This document shows, piece after piece, positions 1 through 64,000 of a DNA stretch of 64,000 nt (position 1 is its first letter; every line of letters starts with the position of its first letter). The DNA lies in NCBI GenBank assembly GCA_000697055.1, contig JNDT01002371.1:248001-312000 (forward strand), in the 5' to 3' direction. The notes below the pieces were generated by a model. It was not told the DNA's origin, made no database searches, and saw only the letters and a program-made list of their open reading frames with translations. The stretch is from Saksenaea vasiformis B4078 (Eukaryota > Mucoromycota > Mucoromycetes > Mucorales > Saksenaeaceae). The position numbers and the translations under genes are program-made.

Positions 1-2
1 AT

Positions 3-242
3 TACAAATCATTTGTTACTAGGAATTCCGTTGGTTGGCTTGAAGCCCACTACATCGACGACAACGGATTACCCGGATTCTTTTTGGAAGGCAAATACTT
101 GCCAGAACACCGTTGTATTGCAGAAAAACATTACAAGGATGCTGTTGAACAGATTTGTGAATATGGCGCTAACAACGGTGCAAGAAGTTGGGCAAAGAAG
201 ATGATTGACTCTGACTTCTTGGTAAGCAGTTCCCGTCGTTAA
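3..242 (+). CDS. 3' end of an unrecognised gene (partial)
   Basis: An open frame enters from the left edge and reads about 79 codons to a TAA at 240-242, ending in a Ser-Arg-rich tail (SSSRR). The peptide is well-formed and not low-complexity, with Gly/Asp-rich and Trp-containing segments (VGWLEAHYIDDNG, GARSWAKKMIDSDF), so it looks coding. A consensus donor (GTAAGC) directly after codon TTG at 229-231 means the last codons could instead be intronic. I do not recognise a family. The following gene starts at about 315 on the same strand. Confidence 0.45.
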   Translation, partial: YKSFVTRNSVGWLEAHYIDDNGLPGFFLEGKYLPEHRCIAEKHYKDAVEQICEYGANNGARSWAKKMIDSDFLVSSSRR

Positions 243-314
243 TCATAAGCATAATGACCTTGCATATGTGCCTGGTCCTTCACATACTTGTCGATATGAT
301 AGTGCTTGCATTCA

Positions 315-2105
315 GGGATGACTTTAACATTTTGGCAAAATGCCCTCTTTCGCGCGAATCTGATCAAGGAACTCTATGCCATTGAACAATACCGATCCAT
401 CGCGACTGGATCAGACGATCGTCGAGAAAACTTGGTAGAAGAACTTCCTGATAAACAGAACAAAGTGTCAAAAATACGTCTAAGTGTAAGTCATATAAAG
501 CGAGAAACCATATATTACTCTTAGTGTTAAAATGCCATAGGTAGAGGAAACAGACAACCTTATGCTGGATCAGATGAATGTGTCGTTGATGTCATATCTG
601 AAGACAGATGCAGTCAACAAAGTCTGTAACTATCGTAAGAAGAACGATAAGGAGAAATACATTATAGCGTAGGTTATTTCGTGAAGATGCACCAATCGTC
701 AAAGGATACCAACTGGCCTAATCTACGTTACTTTTAGGATCACCATGAACAATGTTCTCGATCTGATGGATGAGTCTGAAGGCTGTCAATTAGATTTGCT
801 TACAAAAGATCAGAGACAGCAACTAAAGCATCTGTTATATTTCCAAGGACCATATACTTGGCTTGATGATGATGTGGGTATCTCTAGAATCTTCATAATA
901 GTAAGTTACCGTTGCATATAGGGACCTTCATATTCATATATTAATAACACGTACTTCTCTTGACGCTCTTAGACACGCGAAAAGTGGGAGTGGGTAAAAA
1001 TCAAATTCTATGGTAGATTGATTCAGCGTCCCACCGTGAAGATGCTATCATTATACCAGATCTGTGTGCACATGTAAGAACGTAGTCTCGCAAAAACGTC
1101 CACAAGGACGATCATTAATCTTATTTTGAGTTTTATGCATAGACTTACTTTGCATACCGAACAGAAAGACTTGTTTGATACCAACAGTAACTTGTCGGAG
1201 GCTGATTTTATTATTAAGGTGTGGGGCCTTACCATTGAGCATCTGTTTAAAGACACCAATGTTCGCCCTTGTTGGTATGTTTGTAACGATGTACTTGTAT
1301 TGCTCACAATTGCTACAACGGTACATAGGGAGAACACTATGTCATTAGGTGACAACAGTCTAAAACAGCGAACGGGCTTACGACTCTTATGCAAGGACAA
1401 TGTTGATGGATATGTGGTTGGTGTTGCAGAATTCGGGAAACAACAACCTTGTGAAATGAAGTATTATCACGACAAGTTGAAAGTGGTCATAAATTGCAAA
1501 AATCAACTTAACCGTGTTCTGACACGTTTTTGTGGCAACATTTCTAAAGTTAAGGTCTGCCTATTGTATTAGGTGAGTCTAGACGTGACGATTTATGGCT
1601 GGGGTGGGTTTTACGATGTTTCCCGAAAGCTTCAACCTTCAGGGAGTAGGCTGAAGGATGAGGTTACGGAGAATTGAAAATCAGCGGGCCGTAATTATCG
1701 ACGGAACGCAGTAATCGTCTTATTTGAAATTACGCTTTGTCTTTCTTTGCTTCATCTGAATGCTTCAAAGCCGAGTTGTACTGTATGTGGCTCGAACGTG
1801 ATGGGTTATATGTACTGCAAAAGCTTAAAACGTCTGGTGTGCCGACATCGCTTTCGACAATGAATGAGCAAATGGACGATTTTGTCGGCGGGCTGTCTAT
1901 GTTCCTGGTAAAATAGGATGCAATGTCTGATTAGCAACGTTAATAGGTCTTCTTCCTACTTTCTTAGTCTCTAACCACTGCCATGGCAAGGTTACGCCAC
2001 GACATCATTAAAACGCAAGATAAAGAGAAGGAAATCGCACAAGGAAGCTCAGATAGCGGTGAAGCAAGTTGGAAACGCGCGATATGGTCACCACCGCCAT
2101 CCTAG
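315..2105 (+). CDS. Mucoromycota-specific expanded-family protein, multi-exon, function unknown
   Basis: I could chain most of a protein through GT-AG introns. It starts MTLTFWQNALFRANLIKEL, then a segment with VEETDNLMLDQMNVS (from 541), one with ITMNNVLDLMDESEG (from about 739), one with TREKWEWVKIKFYG (from 973), the core LSEADFIIKVWG then GLRLLCKDNVDGY (1116-1572), GLYVLQKLKTSGVPTSLS (about 1800-1910), and a last exon beginning SLTTAMARLRHD and ending SWKRAIWSPPPS before TAG at 2103-2105. The SEADF, GLYV and W-rich tail blocks are the signature of a family I know only from Mucorales genomes, with no assigned function. One oddity: an in-frame TAG at 1570-1572 falls just before a strong GTGAGT donor, where I would expect Gln. 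Either a short intron is spliced differently or this is a premature stop. The 1573-1770 exon structure is not resolved. Confidence 0.6.
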
Positions 2106-3600
2106 GCAACATCATCATCCGCTGTCTTGATTTGCCTTATCTTGGCATTATTTGTGTAGCTTCTATACTCGTTACTTATCTTGCTCAGCAGCGGACATTC
2201 ATCCTCTGCGCCTTCTTTCAGATTGAGATTGTATGTCTTCTGTTATTATTCATGAACGATGTTTTCCAGTGCCCACGCTGTCAATAGCAGCGTATCTTCC
2301 ATGACGGTAATCCAAATCTAGACAGGCTATCTCGGTAAAAACGAACGATGTCTTCTCTATAAGTTAATTATTCCCCAAATGGAAGAAGATGAATGAATAC
2401 GCACCAATAGCGTACTCCTCTGCTTTCTAACGCTGCATTCTACCCTGGTTAGCTTCGACTTCCTTTAATTCAGAACAGAGATCCAGTGATTTATCCTCTG
2501 GCTGCTACAAATAATCAATCATGACCAATCCTCTATGATCGCGTGTTTACTAGTTATGTAACGAAGAATTCATTAATAAGATCAATTTCAGCAGAAAATT
2601 CTTCGCTAACGTCTTTAACATCCTCTCATTCTTACTGTCTCCATCGTGTAGATTGCTGTGGGTATGGTTATTAATACGGTCATCAACAGCCAGCATGAGT
2701 GATGCTTTGCCACATTTATTCCGATAGCACTCATCATGGCGTCAAAATACACGAGACGCCGTTTAATCCAGAAACACGGACTTACCTTATCGCTTGTTGT
2801 CAACGGGAGCTCTCTGGCAGGAATCCGAGAACAGAAACTAAGTTTGGGGAATAGCAACGATCAGTGCTACGAAGGACACTGGTTTAAACATCAAACAAAA
2901 GTGGTAGGATGCACTAAGGGGCCTAATATCTATTTCTGCACAGCCTGCCCCGCTTAGAACCGGTGGTTATTGAGATGCCAGAATTGATCATTCCGACTAA
3001 ATTTAATTTTTTTTTTGCGGCAATGATTACATCTGTCCCGAAGATCTTAACTGGGTCTGGTAACAGCGTTAGAACTTTCTTTTTGGGAAGAATAGCGGAA
3101 AAAGATCTAAACTGTTCATTCGTACAGCGAAAAGGAGTTTTCTCACGAGGTTTGTCGCTGAAAATAATAGTCGATGAAGCCAGAGCTCGCTAAAGCTCTG
3201 CTAACACCTGTCACCGTAAGTACTTCTGACGATAGTAGGTGCTTATTTGACTCCACTAATGGATATTTTACCCACGCACTGTGGTCTACGGTTTCACTCG
3301 ATGCAGTCGGCACGGTGGTTGGCTGCTGATTAGAGCAATTGGAAGGTACATTGTGGCGGAGACTTAAACGAATGAGCGTAAATGACCAACCTGACGTTGT
3401 GGCCGGAGGGTACACTCGGACAATCCCAGACGGTACGGGGTCATGCAGGTTAGATGATTTGATACATTTTCAAAAAGCCATGTCTCATGTGGGGAAATGC
3501 TTAGAGACAGCTCTTCATAGCAAGATAAGTTCCTGAAAACTACCTCATGTAGTTAGTTGACATGCTTACCAGAAATGTAATAAAGAGAGCAATCCCGAAA
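2106..3600. other. Gap with unrecognised, possibly decayed coding traces
   Basis: No gene can be supported here. Short open stretches at 2736-2957, 2963-3193 and 3339-3536 on the plus strand have protein-like composition (for example the frame through VNDQPDVVAGGYTRT near 3380) but are interrupted by stops and show no consistent splice sites. They may be remnants of one old element. I cannot name a family. Confidence 0.3.
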
Positions 3601-3603
3601 AGC

Positions 3604-3656
3604 AAAAAAAAAAAAAAAAAAAAAAAAAAGAAAAAGAAAAAGAAAAAGAAAAAAAA
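3604..3656 (+). repeat. Poly-A / AAAAAG simple repeat
   Basis: A run of about 26 A is followed by repeated GAAAAA units and another A run. It could be a slippage-prone microsatellite or the fossil tail of a retrotransposed copy; no target duplication was identified. Confidence 0.8.
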
Positions 3657-4194
3657 CGTTGTTTCTCCTAACTACTTGGCAGTTTTGAGCGCGAAAAATG
3701 CACTTGTTCTTTGTTAACTGGCATACATATTACATTTCTATACACTTTCCCTTCTCCTTCGGCAGGCGGAGGTACAGGAATGGGAGATCCGGTGACAACC
3801 GACAAACCTTACCCGGCTAATTGTAATTAAGTTTTTTACCAATCGTTTGCCACTTCTTTTTTTATATTGCATTTCTCTTAGTACATATTCTAGTTTATGA
3901 ATTAGTTTTCTTTCTTTTTCCTTGCTCACAAAACCTGTGTTGTGTATTCTGAGACACGTAAAAAACTCACGTTATTTATCTAGGAAGTCAAGCAAAACAT
4001 ATTGGCAAATGTTGTGATGACTGGTGTGACCTTGAGCACGCTGTTCTATACATTCTCACCCACGCGTGAAATATCATTGGGTCGTACATCGAATTGGCTC
4101 CGATCACATGCACCACTGCTGGTTGTCGCCAGCGAACCTGGTGAAAACAGTGGCCGTGCGAGCCAAATAACCCAGCACATGCCATTGATTAAGT

Positions 4195-4339
4195 TTAATC
4201 GTTCTTCCCTTTCTTTCCTAACCCCCCTCTCCTCACCCCATCCTTTTCTTTTTCTCTCTTTCTCTTTCTTTCCTTCTTCTTCTTCTTCTCTTTTCCTTTG
4301 TGTATCTTTTACCTCTTCGTGTTTTTTCTTATCCTCTTC
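4195..4339 (+). promoter_or_regulatory. Pyrimidine-rich leader of the DUF1752 gene
   Basis: Long runs of CT, TTC and TCTTTC lead into the ATG at 4340. CT-rich tracts just upstream of starts are common in fungal promoters. This is inference from composition and position only. Confidence 0.4.
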
Positions 4340-4903
4340 ATGATGGAGCAACCTTTTGCCTTGACGGTGAATAATGATTTTCATAGCATGTGGACTGGTA
4401 ACACTTCTTCTTCTATTATTAAAAGAGCAGATGCTAATGTTTTATATTCTATTTAGTGTTCACAAAGTGCAAAGATCATATAGAACACGGTCGACGATTA
4501 GAGAATATGTCTTGGCGAATCTGGCACTATCAACAATCCAAGGAAAGCACAATCAAACGATTCATGTCCAGCCTGTCATCAGGTCATGACGCGTGGCACG
4601 AGGTAGCACAATGTCAGCCTCCCACGCAGCCTAGAACAACGACACCATCGTTGTTACCCGAGGAGACAACAGATGAAGAAGAATGTTATACGGATGGACA
4701 TGAAATGGATGACGATGATGATGATGAATTGGATGATATTTTTGACGACGACGAGATTATTATTTATACCACTTCAGGCTCTGCAGATTCACACACAACG
4801 CCTGCTGGAACGGGTGGGGATTTCAGCAAGACCCAGCCACCGCCACCTATCCGGCGTCCTTCACTACTCTCTGCCTTGCTTAAGCAAGAGCACCATCCTC
4901 GTC

Positions 4904-4947
<44 letters not shown>

Positions 4948-5172
4948 CGCCAACCACACGATCTCCAGATCAAATCCGATCTGGCGCCCATCACCACACA
5001 ACGTGATCATTTTCTGCGTCAGGAACTTTCAGAAAGTTTGCAGCGTAATCTGGTGTGGGAACATATCCAACAAAAACCATTGTACAATAGAACAAACCAT
5101 CTAATATCCTATAGACATCCGAAAGAAAATCCATCCAAAGCTGGGTGGCTGGAAAGTTTTCATGGATGGTAA
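4340..5172 (+). CDS. DUF1752 / AreA GATA-like-region protein with acidic and poly-His tracts
   Basis: Exon 1 is 4340-4397 (MMEQPFALTVNNDFHSMWT), an intron at 4398-4456 has a TGCTAATG branch-like site, and exon 2 is 4457-5172, giving about 257 aa. Residues about 18-45 (MWTVFTKCKDHIEHGRRL then ENMSWRIWH) match the short conserved motif of DUF1752, also found at the N terminus of fungal nitrogen regulators of the AreA type. No GATA zinc finger follows, so this is not AreA itself. Further on there is an Asp/Glu-rich stretch around residues 100-120 and 14 consecutive His around residues 170-183, encoded by CAC then CAT repeats. Family members are thought to be regulatory, often linked to glucose or nitrogen repression; the exact role here is unknown. 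A CT-rich tract lies directly upstream (4195-4330), typical of a fungal promoter or leader. Confidence 0.85.
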
Positions 5173-5340
5173 CCGCAACATTAACCGCTAATAATATTAA
5201 TAATAATAAAAATCCTCGTCGTTGAAAAAGAAAAAGAAAAAAAAATGCGATACTTGTACATACACGTTTATGTGCAAAAAAAGACGTTACAGAGACAACA
5301 GTTTGTGGAGCGAAAAAGGTGCTGCAGTGCATGTATCACA

Positions 5341-6889
5341 TTACCAGCCTTGCCATCCTTCCAATGATGCCTCGAACAACTCATCCTCCGCTCCTTCGAT
5401 CACACGACAGATCGGAGTAAACTGAGACTTGGAAGATTGCTTAACATAGTCCTGGGCGTACTGCAAACCATGACGGCGTTCCTTACGGCTTGCTTCACGT
5501 CCGATCCAAGTGTAAACCTGATGGCCTACGTCAAATACGAAGACATGATTTGTATCGAACATGTCCTTGGTGATCTTGTCCTCCGCAACCAACTCGAATT
5601 TGAGATGACCCAATCCAAACGGACCAGAGCTGCTAAGGCGCATGAGACGCTTGATAGCTCCAGTATCCTCAGCTTCTTCCTCGGTTTCTTCCTCTTCCTC
5701 GGTTTCTTCCACAGGCCCCTCGCTGCCAAGTGCCTTGAAAAACTCATACTCGCCGCCAGAGTTTTGCTCTTTGGATAACTTGAGTCTTCTAATTTCTCTC
5801 TTATCCGCTCTTACCTATCACCACCATTTCGCCCTTGCCATCGCGCTCACTAATAAGTTGCGAGATGAACTCGGCAGCCTTCGCTCTCTCCACGCCCTTG
5901 GCATTGGATCCTTGCCACTGATAAATCTTGTCACCAGTATCCAACACGAAGACAGCGTGTGCACTCAGACTCTCGTGCGATAGCTTGACTTCGCTAATAG
6001 CTACAGCATTCTGAGTGCGAGTGCCTTCCAATCTGTGTGGACGATGGACGCGCAGCAAACGCGTAGGCAGCACTTCTTCTTCTACATGGTTGAATCCGCT
6101 GGCAAAACCACCTTGCAGATAAGTCAACGACTTAAAATAGCTGCGGAACATGCTTGATTCGCGATGTTGCACTTCACGGTGCTGCGTCGCAAGGGTATCA
6201 AGGACTAAGATTAAGATGAGTATTTGTTTGATCTAAGAAAAAGAAATGTTACAGTCATCGAGTTCCACCGTCTTGTAGGCAGCGGTACCAGCTTCATCCT
6301 ATCGACAATTTAGCATGACAAGGTTTGACACTTTTTGTTTTTTGTGATTTACCTGTGTGGTTTCCAATCCCAACCAGAAATGAATGTGGTGAACTAATCC
6401 GTCCGAGTTTTCTTTCTTGGTGGTCTAGATCCGTTCCTCTCCATATTAGTCGATTTGTCGGATTCAAAACTTTTTCATCCTGTCTACCTTGAGAATGACA
6501 TAACTGTCACCTAGTCTGTTATATTAGTAACCATGGAAATAACGGTTCCGTGTGTTTCTGTACCTTGATAAAATTGACCGTACTGCTTTACAGGAACAGT
6601 AACAAGATTAAAGCTTTGCACACGCCAGATCCAAAGACCGCTGTCTGTTCCGTTAGATAACTGTTTACTCCATCGCATATGTCTACTTACACATCATGGC
6701 CGATAGGAGAGCCTTCGTAGTTCCATGCTTCTTCTAAACTACCTTCCTCTTTGCGGTGTTCACGTTCAAGTTCAGAACCAAAATTGGCCAAGTTAGTTTC
6801 GTCCAAACCTAACGAAATGAATGTGATGCGATTAACGCGTCATCCATGGCAGACAAATTCTACTTACGCCAGGTGGAATTGCGAAGCAT
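5341..6889 (-). CDS. Gelsolin/severin-type actin-binding protein
   Basis: The start is at 6889 (MLRNSTW), followed by a short exon and a series of exons reading RLDETNLANFGSELE, NGTDSGLWIWRVQSF, GDSYVILK, VHHIHFWLGLETTQ, DEAGTAAYKTVELDD, then the single-exon pieces at 5801-6172 and 5341-5712. These are the hallmark strings of gelsolin repeats: the WRVE-like strand, GDSY(V)IL, HFWLG and DEAGTAA. Later repeats carry VFVLDTGDKIYQWQGSNA and VFVFDVGHQVYTWIGREA, so at least three gelsolin repeats are present, as in severin or CapG rather than six-repeat gelsolin. An EETEEEEETEEE acidic linker precedes the last repeat. Family members sever or cap actin filaments under calcium control. At exon 2 the junction best fits a GTGTAAG donor. 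Gelsolin-repeat proteins are patchily retained in fungi, so the gene is informative about lineage. Confidence 0.9.
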
Positions 6890-6902
6890 GATGAAAAAGT
6901 GA

Positions 6903-8030
6903 ATGAATAAAAGGAAAGAAGACGGTGACGCGGAGCGCTTTGTGGGTACTTTAGGCTTGTGTCACACACCCAGATACTTTTATCTGCAGGATTGCCGAGC
7001 CCCGCCTAGTTTGCGCGTTCCCCTTTTAGCCGTTTCGGAGAGGAGATCAATTTGGATAAAATGGACCAAATCTTTTCAGTCTGATACAGTGTCCTCTATT
7101 GCAACAATCTAACTGCTCCGCTCGTAAAACCGCGTCTACTTATTTTTGCCTCGTTGAAAGAAAAGCGCAAAGTGTCACCATTGTACCGGTCGGAAGTGAG
7201 CTGTCAAGATCCGTGCCACATCTGTACAGTTGTTCCACGATCTACTACTGTAGTAAGACCCTGAAAAGGGAATTGGCTTCGGACACCCATAACAAAGTCA
7301 GGGGAAATTCCATCATCAGCCTGCTTTTGCCCAATGCAAGTCATGGGAATCCTATGGTGCACTACGTACGCAAAGAGATCAGCCATACGCTGGAAGCTTG
7401 AGAACATACCCTTATTCGGTGATGCATGGTATTTGTAAAATATATCCAGTATAGAATTGACTGGTGTAAAAGCTTGTTCGAAGTGTAAATGATTTGCGAA
7501 AAAAAGCATAACAAACCTAAACTTCGTTGAAAACTCATTCATAAAATACATGGTCTACCTGAGTAGTTTACCGTATTATCTACGGTGATACCAGCAGGAC
7601 TACAAGAAAGCAGGCATCCATGTCATAAATACGACATTTGTCAGAATATAAGCCAATGCTAGTCAGCCCAAATCAATAAAGATTTGCCGACCGATCATAG
7701 CTTTTCTGAAGGCTATATGCCATCCTGTAGTCCTACGTATATCTAAAAGGAGTACAATGAAATATCTGTTTGTGGAATAATCAACGAGAAGGTACTTATC
7801 ACAGAACGTTGTCTTTGAACATCTCTCATGATGTGCGTCTGTCAAGAAAAGAGAAGTGAAAAGCATGCTTAACCTTCAACTTGATTCACCTTTTGCTAAG
7901 TCTATTTGCCCGCGGATATAGTTTACAGCTATCAATGATGTTTTCAAAAAGATGACTTAAGCAACGAATACTTAACTTTTCGAAAGCAATACAGAGAACT
8001 TGTCACTTTTCGTTTTCCTTATCATTTTGA
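6903..8030. other. Gap upstream of the gelsolin gene with one unrecognised open stretch
   Basis: A minus-strand open stretch at 7204-7551 reads a plausible peptide (MADLFAYVVHHRIPMTCIG, PDFVMGVRSQFPFQG), but I know no family for it and it lacks a convincing start or introns. Another open piece lies at 7663-7866 on the same strand. The region also has to hold the gelsolin promoter just above 6889. Confidence 0.3.
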
Positions 8031-8035
8031 ACAGT

Positions 8036-8110
8036 CCTTCATTTATAAACAATATGGTGGCTCGTATCGCGTTCTTGCAAAGGAAGTGATACTTACATCT
8101 TGAAAGGTGA
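8036..8110 (+). repeat. Degenerate direct repeat, copy 1
   Basis: This segment aligns by eye with 8615-8700. Shared blocks include ATTTATAAACAATA, GCGTTCT, AAAG(A)AAGT and a GATGG(C/G)A end. Identity looks like roughly 70 percent. No coding potential seen. Confidence 0.5.
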
Positions 8111-8614
8111 TGGGACGGTGGGAAGACAGGAAGGAAAAAAAAAAAAAAAGGTTTCAGAAGGCAAATATCGGGAACAGGTAAAGCCGTAACATAATCAGCT
8201 GTCAGACGATTTGATTATGCTGGATGTTAATACGATACTTTAGACAAGGTGCTTGCCTGGTATTCGTACGACTTCAAGAAAAAAAAGGAGCAGAGATATC
8301 ATTTGACGCGTTTGGACATCTTCATTTCGTTCAATATCTGTCTATTGACCGTTATTCGGTCTTTTTGGAACGACGAGATCTTCAATAAACATTTGTCTCT
8401 CTGATAGATGTAGCGATGCTATCTCGGCGAGGCACCCCGGCGATGTCTCCGTGTTTTTTTTTGTTTTGTGGGATGTCTCTATGATTTAGAGATGAGGCAT
8501 AATCGATGTTCCAATATGGAGAAGCTCAACGTAAATAGAAGCATGGTAATATAGAAGGGATACAGGAGAACAAGGCAGATCTGTTACTTTCAGGCTTCTC
8601 GACCATCTTGCATA

Positions 8615-8700
8615 ATCATTGATTTATAAACAATAATTTAGTGTATATTGCGTTCTAACAAAGAAGTAACACTGACCTTCCAAAAATATGATGGCAAGAG
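8615..8700 (+). repeat. Degenerate direct repeat, copy 2
   Basis: Second copy of the repeat at 8036-8110, about 580 bp downstream in the same orientation. The spacing and decay suggest an old local duplication or two insertions of the same short element. Confidence 0.5.
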
Positions 8701-9350
8701 AGGAAAAAGGTGCCTAAAATCCCACTTTTTGTTGTCACACAAAAGAAAACGACACGACCGTGGTTTCAAGGCATTAAACATTGCAATTACTTAAGTTGGT
8801 TGCTCTTCCACACGGTTCTGATGGATTTAAGCACCCGAAATTTTTGGGTGTCCAAGAGGACTGCTCCTTGGGTCTCCGAAGTCCCTGAAAAAAAATGCCT
8901 GTATGCCCGCAAAGAGTTTGAAGTGTGTCGTGAATTTAGAGATGCAATGTCGCCGTGGAGCGAGCCAATTTCAAATTCGGGGTATCGCCCGATTCGAGTT
9001 CCAGTATCGTCCGCAGAGTGCCTATTCAACAAAGGCAGTGTCACAATGCTCGCGTGAGTGTCGCTTTCCGTTTGTTTTCTGATCAAAGGGGGCTGCCATT
9101 TGGTTCGTATAGGTCATCTTTATTGACCCGTCCTCTATTCATTCTCACGTGTAGATAATTGTTTAATAAGGATCCTGAGCAAGTATATGCCGGAGGCAGT
9201 ATGACCTATTACAAGCGAAGAGCACTTCCAAAGACAGAACGGTTAAGAAGCACGGAACGGAAGATAAACGGGGTGCGAAGAAAAAGAAGAAAACAAGCAA
9301 GAAAAGTGAAACTTATGTGAACGATGGTTGAAAACCAGACACGGTACAGG
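8701..9350. other. Gap without a supported gene
   Basis: Overlapping open stretches on both strands (8710-9057 plus, 8787-9086 minus) lack recognisable motifs. A Lys/Arg-rich segment around 9215-9310 lies in front of the ubiquitin-protease relic and may be its eroded N-terminal region. Confidence 0.3.
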
Positions 9351-9352
9351 GT

Positions 9353-10457
9353 TTGCTGGAAGCTGGAATTTCAAGAAGAGGGTTTTATGCCTGTAAAGAA
9401 GAAATACAACGAAAATGGATCTTTGAAATGCATCCGCAAAGGTGTGTAATAAGGGTTTATATCAGGCCAGGTAGCCGCATGTTTCTAAACAGTTCTTTGC
9501 TAGTACCTCAGCAAGATGAGAGTCTCGTGATAAGAGAGAGCCGCCCGGCAGTTGATGTACTTGAGGAACCGTTGAGGCAGCTGTATGCTCTAGTGGACGG
9601 CGGAGAGTTCGACATGAGCCTCAATCCGAATGCTAATATGTCCTGATACATTGGCGCGCCCTTCGAGACATTACTTCTGTCAGTATTCCCATCACTCTGT
9701 GATACTATTGACACCTACTTTGACCAAAGTAATATTTCGACAAAGTCTTGAAGAGCGCATTTCTTGACTACAGCAAGAATGATAAGGCTCTGAGAACCAC
9801 AGCTTCCAATAGGCTTCGCCAGTTTGTGTGGAAAGAAACACAATTCACAGCTGAGTTGAGCGATGTCCAGTATTTCCAGGAACGTTCATTGAAAAGACAT
9901 CCAGCACTTTCCAGGAATTGTTTGCGGTCCAACAATGCAAACAGGCCTCTTGCCGATGTACAGCCTTAACAGCCTTAACTAATGAGCTGTATGATGTCTC
10001 CTACAGCATCATGCAACACGTCAACCAGTACGATATGAAAGAAAGGAAGAAGGGAAAGAGCCTGTCAGCGGACAAATTTTCAGCATGGCTTGCGGACAAG
10101 ATCAAAAACAAGAAGACTCGCAAATGCGCTCATTGCTGTCAAAATACTACAAAATATGTCGAGATTGTTAAGACTCCTCCTTTCCTTATAGTATGGGACC
10201 AATCCAATAACTGCCAAAGGTCCGACAACATCAACTTCCCCTCATACTTCACCCTCGACAATGTGGCATATACTATCCATGCCAAAATACGCTCAACTGA
10301 AAAGATTGGCCAGCAGTTCTATGCTGATGCCATATTATCTATGACCGATCTTCCATCACTAGTTCGCCTTGACAACTTACAGTCTCGTATAAAGACGCTA
10401 ATTCACTCCGGAGCTGAACATACCTGTGCTCTCGCAGAAGATAGTACGTATAAATAA
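9353..10457 (+). pseudogene. Ubiquitin-specific protease (peptidase C19)-like relic
   Basis: The coding signal moves through several frames (9353-9646, 9748-9969, 9918-10457). At 9455-9500 the stretch PGSRMFLNSSLL aligns with the USP Cys box (G-N-T-C-F-L-N-S-x-L), with Met where the catalytic Cys should be. Further on, TFQELFAVQQCKQASCRC and KCAHCCQNTTKY give paired Cys motifs in the positions of the USP zinc ribbon. Then KTPPFLIVWDQSNN and NINFPSYFTLDN match the usual L-P-x-x-L-I-x-x-L and F-P-x-x-L-D-L blocks. The final IGQQFYADA sits where the His box (G-H-Y) should be, with Gln in place of His. Active USPs cleave ubiquitin from substrates; this copy lacks both key residues and is frame-broken, so it is probably dead. 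The last 180 codons remain open, suggesting recent decay or co-option of that part. Confidence 0.6.
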
Positions 10458-10689
10458 CGTACTTCTATTTTATAAAAAAGCATAACCTTCTGATAAAATA
10501 TTACCAAGGCAAAATTAACCGATGTACCTTGCTAGTCCATTTACTATGATACTAGAATATATCATATGTATAAGAATACTGGACTAACGAAATGTGTACT
10601 GATAAAAATGAAAAATACTTCGTGAAAAACTACATCACTGCGTCATAAAATTTTGGCTCTATATTTCACTCTAGCGAAGCTAATGGCCG

Positions 10690-12550
10690 GTCCGCTAGTG
10701 CTTTTTCGATGATTTTGTATCCGTGGACGTGGAGCAGTGTGGTATGATTATGCCAGGAGAGACAGAGAGCACATGATCGAGCCAAGCCGAATCTTTGTCG
10801 CCGTTATCACCATCTTCAGCAGCCTCGATAACCTGGACCACGTCCATGCCAGAATCAAGACTGGCAAAGTTTGCTTTTTGAATTTGGCAATGCTAGTTGG
10901 CAGCGTGATGGTGGCCAGGAACGTAGGTGATACGTGCAACGTAGCCGTGCGGGACATCCATCCGAACGAGTTGGCAAGATAGACCTACGAGGAGATCAAA
11001 TGGTAAGACCAGTTCACAGGACCGAGCATCAGTTACCGTGGTGAATGAATCCAATTGTTTCAAGCTGGCGGATCCTTGATGGATGCTACTCACAAAGCGA
11101 ATTGAACATGTCTCTGAGCGTCTTGGGAAGCTTTCGACCTTGTTTCGTCAGTACTTTTGTTCCGAATTTGTCGTGCTGCTTGGCAATTTCGCTGGCGTCA
11201 AGTTCATCGACCGGCCCATGCTGAGCAGCACTACGTCGAATGATCGAGTCACAACGCCTGCCAAGCTTGCGTTTTCGATTCTTCCTCAAAGCCGATGCCT
11301 TGCTTGATCCTTCCCCTCTAAACAGAATGATCAATAGAACGTGATAGCGATGCTTGGTACCCACCTTACAACTTCCACATTGTGCAAAGCGTCAAACACA
11401 GTATCGAACAATCGCCAAACATGGATGGTGTACGATATTTCTAAATGATCTCGGACGAATCCGTCGACTTCATACACACGCAAAAGGTTGTAGACGGTAT
11501 TGCGAACTCAATCGAAGTCGCCATCTCTGGCGGAATCATATCCAACTTGCCAGGGCCAGCTGGTATCAAGTTTCTCACGAAGTTTAGCACAGCTGGTCTC
11601 GGAGAATGAATGGATGTAGTCGCGCAGCTCCTCGGGAATGGCTGTCATATTTTTTTGCGATATGCACTGATTTCTTGTAGCTCTTCATTAATAAACACCT
11701 TTCGTTCCACGTAGATTGAGTCGGCTGGGTCCAAAATGAAAGAATGGACAATATGCTCTTCATAGCAGCTTTTGCCAAAACGTACATGGCGTCTTCCACA
11801 ATTTTTCCTGTGCAGGCGAGCTTCCACTTTTGTTGATCCTCCATTTCTTCAAAGGTGCGTCTGAATTCCGCAAGGGGCTCTTTGAGATTGGCATCCGTTT
11901 CGCCATCGCCACTATCGCTTTCATCATTAGCGGTATCATCGTGCTGATTCTCTTGCGGTGGCTCCATGTCTTCTGCCCTTCCGTGGTGGTGCTCGTTCAG
12001 GCTTTGCTTGACCCGTGCCCGCGTTGTTGTATCATGCTGTTTGTCAGATAAAATCTGCAGTTCCTGTAATTGTTGAGCGCGTCTTTTGACTTGCTTCAGA
12101 AAGTATAGTGGTCGCTCGATATAACGATACCCTCGGTGGAAAGGAAATTCATCATTATATCGAGAATATTGTTTAAGCAGATATGCAATATTTATAACCT
12201 ACCGATTCTGTTCCAAAAAAATATCATAATTTCGAGAATATTGTTACACCGAATATCGTTATATCGAGCGACCACTGTAGTCAAGCGCCGTTATCGAAGA
12301 AGTGATCTACCAACACACAAAATAAGTCCTCCCTCAAGTAAGACAAGCCAACTTTCCTTACAGAGAAGCTAGCTTGTCGTATATCTCTGGCCCATCTAGT
12401 CGCCGGTGAGGGTTTGGATCGTACAAGATTCCCAACTGCCGTCTGGAACAAAGTTTTGGCCGATTCCAAATCTTCAAGCCCAAACGTTTGCAGAAATCGC
12501 TGCACGTCGAAATTTTGATGGCTTGCTCTTAGATATGACTCGCACGACAT
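10690..12550 (-). pseudogene. Broken copy of the Mucoromycota-specific family (TGKIVED type)
   Basis: Reading the minus strand from 12550 gives an N-terminal-like exon (QNFDVQRFLQTFGLEDLES). At 11967-11584 comes LAEFRRTFEEMEDQQ then WKLACTGKIVEDAMY, and a frame shift leads into EEHIVHSFILDPADSIYVE. Next are HSFSETSCAKLREKL, then FD-stop-VRNTVYNLLRVYEVDGF, a basic block RKNRKRKLGRRCDSI, TKQGRKLPKTLRDM, and finally a C-terminal part with RMDVPHGYVARIT near 10905-10960. Block order matches an abundant Mucoromycota family of unknown function. The TGA at 11508-11510 replaces the Trp normally found before VRNTVY. With the frame shift and the MITE inserted at 12106-12277, the gene is inactive. It is a different subfamily from the gene at 315-2105. 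Confidence 0.75.
12106..12277. mobile_element. MITE with about 24-bp terminal inverted repeats, TA target sites (copy 1)
   Basis: The left end (12106-12129) reads TAGTGGTCGCTCGATATAAC onward, and the right end is its inverse, differing only in the outermost base. TA lies on both sides (12104-12105 and 12278-12279), as expected for target duplication by Tc1/mariner or pogo transposases. The 172-bp interior is AT-rich and has no coding potential, so the element depends on a transposase elsewhere. It sits inside the broken family gene, between its N-terminal piece and the TGKIVED exon. A diverged relative is at 27385-27528. Confidence 0.85.
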
Positions 12551-13125
12551 CGCGAGTCACTGGTGGGTGTGAGCTGAGAAAAACGATAAAGCACGAGAAA
12601 CGAAAAAGGAAGCCGCCAACAGCAGTGATGTGGGTGACTATTCATTTATGCAAACCAGCCAAGGGTTGCGATACGTGTTGCGATACATGCTCAGTGTCCG
12701 CAATTTGGGTCTGAAATGGGAAATTCAATTTCTATTATTTTTTTTTTAACGAAGCCAAGCCCTTCTCTTATTAATACACTGTCGATAAATTGTGTTTGAA
12801 TCCTGTTCTCTGGGATCTACAATTTATCAAGTAATGGCGCTTATCTTCAATTCTTCATCCTGTCTCCATCTTTACTCGAGTAAGGAGTCCGTATCCTATA
12901 ATACTTTCTATGCTCATACTTTTACATCCTTCGTAAGTCATCAATTAAGGACAATACATATAACACGCTACACTCATCTAGAAGGAACTGCCACTTGACA
13001 CTTTGTCCCTCAATTCCAGAGCATTGAATATTTTGTGACCCAGCTCGTGACAGGGCTCAAAAATTAGACAGTTGCTTATGACCAAAATCATGCAATCTGT
13101 GTGACTCCAGCTGTTTATACCTGCA
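12551..13125. other. Intergenic stretch
   Basis: No gene seen. It contains a T run (about 12738-12748) and the downstream flank of the coiled-coil gene that ends at 13126. Confidence 0.5.
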
Positions 13126-14804
13126 TTAAACAGGTCGATTTACATTTTGAAATGGATTATTGGCATTATAAGAAACATAGGGAGTGCCACCACTCGTTCC
13201 TGTTGCTGCTGGTGAAATTGGAGTGAATGATTGATTAGGCATGGACGGTGGAAGGGTGGACGGAAGCGATTGTGGCGTTCCTAGCGAAGAGCCTGTATAA
13301 TTTGGTATCTGTGGAAGCGATGGCGGTGATTGTTGTCCCTGGATTGGAGGAGGTGCCTCATACACGGGTGGCGGATGATCGACTAGAGCATGACTACCGG
13401 AAGCTGGCTCTGTAAAATTGCCCGCCAGGATGCCTTCAAAGATACGTTGTCTTTCTTTTTCTAATGCTTCCTGCGTTGTTCCTAGTGCCCCGTTGAGTCT
13501 GCCAACGGCAGTCTCTGCATATTGCATGTACTGTCGGACCCAAGTTAACGAATTTTCAATATTTCGCTGAGCCGTTGCTAACACAGCGAACGTATGTTGT
13601 ACTTTGGCTAGAACATCCAGTCAGTAAACGTCTACTGTCTTATCCACCTTCTTTTCTTCCCACCCCATTTTCTTCCTACCTTTCCATGCTACATCCACGT
13701 AATTTATGTCCACATGAAGGCTGAGAAGCAAATTGTTGCTTACCACATCCAGCGTCCCAGGGTACGGAATCTCGGGCAGAACACCACGCGCATAATTTAG
13801 GCGTCGCTGTACTTCATATGTCTGTCGTTTGGCAGCTTGTAAAGGAATACTTCAGTTCATATCGATTGCGTGGTTACAGCGACATACCTTCAATATATGC
13901 GATTTGCTGAGCATCAAGCATCGTACCACCAAATATGTCAAAAGGCACATAACTTAGGGCATCTTCCAGAAGACGCATTACTCTCGTCGTTTCTCGACTA
14001 GCTTGGGAAAGATTATGATCTGCGTCACGGAATCTAGCTTGGTCACGCGTTGCCTATGTGTCCCCATAGGTAAGAAGAACGTGAAGGATCCTCGGTTCAA
14101 AAAATCTCACCAAGTGCTGCTGCTCTTTATAGTTCCTTAGCTCGGCTCTAAGCTCAGATTCTCGCGGATAGCTTGATGTTGAATCGCTAAAAACCTATGC
14201 TGCCCATCAATCTCAGTGGCCTGGTATTCAAAGGCATAAGTATATTTACTTCATCCAAAAGTCGATTCAGCTGTGCTTTGGCGTTACGGTACTGATTCAT
14301 CTGTCTCTGCAGTTGACTTTCCTATTCAAGATGCATCGTGTCCCGTTAAATTTATGTTGCTTCATCCTGATACCGAATACCTTTTCCGTGAGTGTAGCGA
14401 GTTCTTTGGTTAGGTTGTCTAACCAGCGTTTGCACATCTGCTCATTTTCGAATGCCTCGTGGTACTTGGCTTCATCTTTTGCAATTCTTTCTTTCTTTTT
14501 GCCTGTCAGTGTTGCGGCAGCGGAGCGTAATGACAGATGGCGCATCTTGCGCATGTCGTCAAACTCTTTCTTGCTAATCCATGGGTAGTTATGATCTCTT
14601 GTCCCGAGAAAGGCAACGAAGTACCTACGAGTTTTTCTGTAATGTCTGTAGCTCGACCTGTTTTGCTTCAACGCTCGCAGTTAATCTCTCCCTTTCAGCC
14701 ATCGCTTTCTCCAAGGCTACACTGGTCTCGTGTTCGCCAGCTAGCTCTTGCTTCAGCTTTCGATAATAGGGTGCTTGCTCATGAATACGATTGGATAGTG
14801 CCAT
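13126..14804 (-). CDS. Coiled-coil protein with Pro/Ser-rich C terminus, unknown function
   Basis: A chain of exons reads in order: MALSNRIHEQAPYYRKLKQ, a heptad-rich segment (VALEKAMAERERLTASVEA), KKEFDDMRKMRHLSLR, YHEAFENEQMCKRWLDNL, ESQLQRQMNQYRNAKAQLN, ATRDQARFRDADHNLSQAS, LEDALSYVPFDIFGGTMLD, AKRQTYEVQRRLNYARG then VLPEIPYP, and the last exon 13126-13584 with LAKVQHTFAVLATAQRN. The final 80 residues are Pro/Gln/Ser-rich (PPPVYEAPPPIQGQQ, SLPSTLPPSMP) and end NNPFQNVNRPV. The N-terminal two thirds is mostly predicted coiled coil. Introns use clear sites. I chose the ATG at 14804; an upstream ATG at 15009 could add one exon, but I could not join it cleanly in phase. I know no family; a scaffold or trafficking role would be a guess. 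Confidence 0.65.
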
Positions 14805-15318
14805 GTCTGTCTGCTAAGATCTGTGCTAGGAAAACCAGAAAGAATGGAATCATTCCTCCGAAAGCATTTCTATTTTGTGTGACATACATGGCATGTAAAC
14901 ACGTCCCGGCAATCGAACTATTATGTGTGTATGACGCTAACTTCTGACAAGGACGAATAGGAATCGGAAACGTTACGCCTGGATGATACATCGCTTGCAC
15001 TAGCTTCATTCAAAAGTACGAGTTTTTCCACTTCTCACGTTGTCAATGCTACACGTTACACACGTTTTCCAGCACGTGTTATCATTCATCGAATTCGCTA
15101 TTGTTAAACCATTAACAAGTTATCCTTCCTTTCTAGTAAGGAGTATGGTCATGTCTTTCGGAATGCCCGAACATTGAGTGAATGCTGCGTGTTCGCGCGT
15201 CAGACATCATCTCTGTCAAAAGACCTTCTCCAAATAAAACGAGCGCATCCTCTTTGGAAACCTTTGTACTATTATATGGCAGCGATCATTTCAATCAACT
15301 CTATTTTTTAGAACACTA

Positions 15319-15699
15319 GTGATCGCTCGGACATTGCATATTTATTCGTCATCTTTCGAATCGAAAAACGATATCATATTTACAAAAACTTCTGAATATC
15401 CACCTAACCGTGATGACGACGGGCTAGTTACTTGTCGTGTGTGCACCACACAGATCAATGAAACCGACAATTCTAAGCGACACGTTCAGAACCATCATGG
15501 CCAACAGCTCCAGACTAATGATTATGTCTTGTGCTCTGATGATGCGACTATCGAAGATCCAGCAATCAGCCAACCTATGCGTCAGCGAATAGCACCCAAA
15601 TTATCAGTTGAAATGAAGGTTCAAGCTTCCTCCCATATAACCTCCCATGATGTCAAGACGGCCATCCTTTCTGCAACGCATGCGCTCCATAAACCATAA
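15319..15699 (+). CDS. Small C2H2-finger-like ORF, unknown
   Basis: One open frame of about 126 codons contains CRVC, 12 residues, then HVQNH, which fits the classical C2H2 spacing (C-x2-C-x12-H-x3-H). The rest is polar with no recognisable domain. No ATG near the finger is decisive and the upstream 300 bp hold no obvious exon, so this may be a fragment of a larger gene or of a transposon-derived zinc-finger protein. Confidence 0.3.
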   Translation: MIARTLHIYSSSFESKNDIIFTKTSEYPPNRDDDGLVTCRVCTTQINETDNSKRHVQNHHGQQLQTNDYVLCSDDATIEDPAISQPMRQRIAPKLSVEMKVQASSHITSHDVKTAILSATHALHKP

Positions 15700-16731
15700 G
15701 AAATGCAACGGCAAAAATTGTTAGTTACTGGACTGGACAAATTACAATCAACTGCTGTATAAGAAATGGTTTGGAGCAATACTTTCTGGCGGATAGCAGC
15801 ACAATCTCATCTGTCCTAGAAAGCGAAGACCTTTTGTCACCCCGTTTTTTTTCAGTCAGTTCCAAAATGCCGAGAACTTTGTTGCTCAACCATATTGTGA
15901 TTCGTCCGATCCAGAAATTGATTGCAAAGGAAAAGTTACGTTGAAATGAACGAAGAACTGTCAACCATCATTAACACTGAGGAGGCCATCCACATCCTTA
16001 TGTTTATTGATCGGCAATTGAGGCTGGCTGGCTGTCGTTTTTTAAAGCTTTTATCTTATGCAACAAACAATCACTATTGAAGATCAGTTGACCTCTAAGA
16101 TATGGACAATATCCTAATTTCGAATCATCAACTTGGACTTCTTTTGCTAGTTACAATGGGCACGTTTTTCGAAATAGCATACAATTACAGATATATCCAG
16201 CGAGTAGCAATAAACCTACAATCATGTCGATCTCGTACACCCACCATACATGAGCCAAACGTTTGTTTTCAAGGAAATATATGCTATATACATTTTGTAC
16301 TGATTGCAATGATACAATGATTCGAACGAGAATGGTATTCTCTCAAGTAAAATTATGGGGAGTGGGGACTGTCACTGTCTATCTTTCTCTCGTATTCAGA
16401 AAGCTTTGTTTGCCAGTCTGTGCAAATATACTGCGTGTACTCTTGCATAAGAATACCTGATAGAAAGTTCATTACTAGTTTCGACACAAGGGAACTGAAC
16501 TTACCCATGCACATGAGTGAAGGAATATTAAACATACGGTTCATGGATGTCTCGTGGCGTCCATTTGTATAATGAATAGCAGAAAGACATTGAATTGCGG
16601 CAAGCATTGACTATGCATTTCACGTTAGCATTTGTACTACTTATTTTTTTCTTTAACTTACAGATGATGGGATACTGGACTCCGCATCCGCTATGTATAA
16701 TTCTCAGCATACGGGACTCATTCTATGCAAT
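15700..16731. other. Gap with weak coding traces on the minus strand
   Basis: A minus-strand open stretch at 16353-16607 (MLAAIQCLSAIHYTNG, MNRMFNIPSLMCMGKFSSL) vaguely resembles the helix-turn-helix part of Harbinger-type transposases, but I could not find a catalytic region. It could also be 3' exons of the gene at 16732-17811, because GAAG followed by GTAAAT at its stop is a usable donor. Confidence 0.25.
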
Positions 16732-17811
16732 TCATTTACCTTCACCGTGAACACCCATGGGATCCTGTGTTTTGTAGTACACAGCTTCAAATCTTCGCTT
16801 ATGTTCTGGTAGAGCCAATCTTGATTCACGCAACCTCCGTCTTCTTTTACGCGTTTTGGGTTTTGATTCCTTTTCTTCTTTGTCGGGCTTCTTGGCTCTT
16901 TCAGGAGTACGAGACGTCTGATCTATCAGTTCGCCAAGGATGGAGAAGATCGACGCAAGAATCTCAGTTCGTTTTCGTTCCATCTCTTCTGTGGACAGCC
17001 CAGACTGTTGATTTGATCTATCGCTGGGCAGTGCTGCAGAGGCTCTGTAGATTAGATCCACCATCTGTGCAGTCATCGGTGTAGCGGATGCTGTTGAATT
17101 CTTTGCCAATTGCTCTTTCACTGAGGCTGTGACCGAAAGCAGCCGTTGTATTATTCGCATTGGAGTTGTCGCTGAAGACCCTGGCGTTTGATCTACAGTC
17201 TGTTCACTCCCTGCACTCGGACCATAAGTTGCCCAAACATGTTCCTGTTCGGTTTCTGACTCTGTTTCTTCACCTGTGTCATCCAATTCGTCATAAAGCC
17301 TCTCCGCTGTGGGTATTGTACTCGACCCTTCCTCTGCTGTCTCCGCTGATTCCGTGGATATTGAACGCGATCTTTGACGCCTCATTCGTGCTGGCTCTAT
17401 GGGTATGGCACATGATTCCTCACGCTTTATCTTTTCTGGTAGTGTAGGTGTTGTACTCGCCGTCTCGTTACGCACAAATGGTATTTTGGCTGGTATAGTT
17501 GTTGATCGATGACGAAGCGCAGGTTCCAATCGAGATGTTTTCCGTTCATTAACGTCATTAACGTCAGAATCATTGTCCGAATCTGGAATGTATTCATCGG
17601 ATTCGTCATCATCGCATTGTGGTACGTATACGTCTGAATCGTCGTCATCGCTCACATCCGGAACTGAAGTTGACCTGACCCTCATATCGAGAATGAAAAG
17701 TGTTGACAGCCGCTCTGAGCTGGAAGACAATGCGGGCACGACGTGTGTGTGGCTGGAGTGTCTATAGCCAAAATCAGCCAATGAAATTTCATCTTCAGCA
17801 TACTCAATCAA
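16732..17811 (-). CDS. Acidic, low-complexity, probably nuclear protein, unknown
   Basis: A single uninterrupted frame of 359 codons from ATG at 17811. Its N-terminal third has repeated acidic modules (DVSDDDDSDVYVPQC, DDDESDEYIPDSD, NDSDVNDVNE). The middle is rich in Ser/Thr/Glu with an RMRRQRSRS basic patch. A helical part follows (IIQRLLSVTASVKEQ; ERKRTEILASIFSILGELI), and the C terminus has a strong nuclear-localisation-like run (KPKTRKRRRRL) and then RFEAVYYKTQDPMGVHGEGK. No named domain is evident. The stop overlaps a possible intron donor, so the protein may extend further. Composition suggests a chromatin- or RNA-associated factor, but this is only inference. Confidence 0.6.
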   Translation of the reverse strand: MIEYAEDEISLADFGYRHSSHTHVVPALSSSSERLSTLFILDMRVRSTSVPDVSDDDDSDVYVPQCDDDESDEYIPDSDNDSDVNDVNERKTSRLEPALRHRSTTIPAKIPFVRNETASTTPTLPEKIKREESCAIPIEPARMRRQRSRSISTESAETAEEGSSTIPTAERLYDELDDTGEETESETEQEHVWATYGPSAGSEQTVDQTPGSSATTPMRIIQRLLSVTASVKEQLAKNSTASATPMTAQMVDLIYRASAALPSDRSNQQSGLSTEEMERKRTEILASIFSILGELIDQTSRTPERAKKPDKEEKESKPKTRKRRRRLRESRLALPEHKRRFEAVYYKTQDPMGVHGEGK

Positions 17812-18458
17812 GCGAGGCTTGCTTTCGCAGTAGTACTATTGCAGCTGTTTTGTATTGCCCGATCCAGTGATGGTATCATATATTCTCAAGACAGACGGTC
17901 AGAAGTAAATCTGAAAGGCCATAAATAGACATATCTGTTGGTGCTCCTACCAGAAGTTGGCGTAGCTCAAGCTAGAAGCAAGCCAGATATGATGCATTGA
18001 TTACTACTTATTGAGCGACTTTTCACGCTACTCTAGATAAACTATGCGTCCACAAAGGGTCAAGTTTGCATAGAGAATGAATTGAATATGCGGTTACTAA
18101 TTCACGAACTGGCGACAAAATAATACTGTACTTATATCTATTTGGTCCCAGAGCTCTTAGGGACCATAGGTGTTGCACAGAGCAGATCACCTTAGAACCT
18201 ACCCTAAACCTTACCCTAGACTTTAGTTTTACTAAGGCGCTTCAATTACGTCTGGATAGAATTATTGTTACAATACATAAGACGGGGATAGAGCCATAGC
18301 TTGTAAGGAAAATTGCGGTTTACAATAGTCCCATGATTTTGTAACACCTATGGTCCTTAAGAAAATCAGTCGACAAACATTCTGGCCTTTGGATCATTCA
18401 TCAAGTGACTGCAAAACGGGCCTAAATTCCCGCGCGAGAGGAGCCACTGTTCTTGGTC
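17812..18458. other. Intergenic stretch between divergent genes
   Basis: Lies between the acidic protein gene (minus) and twinfilin (plus), so both promoters must be here. It carries one copy of the dispersed repeat (18020-18110). An inverted pair, GGGACCATAGGTGTT at 18159-18173 against AACACCTATGGTCC at 18342-18355, flanks about 170 bp that is otherwise unremarkable. Confidence 0.5.
18020..18110 (+). repeat. Dispersed repeat family A, partial copy
   Basis: The segment with GCTACTCTAGATAAACT, GGTCAAGTTTGCAT and GAATATGCGGTTACT is related to 52290-52390 on the same strand and to 22665-22745 and 30604-30690 on the opposite strand. All copies preserve the order of blocks but differ at many positions. 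Confidence 0.55.
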
Positions 18459-20000
18459 ATGTCTCATCAAAGTGGAATTCAAGGTAGACAGGCACCGGAT
18501 GCAGTTCATCTCGAGTTTCTTAAATTAATACTTTTCTCTCTTTTAAAAACAAAAAAAAAGTTTCAAAAGAACTAGCCGAGACCTTTACTAAGGCTGTCAA
18601 TGACGGAACCACCCGAATACTTCGAGTCTCTATCGTGAACGGTACGCCCATCACATCCCATTAGCGGAACCATCTGACACTTCGTACAGAGTCCTTGGTA
18701 GCCAACGGTTCCACAGATGTTCAGGGTACCTTTGAACAAGGTAATTCAAGTCAGACTTTGCTCTTACAACCTCATGTCAACCTACGTAACTTGCAGATTA
18801 TGAACAACATGTGTCATCCTACCTCGAATCGGATCAACCAGCCTACATTCTTATTCGCCTTGACACCAAATCCTCAGCTAATGAGCACGAATGGGTCTTT
18901 TTAAGCTATGTACCTGACCATGCTAAAGTACGAGAGAAGATGCTGTACGCGTCTACTCGGGCAACCCTCACTAAAGAGTTGGGTGATTATCGCTTCGTTG
19001 ATAGTCTTTATGGAACGCAGGCTGTATGTAGGAACTAACTGAAGACAAAGAGAAGGCGTGTTTATTCACTTGTTATTATGGTTAGTCTGAGCTGACGTAT
19101 GATGGTTACAAGAAGCACTTGGCACACAAATCAGCCGAGGCACCATTAACTCAACGTGAACGTGAGCTCGCGGAAATTAAACTTGCTGAGGTATGTCGGA
19201 AGGTCGGAAGAGAATGAAAGCAGTAAATGCTCTATGTAGGCTAAGGCCCTGTCAGACTACCAGGGCACAACAACGCGCAAGGCATTTGCTCCTGGCGTCT
19301 CATTTCCAGTAACGGAAGAAGCCCAAGAGGCATTGCGCAAACTGACCCTTCCTAAGGACGAACGTCAAGATAACTTTGTATCTCTTGTAAGCTTGAATGT
19401 AACAAATGCCCCAGATCCTTGTCGCTGACTTGGCCATTCTAGTACTTGAAAGACGAAAAGATAGAACTGGATACATCTTGTAACGTATCTGCAAATGAAC
19501 TGAAGAACAAGATCCTTACAACGGCACCTCGATTTACATTTTACATCTTCGAACGTGAACGGGCGGATGAAACGACAGAATCAACAGGTACGCAAGCGAA
19601 AAGCGGATTCATCTAAAACATAGAAATATTAGTTTTCATTTATACTTGTCCTTCTGCGTCTAAGATCCGTGAGCGCATGTTGTACTCCTCCTCTAAAGCT
19701 AACGTAGTGACGTATGCTGAGAGTGAGATAAATATCCAAGTAACGAAAAAGGTAGGACGGACGTGCTTTTCACGGAGTTATACTAAAGAGATACGGTAGC
19801 TGGAAACGAGTGATATTGAGGATATCACTGAGGCCTATTTATTAGAAGAGCTAGACACGTCTGCATCATCTGGCGGATCAAGTCAGAACGATAACGGTGT
19901 TGGTCTTATTGCGGAACGTATTCAGATGCTGGGAGGACCTACACGTGGAGGGTTCAAAAGACCAATGGCCCCAGGAAGAAGAAAGCCTACAGCCTATTAA
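18459..20000 (+). CDS. TWF1: Twinfilin (two ADF-homology domains)
   Basis: Exon 1 is 18459-18483 (MSHQSGIQ), an intron runs 18484-18560, and exon 2 starts VSKELAETFTKAVNDG. Later exons read ESLVANGSTDVQGTFEQ, DYEQHVSSYLESDQPAYIL with EWVFLSYVPDHAKVREKML, ELTYDGYKKHLAH, KALSDYQGTTTRKAFAPGV, then a second ADF-H domain (YLKDEKIELDTSCNVS, APRFTFYIFERE, then a strand ending YTCPSASKIRERMLYSSSK) and a tail LGGPTRGGFKRPMAPGRRK ending at TAA 19998-20000. Two ADF-H domains joined by a short linker, plus a basic tail, are diagnostic of twinfilin, which sequesters ADP-actin monomers and binds capping protein. The duplicated signature VP(D/S)xxKxRE(K/R)MLY(A/S)S is visible in both domains. Length of about 345 aa is normal. 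Confidence 0.93.
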
Positions 20001-20643
20001 TCATTGATAAAACACCTTTACAAGTCTACAAGTGGAGACACCATGCGATAAATGGGATACTAAAACAAAAAATGGTCATGCGACAATGTAACAGCGCAAT
20101 TTCTTTTTTCTTTTTCTGATTGGGCTTGTACGTCATTTGGGCAATAATGTTGTTGGGTTGCAAAAAAAAAAAAAATCCCCACACGATGATTCCTTTATAA
20201 GGTAGCACATTCAAGTCGCCATCCAACAGAAATCAAATAACAACCTTCTCTTTGCTGAGAAATTTTGCTGTCACACGCAATGGTAGCCAACCAAAAGACA
20301 ACAGCAGGGCACGCGGTCGCAGTATGTGTGCATGTATGCGCCTCAGGAAGGGCACAGAACCCGGTCGTATGCTCTGATTCGATGATTGGATTGGTTCACA
20401 TCTGATATGGTTCTTCGTTATCCCGTGTGATTTTGACGGGGAAATATGTTCTTACCCTTATACGCAAAAAGTGTGGTTTGCTAATCTGTTACTTATTCAG
20501 CACCAAAAGCAGAGACTTTTTTTTTCTCTTCTCCTTCTCTTCTCCTTCTCTCCTTTTTTCTTCTTTCTTTGTTTTCCATCATACAGAAGCCGGACCGATT
20601 ATTACTGTTAGCAATAAAGAGAAGAGAAAGAAACAGAAATTCC
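20001..20643. other. Intergenic stretch between twinfilin and the cyclin gene
   Basis: No gene seen. It includes A-rich and T-rich runs, and a pyrimidine tract (20515-20580) directly before the cyclin start that probably belongs to its promoter or leader. Confidence 0.5.
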
Positions 20644-21530
20644 ATGCAACACTTAGACATCGCCGAGTTTCCGGTCGCCGTCTTATTAAAGATTGTGGCA
20701 GATTTACTCAACTCGCTTCTCGATACGAACGATAAAATCTCGACGCCTCAACATATAACTCATTTTCATTCACGCGCCGTACCAAACATTACTGTGTATG
20801 CCTATTTATCACGGATTTTGAAATTTGCGCCTTTTTCAAACGAAGTCTTGTTATCGATACTTGTTTATTTTGATCGGATAGCAAAATTAAAGCGGTCATT
20901 TACTATTAGCTCGTTGAACATTCATCGACTTCTCATCACTAGGTGGCAACCATCACAATATTGCATTTGTTTTTCTAAGCCATTTTATTAGTATCGTTGT
21001 AGGAGCCAAATTAACCTCTGATGTTTTTTACCCCAATACGCGTTATGCCAAGGTAAGCTTTCTTTTTTTTTAGCAGGTTTTTGTAAATGACATTTTAGGT
21101 GGGAGGACTGCCACTGTGCGAGTTGAATCAACTGGAGTTAGAATTCTTGTTCCTCTGTGATTTCGATCTCCACGTACGACTGGAAGATTTACAAACTTAT
21201 GGTGATCAGCTGCTGACCCATGCATTGACACAACAAAAAACGTTGGTGGCTCTGACCAGCTGCAGTTCCACGCGACCCAGGCTTAGGTTGATCGACAACG
21301 ACAATCATAACGCATCATCCTCACCAACCCTTCGTAGAGTGACTGCTCAACCAAAAGCCTCGTCTGGATTGCTTCCGCTCACTCCCCCCTATTCGGCGAT
21401 AGAAGAGGAGGACTCTGTGCCACGATCTCCCCGGAGATCAAAACGGCGACGATCGCTTGTGCATCGCTATTCCCCTTACACTGCCACGACGCCAAACCTT
21501 GAAGGATTGGTGTCGTCTACCCGTAAATAG
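20644..21530 (+). CDS. Pho80-like (PCL family) cyclin
   Basis: Three exons: 20644-20942, 20992-21052 and 21099-21530, giving about 263 aa. The start MQHLDIAEFPVAVLLK is followed by VYAYLSRILKFAPFSNEVL and LVYFDRI. The spliced core reads NIHRLLITSIVVGAKLTS, DVFYPNTRYAKVGGL, then LCELNQLELEFLFLCDFDL. This is the Pho80/PCL cyclin box, including the conserved D-V-F-Y-x-N-x-R-Y-A-K-V-G-G and the final E-L-N-x-L-E-x-x-F-L block. Such cyclins partner Pho85-type CDKs in phosphate sensing, glycogen and cell-cycle control. The C-terminal 90 residues are Ser/Pro/Arg-rich (PRSPRRSKRRRS), likely regulatory. The 49-nt first intron contains a CTAAG branch-like site. Which Pho85 pathway it serves cannot be told from sequence alone. 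Confidence 0.9.
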
Positions 21531-22660
21531 AAAATCTTGCTACTCAGATCCCCCGTCCCTGTTCTTTTTTTCTCCCTTCCCCTCTCTGTTTCATTGTACC
21601 ATACCCTTCCTTTCATCTTCGCATAAACATTTACCCTGGCAGAGAAAGCCAAATATTAACGAAAAATTTTTAACGTGCATATACCGAACGGAAATCTAAT
21701 CATGCTAAAATTATTACCATCACACATATTTACAAGATTAGTTATATCATAAAAAAATGAGTAATTTCGTTCGTGTTCAGAAGCTTAGACAACTTAGACC
21801 AGCTTTGCGAGCCACTTTCAAACATGTCTTTTTTTTTGATTTTTTGATTTTTTTTTAGGGCTTTTGTACCCGAGACATTTGCATAACTTTGACATCAATC
21901 TAAGTGCGGTAATAAGCGCCAATTAGCAACACTCATAATTCGTGCCTAGCCTGGGATTTGAGGTAGCGCACGCGACGTTTCAGATCTAGATGGATTCAGT
22001 TTCAGGACAGCCCCTGCTGATATGCATCAGTCAATTTTTTTTTAAAAAAAGGAGATCTTCGTCCATCATTCTGACTGCAAGAAGAAGTACGATAAAGTAC
22101 CATAAGAATAAGGAACCTTCTTTTTCTTGAAGACAGTAGACTATCAACGATCATACCATACTTAAAAGGTTGATTACGATAGTGATTTATTGGATTTGGA
22201 GTCAACGTTTGCGTCAGATAAATATTATGAGACGTTCAACCCGAATAATTTTCGCATTGGAAAGTGATGCGTCTTTGCACTGGAAAGTAGGTCGTTTTGC
22301 GTTAATCCAGGAATAGTTCGCGCCTGGATAACCAGAGTCTTGCATTGTGGGCGCTCCAGTGATGGATTCCGAGGATCCCATTGGAAGCAATAAAAATGTC
22401 TCACGATAAGGGCAGGTTCTACCCAAAATGATCGTATTTAAAGGGACGGATGAATTACCTTCTTTTTTTCTTTGGACGTCAATTCTTCAAAACATATACA
22501 AGATCATTGATTTCCATGTTTGTATTTTAGGCTACAAGACTTCTGTTCGGAAGCACCTTGGCTGAGTGATATCCATTTGTATGCACAGTTGTCACACATT
22601 CTTACACCCTTCATCGGGGGATCAAACTGATGTAGATAGAGTACTATTTTATCACCAATT
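21531..22660. other. Gene-poor stretch downstream of the cyclin
   Basis: No intact gene. It carries a relic of a retroelement-like coding fragment (22225-22345, minus) and T-rich and A-rich tracts near 21825-21860 and 22035-22050. Confidence 0.5.
22225..22345 (-). mobile_element. Decayed retroelement-like coding fragment (copy 2)
   Basis: On the minus strand this aligns with 29990-30110: the two share the string ALESDA, then RFALIQ, although this copy has in-frame stops. I infer that both descend from a LINE-type or similar retroelement ORF, because such tryptophan-rich fragments occur after the reverse transcriptase in Mucorales LINEs. The family name is uncertain. Confidence 0.35.
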
Positions 22661-22664
22661 TATA

Positions 22665-22745
22665 TACTGATAACCGCATATTTCATCTCTTCCTTTGCGC
22701 AAATTCGGCTCTTGATGGACGTAAAATTTAAATAGAGTAGCATAA
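22665..22745 (-). repeat. Dispersed repeat family A, partial copy
   Basis: Opposite-strand relative of 18020-18110. Shared blocks are CTACTCTA, the segment around GTCCATCAAGAGCCGAATTTGCGC and the AATATGCGGTTA end, read on the minus strand. Confidence 0.5.
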
Positions 22746-22907
22746 AATCCATCCATTCAATAAATAGTATATAATCGAGTACAGAGAAATGAAACATTAC
22801 GTAATATTCTAAACACAAACCTGGCTCTTGATGGACGCAAAATTTACACAAAGTAGCGTAAAACTTTATTTAATAGACAGTATGAAACATTACGTAATAT
22901 TCTAAAC
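22707..22907. repeat. Tandem duplication at the 3' end of the PalI-like gene
   Basis: Two units, about 22707-22814 and 22822-22907, share CTTGATGGACG, AAAATTTA, the AGTAGC(A/G)TAAAA block, and end with 26 identical bases (22789-22814 and 22882-22907). The second 26-mer contains the stop codon of the gene that ends at 22902, so the duplication copied the last bases of that gene outward. Confidence 0.75.
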
Positions 22908-23892
22908 AGTTTGTCGTTGACTGGTTTCTGGAGGATGATCACCGGGTTCAGCAGTGCTAGGGGTCTGGTACTGAAGTCCTTCTTGCTGTTGCTGATGGGT
23001 TTCACGCGCATCATGAGGTAGCTGTTGATTTTGCATCATTGGCGTGTATTGCTGCTGCCCCATTGTCGAAGGATGTTGGTACGGTTGTTGAAATAAGCGT
23101 TGTTGCTGCTGAGGATAAAATGGATGTGCGGGTGCCACATAAGGAGACGCCATACTATCTGGTCTTCCTTTGTACTCTGGTTCGATCTGTTGTTTCTTTC
23201 TTGGTTTGGCGCAGCACGAACCCAGCGAGTAAAACAAAAACGCCAAGAACAGCGCCACTACACCACCGATGGTTATCCACATGGAATTGCCAGCATGACC
23301 AAGCCATGACGGATCCGCGTTTGTGAGCAAACGGATACCTCGAAGACTAACCACCAGAGCCAGAATGAGACAGACCAAGAGAATTAAGAAATTAATAAAT
23401 AATAGCGTTGACATGGAAACGCCGAGCGCTCGACGTCCGACACAGCAGGTGGGCAGACTGATCAACCAGAAAATAAAGCTTAAACCGGTGCTCACGAAAT
23501 ACAAGATAAACAGCGCCAAAAAGACACTCTTGACAGCAACACTAGAAGCTTGTGCGGGTAGAGCCGAGCTGATTCCAGGCGTTTGAGCCCAATTATATGC
23601 AGGTACTGGCCTTGAGCACGACTGAACCTGCCCTGTTAACGTACCCGTACAATAATTCCTATCGGGGAATGTATGAGAGCGAATGAACAAAAAAAAAACG
23701 TAAGGGATGAACAAACCATAAATTAAAGTTGTAAACTAAGTTCGATGATGGCTGCATGGCTTGGGCAAAGTACAAATCTCGAAGAAAGACTCGATTGGAT
23801 AATTGTCCAATCAACACAAACAGTTGGAGCAAAAACGCAAACAGCGTTAGAATAGATCCTATGGCTGCGAAGAATCTGTAAAAAAACATCAT
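22902..23892 (-). CDS. Sur7/PalI (Rim9-like) family four-TM membrane protein
   Basis: Exon 1 is 23717-23892 (MMFFYRFFAAIGSILTLFAF, a signal-anchor-like first helix), the intron is 23659-23716, and exon 2 is 22902-23658, giving 310 aa. The join reads NFNLW then NYCTGTLTGQ; the extracellular loop has two Cys (NYC, QSC) and GISSALPAQ. Three more hydrophobic segments follow (VFLALFILYFVSTGLSFIF; STLLFINFLILLVCLILA; SMWITIGGVVALFLAFLF). The C-terminal 90 residues are cytosolic and Gln/Pro-rich (PQQQQRLFQQPYQ). Topology and loop match the SUR7/PalI family: eisosome-associated Sur7 or the pH-sensing Rim9/PalI. The long Q/P tail favours PalI/Rim9, but I cannot separate the two with confidence. Its 3' end borders a tandem repeat. 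Confidence 0.8.
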
Positions 23893-24147
23893 TGTACGCT
23901 GCAAAGAGGGCGGAAAGAAAAGAGACCCATGTGATGCGTCTACACATCACAAACTTTTATACTGCTATGCGCCTTACGTGCGGATCAAGGCCAATGACAA
24001 ACGTACGCTAATTGCAAGGGTCAAGCTATTGTACAGAAACTTGATACATTTCCTATGGTATCTATAATGTCGCGGGATAAAAAGGGATGAAAACAAAACA
24101 GAAAAAAAAAGAGCACGGACTACTTTTTTTTTCTCGCGCTAGGTATA

Positions 24148-26441
24148 CTAAGTTCGACGGGAAATGCATTGTTTGACAGGATCAAGGACTTCGGCTGAGT
24201 TCCACTGGCTCAAGGTTACGTAACCTACGCCGAGCATGCTATATAGAATAAAATGAATGAGTGATGATTGTTACCGACATTTTTCTCTTTTACCAAATGA
24301 ATCCAAATGTAATAAGAGCATAATTTGCCACTCGCCGTGCAGGTGGCAGCGACAGTGCTCTAAGATGGAATAACGGCGGGAAGATAAAGCAGAGCGGAAT
24401 GCAAAAGAGTGCGCCGATCAGTGACACAAACTTATCCAACTTGTCTTTAGAGCCGACAATCGCAATCCAGGCGCATAGAAATACAACGAGCACACGGAAC
24501 ACGTTTTTCTGCCATTTGACAATCGCATTGTTTTTACCGGAACGCGTCGTAAACAAGCCATTTTCCATGATTCGAATGGCGGGGAAGAGCTGCAAGGGAA
24601 TAGACAGACAGATGGCTAAGGAATACAATGTCTGAATGGACGACACTACAGGATCGTTGCTTGGAAGATTCAGTAGAATGATAGTTTGTACACTGTCGCC
24701 AAATGTCAAGTAGGAGATAGCACCCATGGAAATAAAAAGAAGGGTGATGAAGAAAATGGCTCGTCGCAAGACCATGGGGAATTTTTGTGGTTCTTTCATC
24801 GACTCTGTGATGGGAATCACTTTACAAAGGAATCGTTAGCCTAACCCGTCCCTCAACGGTGTACTTGGGTTTTTGCTTACCCAAACCAATGCCTTCGTAG
24901 GTAAAGGCGGCGGTACCAATAAATAATGGGAAATGCAATGGATTCCACATGGCCACATTACCCATACCAACCGTGAATAGTTCCTTGAAATCATAATAAA
25001 AGAGATAACTCAAACCAATGACGATAAAGACGTCTGCAATCAAGGCAAAAACGGAAAGTCGGTGAATTTTCCGTATCATAGCAAGTGGGATGAAAGCAAA
25101 ACTTTGAGCAAGGATCAGCAAATGCATTGGAATCAAGACACGGCATCGTGAAAAGGTTAAGACCAACGACTGGAGATTCTCTGCAACAAACACCATGTAG
25201 GCGCATACAAAACCGATCTGTGACAACGTGATCGCCACTAATACAGCCATTCGCATCTTGGATCCATATAAAACCCCGCCCATGTCTCCGAAACTGGCTG
25301 GCACGACTAAGCGCGTCTGCACAAGCAGCAAAAACGACCATAACGAAACCCATGCCCAAGTAACTATAGCTACCATAGAGAACAATAGTCCTCCATTGTA
25401 AAAGCTTCCTGGACGCGTTAGTTCCTTTTTTTTCTTCTTTCTCTTACCAGTGCCACTTACGCTTTGGGTAAGAACATAATGCCTAAAGGAGGAGAAGGGT
25501 ATAGACAGTAAGCATACCTATTACTGTCAAATGGCATAATGAATTTTACCTGTAGTTACAAAGGATTTGAGTAATAAGAACATGGCTTTCCCAGGAGTTG
25601 CTTTTCCTTGCAGCGTCTGACCAGGTCGTGACCTCGATAGCAAGGGCATTGTCTCACGTGCATGTAAATGACGATATTGCACTGGTTGATGATGACCATT
25701 GAGAGCGGGAAAACTTTTATATCCACTCGTCGACGCTGACTTTCGTGGATCTGAAGTGGCAGGTAAAGGAAGACCAGGTGAACCTGCATCATTGTCCGAT
25801 AAGTCAGGTGCCTTTCCCCTGTCATGAGCAGTAGCCATATACGATGGATTATTGAACATCTGTCGTCGATATGTCATGACGCCACCTTCTTCTTCTGAAT
25901 CGTCGTTATTTAGTTCTTCGCCTGAGGAGGTGTAGTCATCGTCTGACGAGGTTTCATCATCGTCACTCAAATCTTCACCCCCAAAATGCCCATAAAGGCA
26001 TAAAAATTCAACAAAACTGCTGGTGACAAAATTAGGCCGTTTGCCTTGTATTCTAGCCTTGGTCAGAACGTGATACCGACGGAAACCGCCTGGTTGTTTG
26101 AGAGACTGTAATAAAGGATCCTTAACAACCTCCCGGACAGCAGGCAAAGAGACTGACTGACTGCGTTGTCGACGTTGCTGCGTGTGTTCCACCTGCGCTG
26201 TCCATTTATAAATTTCATCGAGAACTGATCCACCAGGTAAGACATGATGGGTACTATAGGTTGGCAGGTCATGACTAGAATTATCATTCTGGTGTTGATT
26301 TTGTCTCCTGCGGGATGGTGGCAGCGGTATTTGAGAGGAAGAGGAGTCGTCATAGGACTGGGTCGGTTGAAATACGAGATGGCGTTTGACAACTTTGGCT
26401 ATTTGTTCGACAGGTAGGTCGATTGTCCACGAGCGCTCCAT
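24148..26441 (-). CDS. AVT3-type vacuolar amino acid transporter
   Basis: The start MERSWTIDLPVEQIAKVVKR leads into a long soluble N-terminal region with VKDPLLQSLKQPGGFRRYH then KRPNFVTSSFVEFLCLYG, and acidic clusters (DLSDDDETSSDDD), typical of fungal AVT3/AVT4 relatives. The transporter domain begins KATPGKAMFLLLKSFVTTG, and exons join as GIMFLPKA, FYNGGLLFSMVAIVTWAW, a long exon with AVLVAITLSQIGFVCAYMV and FTYEGIGL, then VIPITESMKEPQKFPMVL and YLTFGDSVQTIILLNLP, to a final exon FICMLGVGYVTLSQWNSAE ending at 24148. This is the Aa_trans (SLC36/AVT) fold with about 11 helices. AVT3 and AVT4 export neutral amino acids from the vacuole. The GIGLV join uses a GTAAGC donor at about 24892. Confidence 0.92.
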
Positions 26442-27384
26442 GAGCCAAGAAGAGATATACTTGGAGCCGACAGGGCCGCTTCCAAAAGAATAAGTGGGAG
26501 CGAAGAGAAAAAGAAGGACAACTGAAGAACGTCACACGGTTTTTTTTCTTTTCAACGCCCTTTTGCCCTCTGGTTGCATGAATGTAAGAATTTAACAACC
26601 TCTTACTGTTTAATCACAATACTGTGTACATACACATATTGACCTAGGAATATTGCAAAGGTCGGGTCTCTGAGGTGATGATCGGTTTCGACACTAGATT
26701 TCATGTTTCATCTACAAATTATATCTCGTTTGCTTGGGTTGTATGTTTTTGTGTCTCACGTCTTCTACCACTTGTTTATGTGTCATACGCGACTTTTCCA
26801 TTTGTGGACATGTTCCTTCATGAGCCTTTCATTCAGTACAGCTTAGCCAAACTAAGGGGTAGTACTTCACGAGACTGCAAATACACATCTATCTACATGT
26901 CCTAACTCATGACTAGTGAAGTGTGAAGTTGGACGCTGCTTTTTATCTGCTGTTTTTCTGACAAATGGCAGTTTCAATGTGCTGTCATTAACTCTTCCTC
27001 CTTTATGAAGTCAAGATGCCCTGACAAAGGCTTATTCTTTTCTTATACTCTGGCCGGAGGGCGAATATCATTATTATACGTCTTTCTCATCCTAGACCGG
27101 CTGACAGGGCGCTTCAGAGAGCTTGCCAATTCCTCTGGCAATACCGGCAAAATAGTTTTGTTATATCTCATCCTTTCTTTTTCTTACATCGTTTACGTTT
27201 TGCCTTTTTATCATTTGTTACTGCTTTGGCCATTCCCATCATTCATTGCGTGCAGCACATGATCCAGTATGCCATGCTTCAAGAAGATTTGCACTTACAA
27301 GTAGCTTAGTTTTCACAGCCACGGGTGTCTGGTGTTTTGGTGCGACCACTTTTAGTTCAACGCGGCATGCATATCGGTCAAATA
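26442..27384. other. Gap upstream of the transporter
   Basis: Contains the transporter promoter and no recognised gene. An isolated match to the MITE end, GCGACCACTTTTAG at 27342-27355, suggests an additional eroded element end. Confidence 0.4.
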
Positions 27385-27528
27385 CTCGCTCGATAGTACA
27401 AAAGAAAATATCGATTATTGATTAATGAAACTTTCGATATTTTACAGCCTACTGATTCTGTTCCATAAAAAAATTCATAATATCAGAAATATCGCTACAT
27501 CGAACTTCATTATATCGGCCGACTACTG
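27385..27528. mobile_element. Diverged MITE, relative of the element at 12106-12277 (copy 2)
   Basis: The right 90 bases align with copy 1: CCTACTGATTCTGTTCCA, then an A run, then TACATCGAACTTCATTATAT and a CTACTG end followed by TA at 27529-27530. The left end (CTCGCTCGATAGTAC) is truncated or eroded but still follows a TA. About 80 percent identity at the right end indicates two insertions of one family at different times. Confidence 0.7.
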
Positions 27529-28080
27529 TAGTTGCTGGTATTTTTTGAAAGGTTACTGAAAGCCGATGGAGCGACACGTTCATTGGATGAGGAGTCGTTG
27601 CCGTTGCCATTGCCGAAACAAGCTGTAGATGAAGCAGCACTGAATTGTTGTAGGCATTGGTTGCGTTGTTGTTTATGGTTGCCAGTGTTGCCCCCGTTGA
27701 TGGTTCCCTCATTGCGTCATTCTTAACAGCGTGCTTGTGTTGGAGATGAACACGATAGCGTAAGGAGAATCGTTGCTTCTGCGATCAATGAGGTGTTTCT
27801 TCGACAATGATTCTGTCCACAAGGACTGAACATGACGCATGAGTATCCCACATCACCTTTGCCTGGGCTTGTCCCTTCCAAAAATCTGCGCTATTGATAG
27901 ACAAGGTCCATTGTTTGAGTTCAGCTAACAGGGTAGTTATGGTATCGTCTTCAAATAACTATCGTCAATCGTAGTCCTCTAACGGCCCATGCAGTATTGG
28001 TGATCGCATAATCCAAAGTGGCGAGCAAAAGCTTTCAAAGAAAGGATATTAATATGACGTAAAAATCACGCTGCATCGCC
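27529..28080 (-). pseudogene. Eroded coding remnant, unrecognised
   Basis: The minus strand from about 27980 reads protein-like text with several frame changes: LLAELKQWTLSINSADFW, KGQAQAKVMWDTHASCS and VLVDRIIVEET, then a frame change into an Asn-rich segment (27449-27712). The MITE at 27385 sits at its 3' side. I do not know the family; it looks like an accessory gene that decayed after insertion. Confidence 0.3.
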
Positions 28081-28344
28081 AGTGTTTTTTTTTTTTTGCG
28101 CTTTTTTGGTGTATGGGTCGACATTTGAATGAGATTATTCATTCAGTACAAAAATAAGCACTTGTAGTCACCATGTCCTACTGCGGGAAAAGAATCTTGG
28201 GTTTTGTTGCTTTTGTAAGATTTTTGTGAGATCTTGCGAAGATCTGGCAAAGGTTCTGCGATAGCTAAAATAATTTCTCGCAGTGGATCCCTGTGCAGGA
28301 TGTACCCACTTGGTTAGGAGGGGCTGATGCTCTCCTGGCGTAAA

Positions 28345-28420
28345 AAGCGAAAGAAGAAGTAAAAGCTTTTTGCAGGATGAATTTAGTGGGTTTTGAATAC
28401 ACATTTGCGTCATCTAAATC
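28345..28420 (-). repeat. Dispersed repeat family A, distal-segment copy (degenerate)
   Basis: On the minus strand, GATGACGCAAATGTGTATTC then AAAAC and TTCATCCTG resembles the distal part of the copy at 52290-52530 (GATGAACGTAAAAATATG and on). Identity is low, so this assignment is weak. Confidence 0.3.
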
Positions 28421-28628
28421 TCTTTTTTTTTCTTTGGCTTCGTTTCCCACATGAGACGCCCCCGGTACGTACTGGGCTGACTATGCACACAGAAACTCAT
28501 GGAATTTGATTGATTATTAGACCTCTGGTCGTAAAAGCATGAAATCGGTCATTCCATGGAAGCCACGAACCTCACTTCCCACCCCACCGAAATGGTGCGG
28601 GGTGTGGCACCCGTGAATGCGTAGTACC

Positions 28629-28695
28629 TTCGGGGTAAGTAAAATGACATCCAAATATTATTCCATTTACTAACCATGAACAAATTGTTATGCAG
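28629..28695 (+). repeat. Dispersed repeat family C, copy 1
   Basis: Shares GGTAAGTAAAATGACAT, CCAAATA, CTAACC(A/G)TGAA and TT(A/C)TTA(T/C)GC with 30486-30552 in the same orientation. Both begin with a splice-donor-like GGTAAGTA, so they may be intron fragments of a once-coding element. Confidence 0.5.
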
Positions 28696-29212
28696 TCTAT
28701 ATGAATTTTGCATCTATCGAGGGGCCGCGTTGATGTAAGTAGTGTATGAATTTGTTGCCAACTTATGTATTAATGAACACATACTTGATTCTCTTTTTAG
28801 CGTAAAAGTTTGCTCAATAAACAGTAGTACGTTATGAGACGATCAAAGAGCCATTGCACTTACAAAATGAAGAAAGAAGAAAAGGAAAAAAAGGAGTGGG
28901 AAGGCTAAAAGGACAAAGCACACTCAATCAACAAGCTATCAGTCACACAATTCATTCATATGAATGAATTACTGCATCAGCATTTGCCGAAGAAATACAG
29001 CAAAGACCGATAAGCAGAAGGTAAAGAGAAAAGGGCAACGTTTGCTGGACTGCTTATAAAGGAGCCATCTGAGACATGATCTCCAGCCTCATTGAATCCT
29101 TCACACGCTGTGTATTCAAGACTGTAAAATTCACGTATAGAGTCGCAGTGCGTCATTTGAGTTCACGCATCATTAAAGGGCCATAACAGAAAAATGAATA
29201 TAATATGGAGTA
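28696..29212. other. Gene-poor stretch
   Basis: No gene or element recognised. A purine-rich run is at about 28865-28900. Confidence 0.4.
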
Positions 29213-29340
29213 CGCGCATTTCTACCCGGATTGAGAGTGCCCAGCCAAAGTTGAGTCGGTGCAAATCCAACACTCGTTAAACACGTCAAAAAGATATGGA
29301 AACGTCAGTGGGACGGACAAATCCGGTAAAACAATATCTT
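29213..29340 (+). repeat. Dispersed repeat family B, copy 1
   Basis: Aligns with 60735-60840: ATTGAGAGTGCC, CAAAGTTGAGT, GCAAATC, TCGTTAAA, GGAAACGTCAGTG, ACAAATCC and the TAAAAC end have counterparts in the same order. No coding potential stands out. Confidence 0.5.
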
Positions 29341-29979
29341 CTAGGCATCGATGTCTCAGCAAAGACGAATTTGCTTTTCGCGCAACCTGAAACTTGTTCT
29401 TACATTAAGTCTCGTTCAGTTTCCACCTGGAGAGGGTGCGGCTGAAGTAGGTAATTTTGGCTTGAACTTTTCCAATACACTGTAGACCTGTCAACTGTTC
29501 ATTCACGACTGTGTCGGTGTTATGCAAAATTTTCGGTCGCCGATTTGGGTACATTATTACTGGAGACTTTGTTTCATAAGTGTAACGCCACCAGTGTGAA
29601 TACGTTCGAGATAATCAAGCGTTAACAGTTCCCGAGCATAATGGGGTGAAACGGAGCCTCATAAAAGAATACAGCATCTCGTGCTGTACCCTACGCTAAT
29701 CCAATACTACGGTATGAATACCGTATCACAGTCTATTGTACAAGCCCTTACGCTAATTTATATAGAGTTTGGGTTCGCGGGAGACGAGTTATTTACCTGG
29801 TGGTGAACAGGGAGCTATGTCCGAACCGAGACAATTATAGAAACGTCGCATGCAAGTTAAAGAATGAACAAAAGGACATGAGTAATCATGTAGGTGTGTA
29901 GATTGACACCTTTACCGGGATGGGTTTTGTTTTTTGAATTCATGCATGCCTTTAGTCCCGACAGGATACCGAGAAACCA
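29341..29979. other. Gene-poor stretch
   Basis: No gene seen. An inverted pair lies near 29707-29730, where CTACGGTATGAATACCGTA reads as a palindrome. Confidence 0.4.
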
Positions 29980-29989
29980 TCAGTGAAGC

Positions 29990-30110
29990 AATGAGCTAAT
30001 CCAATGTACAACCCGGTTCCAGGCACGGAATACCGCTTGTATTAATGCAAAACGAACTATTTTCCGGTGTGAAGGCGCATCGCTTTCCAGCGCAAGATTT
30101 ATTTGAGTTG
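29990..30110 (-). mobile_element. Decayed retroelement-like coding fragment (copy 1)
   Basis: The minus-strand frame reads FIVPTQINLALESDAP then KIVRFALIQAVFRAWNRVV, which remains open. The same string, broken by stops, occurs at 22225-22345. Basic/aromatic sequence of this kind suggests a retrotransposon ORF (LINE-like) but no reverse transcriptase motif is present in the window. Confidence 0.35.
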
Positions 30111-30485
30111 GAACGATGAAATGGTATCTACTTGCGGGTGTTATTTCTTTCAAAATCCAGCGTTTCATATCTTCCTTTTCTTTCTAGTCTTGCTTTCGCT
30201 GATTAGATCACCAGTAAGGATACCAATAACTCCTATCAGGGGTCATTCATGTCGTTTAGGTTGTACAACTTCTATCCCGAACTGTCTCGGCAAGCGCTGA
30301 CATTCAGTGTTCGTCACTCTTGCAAGTGATATCGTCCCACTCAGCAACGCTAACGTCCATGATGCGTTGCGAGATACTTCGTTCGGCTATGTTCTTTGCG
30401 GCAGGAATAAGTGGTACTAACTGCACCCAGACTCCGTCAGTCTTCTTTACGTTGCCGTTGTTTGAGGCATGGGACATGGGTTTAC

Positions 30486-30552
30486 CCTCGGGTAAGTAAA
30501 ATGACATACAAATAGCGTCTGTTTCACTAACCGTGAATAATTTCTTACGCTA
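30486..30552 (+). repeat. Dispersed repeat family C, copy 2
   Basis: Second copy of the segment at 28629-28695, about 1.86 kb downstream in the same orientation. Confidence 0.5.
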
Positions 30553-30603
30553 CTCAAATAACTTTTAAGCCCTTTGGACCGGTTCATACAAATGATTTGG
30601 ATC

Positions 30604-30690
30604 TCTGACATACCATTTGATCCTTCCTTAGCGCGGGCGTAGCTTATCATGGATACAGAGTTTATTTAAAGTAGCGTAGCATGATTACCA
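30604..30690 (-). repeat. Dispersed repeat family A, partial copy
   Basis: Shares CCTTCCTTAGCGC and TTATTTAAAGTAGCGTA with the copies near 22690-22860, read on the same strand as those. It lies next to a family C copy. Confidence 0.4.
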
Positions 30691-31273
30691 TAAATATTTG
30701 GTGTTTGTAGTTGCGCCACGCTGGTAGATTAGCTGTTTGATCAGATCAGTAATGTATGACTGTCAACATAGTCTTAATTTGAATTTCTTAGATCCGCGTA
30801 TTCGTTAAATCGGTTAATCGTGCTGTAATATAACCCTTTCTTGCAACTTACCACATGCATCCAGGAACGCTTTCGCTGTAGAGATCTTCATTGTAACCAT
30901 GTACCTTGAATCATGAGTTTATGGGAGATAATATGGTATCTATTTCTTATAGTTAAAAGCCTAACATAAAGGCCTGACCATCAAACTACTGTACTGTACG
31001 AAGAAAGGAGCTACATATCATTTTCCTAGTGTTGTTAGGAATCTAAAACTTGGCGCAAACCTACCACAAAATGGATATCAAATCCTTCCACATGATAACT
31101 ACGTAAACGCAGCACTCAAGCTTAATGTCTTATCCATGGTACATGTTAAGCATCTGCTATTTGATTAGTGGGTTGCTTCGAGACGGCTCTCCCGCCTATT
31201 AATTTGAATGTCCGACGGCTGAGCAACCTTAAACCGTGACGAGTCATATCGTAACCACCAAAGTGTATTCCTC
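30691..31273. other. Intergenic stretch before the Atg43-like gene
   Basis: No gene seen. It must contain the promoter of the gene starting at 31274. Confidence 0.4.
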
Positions 31274-31690
31274 ATGGCGGCAAATGCGTACGCCAGTTTG
31301 TACCAGCACGATGAGGAGTTGGCGCGGTTATATGAACAACAGCGTCTAGAGCGTGAGAGACTTTACGGAAACTTTGATGACAACGACGACGACGCTGATT
31401 CTGAGATAGCAAGAAGCACCATTAAACGCCCTGCTATCCCAGATTTCCGCTTCGAGAATCAGTTCAATAACACAGTTAACACCTTACAGTCCCAGGGAGC
31501 CACGAAGTCGCAAATCTTCTTTTCGGTAGTTATCAAAGACCAGATTATCCTGCCTTTCATCAGCGGATTTTCGTGGAGTCTATGCTCACACCTTTGGCGC
31601 TGGTGGCGTGTTCGTGGAAAATATCAACAAAAAGAATCATCGACTTTCTGGCGCGGCATGAAGCATGGCATCTCACGGTGGTGTTCGTAA
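31274..31690 (+). CDS. DUF1770 / Atg43-like small membrane protein
   Basis: A single exon of 138 codons begins MAANAYASLYQHDEELARLY. After an acidic, helical N-terminal third (FDDNDDDADSEIARS) comes PAIPDFRFENQF, then IKDQIILPFISGFSWSLCS and HLWRWWRVRGKYQQ. The P-D-x-R-F-E motif followed about 35 residues later by R/K-D-Q-x-x-x-P-x-x-x-G-x-x-W-S and an aromatic helix is the arrangement of the fungal DUF1770 family, whose fission yeast member Atg43 is a mitochondrial outer-membrane mitophagy receptor. A single membrane segment (about residues 91-110) fits. Assignment rests on motif order from memory, so moderate confidence. The 3' neighbour is convergent. Confidence 0.6.
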   Translation: MAANAYASLYQHDEELARLYEQQRLERERLYGNFDDNDDDADSEIARSTIKRPAIPDFRFENQFNNTVNTLQSQGATKSQIFFSVVIKDQIILPFISGFSWSLCSHLWRWWRVRGKYQQKESSTFWRGMKHGISRWCS

Positions 31691-31846
31691 GTGTATTATC
31701 TTGTTTATACAATAATTATCAATCTCATCCATGTGGAAAAATATAGTACCATCTATGCCACGTTTGTTCATTTACCTGCATTGACCGGCCAATCCAAGCC
31801 TGTCCAATGATATGAAAACTAAGTTATGATTTTTTTGTTCTATAAA

Positions 31847-32702
31847 TTATCGTCGAATTTTTAAAATATACTGCTTCTCCCTGCCTGCACGTCGCTCCAT
31901 CATGATTTCGGCATGTAAACCGTATCCTCGCATGATTTCTGCAACTTCATTCGGTTTGTTCTCGTTGATCAGTAACAAATAGAAAACTCCTTGTGGTGAC
32001 AAAAGATCCTATACCAGGACTTTCTCAATAACTCCTCCAAAAACAAAAATATGTATTTCTTACCTTGACAACAGGTAAGAATTCATCTATGACTTGTCGT
32101 CCATCAATTCCACCTGCCCAGGCTGCTTCAATCCCTAGGCTGCCCACTTCCTCTGGTGTGGTGACAACATAGGGTGGATTAAAGCAAAGAACGTCGATCT
32201 TCTGTGCCAGTCGGGGTAGTAAAGAACTAACCAAGGAAGTACGAACGGATTCAACGCTATGCACCTCATTTTTAAGTGCAGTCTGACGTGTCGCTTTACA
32301 AGCGTGTTCATTAATATCGGTGGTAAAATAGACTATAAATTACGTTAAAACAAAAAAAAAAAGAAGGTATCCTGAATTACCGGCGTTAGAAGAGCCGACG
32401 ATCTTGGCCAGCAAAGTTGTGACACATCCCGAACCCGATCTGGAGATGAGAAAGATCAATGACAACAAGCTCCAAAGCAATATGCTTCTGTCATTACCCT
32501 ATTTCAAGACATATATGAGGTTTAATCGATTGTAACCAGGTTTCATCTTGTTCTAACGCGTCCAACAGCAAAAACGTGTCCTCTGTGGAGAATGAATGAA
32601 TATCTGAGGTAAAAAGCACTGCAGTCATTAGTTACCTGCAGGTTCATAGATCCTGTCGTAATCCTGGCTGGTCAGGTGAGAGAGATCCGGTGTTGGGATC
32701 AT
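31847..32702 (-). CDS. MTQ2: eRF1 glutamine methyltransferase catalytic subunit (MTQ2/N6AMT1 type)
   Basis: Starts at 32702 (MIPTPDLSHLTSQDYDRIYE), the typical P-T-P-D-x-S-H-L opening. Exons continue with EDTFLLLDALEQDE, GSGCVTTLLAKIVGSS, VYFTTDINEHACKATRQTA, MHSVESVRTSLVSSLLP, then VLCFNPPYVVTTPEEVG and AWAGGIDGRQVIDEFLPVV, and a last exon GVFYLLLINENKPNE with MMERRAGREKQYILKIRR before the stop. The G-S-G-S-G SAM-binding loop and the catalytic N-P-P-Y are both present. The family modifies the Gln of the GGQ motif of release factor eRF1 together with the Trm112 activator. Length of about 230 aa is normal. It is transcribed divergently from the DAHP synthase gene. Confidence 0.92.
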
Positions 32703-32976
32703 GCGCCACGTAGAGTATAGGTAGAAAACGGACGACAAAGGGAAGGATAGGAGCGCGGCTTAGAACGGCAACAGTCCCTCCGCCACGAGCCAATGGCCAT
32801 ATTGGATCATGCGCAGGTTCCCAATGCGAAATAGAAAAAAAAATACTTTTTTGTTTGCGTTCCTTTTTAAATGCACAAAAAAAGTGAATGATAGAAAAAG
32901 ATAAATATCCGCTGCAGCAAAACCTTTTCTTTTTCTTTTTCTTTTCCTGTTTTCGTTTTCTCTCATACTGTAACCC
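32703..32976. promoter_or_regulatory. Shared divergent promoter of MTQ2 and DAHP synthase
   Basis: Only 274 bp separate the two start codons. The interval holds A-rich and TTTTC-rich tracts (32830-32850 and 32925-32950) that may act as nucleosome-free elements. I see no certain TATA box or factor site. Confidence 0.5.
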
Positions 32977-34142
<1,166 letters not shown>

Positions 34143-34184
34143 CTAATGACTACTCGGTTGCAATATATAAAAGAAATATATAAA

Positions 34185-34665
34185 ACAAAGGCAATGAAAG
34201 GTGCATGTTTATTACAATCTATGCATTTAGTCTGAGCACTGACCAACACTAGTCCAATCAATTTGACCAATAATTTTTTTTGAAGGATCGAGATGACTGC
34301 TTTCATGTTGACCATGTGTGACCTATTAATATTTTATGTTTGATCCATTTGCAAACAGACTTGCATATAAAACGACCTTGTAGTCTGAGTAGTTGAATCT
34401 TGCCTGCAAAATCTCTGTGTGGCAAACCTGCCGCTTTACAGCGACTCTACATGAATTGACGACTTGGTCATTTCTATCTCATCTTTTTTTCTATCACGTC
34501 CACCACTCTTTGGTTTTGGAATTTTTAGGCACGTCCCCGTGATCTGTTTCAGAATCCAATTTGAGAAAGGAGGCGATAGGATGCATTAACAACAATAGGT
34601 GACGTTCTGTTTGTGCGAGATCTATCCTTTACAACAATGAAACTCCACGCGATTTTTTTTTATCT
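34185..34665 (-). pseudogene. Decayed partial duplicate of RPC40 (3' half)
   Basis: Aligns with 36150-36660, the 3' portion of the intact RPC40 gene, in the same orientation. Matching landmarks: the 3' flank (GAAAGGTG(C/T)ATGTTTATTACA), the last intron region (GACCTATTAATATTT, TTTGCAAACAGACTTGCA), and exon blocks around CTGAGTAGTTGAAT and CTTGGTCATTTCTA. Many substitutions and small indels break the frame, and most of the final exon (36179-36290 in the parent) is replaced or scrambled. The copy has lost the upstream exons. It is a tandem, DNA-level duplicate rather than a retrocopy, because intron sequence is retained. Confidence 0.75.
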
Positions 34666-36175
34666 GATAGCAGCTTGGAAACCATAGTACTATTGTGAAA
34701 TAATTGAGCGGAATTATAGTTTCTCCTCGATCATCCTTCAGTTCCTGTAGCAATTCTCCGGGATATATTTATGTTGAACTACAGGCCCGTATCGTGTGTA
34801 GCATTTCGTTCCGTTCTTCCCGCAGTATATCACGAGCTACTCCCATCTACCTCATCAGCATATGTAATAGCAGAGGATGCACCATGTGTTGTTTCATATA
34901 CTTCTATCTTTGGTTGTCTCATCCGCTCGTCTGGCTGACTCGTTGACTATCCAATCCTGCTCATCTAAGCTCTGAAATGATCACCTACACATCTCGTCAT
35001 CAACGGTCCCTATCAATGGTACTCAATAGCCTCCTTCCTACGCTCCACTTGCATCTGTATTTTTCTCTATTTCCATCCCTACATTGCAATCCATCGCTGT
35101 CTCTTTTTTCTTCTTTCTGAGAGAGCTCTTTGCCCGCTGTCCTTTACCTATTACTGTTCTCCTCGTCCTTTTGTCGAGAGACCGTTTATTCTTTTTTCCT
35201 CTTGACTTGAGAATCAGAGGACTTTTCATGCTTCTCTCCCCCACTCCTCTGAAGGCTAGAGTGGACAAGCTTGGATACCAAAAGTGCTCACAGCGACTTA
35301 ACGAATATATGCACGCTTTACATTGAAATAATATCTTTTTCATAATGTAGGTAGCGTGGGCCGGGCGTCACAACAATGAGAGAACTTATCATGAATCCTG
35401 GAATAAGAATCAATCTCTTGAGTCAGACGCCACCTGACTTCTCTGTTTTGATCACGGATGAGTCATTAGGTCCAGATACTGAACACATCTTACATTTTGA
35501 GATAAGGATCAGGCCCAATTTTCCATATAGCTGAAGGTTTTGATTGATGGCTTCTAAACCCCATCTGTCAACTTAAGTAATCCCAATCATCAGTCCATAT
35601 CGCTCTAGGAACGTTCCGTTCACCGGATTTTAGGTTTCGGCTTGACATTCAGCGATAGCTTTGTGAAATTAATAGAATAGTATTAGTACGTTTTTACAGT
35701 GCCGTTTTGACGAGGCGTAAAACTTTAACATATCAACTTGAATACTTCTCTTCCTTGGAAGAAGCAGATCCACTTATATTTTTTTTTTACCGATATCCGG
35801 CCCACTTTGTTTCAGCTAAAAAACGCGACCTATGTCATCTCTATCGCTACATACGTGCATATGTAGCACAATAAGCTACTGTAACGTTCGAGATCGCTGA
35901 CAGCGTAACCCTATGACTTCGACACTTATCTCCTCAACCAATTTACAATGGTAACCATAGGTCTTTATTCTAGGAAGCGTTCTCTACAGAGTCTCAGTCT
36001 AATTTTTGTTTTCAAAGATGTAGTTTTGTCAACTACATGTGGCTCGAAATTCAAATAAAAGATTTGTTACCCCAAAACACTCGCACGACGGGAAGATCCT
36101 TCTTTTTTTTCTAATCTATAAAGGAAAATAACAGCAATGATAATAAAGAAAATGAAAGGTGTATGTTTATTACAT
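34666..36175. other. Gap between the RPC40 relic and RPC40
   Basis: No gene supported. Open stretches at 34704-34946 and 35038-35343 have no recognisable motif. It may include further eroded duplicate sequence that I cannot align by eye. Confidence 0.35.
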
Positions 36176-37557
36176 TTATGCAGTTTCGTTTGAGGTAGCA
36201 CGGGCCAATGCCGGTTCAATTGCCTTGACTTTCTCCATAAGTACATCAATCGCCATGGTAAATAACTTTTCGGGGGGGATAGAGCCGGCTGTTTCCACAT
36301 TGACTATACGAGGTCTATTAGTATTTCTTCATGCTTAATCCGTTTGCAAATAAACTTACAGATAAAATGATCTCGCACTCTGAGTAATTGAACCTTATCT
36401 TCAAATTCCTTGTGTCGCAGAACCTCTCGGCTCACGGTGTCCTTACGCGGGTTGACAACCTTGGCCATTTCTACTCCATCTTCCTCCACTATATCTACCA
36501 CACCTGGTGGGAAACACTTTTGGAATTTAAGGGCATCGTCGCCTGTAATTGGCTTCAGAATTCGGATTTCGGGAAGAAGACGATAAGATGCAGTAGCAAC
36601 AGGTGACCATTTTGCATGCGTGCGTCCCTGTCCCTTGCAACAATGCAGCTCGACCTCAATTTCCTGACCTGGTCGCAATTTGGCAATCAGGATATCGTCG
36701 TGCACCGGCCGAATGGGGCACTCTTTGAACCTTTCTTCTTGATCACCCTTTGGCTCCCATACCAAATCCCCAGAATACACTGGACTGAACTATGAGTTTA
36801 TGCTGTGCATATCGTCTTTTCCGTACCATGAGAGTTAATGTACTTTTTTTTAAGATCCGTCTCGCCCTCCTTTGCTTTAGGATTTCTTTCACACTTGACC
36901 TTCAGCTTGAAAACGATCGTGTTCAGGTCAGTCGGTAAATCGCCAGCTAAATATGACAACATTAGCATCCGTAATACACCTAATTCACATTCCACTCATC
37001 TAACTAACTTACGGTTTTTGTACTCAAAAAGCTGAGGGTCAACCTTGATGGGAATCAAACCCAATCGGTGTGACAGGACTTCGTCCTGAATAACCGATGT
37101 ATTGTTCATAACATAAACATTCTCAATACATACGGTAGGCACCTAAGTAAAAAAGAAAATATAAGAACCATGCTTCACCATATGTTCAGCTAAATTATTA
37201 CCTCCGCGATCAGAATTCGACGGAAAGCGTTAGCGATCGATGCGTCTACACCAACAAGGTCGAACTCGATGCTGTGTTGTGACAGGCTGTTGATCTTGAT
37301 GCGGAATTTCTATACGTATTGTTAATCGAAGTTCATCCTGGCCAAATAATATTCTCACTTTTTTGAATTCTTCGATGTCCCATGCGAGATTTAGCCTAGG
37401 ATACTGGTGGGGATAGTCGCTACCGGTGACCTATTAAGGGCATTAAAGGGTCAGCGGGCAAAATGTAATGTATTTCCAAGAAACGCACACTGAAGACTCG
37501 GTCACGCTCAACGAAGACGTGGGTACGCAGAAGTTCAACATTCTCCGGAAGCTCCAT
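36176..37557 (-). CDS. RPC40: RNA polymerase I and III subunit AC40
   Basis: Starts at 37557 ([19 protein letters not shown]), followed by [37 protein letters not shown] with [30 protein letters not shown] then [14 protein letters not shown], then [36 protein letters not shown], then [13 protein letters not shown] and [20 protein letters not shown], and a last exon [14 protein letters not shown] ending RATSNETA at 36176. The alpha-type dimerisation region (NAFRRI) and HRLGLIP motifs identify the AC40 subunit, which pairs with AC19 in Pol I and Pol III assembly. About seven exons; length of about 340 aa is typical. A decayed partial copy lies at 34185-34665. Confidence 0.94.
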
Positions 37558-38140
37558 TATAGGACGCGATGTATAATAATTGTGTCGGGACACGAGAATA
37601 AAATTTTAGAAAGTCAAAGCCGCTGTCTCCGTGACTTCCCTGTCGGGAATGTGTCTTTCAAATCCCGAAGCAAAGATTAATCGCGTTCAAAAGATAGCAG
37701 GTGGGTACAGGATATACGAGGGAGCATCAATATACATCAATTTTACGTCAGAAGATTATTTGAGCAGCATAAAAAATAAATTGGATAAAAGTAAAAATAC
37801 GTGCTTCAAAACGCAGACTCCATCTGGAAGTGACGCCGAATAATTCCAAATGGACGCAAAGTCATGGGAAATATCCTGTAAAATACGGATATTTTTAATT
37901 TCAATAAAAAAGTGCAATGTAGGGTTTGACCTTTTGAAAACGAAATATATACACCCACGATTGCTCTTGTCTCTCCCTCTGTTCAGGATGCATTATCCGT
38001 GTCCCGGACTGTCCTTGGCTGAGTTGCTGTTCTTTGCCCATGTCCCAAGTTAAGTAACTGTTGTCACACTTACCATTAATCATCTTACTGCAATAGATCT
38101 CCATAAGTTGTACTGCTTCAAGTCCTATACATTCACTTAA
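37558..38140. other. Intergenic stretch with a repeat
   Basis: Contains the RPC40 promoter side and one copy of dispersed repeat family A (37730-37840). No gene supported. Confidence 0.4.
37730..37840 (+). repeat. Dispersed repeat family A, distal segment
   Basis: Clearly related to 52430-52520: GAGCAGCATAAAAAATAAAT, GGATAAAAGTAAAAATACGT and GCTTCAAAACGCAGACTCC each have near-identical partners there. This is the best-conserved pair in the family, roughly 85 percent identical by eye over about 80 bases. Confidence 0.7.
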
Positions 38141-38517
38141 GACCCAAACTTGGCCGCTGCCAGAAGCTGCCCTACCTAGTCAGATGCTGTGGCAGGACGC
38201 CTTGAAAGCGGAGCAACATCTTCCGAAGGTTAAATAAAGAGGATATCCAAATCCTATTTCACCTACTAGCAATGGATTATTTTTTTAATGCCGCTCGAAT
38301 GAATTTCACGGATCAACGACGCATGGTCAATGCCTCCTTGGCGCTAAATTCTACGCTGCGAGTACGCAAAATTTATATAGAAAGAATAATGCAAGACCAT
38401 TTAATAAAATACCCAACGAACGATATCGGTAAGCTTGCAGATAGATCGTTCCTGTTTCTTGTTGCAGCGTTGCAACTCGGCCCAATTGGGGTGCGTCCAA
38501 AGGAAGATTGCGTTTGA
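38141..38517 (+). CDS. Short spliced gene or gene fragment, unrecognised
   Basis: Exons can be chained: TWPLPEAALPSQMLWQDALK with AEQHLPK (to about 38228), then AMDYFFNAARMNFTDQRRM with LRVRKIYIERIMQDHL (from 38270), a donor GTAAGC at 38431 and a last piece ending RPKEDCV at 38517. The introns have usable sites with a normal length. The start codon is unclear. The protein would be about 100 aa, helical and basic. The W-Q-D/N-A-L opening recalls the start of the gene at 315, but the rest does not match. Function unknown. Confidence 0.4.
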
Positions 38518-38679
38518 AGTTTGTCCACTCATGCAGCCTGTGTGACTTGCTTTGGATACACTCACCTTTACTAAGAGCTGGAGCCGAGATCGCTCAATCC
38601 TACACAACAAAAGCATCCAATGGCGCACGAAGAAGTCATGGAAGAAGGTATGGCTATCTTTTGTTAGGAATAGTCTATA

Positions 38680-41600
38680 ATGTTTAATAACGAGGAGCGC
38701 GCTGACTCATCCTGGTTTATGCGCTTAGAAATTTGCAGAGTATGCCGATGCGAAGCAACACCAGACCAACCACTCTTCCATCCATGTAAATGTTCAGGCA
38801 GCATCCGACATGTCCATCAGGATTGGTATGTACAGACTCGTCCTACCGCAGATTCTAATAATCCACCATAGCTTAATAGAATGGTTATCTCATAGCAGGA
38901 AAAAGTATAACCCAGCTTTGGTCGTCGAAAAGAAATTAACTTCTTTATAGATATTGCGAATTATGCGAACATCCATTTGTTTTTACTCCAGGTAAAAATG
39001 AAATAAGTTCAAGCGAATAAGTCGTGCTTATCTCCTACGTCAAATAGTTTATCGACAAGACATGCCTGAATCACTACCACCAATTTTATTTGTCAAACAG
39101 TTACAAAAACGCCTCACATTTGCATTGAATATGACCGCACGAGCCATCCTCGTGGTTTGTGTGTGGTTGATTGTATTGCCCTACTTTACCGTCTGGATTT
39201 GGCGCTTCTACTTTTGGAGCGGCGAAAATTTATCAACGCAACTGACTCGTTTCCAAAAATTGCGAAATCATACTGCCAGCGCGGGTGTGGTGGCTAATAT
39301 ATCGGCCGCTGTCACGTCGTCAATAACGGAATATGCAGCTGATTCAGTTCCAGAGATACATCCAACATCGAGCACCGGGGATTCTACAGCCACAAGTTAT
39401 CCATGGATCGACACACTCAGAACAAGCTTCAGTATAAAGTGAGTTGAGGGAGAAAGCACAAATTGGAGGAATGCATTTCCATTCTAATACGACTTATTAC
39501 TAGGACATTTTTTTCAGATTGTTTCGAAGGCCAGGTTATTACCTGTGTTGTTGTCGTGGTTTTCGTAGCCGCATTTCTTTTACGCGAATGGATCATTCAA
39601 AATATACCCGCTGATTTGCTGGAAATCGAAGAAGATGAACCTGTAATACCTAACGCGCATGAACCTGCCGACGCCGACCAACCGAATCAACGTGGAATAC
39701 ATCATGCTCATTTCCATGAAGGGCACGATGAGCAGCACCAAAGGGACAACTATTTCGAAGATCAAGACCACGATCATTGGGAGGATTCTCCCGAGTCTCC
39801 AAGAGCGCCTGATGATGCTTCTATGTGGGGCCAAGCTAGCGGCATGGGAAGTTCATCGACTATCTTATTTGACGATGGTGATACGATTATGGATGAGGAG
39901 GAACGACGACGGTTTCGAGCTTCATCCATGCCAGCTCCGTCGTTGGATAGTGAATCAGAGGATGACGAACCGACAACATCTGAAGATAGACGCAGTAAGC
40001 AGAGAGAATTTGTGCGTGCCACGAGTATGGAACCACAAATGGGCGCATCCAGGAACTCGAGTTTCCACAACAACGAAGACAATATGATTTTGCGTGGTCA
40101 CCCACCTCACGCTCCGAGAATACCTCACGCAGAAACCCCTATAGCTCCCCGCGCTCAACCACCACACGAACGATTCCCACCACAGCAGCAAGATCAAGAG
40201 GAACATCCAGCACGACCGTTCCGGCCTGTACCACATCATGAAAATCAAAACCACCGGCATGCCAGACCCAACGAAGATGCTGCACCAGAAAATAATGACA
40301 ATGCAGATAACGATGATAACGACATCGATAATGAAAATTTAGGCGATGATATCGATGGGGTACTCGAAGCAGTTGGCATGCGAGGCAGCTTGTGGATGCT
40401 GGCACAAAATTCAGCACTTATGTGTCTTTTGATCAGTCTCTGCCTGGGAGCTACTGTATGGGTCCCATATCTTATAGGAATGATGTTTGTCATGGTATGC
40501 ATCATGATCTGTTGACATGTACTGATATTTTCTGGTTAGACCGAAACGTTGGAGTTGATCCGTATACCCCTTCGCTTGGTGCGATTTGCTACGGACCCTC
40601 TACTTGATCTCGTCTTCTGGCTATGTTTTGACCGTGCGTGGCCAGCAGCAGTAGCAATCTACGATGCGTACCTGAAGCCGTACATCTACTATACCATTCC
40701 TACCAGCGTACAGGTGGCAGGAGAGAATATTGTGCTGAATCTACAACAATACCTTAAAAAAGACACTGTATCTTCTGGCACGACTCCTATCGCCGTGGAC
40801 GCTGGTGCCTCTGTGCTGGAAATAGAAGAAGTGATTAAGCAGCTGACGATGCTTGTCAACCAGATCGAACCGGCGATTGAGTCGGCAATAGTGAAATATC
40901 ACAGCCTGGCGACTGGCCGCACAGCATTTGACAGGTTCATGTGTATCGTCATTGGCTATGCTATTGTAATTATTGTCAGCTCGTGGTGTCTATCGCGAAC
41001 ACGTACCTCATACGCAGCCTTTGGACGAACAGCGCAGGAAGCCATTCGACAACAAGGCATTATCCTGAAAGTGGGAATGTTTATTGCTATTGAGTTACTT
41101 CTTTTCCCTATCATGTGTGGTTTGCTGTTGGACCTTTCGACCATGTGTCTGTTCAGTAACGCGACATTACTGAGTCGGCTTGCCTATTTGCAGTCTCATC
41201 CTCTATCTTCTGTGTTTCTGCATTGGTTCCTAGGTACGGGATTCATGTTCTTATTTGCAGTCCTTGTTACTGTATGTCGTGATATTGTGCGACCGGGTGT
41301 TATGTGGTTTATCAGGGATCCAAATGATCCACAGTTTCATCCTATCAAGGAGATTGTCGAGAGGCCAGTCTTGACACAGCTTCAGAAAATCGGCGCCAGT
41401 GGTATCATGTATGCGATCGTGATTGCTGTCGGAGTCGGCGGTGTAGTTGGATGCATTGATTTTATGACGGACAATTTCTTACCTCTGCGGTGGAACCTTG
41501 GGTAAGTCTAATTGAGGTAATGACAATTGCTTGCTTATATGGAGTTATTCCAGGGAGCCTTTATCGAACATACCGTTCGACTTGATCCTTATACAGGTCA

Positions 41601-43001
41601 TTGTACCTGCTGTGGTTAGATACTTTGAGCCGAAACGAACTATCAAGGAGCTTTCCATTCGATGGATCTCTTTTGTCTGTCGGCAACTTCGTCTCACATC
41701 ATTTATGTTTGGTGGACGTGTCCCTGCTGAAGAAGGCAAAGTGTATTATAAGACCTGGAGAGCTCTTTTCCTACAGACCGAACCCCCGTACCCAGAAGAC
41801 GAACTTGCTCAAAGAAGTGAAAACGACGATGCGGCATTTGTTCGTGATGGTCAGTTAGTGCGTGCACCGAAACACGACAGTGTCCCCTTTGTTCCTGGGC
41901 GACAGATGCTAGTGCCTGTAGATCCTATAACACATGAAGCTCTGAACGACAATGAGCGCCGGTTGGGTCATCCTGCATCTAGCGCACCTGGGGGTGATGC
42001 TGCCAATACGATCATTGTATATATCCCGCCCCACTTCAGAGCGCGTGTCAGTCTCTTTCTTCTTGTCATGTGGATTTCTGGCAGTCTGTTTTTCTGTGGC
42101 TCTACCATCGTGCCGATCGCCTTTGGTCGTTACATATTCTCCGAATGGTTTTTAGCCAAGAGCAGCGTGCATGATGTGTACGCATATCTTGCAGGCGGAG
42201 GATTTATGGTGCTGATTGGAACTTTAATGGGGCGTCTGATTGAGTTCGCTCAGCATATGTGGGTTGATCCAAGTTTGATGTCACTCTATCGCCATGCTAA
42301 AGATGCCACGCAATGGGTAAGTTCAAAAAGAGAAAATTGAATACGGAGATTAACCCGACGGAAAGATCATCCACTGGGGATTTTTCATAGTGTCATTTGG
42401 AATTATACTGCCCAGTTTGTTTGGTCTGCTGGCCGAACTCTATGTGATATTACCTTTACGAACAATTACCAACACACCGACCATCCAAGTTTTCCCAATG
42501 TGGACAAGAGGATTTGCATGTATGAGTATTTTGCACGGTGTGATACAGCTACTTCCAGCAAATGCATGGCGCGACAACTTAAATCAGGTATACGACACGG
42601 TCAGTTTTTAAGGGCACAGATTGATCATGTATCATAGACATTTCAACGTGGGATCCGGGACATGGACATTGTTTTAACATTTAAAAAAGTGGTTGGCCCT
42701 CTACTGTTAATGGGGCTCATCGGAATCATTCTACCCTGTCTTGTAGCACTCGTAAACATCTACTTTCTAGGTAAGGTCCTGACTGCAAAGGAAAATAGTA
42801 TTTCTGACGCGGAGGACAATAGCATCACAAAGTCCTGCTTTGCAAGTCAAGATGATACAAATCACGTTCCCAGCGGCACTGATTGGACTAGGATCGTATT
42901 ATCTGGGAAGAGTTGGCGCAAGCTTTGGACGAAGTTGGGTCCAGTCAGTTCGAGAAGACAACTACCTCGTAGGACGAACATTGCATAATTTAGATGAGTA
43001 G
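38680..43001 (+). CDS. SSM4: DOA10/MARCH6-type ER membrane E3 ubiquitin ligase
   Basis: Starts [18 protein letters not shown], then a complete [36 protein letters not shown], then across two introns [13 protein letters not shown] and [12 protein letters not shown]. The C4HC3 pattern is intact. [18 protein letters not shown] and a membrane segment follow. A large cytosolic insert (about 39600-40370) is rich in His, Asp, Glu and Pro. At least ten further hydrophobic segments run to the end, including the TEB4 region (VWPYLIG-like, then [16 protein letters not shown]). The last exons join as [20 protein letters not shown], then [19 protein letters not shown] before TAG at 42999-43001; the tail V-R-D/E-D-x-Y-L-V-G-R-x-L-H-N is diagnostic. 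It degrades misfolded and N-terminally tagged ER and nuclear-envelope proteins. Confidence 0.93.
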
Positions 43002-43788
43002 TGTTGTAGAAGGAAATAAAAAAAAAGATGATCTAATATCGATCGCATTGTACTATCTTGTTGCACCTTTTGCAAAAATATATGATGCGTTTAGTTTCTA
43101 TGCTGTCTGAGCACGCTTGATCTGTTATTGTCTTCAGCTTTCTTAGAAAATCAGCAGATTCTGTGCCTCTATCACTCAAGTACTCACGTTAGCTGCAAAA
43201 AAAAAAAGAGAAGCTAAATGGATGCGATAGGCAGTATGGGCCCGTTTGCTCGAGGGGAATATCGATGCTACTTCTATACGAGAAATGAGATAGCTGCGAT
43301 CATTATGAGATCTTTATCCGATGAATGAGAAAAGAATGAACCGCAGCGTATACGTTTATTTTATTGGCCCGATGGATATCAATCGGTGCTATATTGAAGA
43401 ATCACTGGCTGGCTCGGGCACTACACACAGATGCTATTGGCCTGTGTTACCCTACATACTAGCTCCGTTCGCACATGCTGTTGCTGTATGCGGAACACGG
43501 AAATGTGGTTATATTGTATTCTTGTCGCGATTACTACAGACATATAAAGCATCTTCTTATGTGCGCACTAGAAAAAGTTTTACAAGCAACGTACTGTTTC
43601 ATTAAAAAAGGCCCTGGACACCCCGATATCGTTGTTCTTTTTTTGGCATTTCTTAATTAAACTTGAATTGCATGTCGGAAACTTCATCTTGTTCAGTTAG
43701 AAAAAGTGCAGCTGTGTAACCGGTTAAATGTTCTGCCTCCGGGAGTTTTTGAGAGGGGATTTCAGCGTGGTTACTCCTCTCATTCATC
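43002..43788. other. Intergenic stretch
   Basis: No gene supported; open stretches at 43321-43660 lack motifs. It holds the terminator side of DOA10 and the promoter of the MAP kinase. Confidence 0.5.
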
Positions 43789-45315
<1,527 letters not shown>

Positions 45316-45874
45316 TTTTGTGTAGTATAATACTCTTTTTTTTTTGGAGGCACGTTAAATCTATGTCTCTATGGTATAGTTATCTGTGAAAATAGTTTAT
45401 CTCATAGGAGGATATACTCGTGCGCCTGAGAATAGACAGAACTTAGTATTGTACGTATCTATGATTTATTGCCGTTGTTGTATGGACCATCATACTTGAG
45501 CAGAAGATGCACCTATTTATCGGTCCGATGCATGTATTTTCACACAGTCATCCATTAACTAGCTAGTCAATACGTGTTAAGTGTCTCACAATCTTCCAAG
45601 TAAAAGAATAGTCCAGCAGAGCCACTCAATTATGCGCGTTCTGTTAGAAGCAGAAATCCAAGCATAAGCATCATGTGATAGCACCGATAAACAGCGTGTT
45701 ATCTTAACAATCGACGTGGGTGCACATTGTCTGCCCATGGTATGGAAAGCAGCAGGTGTCGCTAGTTACAACTGAATTTCAAGTTTCGGGAATGCTTGTG
45801 ACATTTGGAACAGCTCTGATTGGGAAGGTAGGAGATTGAAGTTCACGCCCTATCCTTGCCGTTTACCCACAAAC
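45316..45874. other. Intergenic stretch
   Basis: No gene supported. It contains the upstream region of the tricalbin gene; a short T run lies at 45332-45342. Confidence 0.5.
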
Positions 45875-48800
45875 ATGGATAGTAATCGTGACCGACGAAA
45901 GAGTCAGGAGACCCCCACCGGTTACGAAGAGGGCGCTCATGTCACAGAGAGGAGCATGCAGCAGTCAAGTGTTGAAACAAAACGCTACTCCGTTAAGTCG
46001 TTTGAATCCACCGAGACCCAAATGAAACGCAAATCAACCGAGAAAACCATTCCTGCAGACTTGCTACCTGATCTCCACAACCTCCTCGGTAATGAAAGCG
46101 GAATACAAACTGAGTTGGCAACTCATGATGCTGAGGCCGTGAGAGAAGCTGTCTCGGCTGCGGAAAGCAAACCGGTGATGAGCAAAAAGTTTAACGAGAT
46201 GGCTGGCGCGTTTCCTTTTACACGTCGCACACCAGAGTGGTATCGTACTGGTTGGACTGCCTTGGCAAATTCAAGCAGCTTTCCCCCAAAGAAAGGAGAC
46301 TGGTTAGACGATCTGATACCTGAAGGATTTTATGGTGAATGGTGGCATAATGCAGCTGTGCTAGTCATAACAGCTTTCACTGCATGGTTTCTCGGAAAGA
46401 CTGGTGCTGGGATTGGCACATTAATATTAGGCTGCCTATTTCTAGGTAAGCTCTTTTTTATTGCCTATCGTTTGGATGCACGCATGTGGCAAGAGAACCG
46501 TTGTGTTAATACCAAGATAAATCATGTAATCTGTAGCGACGTATTATCAGCTTAGTCTACGCCGATTCCGTCACAATGCCCGAGATGATATACAACGAGA
46601 ACTAGCAAAAATGTCAATCGAGGATGATGAGGAACCTGTGGAATGGATGAATAGCTTTTTACAAAAGTTCTGGCTTATTTTTGAGCCAGTGATGAGTGCC
46701 CTTGTCGTAGAGAATTTGGATACGTATATCACAGACTATCTCCCTGGATTTCTGGATTCAGTTCGTCTCACAACATTTACGCTGGGAACAAAACCGTTTC
46801 GAATTGAAAGCGTAAAAACATACCAAAACACTGATCCTGACACGGTGGTAAAATCATAGCTCATACTTCGCAGAATTCCAATAACCACCTTCCCCCTTCT
46901 TCTTTCTTAATTAGTGCATGGACTGGCGCGTGTCTTTCACACCTGGAGATCTTACTGATCTAACGCTCGAAGAACGCAATCTTCAGGTGAATCCAAAGAT
47001 TGTGATGACGATTCGCGTAGGGAAGGGATCAGTGGGTGCAGGCTTTCCTGTTCTGGTAGAAGATATGAGCTTCTCTGGTCATATGCGCGTCAAAATCCGA
47101 TTTATGGACAAGTTTCCATATGCTAAAGTTCTTGAAGCATGTTTCCTTGAGAAACCTAGCTTTGATTATGTCTGCAAGCCATTAGGAACTGATTCGTTTG
47201 GATTTGACGTTAATGTGGTAAGTACTGACATTACCTACGCTGTGGAAGCGAGCGCACTCGATAACAAGTGATGGCAGATTCCTGGTCTCCAGAGCTTTAT
47301 TCGCGATCAGATCCATGCTATACTCGGTCCACTGATGTATGCACCTAATGTGTTTACCTTTGATATTGACAGATTCTTCGCGGGCGAGCTTGATATCAGT
47401 AAGTATGCAAAGAGAAAAAGATCGATAGTCTAATAGTAGAATATTGTAGCTCAAGCCAATGGTGTTTTGGCTATCACTGTGTATTCGACTTCTGCCATAC
47501 GAAACGTGGATCACCTATTTGATGGAGAACCCAGTACCTACGTTCGATTTTATTTGGATCATGCGCAAGAATTGGGACGTACAAGCGTTCGCGACAAGAC
47601 ATTTGAACCGCAATGGAACGAAACTCGATTTTTGTTGCTCAATAACCTGAACGCACAGCTTTCTCTGGAACTCAGGACCCATAACCCAACAGGAAAAGAC
47701 CGGAGACTTGCGACAGCACATTTTGACCTAAGAGAATTAGATGCGGAAGATCAGAACGAGCAAGAGGATCTGTGAGAAGGCACTGCTATTTAAACCCTTT
47801 GTTCACTAACAATCAAAATTAGGACGTTGGCTCTTCTTCGTAACGGCAAACCAGTGAGCGATTTACGTGTTGATCTACATTACTTGCCTGTATCAAAGCC
47901 TATGAAGCGAGTGGATGGAACCATTGAACCTCCTGAAGAATCTAGTAAGTAACACATTATGTACAGAATACGACCCCATCTAAAACAATACCTCACAGAC
48001 TCTGGTGTACTTCGATTGACGGTGCATGAATGTCGCCAGTTAGGATCGAACCGTTTCGGTTCCTCGCGACTTAGCCCCTACGTGCGTGTCATTATCAATG
48101 GCACGGAGAAAATGAAGACTCCGGTTGCCAAACGCAACGCAGAACCAAAATACGAGCAGGCGAGTGAAGTGATGGCTCTTGACCGTTCGCAAGTCTATCT
48201 GCGTGTAGAGGTTAGAGATGACAGTAAAACAGAGGAGGATAATATCGTGGGTATCTGGACTTCATACTTGAACGATATGATGCGACTGCAAGAAAACCAA
48301 GACTTTTGGTGGAAGCTTAAGCTCAATGACGAGGAGGTTGGAGAAATTCGACTGAGCGCTCAATGGAAACCAGTTGTCATGACAGGCTTTGCTGAAAGTC
48401 TGGGTAGTCACGGATACGAAGGTGAGACGACAGCGAGACTAGATACTTGGAACTTTTTATTCAGCATTGACGTATTGTAGAACCACCTATTGGTGTTATT
48501 CGATTTGCATTCTGGGAAGCACAGAAATTACGCAATGTGGAAAACGTTGCAGGAAAGTCAGATCCCTATGTGCGTGTTATGTCGGGAAGTCAAATCCGTA
48601 CACGTACTGAAGTCGTTGATAATAACCTGAATCCGGAATGGGGAGAGATACATTATGTGCCAGTCCACTCTCTCAAGGAGAATCTTGTGCTAGAAATCAT
48701 GGATTGGAATGCAAAGACGAAAGACAGAACTTTAGGTTTCACTGAGGTCAGAACAGCTGATCTTGCACGGCAACGCATTGGAGATCAAAGCGTGGATCCC

Positions 48801-50783
48801 GATATTTGGTATGAATCAACCGGTCACAAAATCGATCAGTAAGCTCTTCTTCAACTTTGCCTAACAGCACAACTAACGCTGCTGATAATAGATGGGCACC
48901 ACTTCGTTCGGCTGACAGACGTCCAGCCAAAGGAGAGCTTCGTTATAGCGCCGAGTTTATTCCCGCTATGGCTCTACCCCGTTCAGATGCCGTTGTGGAA
49001 GAAGCTACTGGAGAATCTACAGCTGATATCTCAGTTACAGGACCGCTTAAAGACCTCCATGGTTCATTCATCAAATATACTCCAGACGATATGATCGACC
49101 TCTCGTCCTACCGCAGTGGCATTATTCGTATCCGGATCCACGAGGTCCAACTTGTGCATCATGCCTATGCATACTGCCACGTGCTTGTCGATAGCCTCTC
49201 ACCGCAATATAAAACAGCGAAGCTGCGAGGACAGACATTGACGTTTGACGAGCAGCTGGATGCTTTTGTGAAGGAGGCTGATTTTTCACGTGTGGCTATC
49301 GAGGTCAAACCAGGCCATGCAAGCGAAAAAGAGGATAAGAAGTTAGGATACTGGGTTGATGCCACAAATAATATCATCCGGCATATCCAGACATCTCGCC
49401 GCCAAGGAAAGAAAGGATACGACGATGATGGGGAATGGTTCCCTTTGCTGGACGCAGATGGGCCTGCACGAATTCGTCTCAGCTTTGACTACATCCCATT
49501 GGCAAACTTTACTCTGAATCCTGACGAGAGTCTTGAAAGTAAGCTTTTTTTTTTCATTCGCTAACTGCTTGTTGTTTATGCACCATTCTGTTTTTTAGAT
49601 CAAGGAACACTGAACGTAACTCTACTTAGCGCCCAGAACCTCAAGGCGGCAGATAAATCAGGTATACTAAGAAACATTAGACGACTTGGATTCTTATGGA
49701 ACATGTTGAAAAAGGAACAAGCGATCCGTATGTGGTGTTCACTGTCAACGGAACGGTGGTGTTCAAGAGTGAGGTGATCAAGAAGACACTGAACCCTATG
49801 TGGAAAAATATGGCGTTTACTGTGCCTATTGTATGTTCTTTTTTCCACTGCGAACATTTTCCTAAGCTTCTTATAGCAATCACGAGTGACAGCAAGCTTC
49901 CGTATCGAGGTATTCGACTGGAATCAGTTCAATGGCGATGAGCCAATTGGTAAGAAAACAAAGCTTGCTATTTTTGTCGATTCTGAGATATTATAGGCTC
50001 TGGAGGAATTACGCTTCGTGGTGATATGGTCGAGAGCTTTGGAAGTCGTAATGTTGATATACCACTTGACGGAGTCTCGGGTGTGTCCGGAAGCGTGCGT
50101 GTGCGATTCCTCTGGAAGCCTCAATTGTTGGTTACGAAGAAAACGCAGACGTCTGTTCTTGGTAATGATCGCATGTATACCAGCCGCATAAGCACTTCCA
50201 GTGCGGATATGTCAGCTGAGCACAGATCATCCACTTTTGCCAAATCCACGATCTCAGATCATACAGACAATGTGTCTATGTCTAAAGATAGCTTTGACAC
50301 GGTTTCAATAGCCCCAACGATGGAAGATGTCTCCGGAAGTGGTAACACTGGCGTGCCTGGAACAGTTACAATGCATTTAATAGGTGCTCGAGGAATCCGC
50401 GGAGTTGATCGTGGTGGTACGAGCGACCCTTACGTAAGGGTACGCGTGGCGAAGGACCAGGTATACAAAACGAGAGTAATCAGCAAGTCGCTAGCGCCTG
50501 AATGGTAAACGCCAAGATACAGATTTCATTGTCTAAAGCACGTCATTGTTTCTTAAAATGCAGGAATGAGTACTTCACCTATGATGTGTCTGGGGAACCT
50601 ACCGTGTTTAATTTCAAGGTTAAGGACCATAACCGCATCAGTCAGGATGTGGACCTTGGTTACTGTCTTTGGAATATCTGGGATCTTATTTCACAGGATG
50701 CACCTAACGCAGATCAATGGGTTCCACTGTATCCTGTTGGTAGCGGCGAGCTCCACCTTCAGATACAATTTACGCAGCATTAA
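45875..50783 (+). CDS. Tricalbin-like ER-plasma membrane tether (SMP plus multiple C2 domains)
   Basis: Starts MDSNRDRRKSQETPTGYEE, with an N-terminal cytosolic region and hydrophobic hairpin (HNAAVLVITAFTAWFLG, GAGIGTLILGCLF). The SMP lipid-transfer domain spans about 46590-47400 (VEWMNSFLQKFWLIFEPVM, then MDWRVSFTPGDLTDLTLEE). C2-like units follow: 47460-47780, 47985-48390, 48490-48840 (SDPYVRVMSG, NLNPEWGE), a divergent one 49110-49510, 49600-50120 (SDPYVVFTVNG, TLNPMWKN) and 50350-50780 (TSDPYVRVRVAK, SLAPEWNEYFTYD). Six C2-like units is at the upper end for this family. S-D-P-Y motifs suggest that units 3, 5 and 6 keep calcium-binding loops, while 1, 2 and 4 look degenerate. Tricalbins hold ER to the plasma membrane and move lipids. 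Many short introns; ends at TAA 50781-50783. Confidence 0.92.
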
Positions 50784-50921
50784 TTAAAAGGCAATTTTTG
50801 GTTTAGTCATTTGACTCTTTAGTTAATAGGTCCCTGCATCAATGGTCTTGTGAGAAAAAGAAAAGAACAATTTTTTTTTCGATGTTAGTACCTCTTTCCT
50901 TCATTATTGTCATCAACAAAT

Positions 50922-51260
50922 ATGACGCTTCGCATCAAAAAAGTTTGCCCGCGCTGCCGGTGCTGTAATCTTTGCACCAAGCGACGCACGTTATTTCTTT
51001 GTTTCCCTGGCCGGGTGCGATGGCACTGTACTGTTTGCAGCCACCGCTTCGATTCTGAAACGGACATCATAACATGTGAAGAAGCAAAAGAAGACGCGAC
51101 GGTAGCACCCTTTTCCGAGAGCCATAGTTGGATTATTCGCACGGGATGGACGCCACTTCCAAATATGATGGCTTTGTTGAAGAGTGGGTGGTGTGAAAAA
51201 TGCGACAGATTTGTAAAACAGGACGAATACCATTCATGTTCTACTTGCGTTAAGACGTAA
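50922..51260 (+). CDS. Small Cys-rich zinc-ribbon-like protein, unknown
   Basis: ATG at 50922 opens an uninterrupted 112-codon frame: MTLRIKKVCPRCRCCNLCT, then RWHCTVCSHRF, GWCEKCDRFVKQ and HSCSTCVKT at the end. Four C-x2-C pairs (CPRC, CTVC, CEKC, CSTC) would bind two zinc ions, as in ribbon or double-finger folds. No family recognised. It starts about 140 bp after tricalbin on the same strand, so it has its own short promoter (with a T run at 50871-50879). Confidence 0.5.
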   Translation: MTLRIKKVCPRCRCCNLCTKRRTLFLCFPGRVRWHCTVCSHRFDSETDIITCEEAKEDATVAPFSESHSWIIRTGWTPLPNMMALLKSGWCEKCDRFVKQDEYHSCSTCVKT

Positions 51261-52289
51261 CCAGATTTGTACAATCTTACTGCTCTAAGCGATTGATTGA
51301 TACGTATTCCTATGTAATTGAGCCCAGCCTCTTGTTTAAACCCTGTAAACCCAACATACTTATAATTGAGAATAATTCCACAAACTGTGGATTTGATTCT
51401 CAAGCAAATTGATAAACATTGGGTAAAATCATAATTATTGGCCGTGACAAATTGGCGATAAGATGAATAGAGCCGTAAGAGATGTCATCCAACCTTCACA
51501 ACGACCTGTACGGTCGAAGGCAATGTCACACGCTATGTATTTGGTTGTCACTATCATTGTGAAGGTGGTGGTGTCATAGCATTATAGGGCAAGAAGCCTG
51601 AAGTTGCCACTCATACATCAAGGAACGATAAGAACAAAAATTCAGGAGAAACTTTCCAAGTTGACGCGTGTCAGCTGGTCCTGGTCAAACCGCCAATCAG
51701 CGCGAACATTCAATCTTTGACTTTAAAAAAACCGCTTTCTTCTATATCCCGCTGGCAAATGAGCAATCCAACAGATACTGAGCAAGTGACAAAGAAGAGC
51801 TTGATATGTTTCAAAAGGTCTCCTGAATCTAGCCATTTTAGGTAGCCGATTTCTCGTAGAAAAGTAATTTAACATCCAACCTGTGAGGTCGTCTTTAGAG
51901 TTTACTGTTTGCATAGACGGCTTTACAACCATGACTGTTGAGAGGAGCTCATGTCTTTGCATTGGAGTCACAGAGTTTGGTGACTAGGTCACAAAACAGC
52001 GTGGCCAAATTGTAGCACTGTCGGTAAAGTCTATCAATCATCGGTATATTACCACCGAGGGGGATCTTTTTCTACTCGGAAATTCCCTGCCCCGAGTTTT
52101 CTATGATCCACTGTCGAGGAATACTGCATTAAGAGAAGTTGAGCACAGTCAATGATTCCAGAAGCAGAGTCCAGATTTCTAATGCAACCATAGAATACAG
52201 AATGTTCTCACTATGGAACAACTAGTCAATCAGGAACTCATTTTCCATGGCGTCTATCAGCATTTATGGACAACTTTCTTATAATGCTT
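51261..52289. other. Intergenic stretch
   Basis: No gene supported. ACCTTCACAA near 51492 and TTGTGAAGGT near 51558 form an inverted pair about 60 bp apart that could fold, but nothing else supports an RNA gene. Confidence 0.4.
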
Positions 52290-52530
52290 ATTGAATCAGT
52301 TTTTACGCTGCACTGGATAAAACTTGCCTTTCTGAAGAGTCAAGTCTGCGCTAAAGAAGAATCGAATATGCAGTGGTTTGTACATCCATTTTTCATCAGA
52401 AAATTAACCAACTTACACGAACTTGGTCTCTCCAGTGGACGCAACGTTTATTCGAGCAGCATAAAAAATCAATTGGATGAACGTAAAAATATGTACTTCA
52501 AAACGCATACTTCATCTGAAAGAGAACGAT
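52290..52530 (+). repeat. Dispersed repeat family A, longest copy
   Basis: This is the only copy containing both the proximal segment (GAGTCAAGTCTGCGCTAAAG, GAATATGCAGTGGTT; compare 18020-18110) and the distal segment (GAGCAGCATAAAAAATCAAT, TGTACTTCAAAACGCATAC; compare 37730-37840). A frame of 88 codons (52266-52532) spans it, which hints that the repeat derives from a coding element. It lies just upstream of the Fanzor relic. Confidence 0.6.
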
Positions 52531-52619
52531 GAGTATATGATGCTGACAATAACCACAAAGCCCCTGCCGATCTAAAATGATTTACTTTATATTCCATAAC
52601 AATTGCAACGCTATAAGAG

Positions 52620-54600
52620 GTATTAGCTGCGACAAACCTAACGGAAGAGGAGGCGAGGGCCGTTAAGAGTATTTATTATTCCGTGAAGTCGTATGTCCTG
52701 TGCTCTACATGTGAGAAAGAGTTGGACAAAGTCCTCTCCTAAATGTTGCCTTTGTTTTACTTGCAGACACGCATTTCCATGCTATCGGATCAGAAAAATT
52801 CTCCCGTTGCATGTGACATTCTGTCAGACTTTCCTCTCTGTATACGCTTATACTGAACCTGACCACAATATTTGAAAATAAAACAGACAGTTTTGGCGTG
52901 GTTGCTCCCGATCGGGAAATAATCACGACAATTTCAGATGCGACTCACCTTCCGGAGCGGGTTCTTACAGCTTTTTCGATCTGGCGTTCCATAGATATCG
53001 CATCTGTCGGTGACACGGGCTTAAATTTGATAACGTAATTAAAGATAACTTCTCATGGAATGGCAGTTCTACAAGGGGCATTTCTCAGTAGCCGGGAGAT
53101 GATAGCGGCACGGTACGACAGGGGAAAAATCAAGACCACTAATGCGTCAGCAGAGGTCGTCAAAGATGCTTAAAAGAAAACCCAAAGTCCTGATGCTCAG
53201 GAAATTATAAGGCAGTTGAAAAATACTACTGGAAAGATGAATAAGGCAATCAACGATTTATCCGAAAGCATCAAGAGAAAGACGGCATAAATCGATGGGC
53301 TAATATCAAGATAAAGTGGATGTGTCGACTCTGATTTCCGAGCGGCGACTACTAAAAGCAATAGACCGGGAGAAAAATCAGAGGATCTGAGTGAACGTAG
53401 AAAACTGTTCAACTGCTCACACAAGAGAAACTATATAAGTATAATCCTAGATAAATTCATTTGTTTATGTAGGCACTGATCAAGGAAAATCAGAAGATGG
53501 TTCAAAGAAACGAAAGCAGGCTCGTAAAAACACTAAGTAGAGCAAACAAAAATGACAGAAATTACGAGAGAACGGTACCGATGCCGCTGACTGATGGTCA
53601 GGGTGGAGAAGGCTTTATCTTTGCAGAGACAGACACGGTGTCATCACGATGTCAGAAATTGCTCCATTACCCGTGAATGGTTAGAGTACCACTTAAGACT
53701 GTACAATCGTTTCAGTCCGCTTGAGAAGGATGATAATACTAAAGACCATACGGATAACTTCCAGATAATACCAACGCCATTTCGAATCGCTGCGAAGAAG
53801 ATCCACGACAAAACTTTCACAAAGAGAATAAGAAAGCAGAGAGAATATCGGAAACGGGCAAGGGAGAAATGGTTATGCGATAGACATTCACTTGTGACTA
53901 CAGACAGTAGAAACAGAGAAGAGCGTTCGCCCCGTCGAAAAGAACCTTTCGAAGCAGAGTGTCAAACAGGCAAGCAAGATCAACGATCTGGTTCAATCTC
54001 GAAAGGCAATCTGCCCTTTTGTACAACTGCTAGAAATGTTGCCAGATCTTCTTACATAGGTTGCAAGTGATGGAAAGACAGAACTACGAGACCTTTACGT
54101 ACACCCCAAGGCAGCGAAGAAATGGAAAAGAACATGGAAGATTTATACGAAGAAAGCATATGCGGTCGCCACGTCAGGAGAGCGTCGGAATTTGAAGGCT
54201 TCGCAAAGCAAAAGGAATCTTTTGGTACTGTGCATTGACAACGCTGGGACTGGGGTGGGCTCCACAACTGGTGGCCATCTTCGCCGTGGAGGCAAGAAAC
54301 TGCGATGTCAGCACATGCGGTACACCTGCATCCGTATCACAAATGAATATTGCAGTTCCAAGCTATGTCCGTATTACTTCCAATTGGTATCGCACTTCGA
54401 GAAGCGGAAAAAAAATGGAAAGCTTACGATTAATCGTGGCAGCGTGACATGCATGAATACCGAGAGTTCCAAGCACCGAAAATGCGGTACGCCACGAGAG
54501 GCTATGATAGCAACGCGGCTATAAATATCGCTTTAGCTGGAGTCAGCGTGATCTTATCAGAAAAAACTATGAATCCGCCTTTTTTGCCAAAATAGGATGC
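52620..54600 (+). pseudogene. Degraded Fanzor (eukaryotic TnpB-like RNA-guided nuclease) gene
   Basis: Reading through stops and frame shifts gives, in order: LTEEEARAVKSIYYSVKSY with CSTCEKELDKV (52630-52740); LPERVLTAFSIWRSIDIAS then GMAVLQGAFLSSREMIAAR (52940-53160), with at least one stop; a Lys/Glu coiled region; DGQGGEGFIFAETDT followed in another frame by GVITMSEIAPLPVN (RuvC-I-like Asp region, about 53600-53680); WLEYHLRLYNRFSPLEKDD; PTPFRIAAKKIHDKTFTKR; LYVHPKAAKKWKRTWKIY; then VLCIDNAGTGVGS, HLRRGGKKLRCQHMRY, RITNEYCSSKLCPYYF, SVTCMN, and after a frame shift RGYDSNAAINIALAG. The last blocks match the RuvC-III/zinc-finger end of Mucoromycota Fanzor proteins: R-T-S-K-x-C-x-x-C is eroded (second Cys is Tyr), and R-D-x-N-A-A-x-N-I appears as R-G-Y-D-S-N-A-A-I-N-I. 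Clearly inactive. Confidence 0.7.
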
Positions 54601-56409
54601 CAGAGAACACATCCTGGATGTCAATGTATATTACTCGTTCCTACGTCATCCCGGAAGGGGGGGGGGGTGCGGTGGGGATGTCTTTCAGCGGCAGAATACG
54701 CTGTGAGTTGAAGAAATCTACAATGCGCTGCGACATACCTAACAATTATACTACTTTATCCTTCCTCTCTTGCTCTTGAAATCCTTCTGGTGCGTCGGTT
54801 AATTCGAGCCAGAGTAACAATTAATTCGATAGTTCGATACCAGCGTTGTATCTTGATGTAAATATCTGTCTGGAGGTGCAGCCTTTCAGAGCCGGATAAT
54901 CATTGTCGGCTCTGATGGACACTCCGGAGTCGGTCTTTCTATATTGTAACGGAAGTTGACGATCTAACAATTTCCCGACAACCTAACTGATTGTTCATCC
55001 GAGCTACGGGCTAATAATAGATTGCACGGACACACCATGATCGACAAGCAGTAAAATTCGCAGTATTGCCAACCATGATGTATGTAGATCCACTACTGAT
55101 TTACATGTTATATCATTGGTCATAGCTACCCCTTCTTCAAACGATATTGTTTCTTGAACTCAACATGATTTCACTGCGATACTGTGCCTCTGACGTCCTT
55201 CGAAATGTAGCCGGATTGGTAGATCCTCAGCTGTAATTAGATTTTTCTTACCACATGGTCATTCGTGACAGCACATGTCTACTACAAATCGAATTTTATT
55301 ATAGTCAGCTACGTTATTCTTAGCACAGTTCTCCATAGTAGAATGTTGTTAAATGAGATGATGAATCGTATTACGTATGTGCTACGGCGGGCCAGATATG
55401 ACGCTGTTTCTTTTTTAGTTTTACATTGCGATATGCAGATCGAACTACTGCGAAGACCTTTCCTATATATATGATCACCTTCAAGAAATAGAAACAAATA
55501 TATATATATATATATATAAAAGCTGAGAAAAGTAATCGTTTGCCTTGCGGGGTAAGAAAGAAATAACAGAAAAAGTTGCAGAAAATTGTTGGGAAGTGAC
55601 AGTTGGAAGTACCCCGCTACCGAAAAGTGAAAAAAAAAACAAGAAAAGAAGAGAAAAAAATTATCTAAACCTGGAATAGATCGTACCATAGAAATGCCAC
55701 TGTATCGTGAATAAGGAAAAGAGTAAACGAACAGAGTGGTGTTTAACAGGTGAAAGGTTTAAATAAAACGAGTTGCTGCATCTCCTTTCGGTGTATCTAT
55801 GCCCTTTTTGTCTAGAACATCTTTTTTCGGACAGGAAATTTCTCGGTGTTCTTTTCAGACGTTGATGTTGGCTTACCGAACAGAAAGGTTAATCCGCTCC
55901 GCCACGGATCGCCCCGCCAGCTCGTGGCATTGCATCTTCTACGTTTGGATTCACACATTCCCATGGCAATCGTAACAGGATCAAAACCTTATATCTATCT
56001 GTTTTTCTTAGCATATGGTACCAAACATGTCAATAAAAAACTGTCAAATAGTGAACATAAGGACTGGAAAATGTTACAAAACTAAAAATACCGAAGGAAA
56101 GAACGAATGGGACCCAGATCGATTAAATTTGGTGTGACAGGTGGTAATTGGCGATGTTTGATTGATGGTTGCACAGACGCATTTTATATGCTGTCCCTGG
56201 AATTGTTTAATACCATAAACAGTAATATACTCAGTACTGTGTAAGGTAGTTTTACCAAGATTTGGCGGTATTCTGGCACAAAAATTAAAAATGGGATTTC
56301 GCACGTTACAAAAAAAGGCAATCTAACATCGAATGCGGCACTTGTTTTCAATCTCCTAGTAAAAAAATTTACTTTTTACCATTGATGGTGCTTAAAAATA
56401 GGTCACCGT
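54601..56409. other. Gene-poor stretch
   Basis: No gene supported. It contains an 11-G run (54657-54667), an AT dinucleotide microsatellite (55499-55518) and A-rich tracts near 55628-55661. Confidence 0.5.
55499..55518. repeat. AT dinucleotide microsatellite
   Basis: About ten AT units in a row within an AT-rich flank. Confidence 0.8.
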
Positions 56410-56511
56410 TTGGGTATATAGACATCCGATTTTTCGACACGCTTTTCTTTCCTTCCAACACTTTTCCTTTTCACTACTTTCCTTTCCTTTCCTTCAACTT
56501 CCTCTTCCAAC
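56410..56511 (+). promoter_or_regulatory. Core promoter and CT-rich leader of the chitin deacetylase gene
   Basis: A TATATA-like element (GGGTATATAGACAT, about 56412-56425) lies about 90 bp before the ATG, and a long TTTCC/CTTCC pyrimidine tract (56445-56508) runs up to it. TATA plus a CT-rich start region is the usual layout of strongly expressed fungal genes. Confidence 0.6.
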
Positions 56512-57903
56512 ATGCTCTGGAAGCCTACTGCCACCGTTCTTTCCATCGCTGCAGCTATTGCTGGTGTCAATGCCGCTCTCCCGACGAACTTCACCAGTCC
56601 CACCGATCCTACTAAAATCGTGATTCCTGACATCCCTCAAACGACTTCAATGGATCCCACTCAGCAGTGCAATCCCTACGCAGCACCCTCTGTGCCAATC
56701 AACGCAGCAGAGTGGCCCGAACTCTGGAAGGTCGCCACTAGCAACGGAATGAACAAGACCGCTGAATTCCAGAAGCTTTACAACTCTATTGATTGGTCAA
56801 AGGCACCCAACATCCCCGTCCGCAAGCTGACTCCTGATAAGGCTCTTGATACCACCGGCTACAACACCGCCGCTGATCCTGATTGTTGGTGGACAGCCAG
56901 TCAGTGTGTCAAGCCTAAGCTTGCAGGCGTGAACCCTGATATCTACAAGTGTCCCGAGCCCGAGACTTTCGGTCTGGTAAGTTTTTTTTAAAGAAAAGAG
57001 AAAAAAAAAAGAAAACTCATCTGCTCCTTTCTAGACCTTCGATGACGGTCCCAACTGCTCTCACAATGCCTTCTATGACTACTTGGCTCAGAACAAGCAG
57101 AAGGCATCCATGTTCTACATTGGTACCAACGTCATTGCCTGGCCCTACGGTGCCATGCGTGGTGTTAAGGACGGCCATCACTTGGCTGGTCACACCTGGT
57201 CCCACAGCTTGATGACCACCCTCACCAACGAGGAAATTCTTGCAGAACTCTACTACACCCAGAAGGCTATCAAGTATGTCACTGGTGTTACCCCCATGCA
57301 CTGGCGTCCCGTAAGTTCTTCCCCCAAAAAAATTTACAATTTGAATGGCGATTTTTAACATGCGCTTTTCCCTGACAGGCTCAAGGTGACTTGGACGATC
57401 GTGTCCGATGGATTGCCACCCAACTGAACTTGACTGCTATTATCTGGAACCTCGATACCGATGACTGGGCTGCCAATGTTATGCCCGGTGTGACGGAGCA
57501 GACTGTTAACCAGCACTACTTGGATTTCATTGAGATGGGCAAGAATGGCACTTTCAAGACTGACGGCAACATCGTTTTGGCTCACGAGATCAACAACATG
57601 ACCATGTCTTTCGCTCTTAAGCACTACCCTGAGATCAAGAAGGCTTACAAGCATGTTGTCGATGTTGCCACCTGTATGAACATCACCCACCCTTACCTTG
57701 AGAACAATGTTGCTTTCCCTGACTTTGCCACCGCCACTAACGGCGGCTCTAGCTCTGGCTCTGGCTCTGGCTCTGCTTCTGGCTCTGGTTCCGGTAACTC
57801 TGGTTCCGCTTCCCAGAACAAGCCCGAAAACGGCGCCGCCTCCGTCGCCCTCAATGGACCTTTGTTCCTTGCCGCTTTGCTCGGTCTTTTGGTTCTTGTG
57901 TAA
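56512..57903 (+). CDS. Chitin deacetylase, secreted, GPI-anchored (carbohydrate esterase family 4)
   Basis: Three exons (56512-56976, 57035-57310, 57379-57903) encode 421 aa. A signal peptide (MLWKPTATVLSIAAAIAG) is followed by a spacer rich in NxT/S sites. The NodB domain begins GLTFDDGPNCSH (motif 1, catalytic Asp), then GHTWSHSLMTT (motif 2, metal His), HWRPAQGDLDDRVRW (motif 3), IIWNLDTDDWAANV (motif 4) and NIVLAHEINNM (motif 5). Motif 3 normally reads R-P-P-Y-G-D; here P-Y is A-Q, across an exon join. A Gly-Ser repeat (57745-57805) and a hydrophobic tail (GPLFLAALLGLLVLV) mark a GPI anchor. The enzyme converts chitin to chitosan, a major wall polymer in Mucorales. Codon choice is strongly biased to C/G-ending codons (GCC, AAG, AAC), unlike its neighbours, suggesting high expression. 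Confidence 0.95.
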
Positions 57904-58839
57904 ACAGTAGTAGCATTTAACGATCGAAAATAATACATGTGACACTTTCCTCCCCTTATTACCCCTTCATTATTTCGCCGCCTAACGGTTTTTCTATAGA
58001 CTTATGTATTTGTATCTGCACAGAAAATATGTAACATCGACTGTTGCAAATTATTATTAGTACCACATGGTGCGAACACACCAGTTTCCTATCCACAAAT
58101 AGGTGCTGCGATTGCATCAATTTTCAATTGTCTTTACGAGGCAGATATCTCCACTGAACTACATTTTTGTCGATGTTTGAGACAGTGAATAAGTGTCAGT
58201 GCATATGTTGCTAGTTTCCATTAAGGACAGTAGATACGGAACTGAAGCCAACGTAGATCCATATACTGGCAAAATTAATTCCTTAAATGGTGGCAATATC
58301 GACCGAAAACCGACATAGGAGCAAACGAGAGATCATCGTGTTAACATGCTAACCATTCAAGGATTTTACATCGGAAGATAACGGCTCTATACACATTATT
58401 GAATTTCGACTTTGGGCTCGTAGTTCATGTGTAGAAATCACCTTTAACGATGGTTTCGGAATATCAACTTCCCTACCTGGTGTTCAATAATGCGGTAGAT
58501 TCCGTATTACTTTATCTATGGTTCTCGATAAGTAGACGAAAACCGTGCATCGACCAATGATCAAGGACTACAGAGCAAGGGTAAAATAAATAAATTACAG
58601 TTACTTTAGAGCAGTGTCTTCGACACTGAACGTTTTAACAAGCATTATATAAGCTACAGCGATAAGCACATACACTGCGGGCAAGGAAGTGTGCATATAG
58701 TTGAACAAGCTTCGCATAACCTGATTACGCGTCAATGTCCGAACAATGTGTCCTATGGGCAGCCTCTTACTTGATATTAAGAAAAAATAGGAAGCATTGT
58801 ATGTGATGTTTGTCACTTCCAGTTTTGGAACCGTTTCAG
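57904..58839. other. Intergenic stretch
   Basis: No gene recognised. The 3' flank of the chitin deacetylase comes first (AATAAT near 57930 may be a polyadenylation signal). Confidence 0.45.
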
Positions 58840-59470
58840 TAGCGCGTACGCTCTCCATAAGCTTCGATAACAGCCTTACATGTATCCAACGTTGATGTCA
58901 CGAACACTTTGTGGAATGACATGCCATTCTTCCAGCAAAGTGGTTTATAACAGCTCTGAGCTATGACGTAGATGTCTCTGCTTTGACTGTCGACGTCCCA
59001 CCTCATCATTCACTGGTACTCGATAGGGATTTAAGTCCAGGCTGGCAAAGCGGAGATGCGATTCTTGGACTCCCAATCTCTTGTCCCTTTGCTCGTATGG
59101 CGTGGCCAGTTATTCTTCTGGAGGAGACAACCTTTTCCTTTGTTCTTTCCTGAGGTAGAGGAGCAGCTTTTTGTTCAAAAGGCTGATGCATTCATCACCG
59201 CTGCTTGAATAAGCCCAACTCCACTTTGCATTAAAGCAGTCTCGTACCATCACTGAACCCCCTCTTCTCCGATAAGACACGTTGTTTCTTTGGTGTGCTG
59301 TTCCATAACTTCCTCTCCATCCTTCCAAAGAATGCTCTTTTTGTCATCATTACATCATGACGAGCAATCTGGACTCATCAGACCAGATTACCTTGTCCCG
59401 CCGATCCCTTTGTCTAATGGACGTGCTCCATTGCCCACGACAGCCGTTTCTCTTATTCGGTTTTAGGCTT
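58840..59470 (-). pseudogene. Dead Tc1/mariner transposase
   Basis: On the minus strand: LSWAMEHVH, NLVWSDESRLLVMM (first catalytic Asp region), MEGWRGSYGTAHQRN, GGSVMVRDCFNAKWSWAY, then LQKNNWPRHTSKGTRDWE where Q-Q-D-N should be, LDLNPYR where D-L-N-P-I-E should be, EEWHVIPQSVRD and a C-terminal CKAVIEAYGERTRY. This is the Tc1 family order. The second Asp is Asn and the third acidic residue is lost; stops and frame shifts are frequent. It could once have mobilised elements like the MITEs in this window, but its own terminal repeats were not located. Confidence 0.75.
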
Positions 59471-60734
59471 TCACGTCATGTTCGAAATATATGTAAGTAA
59501 TAGAAAACAACTTATATTGATGGGAGGGAAAATTGATACAAAGTTTTTGAGATATTAAGCTATAGTTTGCGGAGTCTGTTCAACTGTATGCACGCTTTCT
59601 TCCTCGCAGTGTATACTGCCCGTGGCAATAAGCCTATATGATTATAAGATAATATAATGTGGGAGAGGTATCGAAAAGCAAAAAGAAATCCCAGTCGATT
59701 TATACAGACGAAGCCAGGAAACTGACAATGAGGCGGAAGAGCTTAACTTCGAGGGATACCATACGTATATAAACGAATGCGTCCGAAAACTCAATGTGAG
59801 TTCGGTAAACGACAGCTACATTGAGTCTTTTTACACCTAATGTGCTTGATATAGGTTGTGGAAATTTTCTCTGGGGTCCATGCGCCAGACGCCACTGACC
59901 GTCGATTCGCAGTGTTAACGGGTGTCCTCTACCCATTGTGAGCTTATTTTATAATAATTCGGTATACGTAGATCATTAATGCAAGGACGTCGTCATAGTA
60001 TTTCCAAGATATTTCCTAACCGGGGTTACGACATTGACGCAAGCGAACCAAACTATAACCATCGTTGCTTATGGCCGTGCATTGAAGCGGTCATTGAAAG
60101 TCTCCACAATCGATGCCGTGAAGAGGTCGCACTTCGAGCACCTTTCGCGGCCCAGCACAAGCGCCAGTGCCGAGCGTGCGCCGATTGACGCGTGCATTGA
60201 TGCTGGCCATCTTGCACTGCTGAATAAGCAGGCCGACTATAAAGAGATATCGAAACTCTTTTCGACAAGCACAGGTACCAGGTCAGATGATTAAACGTGC
60301 TCTTTTGTCGTCTGTACAATTTTTTTTTTACTTCTTTTTACTTTCTACATCTTCACTTTTATAAAACAGATCTGCCTATCGTCTCAACATAAATAAGCAT
60401 TTTACGAATTAATAAAACGCCCGTGTCTGTAACACTAAAGATCACGGCGCTATGCCGAAAAGTGTCACTTCAGTTCGAGTATGCCAAGGACGTGCTATTC
60501 TGTCTCCTCAGTGCAAAAATAAAGTTTAATGATGATTCTACGAGCAGTAATTGTAAACACTGTCAAGCCGCGTAGATCACGCAAAATGAGAAGGATAGAC
60601 GCCCCTAAATACCCGTCGCATCCTGAAATCGTCTTATGGCGTACTTCATTTCTTTCATATCATGTTCATTCAGTTGCATGAGTAATGGACTTCTTCTTCT
60701 CCCGCAAGTATATTTTTTATAAACGCAAGTCTCC
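59471..60734. other. Gap with weak coding traces
   Basis: A plus-strand stretch near 59690-59840 reads YRRSQETDNEAEELNF then GYHTYINECVRKLNVSS, and 60034-60294 reads QTITIVAYGRALKRSLKVS with APIDACIDAGHLALLNK. Neither has a recognised family or clean ends; both may be accessory-gene fragments. Confidence 0.3.
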
Positions 60735-60840
60735 CGTCATGGGTGCATTGAAAGCGCCAACCAAAAGTTGAACCCGCGCAAATCAGCTGTCGTTAAAAGA
60801 AATGGGGAAGCGTTAGTGTGACAGACAATCCAGGCTAAAC
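60735..60840 (+). repeat. Dispersed repeat family B, copy 2
   Basis: Second copy of 29213-29340, same orientation, directly upstream of the DUF2408 gene, so it probably forms part of that gene's 5' region. Confidence 0.5.
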
Positions 60841-60924
60841 GTTTGCCCTTTTCCTGAATTTGATTTGCCGACAACTGCAGTTCAAAGGTGCAGAGCTTCC
60901 TTTCGATAAGGGTCTTCACTTGTT

Positions 60925-62652
60925 ATGCCACAAAACGTTCCCCAAGAAGGCAAGTGGTTTGCAGTAAATATGCACGCGAATTTTTTCTCACGGATGTTAT
61001 TAGAGCAACCTATTCTTGAAAAACTTCTCAATATTCGTAACAGGCTCTCTGTATTGAAAAGAGACCGTTCAACCTATCTGCAGGCCACCGATGTCATGCC
61101 CTTGCGGTTGGAAACCGAGGAAGAAATTAAACGGCTGAGCGAATTACGTGGTGGCGTGCTTATTACGGAGGAAACGCAACTTAATCGAACAGACGATGTC
61201 CTAGACGAAGTATGCCAAATGCTAAGTCTCTGTTTTCTTTGCTTGGGGAAAACCAGGGAGAGTACGTAAATATCGAAACAGACAAAATGGTACTAATTCT
61301 TTTTGCAAAGGTCCTGCGGTTTATTCCCAAGTTGTTGCAATCAAGGTAAATGAAACATTCCAAAAGTTAATCATGCTTAAATCGCATTCAGCACTGCTTT
61401 GATCGCTTGGACGAGTTCGGGATTTATGCCGAAGAGTTTCTGGAACCATATGCGAAGAAGCTAAAGGACATTGAACAAATCATAAAAATAGACGAGAGAA
61501 ACCAAGCACTACCAGAAGCCGTTATGCAGATACTGAAGTACAAATTCCTTCAGTGCAGTAAGTGCTCGAACACGTGGCATAGGGGGGCAAAATTATTTAC
61601 AATCTGCAGGAAAGATCTACGATAGACTGCTTAACGCGATCCACGAAGTTTCTTCCGAACTGTAAATGTTTTGTTACGAATTCTGCTAGATACTCATAGT
61701 CAACCTAGTCTTCCTATCCGCAACCGATTATTACGGATCCGCCGTCAACTGATCATCATCGCCTGCAAAAGTGAATTTAAACCTGAGGATATCTTTCCAT
61801 TCCAGGAAGAAATACGAGAAATCGATAGCAAACGTGTGGACGGAAAATTTGTTACGCAGGATGGAAGTATCCCTCCAGGCCAGGCTGTGCTTGTAGGTTT
61901 ACTAGACCAGACTTATGCCTTTGCGCATGATTTGGTCATTGCTACACAGCCAAATTTTTCGCCTGCATTACAAACACTGCGTGAACGACTGGTGGAAATA
62001 AAGCAACAACTCGAGCGATTGGAACTTACACACAAGTGGACATTACGCCAAACGGATCTTTTCAGCTATCAACATCAACTACATGATATTGTGAAAATGA
62101 GACAAGGTGACGATAACCCCGATCCACAAGTACGAGGAAAATTCGTAGATGAGCATGGTCAAGCTCCAGAAGGCCAAACGGTACTCAATTTCCTGCTACA
62201 CAAGTGCTATCGCATGGTGTTGATCTTATTGATCGAAAGTGTACCTGTCAGCGAAGCACTCACGCCAATATACAACCAGTTGACGTCTGTACGTCAATGT
62301 TTGATGGCAGTAAAAGAAATTGGTGCTCCATGCTCACCGGAAGAGTTATATCCGTGAGTTGCATTTATAGAAGGAGTTTTGGGCAGCATTTTGACTCGAC
62401 TTCCGTAGATATCAAATGAAGTTGGCGAGCATAGATCAATTGCGCAAGGATGGAAAGTTTTATGATGACCGAGGTCATATTCCTGAAGGTAAAGTTCGGT
62501 ATTGATTTCACGTAAGTTGTTAACATAATGCTGCTTTAGGTCAAGCTTTATGCGTAAGTACTTTAGAAGAGTGCTACCATATCTTAGATGAATTACGTGA
62601 AGAAGAGGACTCAAAATCCGAGAAAGAAACTGAAGTTGCAGCTACTAGTTAA
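60925..62652 (+). CDS. DUF2408 family protein (fungal, Cub1/YPL260W-like)
   Basis: Starts MPQNVPQEGKWFAVNMHAN. Exon 1 carries LLNIRNRLSVLKRDRSTYL; later exons give GPAVYSQVVAIK, QHCFDRLDEFGIYAEEFLE with KLKDIEQIIKIDE, KIYDRLLNAIHEVSSEL, then the long exon with LRIRRQLIIIACKSEFKPE, IREIDSKRVDGKFV, PPGQAVLVGLLDQTY, RLVEIKQQLERLEL and HQLHDIVKMRQGDDNP, and the last exons KLASIDQLRKDGKFYDDRG and GQALCVSTLEECYHIL. The repeated helical module that ends in D-G-K-F and G-Q-x-x-x-x-x-L-L appears three times. This is the DUF2408 arrangement; the yeast member Cub1 has only a loosely defined role. About 470 aa, no membrane segment, likely soluble and helical. Confidence 0.8.
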
Positions 62653-62896
62653 GATATTACCACGACTTAATTGTAACGCATATTTGTAAACAAGAAAAAG
62701 AAAAAGAAAAAGAGAGACGCAGCTTGAAAACAAGTTATCGTCATTACAGTTTTATAGTGGAACCTCTGCTGTGTGTGTCAAAGGTTTAGTTGTGAGCATA
62801 CCAGCGGAGAGAATGCTGATTGGCATGATGGCCAGTTTTCAAACTTGTATAAAAACAGAAGATGTAATCTTTATTTTTGCTCATTTTTCTCTCCAT

Positions 62897-63586
62897 ATGC
62901 GTCCCATTATCGTATTTTTAGTGATATGCGCAGTTTGGTGTGCCACAGTTCAGGCCTCCACGAAAACAGGTATAGTCTCCCTAAAATAAAAGAGACGTTC
63001 AGTTTACCTTGCTTCTGGGCAGTGACTATGTACACGACCGTGACAACCACAAGATATCGCGATGGTAAAGCATTTCTTCGGATCTAAGTCTTGATGAATC
63101 TATCTCTTTTTTGTTGCTTCTTTAGAAATAGAGAACGAGATTGAATCGTCACGGACATCCCCTACATCCACAATGAATACTCCAAAGACGACAAATATGA
63201 TGGAGACACCACCCAGCAGTATAGTGGATATCAGTGCTACAACCGGAAAGATCCCGGAAACGACTGCAAGAGAGGATCCAAACCGAGACATGCCAAATCT
63301 AACCAAAAGCTGGGGAACCATCCCCCAAAGCAGAATGGGCAGCTCTGCATCTTTTAGCATGTCTAGTAGCGGAATGATCATTGAGGGCTTGAATACCGGT
63401 TTTACATTTAGTCCGATCACACTTGCACCAGAGAGCACCCGCCCTCTTCTTCCAGAATCATCTGTTCGTGCTTTAACGGCTGGTGCAAAGCATCCCGATT
63501 CCTCGGCTCAAACCTATCAGAATCCTTTCCGAACGATAATGCTAAACTTGGCTTTGTTTTTATTGGCCATGTACGTTCATTTTTGA
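62897..63586 (+). CDS. Small secreted, probably GPI-anchored Ser/Thr-rich protein
   Basis: Three exons (62897-62969, 63023-63064, 63126-63586) give 191 aa: a signal peptide MRPIIVFLVICAVWCATVQA, then TKTVTMYTTVTTTRYRDE across two introns, a long Ser/Thr/Pro/Met-rich middle (TPKTTNMMETPPSS, SASFSMSSSGMIIEG) and a hydrophobic C terminus (TIMLNLALFLLAMYVHF) after NPFR. The repeated V-T-x-Y-T-T-V-T-T-T element resembles the start of Kre1-like fungal wall proteins, but that is only a loose likeness. It is probably a wall- or membrane-attached mannoprotein of unknown role. Confidence 0.7.
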
Positions 63587-64000
63587 TCGAGACACGCTGT
63601 TGTAAAGTATCTGCGAAAATAAAAATAAAAATAATCATAAAATGTAAAAAAAATCTTTGCGCTTGGTAATGCACTTGCGTGCCTGAACGTCAGCAGACAT
63701 GTAAGTTACGACCTTCTGCCATAATCGATGGACACTGTGAGACTATTTGCGGGTTCGACGTCTCTAGAATTCTGATCACCTCAACAATTAAGTTGCTTGC
63801 GGCTAGTAGTCTTCGGATGAACGTCCTTGTTACCGACCATTGCAGCTGATTGTATATCGATCATGTTCTTTGCCTTGGGTTCTCTCACAGGGGCATGATG
63901 GTGTTAACATGGTTTTCTCCAAGGCAAAAGCCATAGTCATTTACAAGATATTGTATCTTTCTGGATCCCCTTTGTGGTACAACTGCTCTGCAATAAACTC
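63587..64000. other. Right-edge intergenic stretch
   Basis: AATAAAAATAAAAATAATC just after the stop (63619 onward) offers polyadenylation signals for the preceding gene. Nothing else recognised to the edge. Confidence 0.5.

Follow-up and report, generated by a model that had tools for sequence, protein, structure and literature searches.

The 64-kb stretch of DNA analysed here (the window, G000:C633:248001-312000, in a genome of 38.7 Mb and 666 contigs) very probably contains an old, inactivated copy of a transposon gene that encoded a large and divergent Fanzor-like nuclease. The lineage to which it belongs has all its named members in Mucoromycota and Mortierellomycota, and its relatives are proposed to work in an RNA-guided manner. 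The evidence comprises the layout of the remnant, its dispersed relatives, the motifs of the encoded proteins, the elements that carry them and the noncoding sequence downstream of their stop codons.

Layout and decay of the fossil copy

The remnant lies on the + strand, as do its pieces and the dispersed repeat described below, and occupies 52733-54595, where five protein pieces follow one another in the order expected from homology. The combination of tblastn, profile and translation revealed five in-frame stops, starting at 52814, 53036, 53171, 53288 and 54057, and showed that the reading frame changes at least four times. The initial annotation had described four protein blocks spread over changing frames with stops, and all of them were located in the order it gave: FIFAETD with the RuvC-I Asp codon at 53632-53634, ITNEYCSSKLCPYY at 54336-54377, SVTCMN at 54441-54458 and YDSNAAINIALAG at 54503-54541. 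The extent it had assigned, 52620-54600, holds for 52733-54595 and lacks support for 52620-52732, because the homology spans 52733-54595.

The first piece (52733..53299) corresponds to a segment of the N-terminal lobe and carries the first four stops; its portion 52733-53134 matched the C577 relative in tblastn (E 1e-9), and the stretch up to 53299 is covered solely in the long alignment. The second piece (53476..53634; tblastn with P0003, E 0.001) is read in a frame unlike that of the preceding segment and leads up to RuvC-I, its last residue being the conserved Asp of FIFAETD, followed by a post-RuvC-I piece (53666..53857, ITREWLEYHLRLYNRF...KQREYRKR) that matched the C360 relative (tblastn, E 4e-11). 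The fourth piece (53919..54503; tblastn E 4e-27, profile 104.6 bits) includes the stop at 54057, the GTGVGS..GHLRRGG block, the shifted glutamate (codon 54345-54347) and the first half of the zinc finger. The C-terminal piece (54479..54595), in a frame of its own, is 59% identical to the C277 relative by tblastn, reaches a profile E of 1.1e-6 and contains the RuvC-III Asp (codon 54506-54508, in RGYDSNAAINIALAG) and the final stop (54593-54595).

Codons for three catalytic residues are kept in the fossil, namely Asp of RuvC-I, the shifted Glu and Asp of RuvC-III. In its zinc finger, the second Cys has been replaced by Tyr (CPYY), and RD has become YD. The frame change between 53857 and 53919 may represent a retained intron, since copies of the subfamily termed A1 shift frame at that point too. 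For the N-terminal ~600 residues known from relatives, no significant match was found at 48000-52733.

The surroundings of the fossil showed no recognisable transposon ends. A dispersed repeat at 52282..52522, probably unrelated to it, shows 80-86% identity to at least 40 other matches (best 40 of 443 candidates). This repeat, also present at L046:1483-2588, comes in two forms, a short one of ~285 bp and a longer one that contains ~0.8 kb more in its interior. It was judged unlikely to be part of a Fanzor element, because it lies upstream of the gene in C102 and C511 and yet is absent from the C102-C110 alignment. By eye, the fossil is flanked by a C2-domain (tricalbin-like) gene at 47953-50505 and a chitin-deacetylase-like gene at 56422-57900, leaving ~6 kb of gene-poor DNA between the two.

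Relatives in the genome and in databases

Searching two relatives against the 64-kb window by tblastn returned the fossil at E 7e-25 (several pieces summed) and 4e-27. The profile that scored 104.6 bits was built from 18 database proteins, and against the six frames of 50000-56000 it gave E 1.6e-33 and 1.1e-6 in two + frames and a best E of 0.87 in the remaining four, all values being computed for those six 6-kb frames alone. A 147-aa fossil piece has 95 other matches in the genome (96 with itself), the best at E 8e-25, and a DNA search with 52540-55500 detected no genomic relative besides the query itself. A dead Fanzor-like gene copy with many relatives in the same genome, as the initial annotation had it, is confirmed by these protein matches. 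The similarity to TnpB/Fanzor profiles that it predicted appears only at one remove: four fossil pieces scanned directly against Pfam matched no TnpB/Fanzor family, so the assignment of the fossil runs via its relatives.

Some of these relatives provide the link themselves. The TnpB zinc-ribbon (TNB) model of Pfam, PF07282 (cut-off 26.3 bits), matched at least 137 places in the genome among the best 150 of 388 candidates scored, and at least six of the 96 fossil-piece places are also above its cut-off (28.5-36.1 bits), the two lists having been compared partly by eye. C634 shares 40% identity with the fossil piece (E 9e-21) and scores 28.5 bits with PF07282, while C355, C445, C652, C247 and C609 are 27-31% identical (E 2e-9 to 1e-5) and score 30.8-36.1 bits. 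By similarity, these six shared places tie the fossil most directly to TnpB.

Three subfamilies were compared, namely A1 with seven copies (pairwise DNA identity 93-99%), A2 with six (79-97%) and A3 (71-98%, five copies compared). Within subfamilies, homology mostly ends ~345-460 nt past the matched region where contigs permit, and in some A2 pairs at ~270-300. In codon comparisons, an A2 pair had dN 0.165 at dS 1.06, an A3 pair dN 0.146 at a saturated dS, and a pair including C511 dN 0.043 at dS 0.092; a dN/dS below 1 indicates that the family proteins had been under constraint. C511, an A2 copy (L055), is internally inverted, its halves broken at one point with ~660 bp between them.

The frames of C102 extend over 1,277 codons with one TAA, and the main pieces of C577 add up to 1,433 codons. 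An uninterrupted full frame was found in none of the three copies read across the whole gene (C102, C360 and C577). The idea that relatives in this genome may be active is consistent with near-identical copies and dN/dS below 1, and opposed by the broken frames of all three whole-gene copies; such activity may exist.

Two protein searches, with 11 and 27 matches, yielded 35 database relatives (P0001-P0035), none of which carries a precomputed Pfam domain. Organisms are given for five: Umbelopsis ramanniana and two Apophysomyces (Mucoromycota, with the taxonomy checked for one of the two), together with Mortierella alpina and Lunasporangiospora selenospora (Mortierellomycota). Among viral contigs, 40 pattern matches contained no relatives.

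Relation to Fanzor and TnpB

The TnpB/Fanzor superfamily has been defined by the motif D-X(125,275)-[TS][TS]-X-X-C4-X(5,50)-RD (PMC3627910). The corresponding D-X(197-276)-[TS][TS]-X-X-C4-X(11)-RD was present in all five proteins, of the 35 retrieved, that cover both regions, the gap of 276 in P0012 being a single residue beyond the published limit. Fanzors are described as having a glutamate six residues ahead of the zinc finger (PMC10711439), and a Glu six residues before the first CxxC was found in 20 of the 35 proteins; the 15 without this pattern are mostly short, and P0011 reads DEF with the following Cys absent.

According to the same source, RuvC-I of Fanzors is near-exclusively DPG (PMC10711439). 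In the 11 of 35 proteins showing the motif it is DYG throughout, which marks the lineage as a divergent relative and not a typical Fanzor1 or Fanzor2. Even in Fanzors DPG is not without exception, because SpuFz1 coordinates its metal by D383 and N385 (PMC10432273).

About six protein relatives scanned alone (including the L049 and L048 pieces, P0012, P0003, P0001, P0019 and P0007) scored at most 12.3 bits with PF07282, against the cut-off of 26.3, and the NCBIfam TnpB models matched none of five. The best PDB match of the profile was SpuFz1, weak at E 0.009, the other listed match being a penicillin-binding protein at E 1.2; a PDB search with a single full relative returned no Fanzor. Aligned by hhalign with five in-genome sequences called Fanzor1 here, the profile gave E 7e-7 and a probability of 92.

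The N-terminal half of the proteins is very long, and those of two relatives contain no Pfam domain; in P0012 a coiled coil is confidently predicted at residues about 244-363. Two structure models were of low confidence (pLDDT 48 and 59, pTM 0.25 and 0.33). The 344 matches that Foldseek gave for a low-confidence model all had E above 0.001. The matches listed by Foldseek and VIA-align were mostly microtubule, PI3K and other helical proteins, covering mainly the coiled coil, and the lack of Fanzor/TnpB among them is, with such models, not evidence of absence.

By its motifs the lineage is Fanzor-like, a divergent member of the TnpB superfamily. The label 'Fanzor-like', with no assignment to Fanzor1 or Fanzor2, was adopted because DYG, the Pfam and NCBIfam misses and the poor models stand beside the Fanzor-type motif, the Glu and the links through SpuFz1 and hhalign. 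The original identification as a Fanzor thus stands as a Fanzor-like dead copy and gives way, on account of the DYG, where a typical Fanzor1 or Fanzor2 is meant. Bao and Jurka listed Fanzor1 in Rhizopus, Phycomyces and Mucor (PMC3627910). A literature search pairing Fanzor with Mucoromycota found nothing, and in a wider one (Fanzor, Mucor, Mortierella, Rhizopus, Umbelopsis) Fanzor was absent among the matches listed.

Carrier elements

The ends of A3 elements could be defined from multiple copies. A 143-nt right-end query found 27 genomic places, 23 of which extend to query position 140-143, and the 19 right ends that were aligned finish in ...CTAGGGTTCAGATA or close variants and then pass into variable flanks, with CTG following directly in 12. 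The left-end query found 12 places. Both ends were read in seven copies (C531, C604, C270, C160, C458, C548 and C139), and in all seven the final three letters of the terminal repeats match. Since the CTG/CTG seen in five is common, the evidential weight is carried by the deviant repeats, CAG/CAG in C270 and CCAG/CCAG in C160. Agreement reaches six or more letters in four of the seven (C531, C458, C548 and C160), five in C270 and C139 and three in C604. ATACTG is the commonest terminal direct repeat, and the left ends deviate by GTAC for ATAC in two cases and TG for TA in one.

No inverted repeats were seen when the two A3 ends were compared in C531, in C604 and, with an uncertain left end, in C561; the best local matches from end to end were 16-20 letters, taken without a shuffle control. 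The notion that all elements of the family are Tc1/mariner, suggested by right ends finishing in TA, was dropped for A3, where no inverted repeat was found. In the A3 copy of C458 (L072, L083), the right flank runs ATACTGTAAGGGT and resembles the left end of the element, so two elements may adjoin end to end.

Remnants of a recombinase are associated with A3 on the strand opposite to the Fanzor-like gene. A decayed GCR1_C piece inside the A3 left end scored 36.1 bits (cut-off 23), and a decayed recombinase-region piece in C561, with a 93% identical counterpart in C282, matched NDC10_II at 26.8 bits (cut-off 26.3), NDC10_II being described as a domain of a Crypton-derived protein (PMC3212892). 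The recombinase frames are broken in the A3 copies examined. The genome contains 31 GCR1_C matches (E up to 0.01), and 11 of them coincide with A3 copies: five fall within elements whose two ends were both located, two are next to a located left end and four are 2.9-7.3 kb away from a located right end. The four distant ones, including C271 (below the cut-off), are on the expected side of the right end, and all 11 are opposed to the Fanzor gene or to the orientation implied by the left end, as compared by hand. CryptonF elements have been characterised by a YR together with GCR1_C, no inverted repeats and short (4-6 bp) direct repeats (PMC3212892). Going by these sequence features, the A3 carriers are CryptonF-type elements with an opposed, decayed recombinase. 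A 661-aa open frame at C604:100139-101485, with Crypton recombinase and GCR1_C matches, may encode a CryptonF recombinase that is still intact.

For A2, a DDE_3 transposase piece is located upstream in C110 (67.8 bits), with a 75% identical counterpart in C102, and a search for A2 inverted repeats gave nothing above shuffles.

The 3' noncoding stretch

A guide-RNA region, if conserved, had been placed next to the 3' end of the fossil, from 54600 onward. None was detectable at 54581..54880 (+): local alignments of this region with the 3' ends of five relatives were no better than shuffles, of which 45, 72, 200, 197 and 86 of 200 were at least as good. In the 3' flanks of relatives, which it had also been proposed to look at, conserved noncoding sequence, a candidate guide RNA, was found.

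This conservation far exceeds that of synonymous sites. L031 and L036 (A3) are 44% identical at third codon positions and share 166/215 (77%) of the aligned 3' noncoding positions; across the deep split within A3, noncoding identity averages 70% (42 pairs, range 64-75%). L018 and L024, with third positions 29% identical, agree at 89% over a 47-nt stretch by the stop codon. The core pattern has 11 matches in the genome, and the reversed pattern none; seven are at copies described here, that in C300 adjoins a fossil-piece match, and the others are in C214, C4 and C244.

Folding compared with shuffles gave z -6.2 for A2, -1.25 for A1 and -0.39 for A3. In the A3 consensus fold, the element end pairs with an internal segment (18 pairs), and 96.8% of cells are paired versus 96.4 in shuffles. 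The A3 covariation score was equalled by 4/500 shuffles, and pairs changing on both sides (2/43) were equalled by 215/500. Taken over the three subfamilies, conservation is therefore strong and support for structure moderate to weak. Rfam gave no match in five loci. In the left flank, the short motif AA(A/G)TA accompanies 8 of 11 A3 left ends. SpuFz1 has been reported with a 75-nt scaffold, a 14-15-nt guide and the TAM CATA (PMC10432273), and the conserved 3' stretch of the relatives looks like a candidate guide RNA.

Proposed working and alternative explanations

In living relatives, the protein would bind an RNA derived from the stretch that runs from its stop codon to the element's right end, with the 3' end of this RNA extending into flanking DNA and serving as the guide. 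The complex might then recognise a short motif left of the insertion point, for A3 likely the AA(A/G)TA left of the target, and cut empty sites, which would favour retention or spread of the element. Movement itself would be performed by another enzyme, in A3 a tyrosine recombinase of CryptonF type whose gene runs the opposite way and in A2 possibly the DDE_3 transposase. We infer RNA binding, guide use, target motif, cleavage and benefit to the element by analogy with work on TnpB and SpuFz1.

The reading of the 3' stretch as a guide RNA competes with one in which it is a DNA site of the recombinase or a terminator, which is rather unlikely. The stretch does stop exactly at the element end, the expected place of recombinase sites, and the z of -0.39 for A3 folding would suit a DNA site as well; against this, the core that is conserved sits at the stop codon, in C102 ~150 nt short of the element end, and occurs in two subfamilies that agree at 29% of coding third positions. 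The A2 stretch with its z of -6.2 speaks for RNA too, though inverted repeats in A2 could also be DNA sites. Another alternative, in which the fossil comes from a host gene that decayed or is a mosaic arisen by accident, and is no transposon relic, would accommodate the unrecognised ends around it and its DNA (52540-55500) without a detectable genomic relative, but its protein relatives are dispersed and multicopy, with defined ends in three subfamilies, and the database-protein profile matches it at E 1.6e-33; this is highly improbable.

As to ancestry, it is conceivable, if doubtful, that the proteins form a separate TnpB-derived fungal lineage with its own history outside the Fanzor1/Fanzor2 branch, resembling Fanzor through the shifted glutamate. 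The nearest PDB sequence is nevertheless a Fanzor1 (SpuFz1), hhalign ties the lineage to the in-genome copies called Fanzor1, and D383/N385 of SpuFz1 weaken the argument from the invariant DYG (D-hydrophobic-G RuvC-I), which along with the sub-cut-off Pfam scores and the two long N-terminal halves devoid of Pfam domains is what such a history would lead one to expect. With similar reserve, a distinct lineage of giant TnpB descendants in Mucoromycota/Mortierellomycota, neither Fanzor1 nor Fanzor2, may tentatively be pictured, combining a TnpB-type RuvC-I (DYG), a glutamate placed as in Fanzors and a large N-terminal half with a coiled coil; its partner would be a guide RNA whose core survived randomised synonymous sites, and its carriers would be tyrosine-recombinase (Crypton) elements in which the terminal direct repeat overlaps the motif to the left of the guide target. 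For the fossil, the preferred reading is still a dead copy of a Fanzor-like transposon gene.

Comparison with known systems

Compared with TnpB of IS200/IS605 and IS607, the lineage shares the D-hydrophobic-G RuvC-I, the zinc ribbon and a 3' RNA as the expected partner, and differs in the glutamate at the Fanzor position and in its eukaryotic host. The lineage protein is about three times the size of TnpB. The co-occurrence of DYG with the shifted glutamate bears on the origin of Fanzor from TnpB.

Fanzor1, as described for SpuFz1 of Spizellomyces punctatus (PMC3627910, PMC10432273), has the same order of Asp, shifted Glu, C4 zinc finger and RD, the same carriage by DNA transposons in many copies per genome, a candidate RNA likewise between stop codon and right end, and a short motif left of the element (CATA as the TAM of SpuFz1, AA(A/G)TA for A3). 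In contrast to these descriptions, the present lineage has a DYG RuvC-I, scores of the scanned proteins below the Pfam TNB cut-off, a long N-terminal half with a predicted coiled coil (P0012) and no inverted repeats detected for A3. As Pfam annotation seems to miss most of the lineage, RNA-guided nucleases of early-diverging fungi are probably undercounted.

With CryptonF, as outlined by Kojima and Jurka 2011 (PMC3212892), A3 has in common the YR-like and GCR1_C pieces, the lack of detected inverted repeats and the short terminal direct repeats, most often ATACTG; it differs in the decay of the recombinase in the copies seen and in the Fanzor-like gene on the other strand. With their defined ends, direct repeats and candidate guide RNA, the A3 Crypton copies offer a clean system for asking why transposons keep RNA-guided nucleases, and the worth of the fossil is as a pointer to this family.

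Other TnpB-like sequences in the genome

Several further sequences were noticed. L051 (C419:62000-68000) contains a 772-aa frame of a more classical Fanzor1 (GADPR, NEFRTSQ, WNRDVNAARNI), whose C-terminal part scores 34 bits with PF07282. Another TnpB-like family is represented by L001, L002 and L004, which show NEAYTSKSC or NEAYMSKSC together with DRDLNGA(R/Q)NI. In L052 (C335:28000-33500), a Fanzor C-terminal piece lies directly upstream of, and in one frame with, an ADA2-like protein (by eye), possibly by chance or as a fusion. C29, C33, C74 and C428 have identical PF07282 scores, each ~25.5 kb from a dispersed-repeat copy near the contig end, and stand for either a large duplicated unit or separated haplotypes. 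On the reverse strand of L063 (C577), a piece of another Fanzor (VDEFYTSQV) adjoins the A1 copy, so that elements of different Fanzor families lie side by side.
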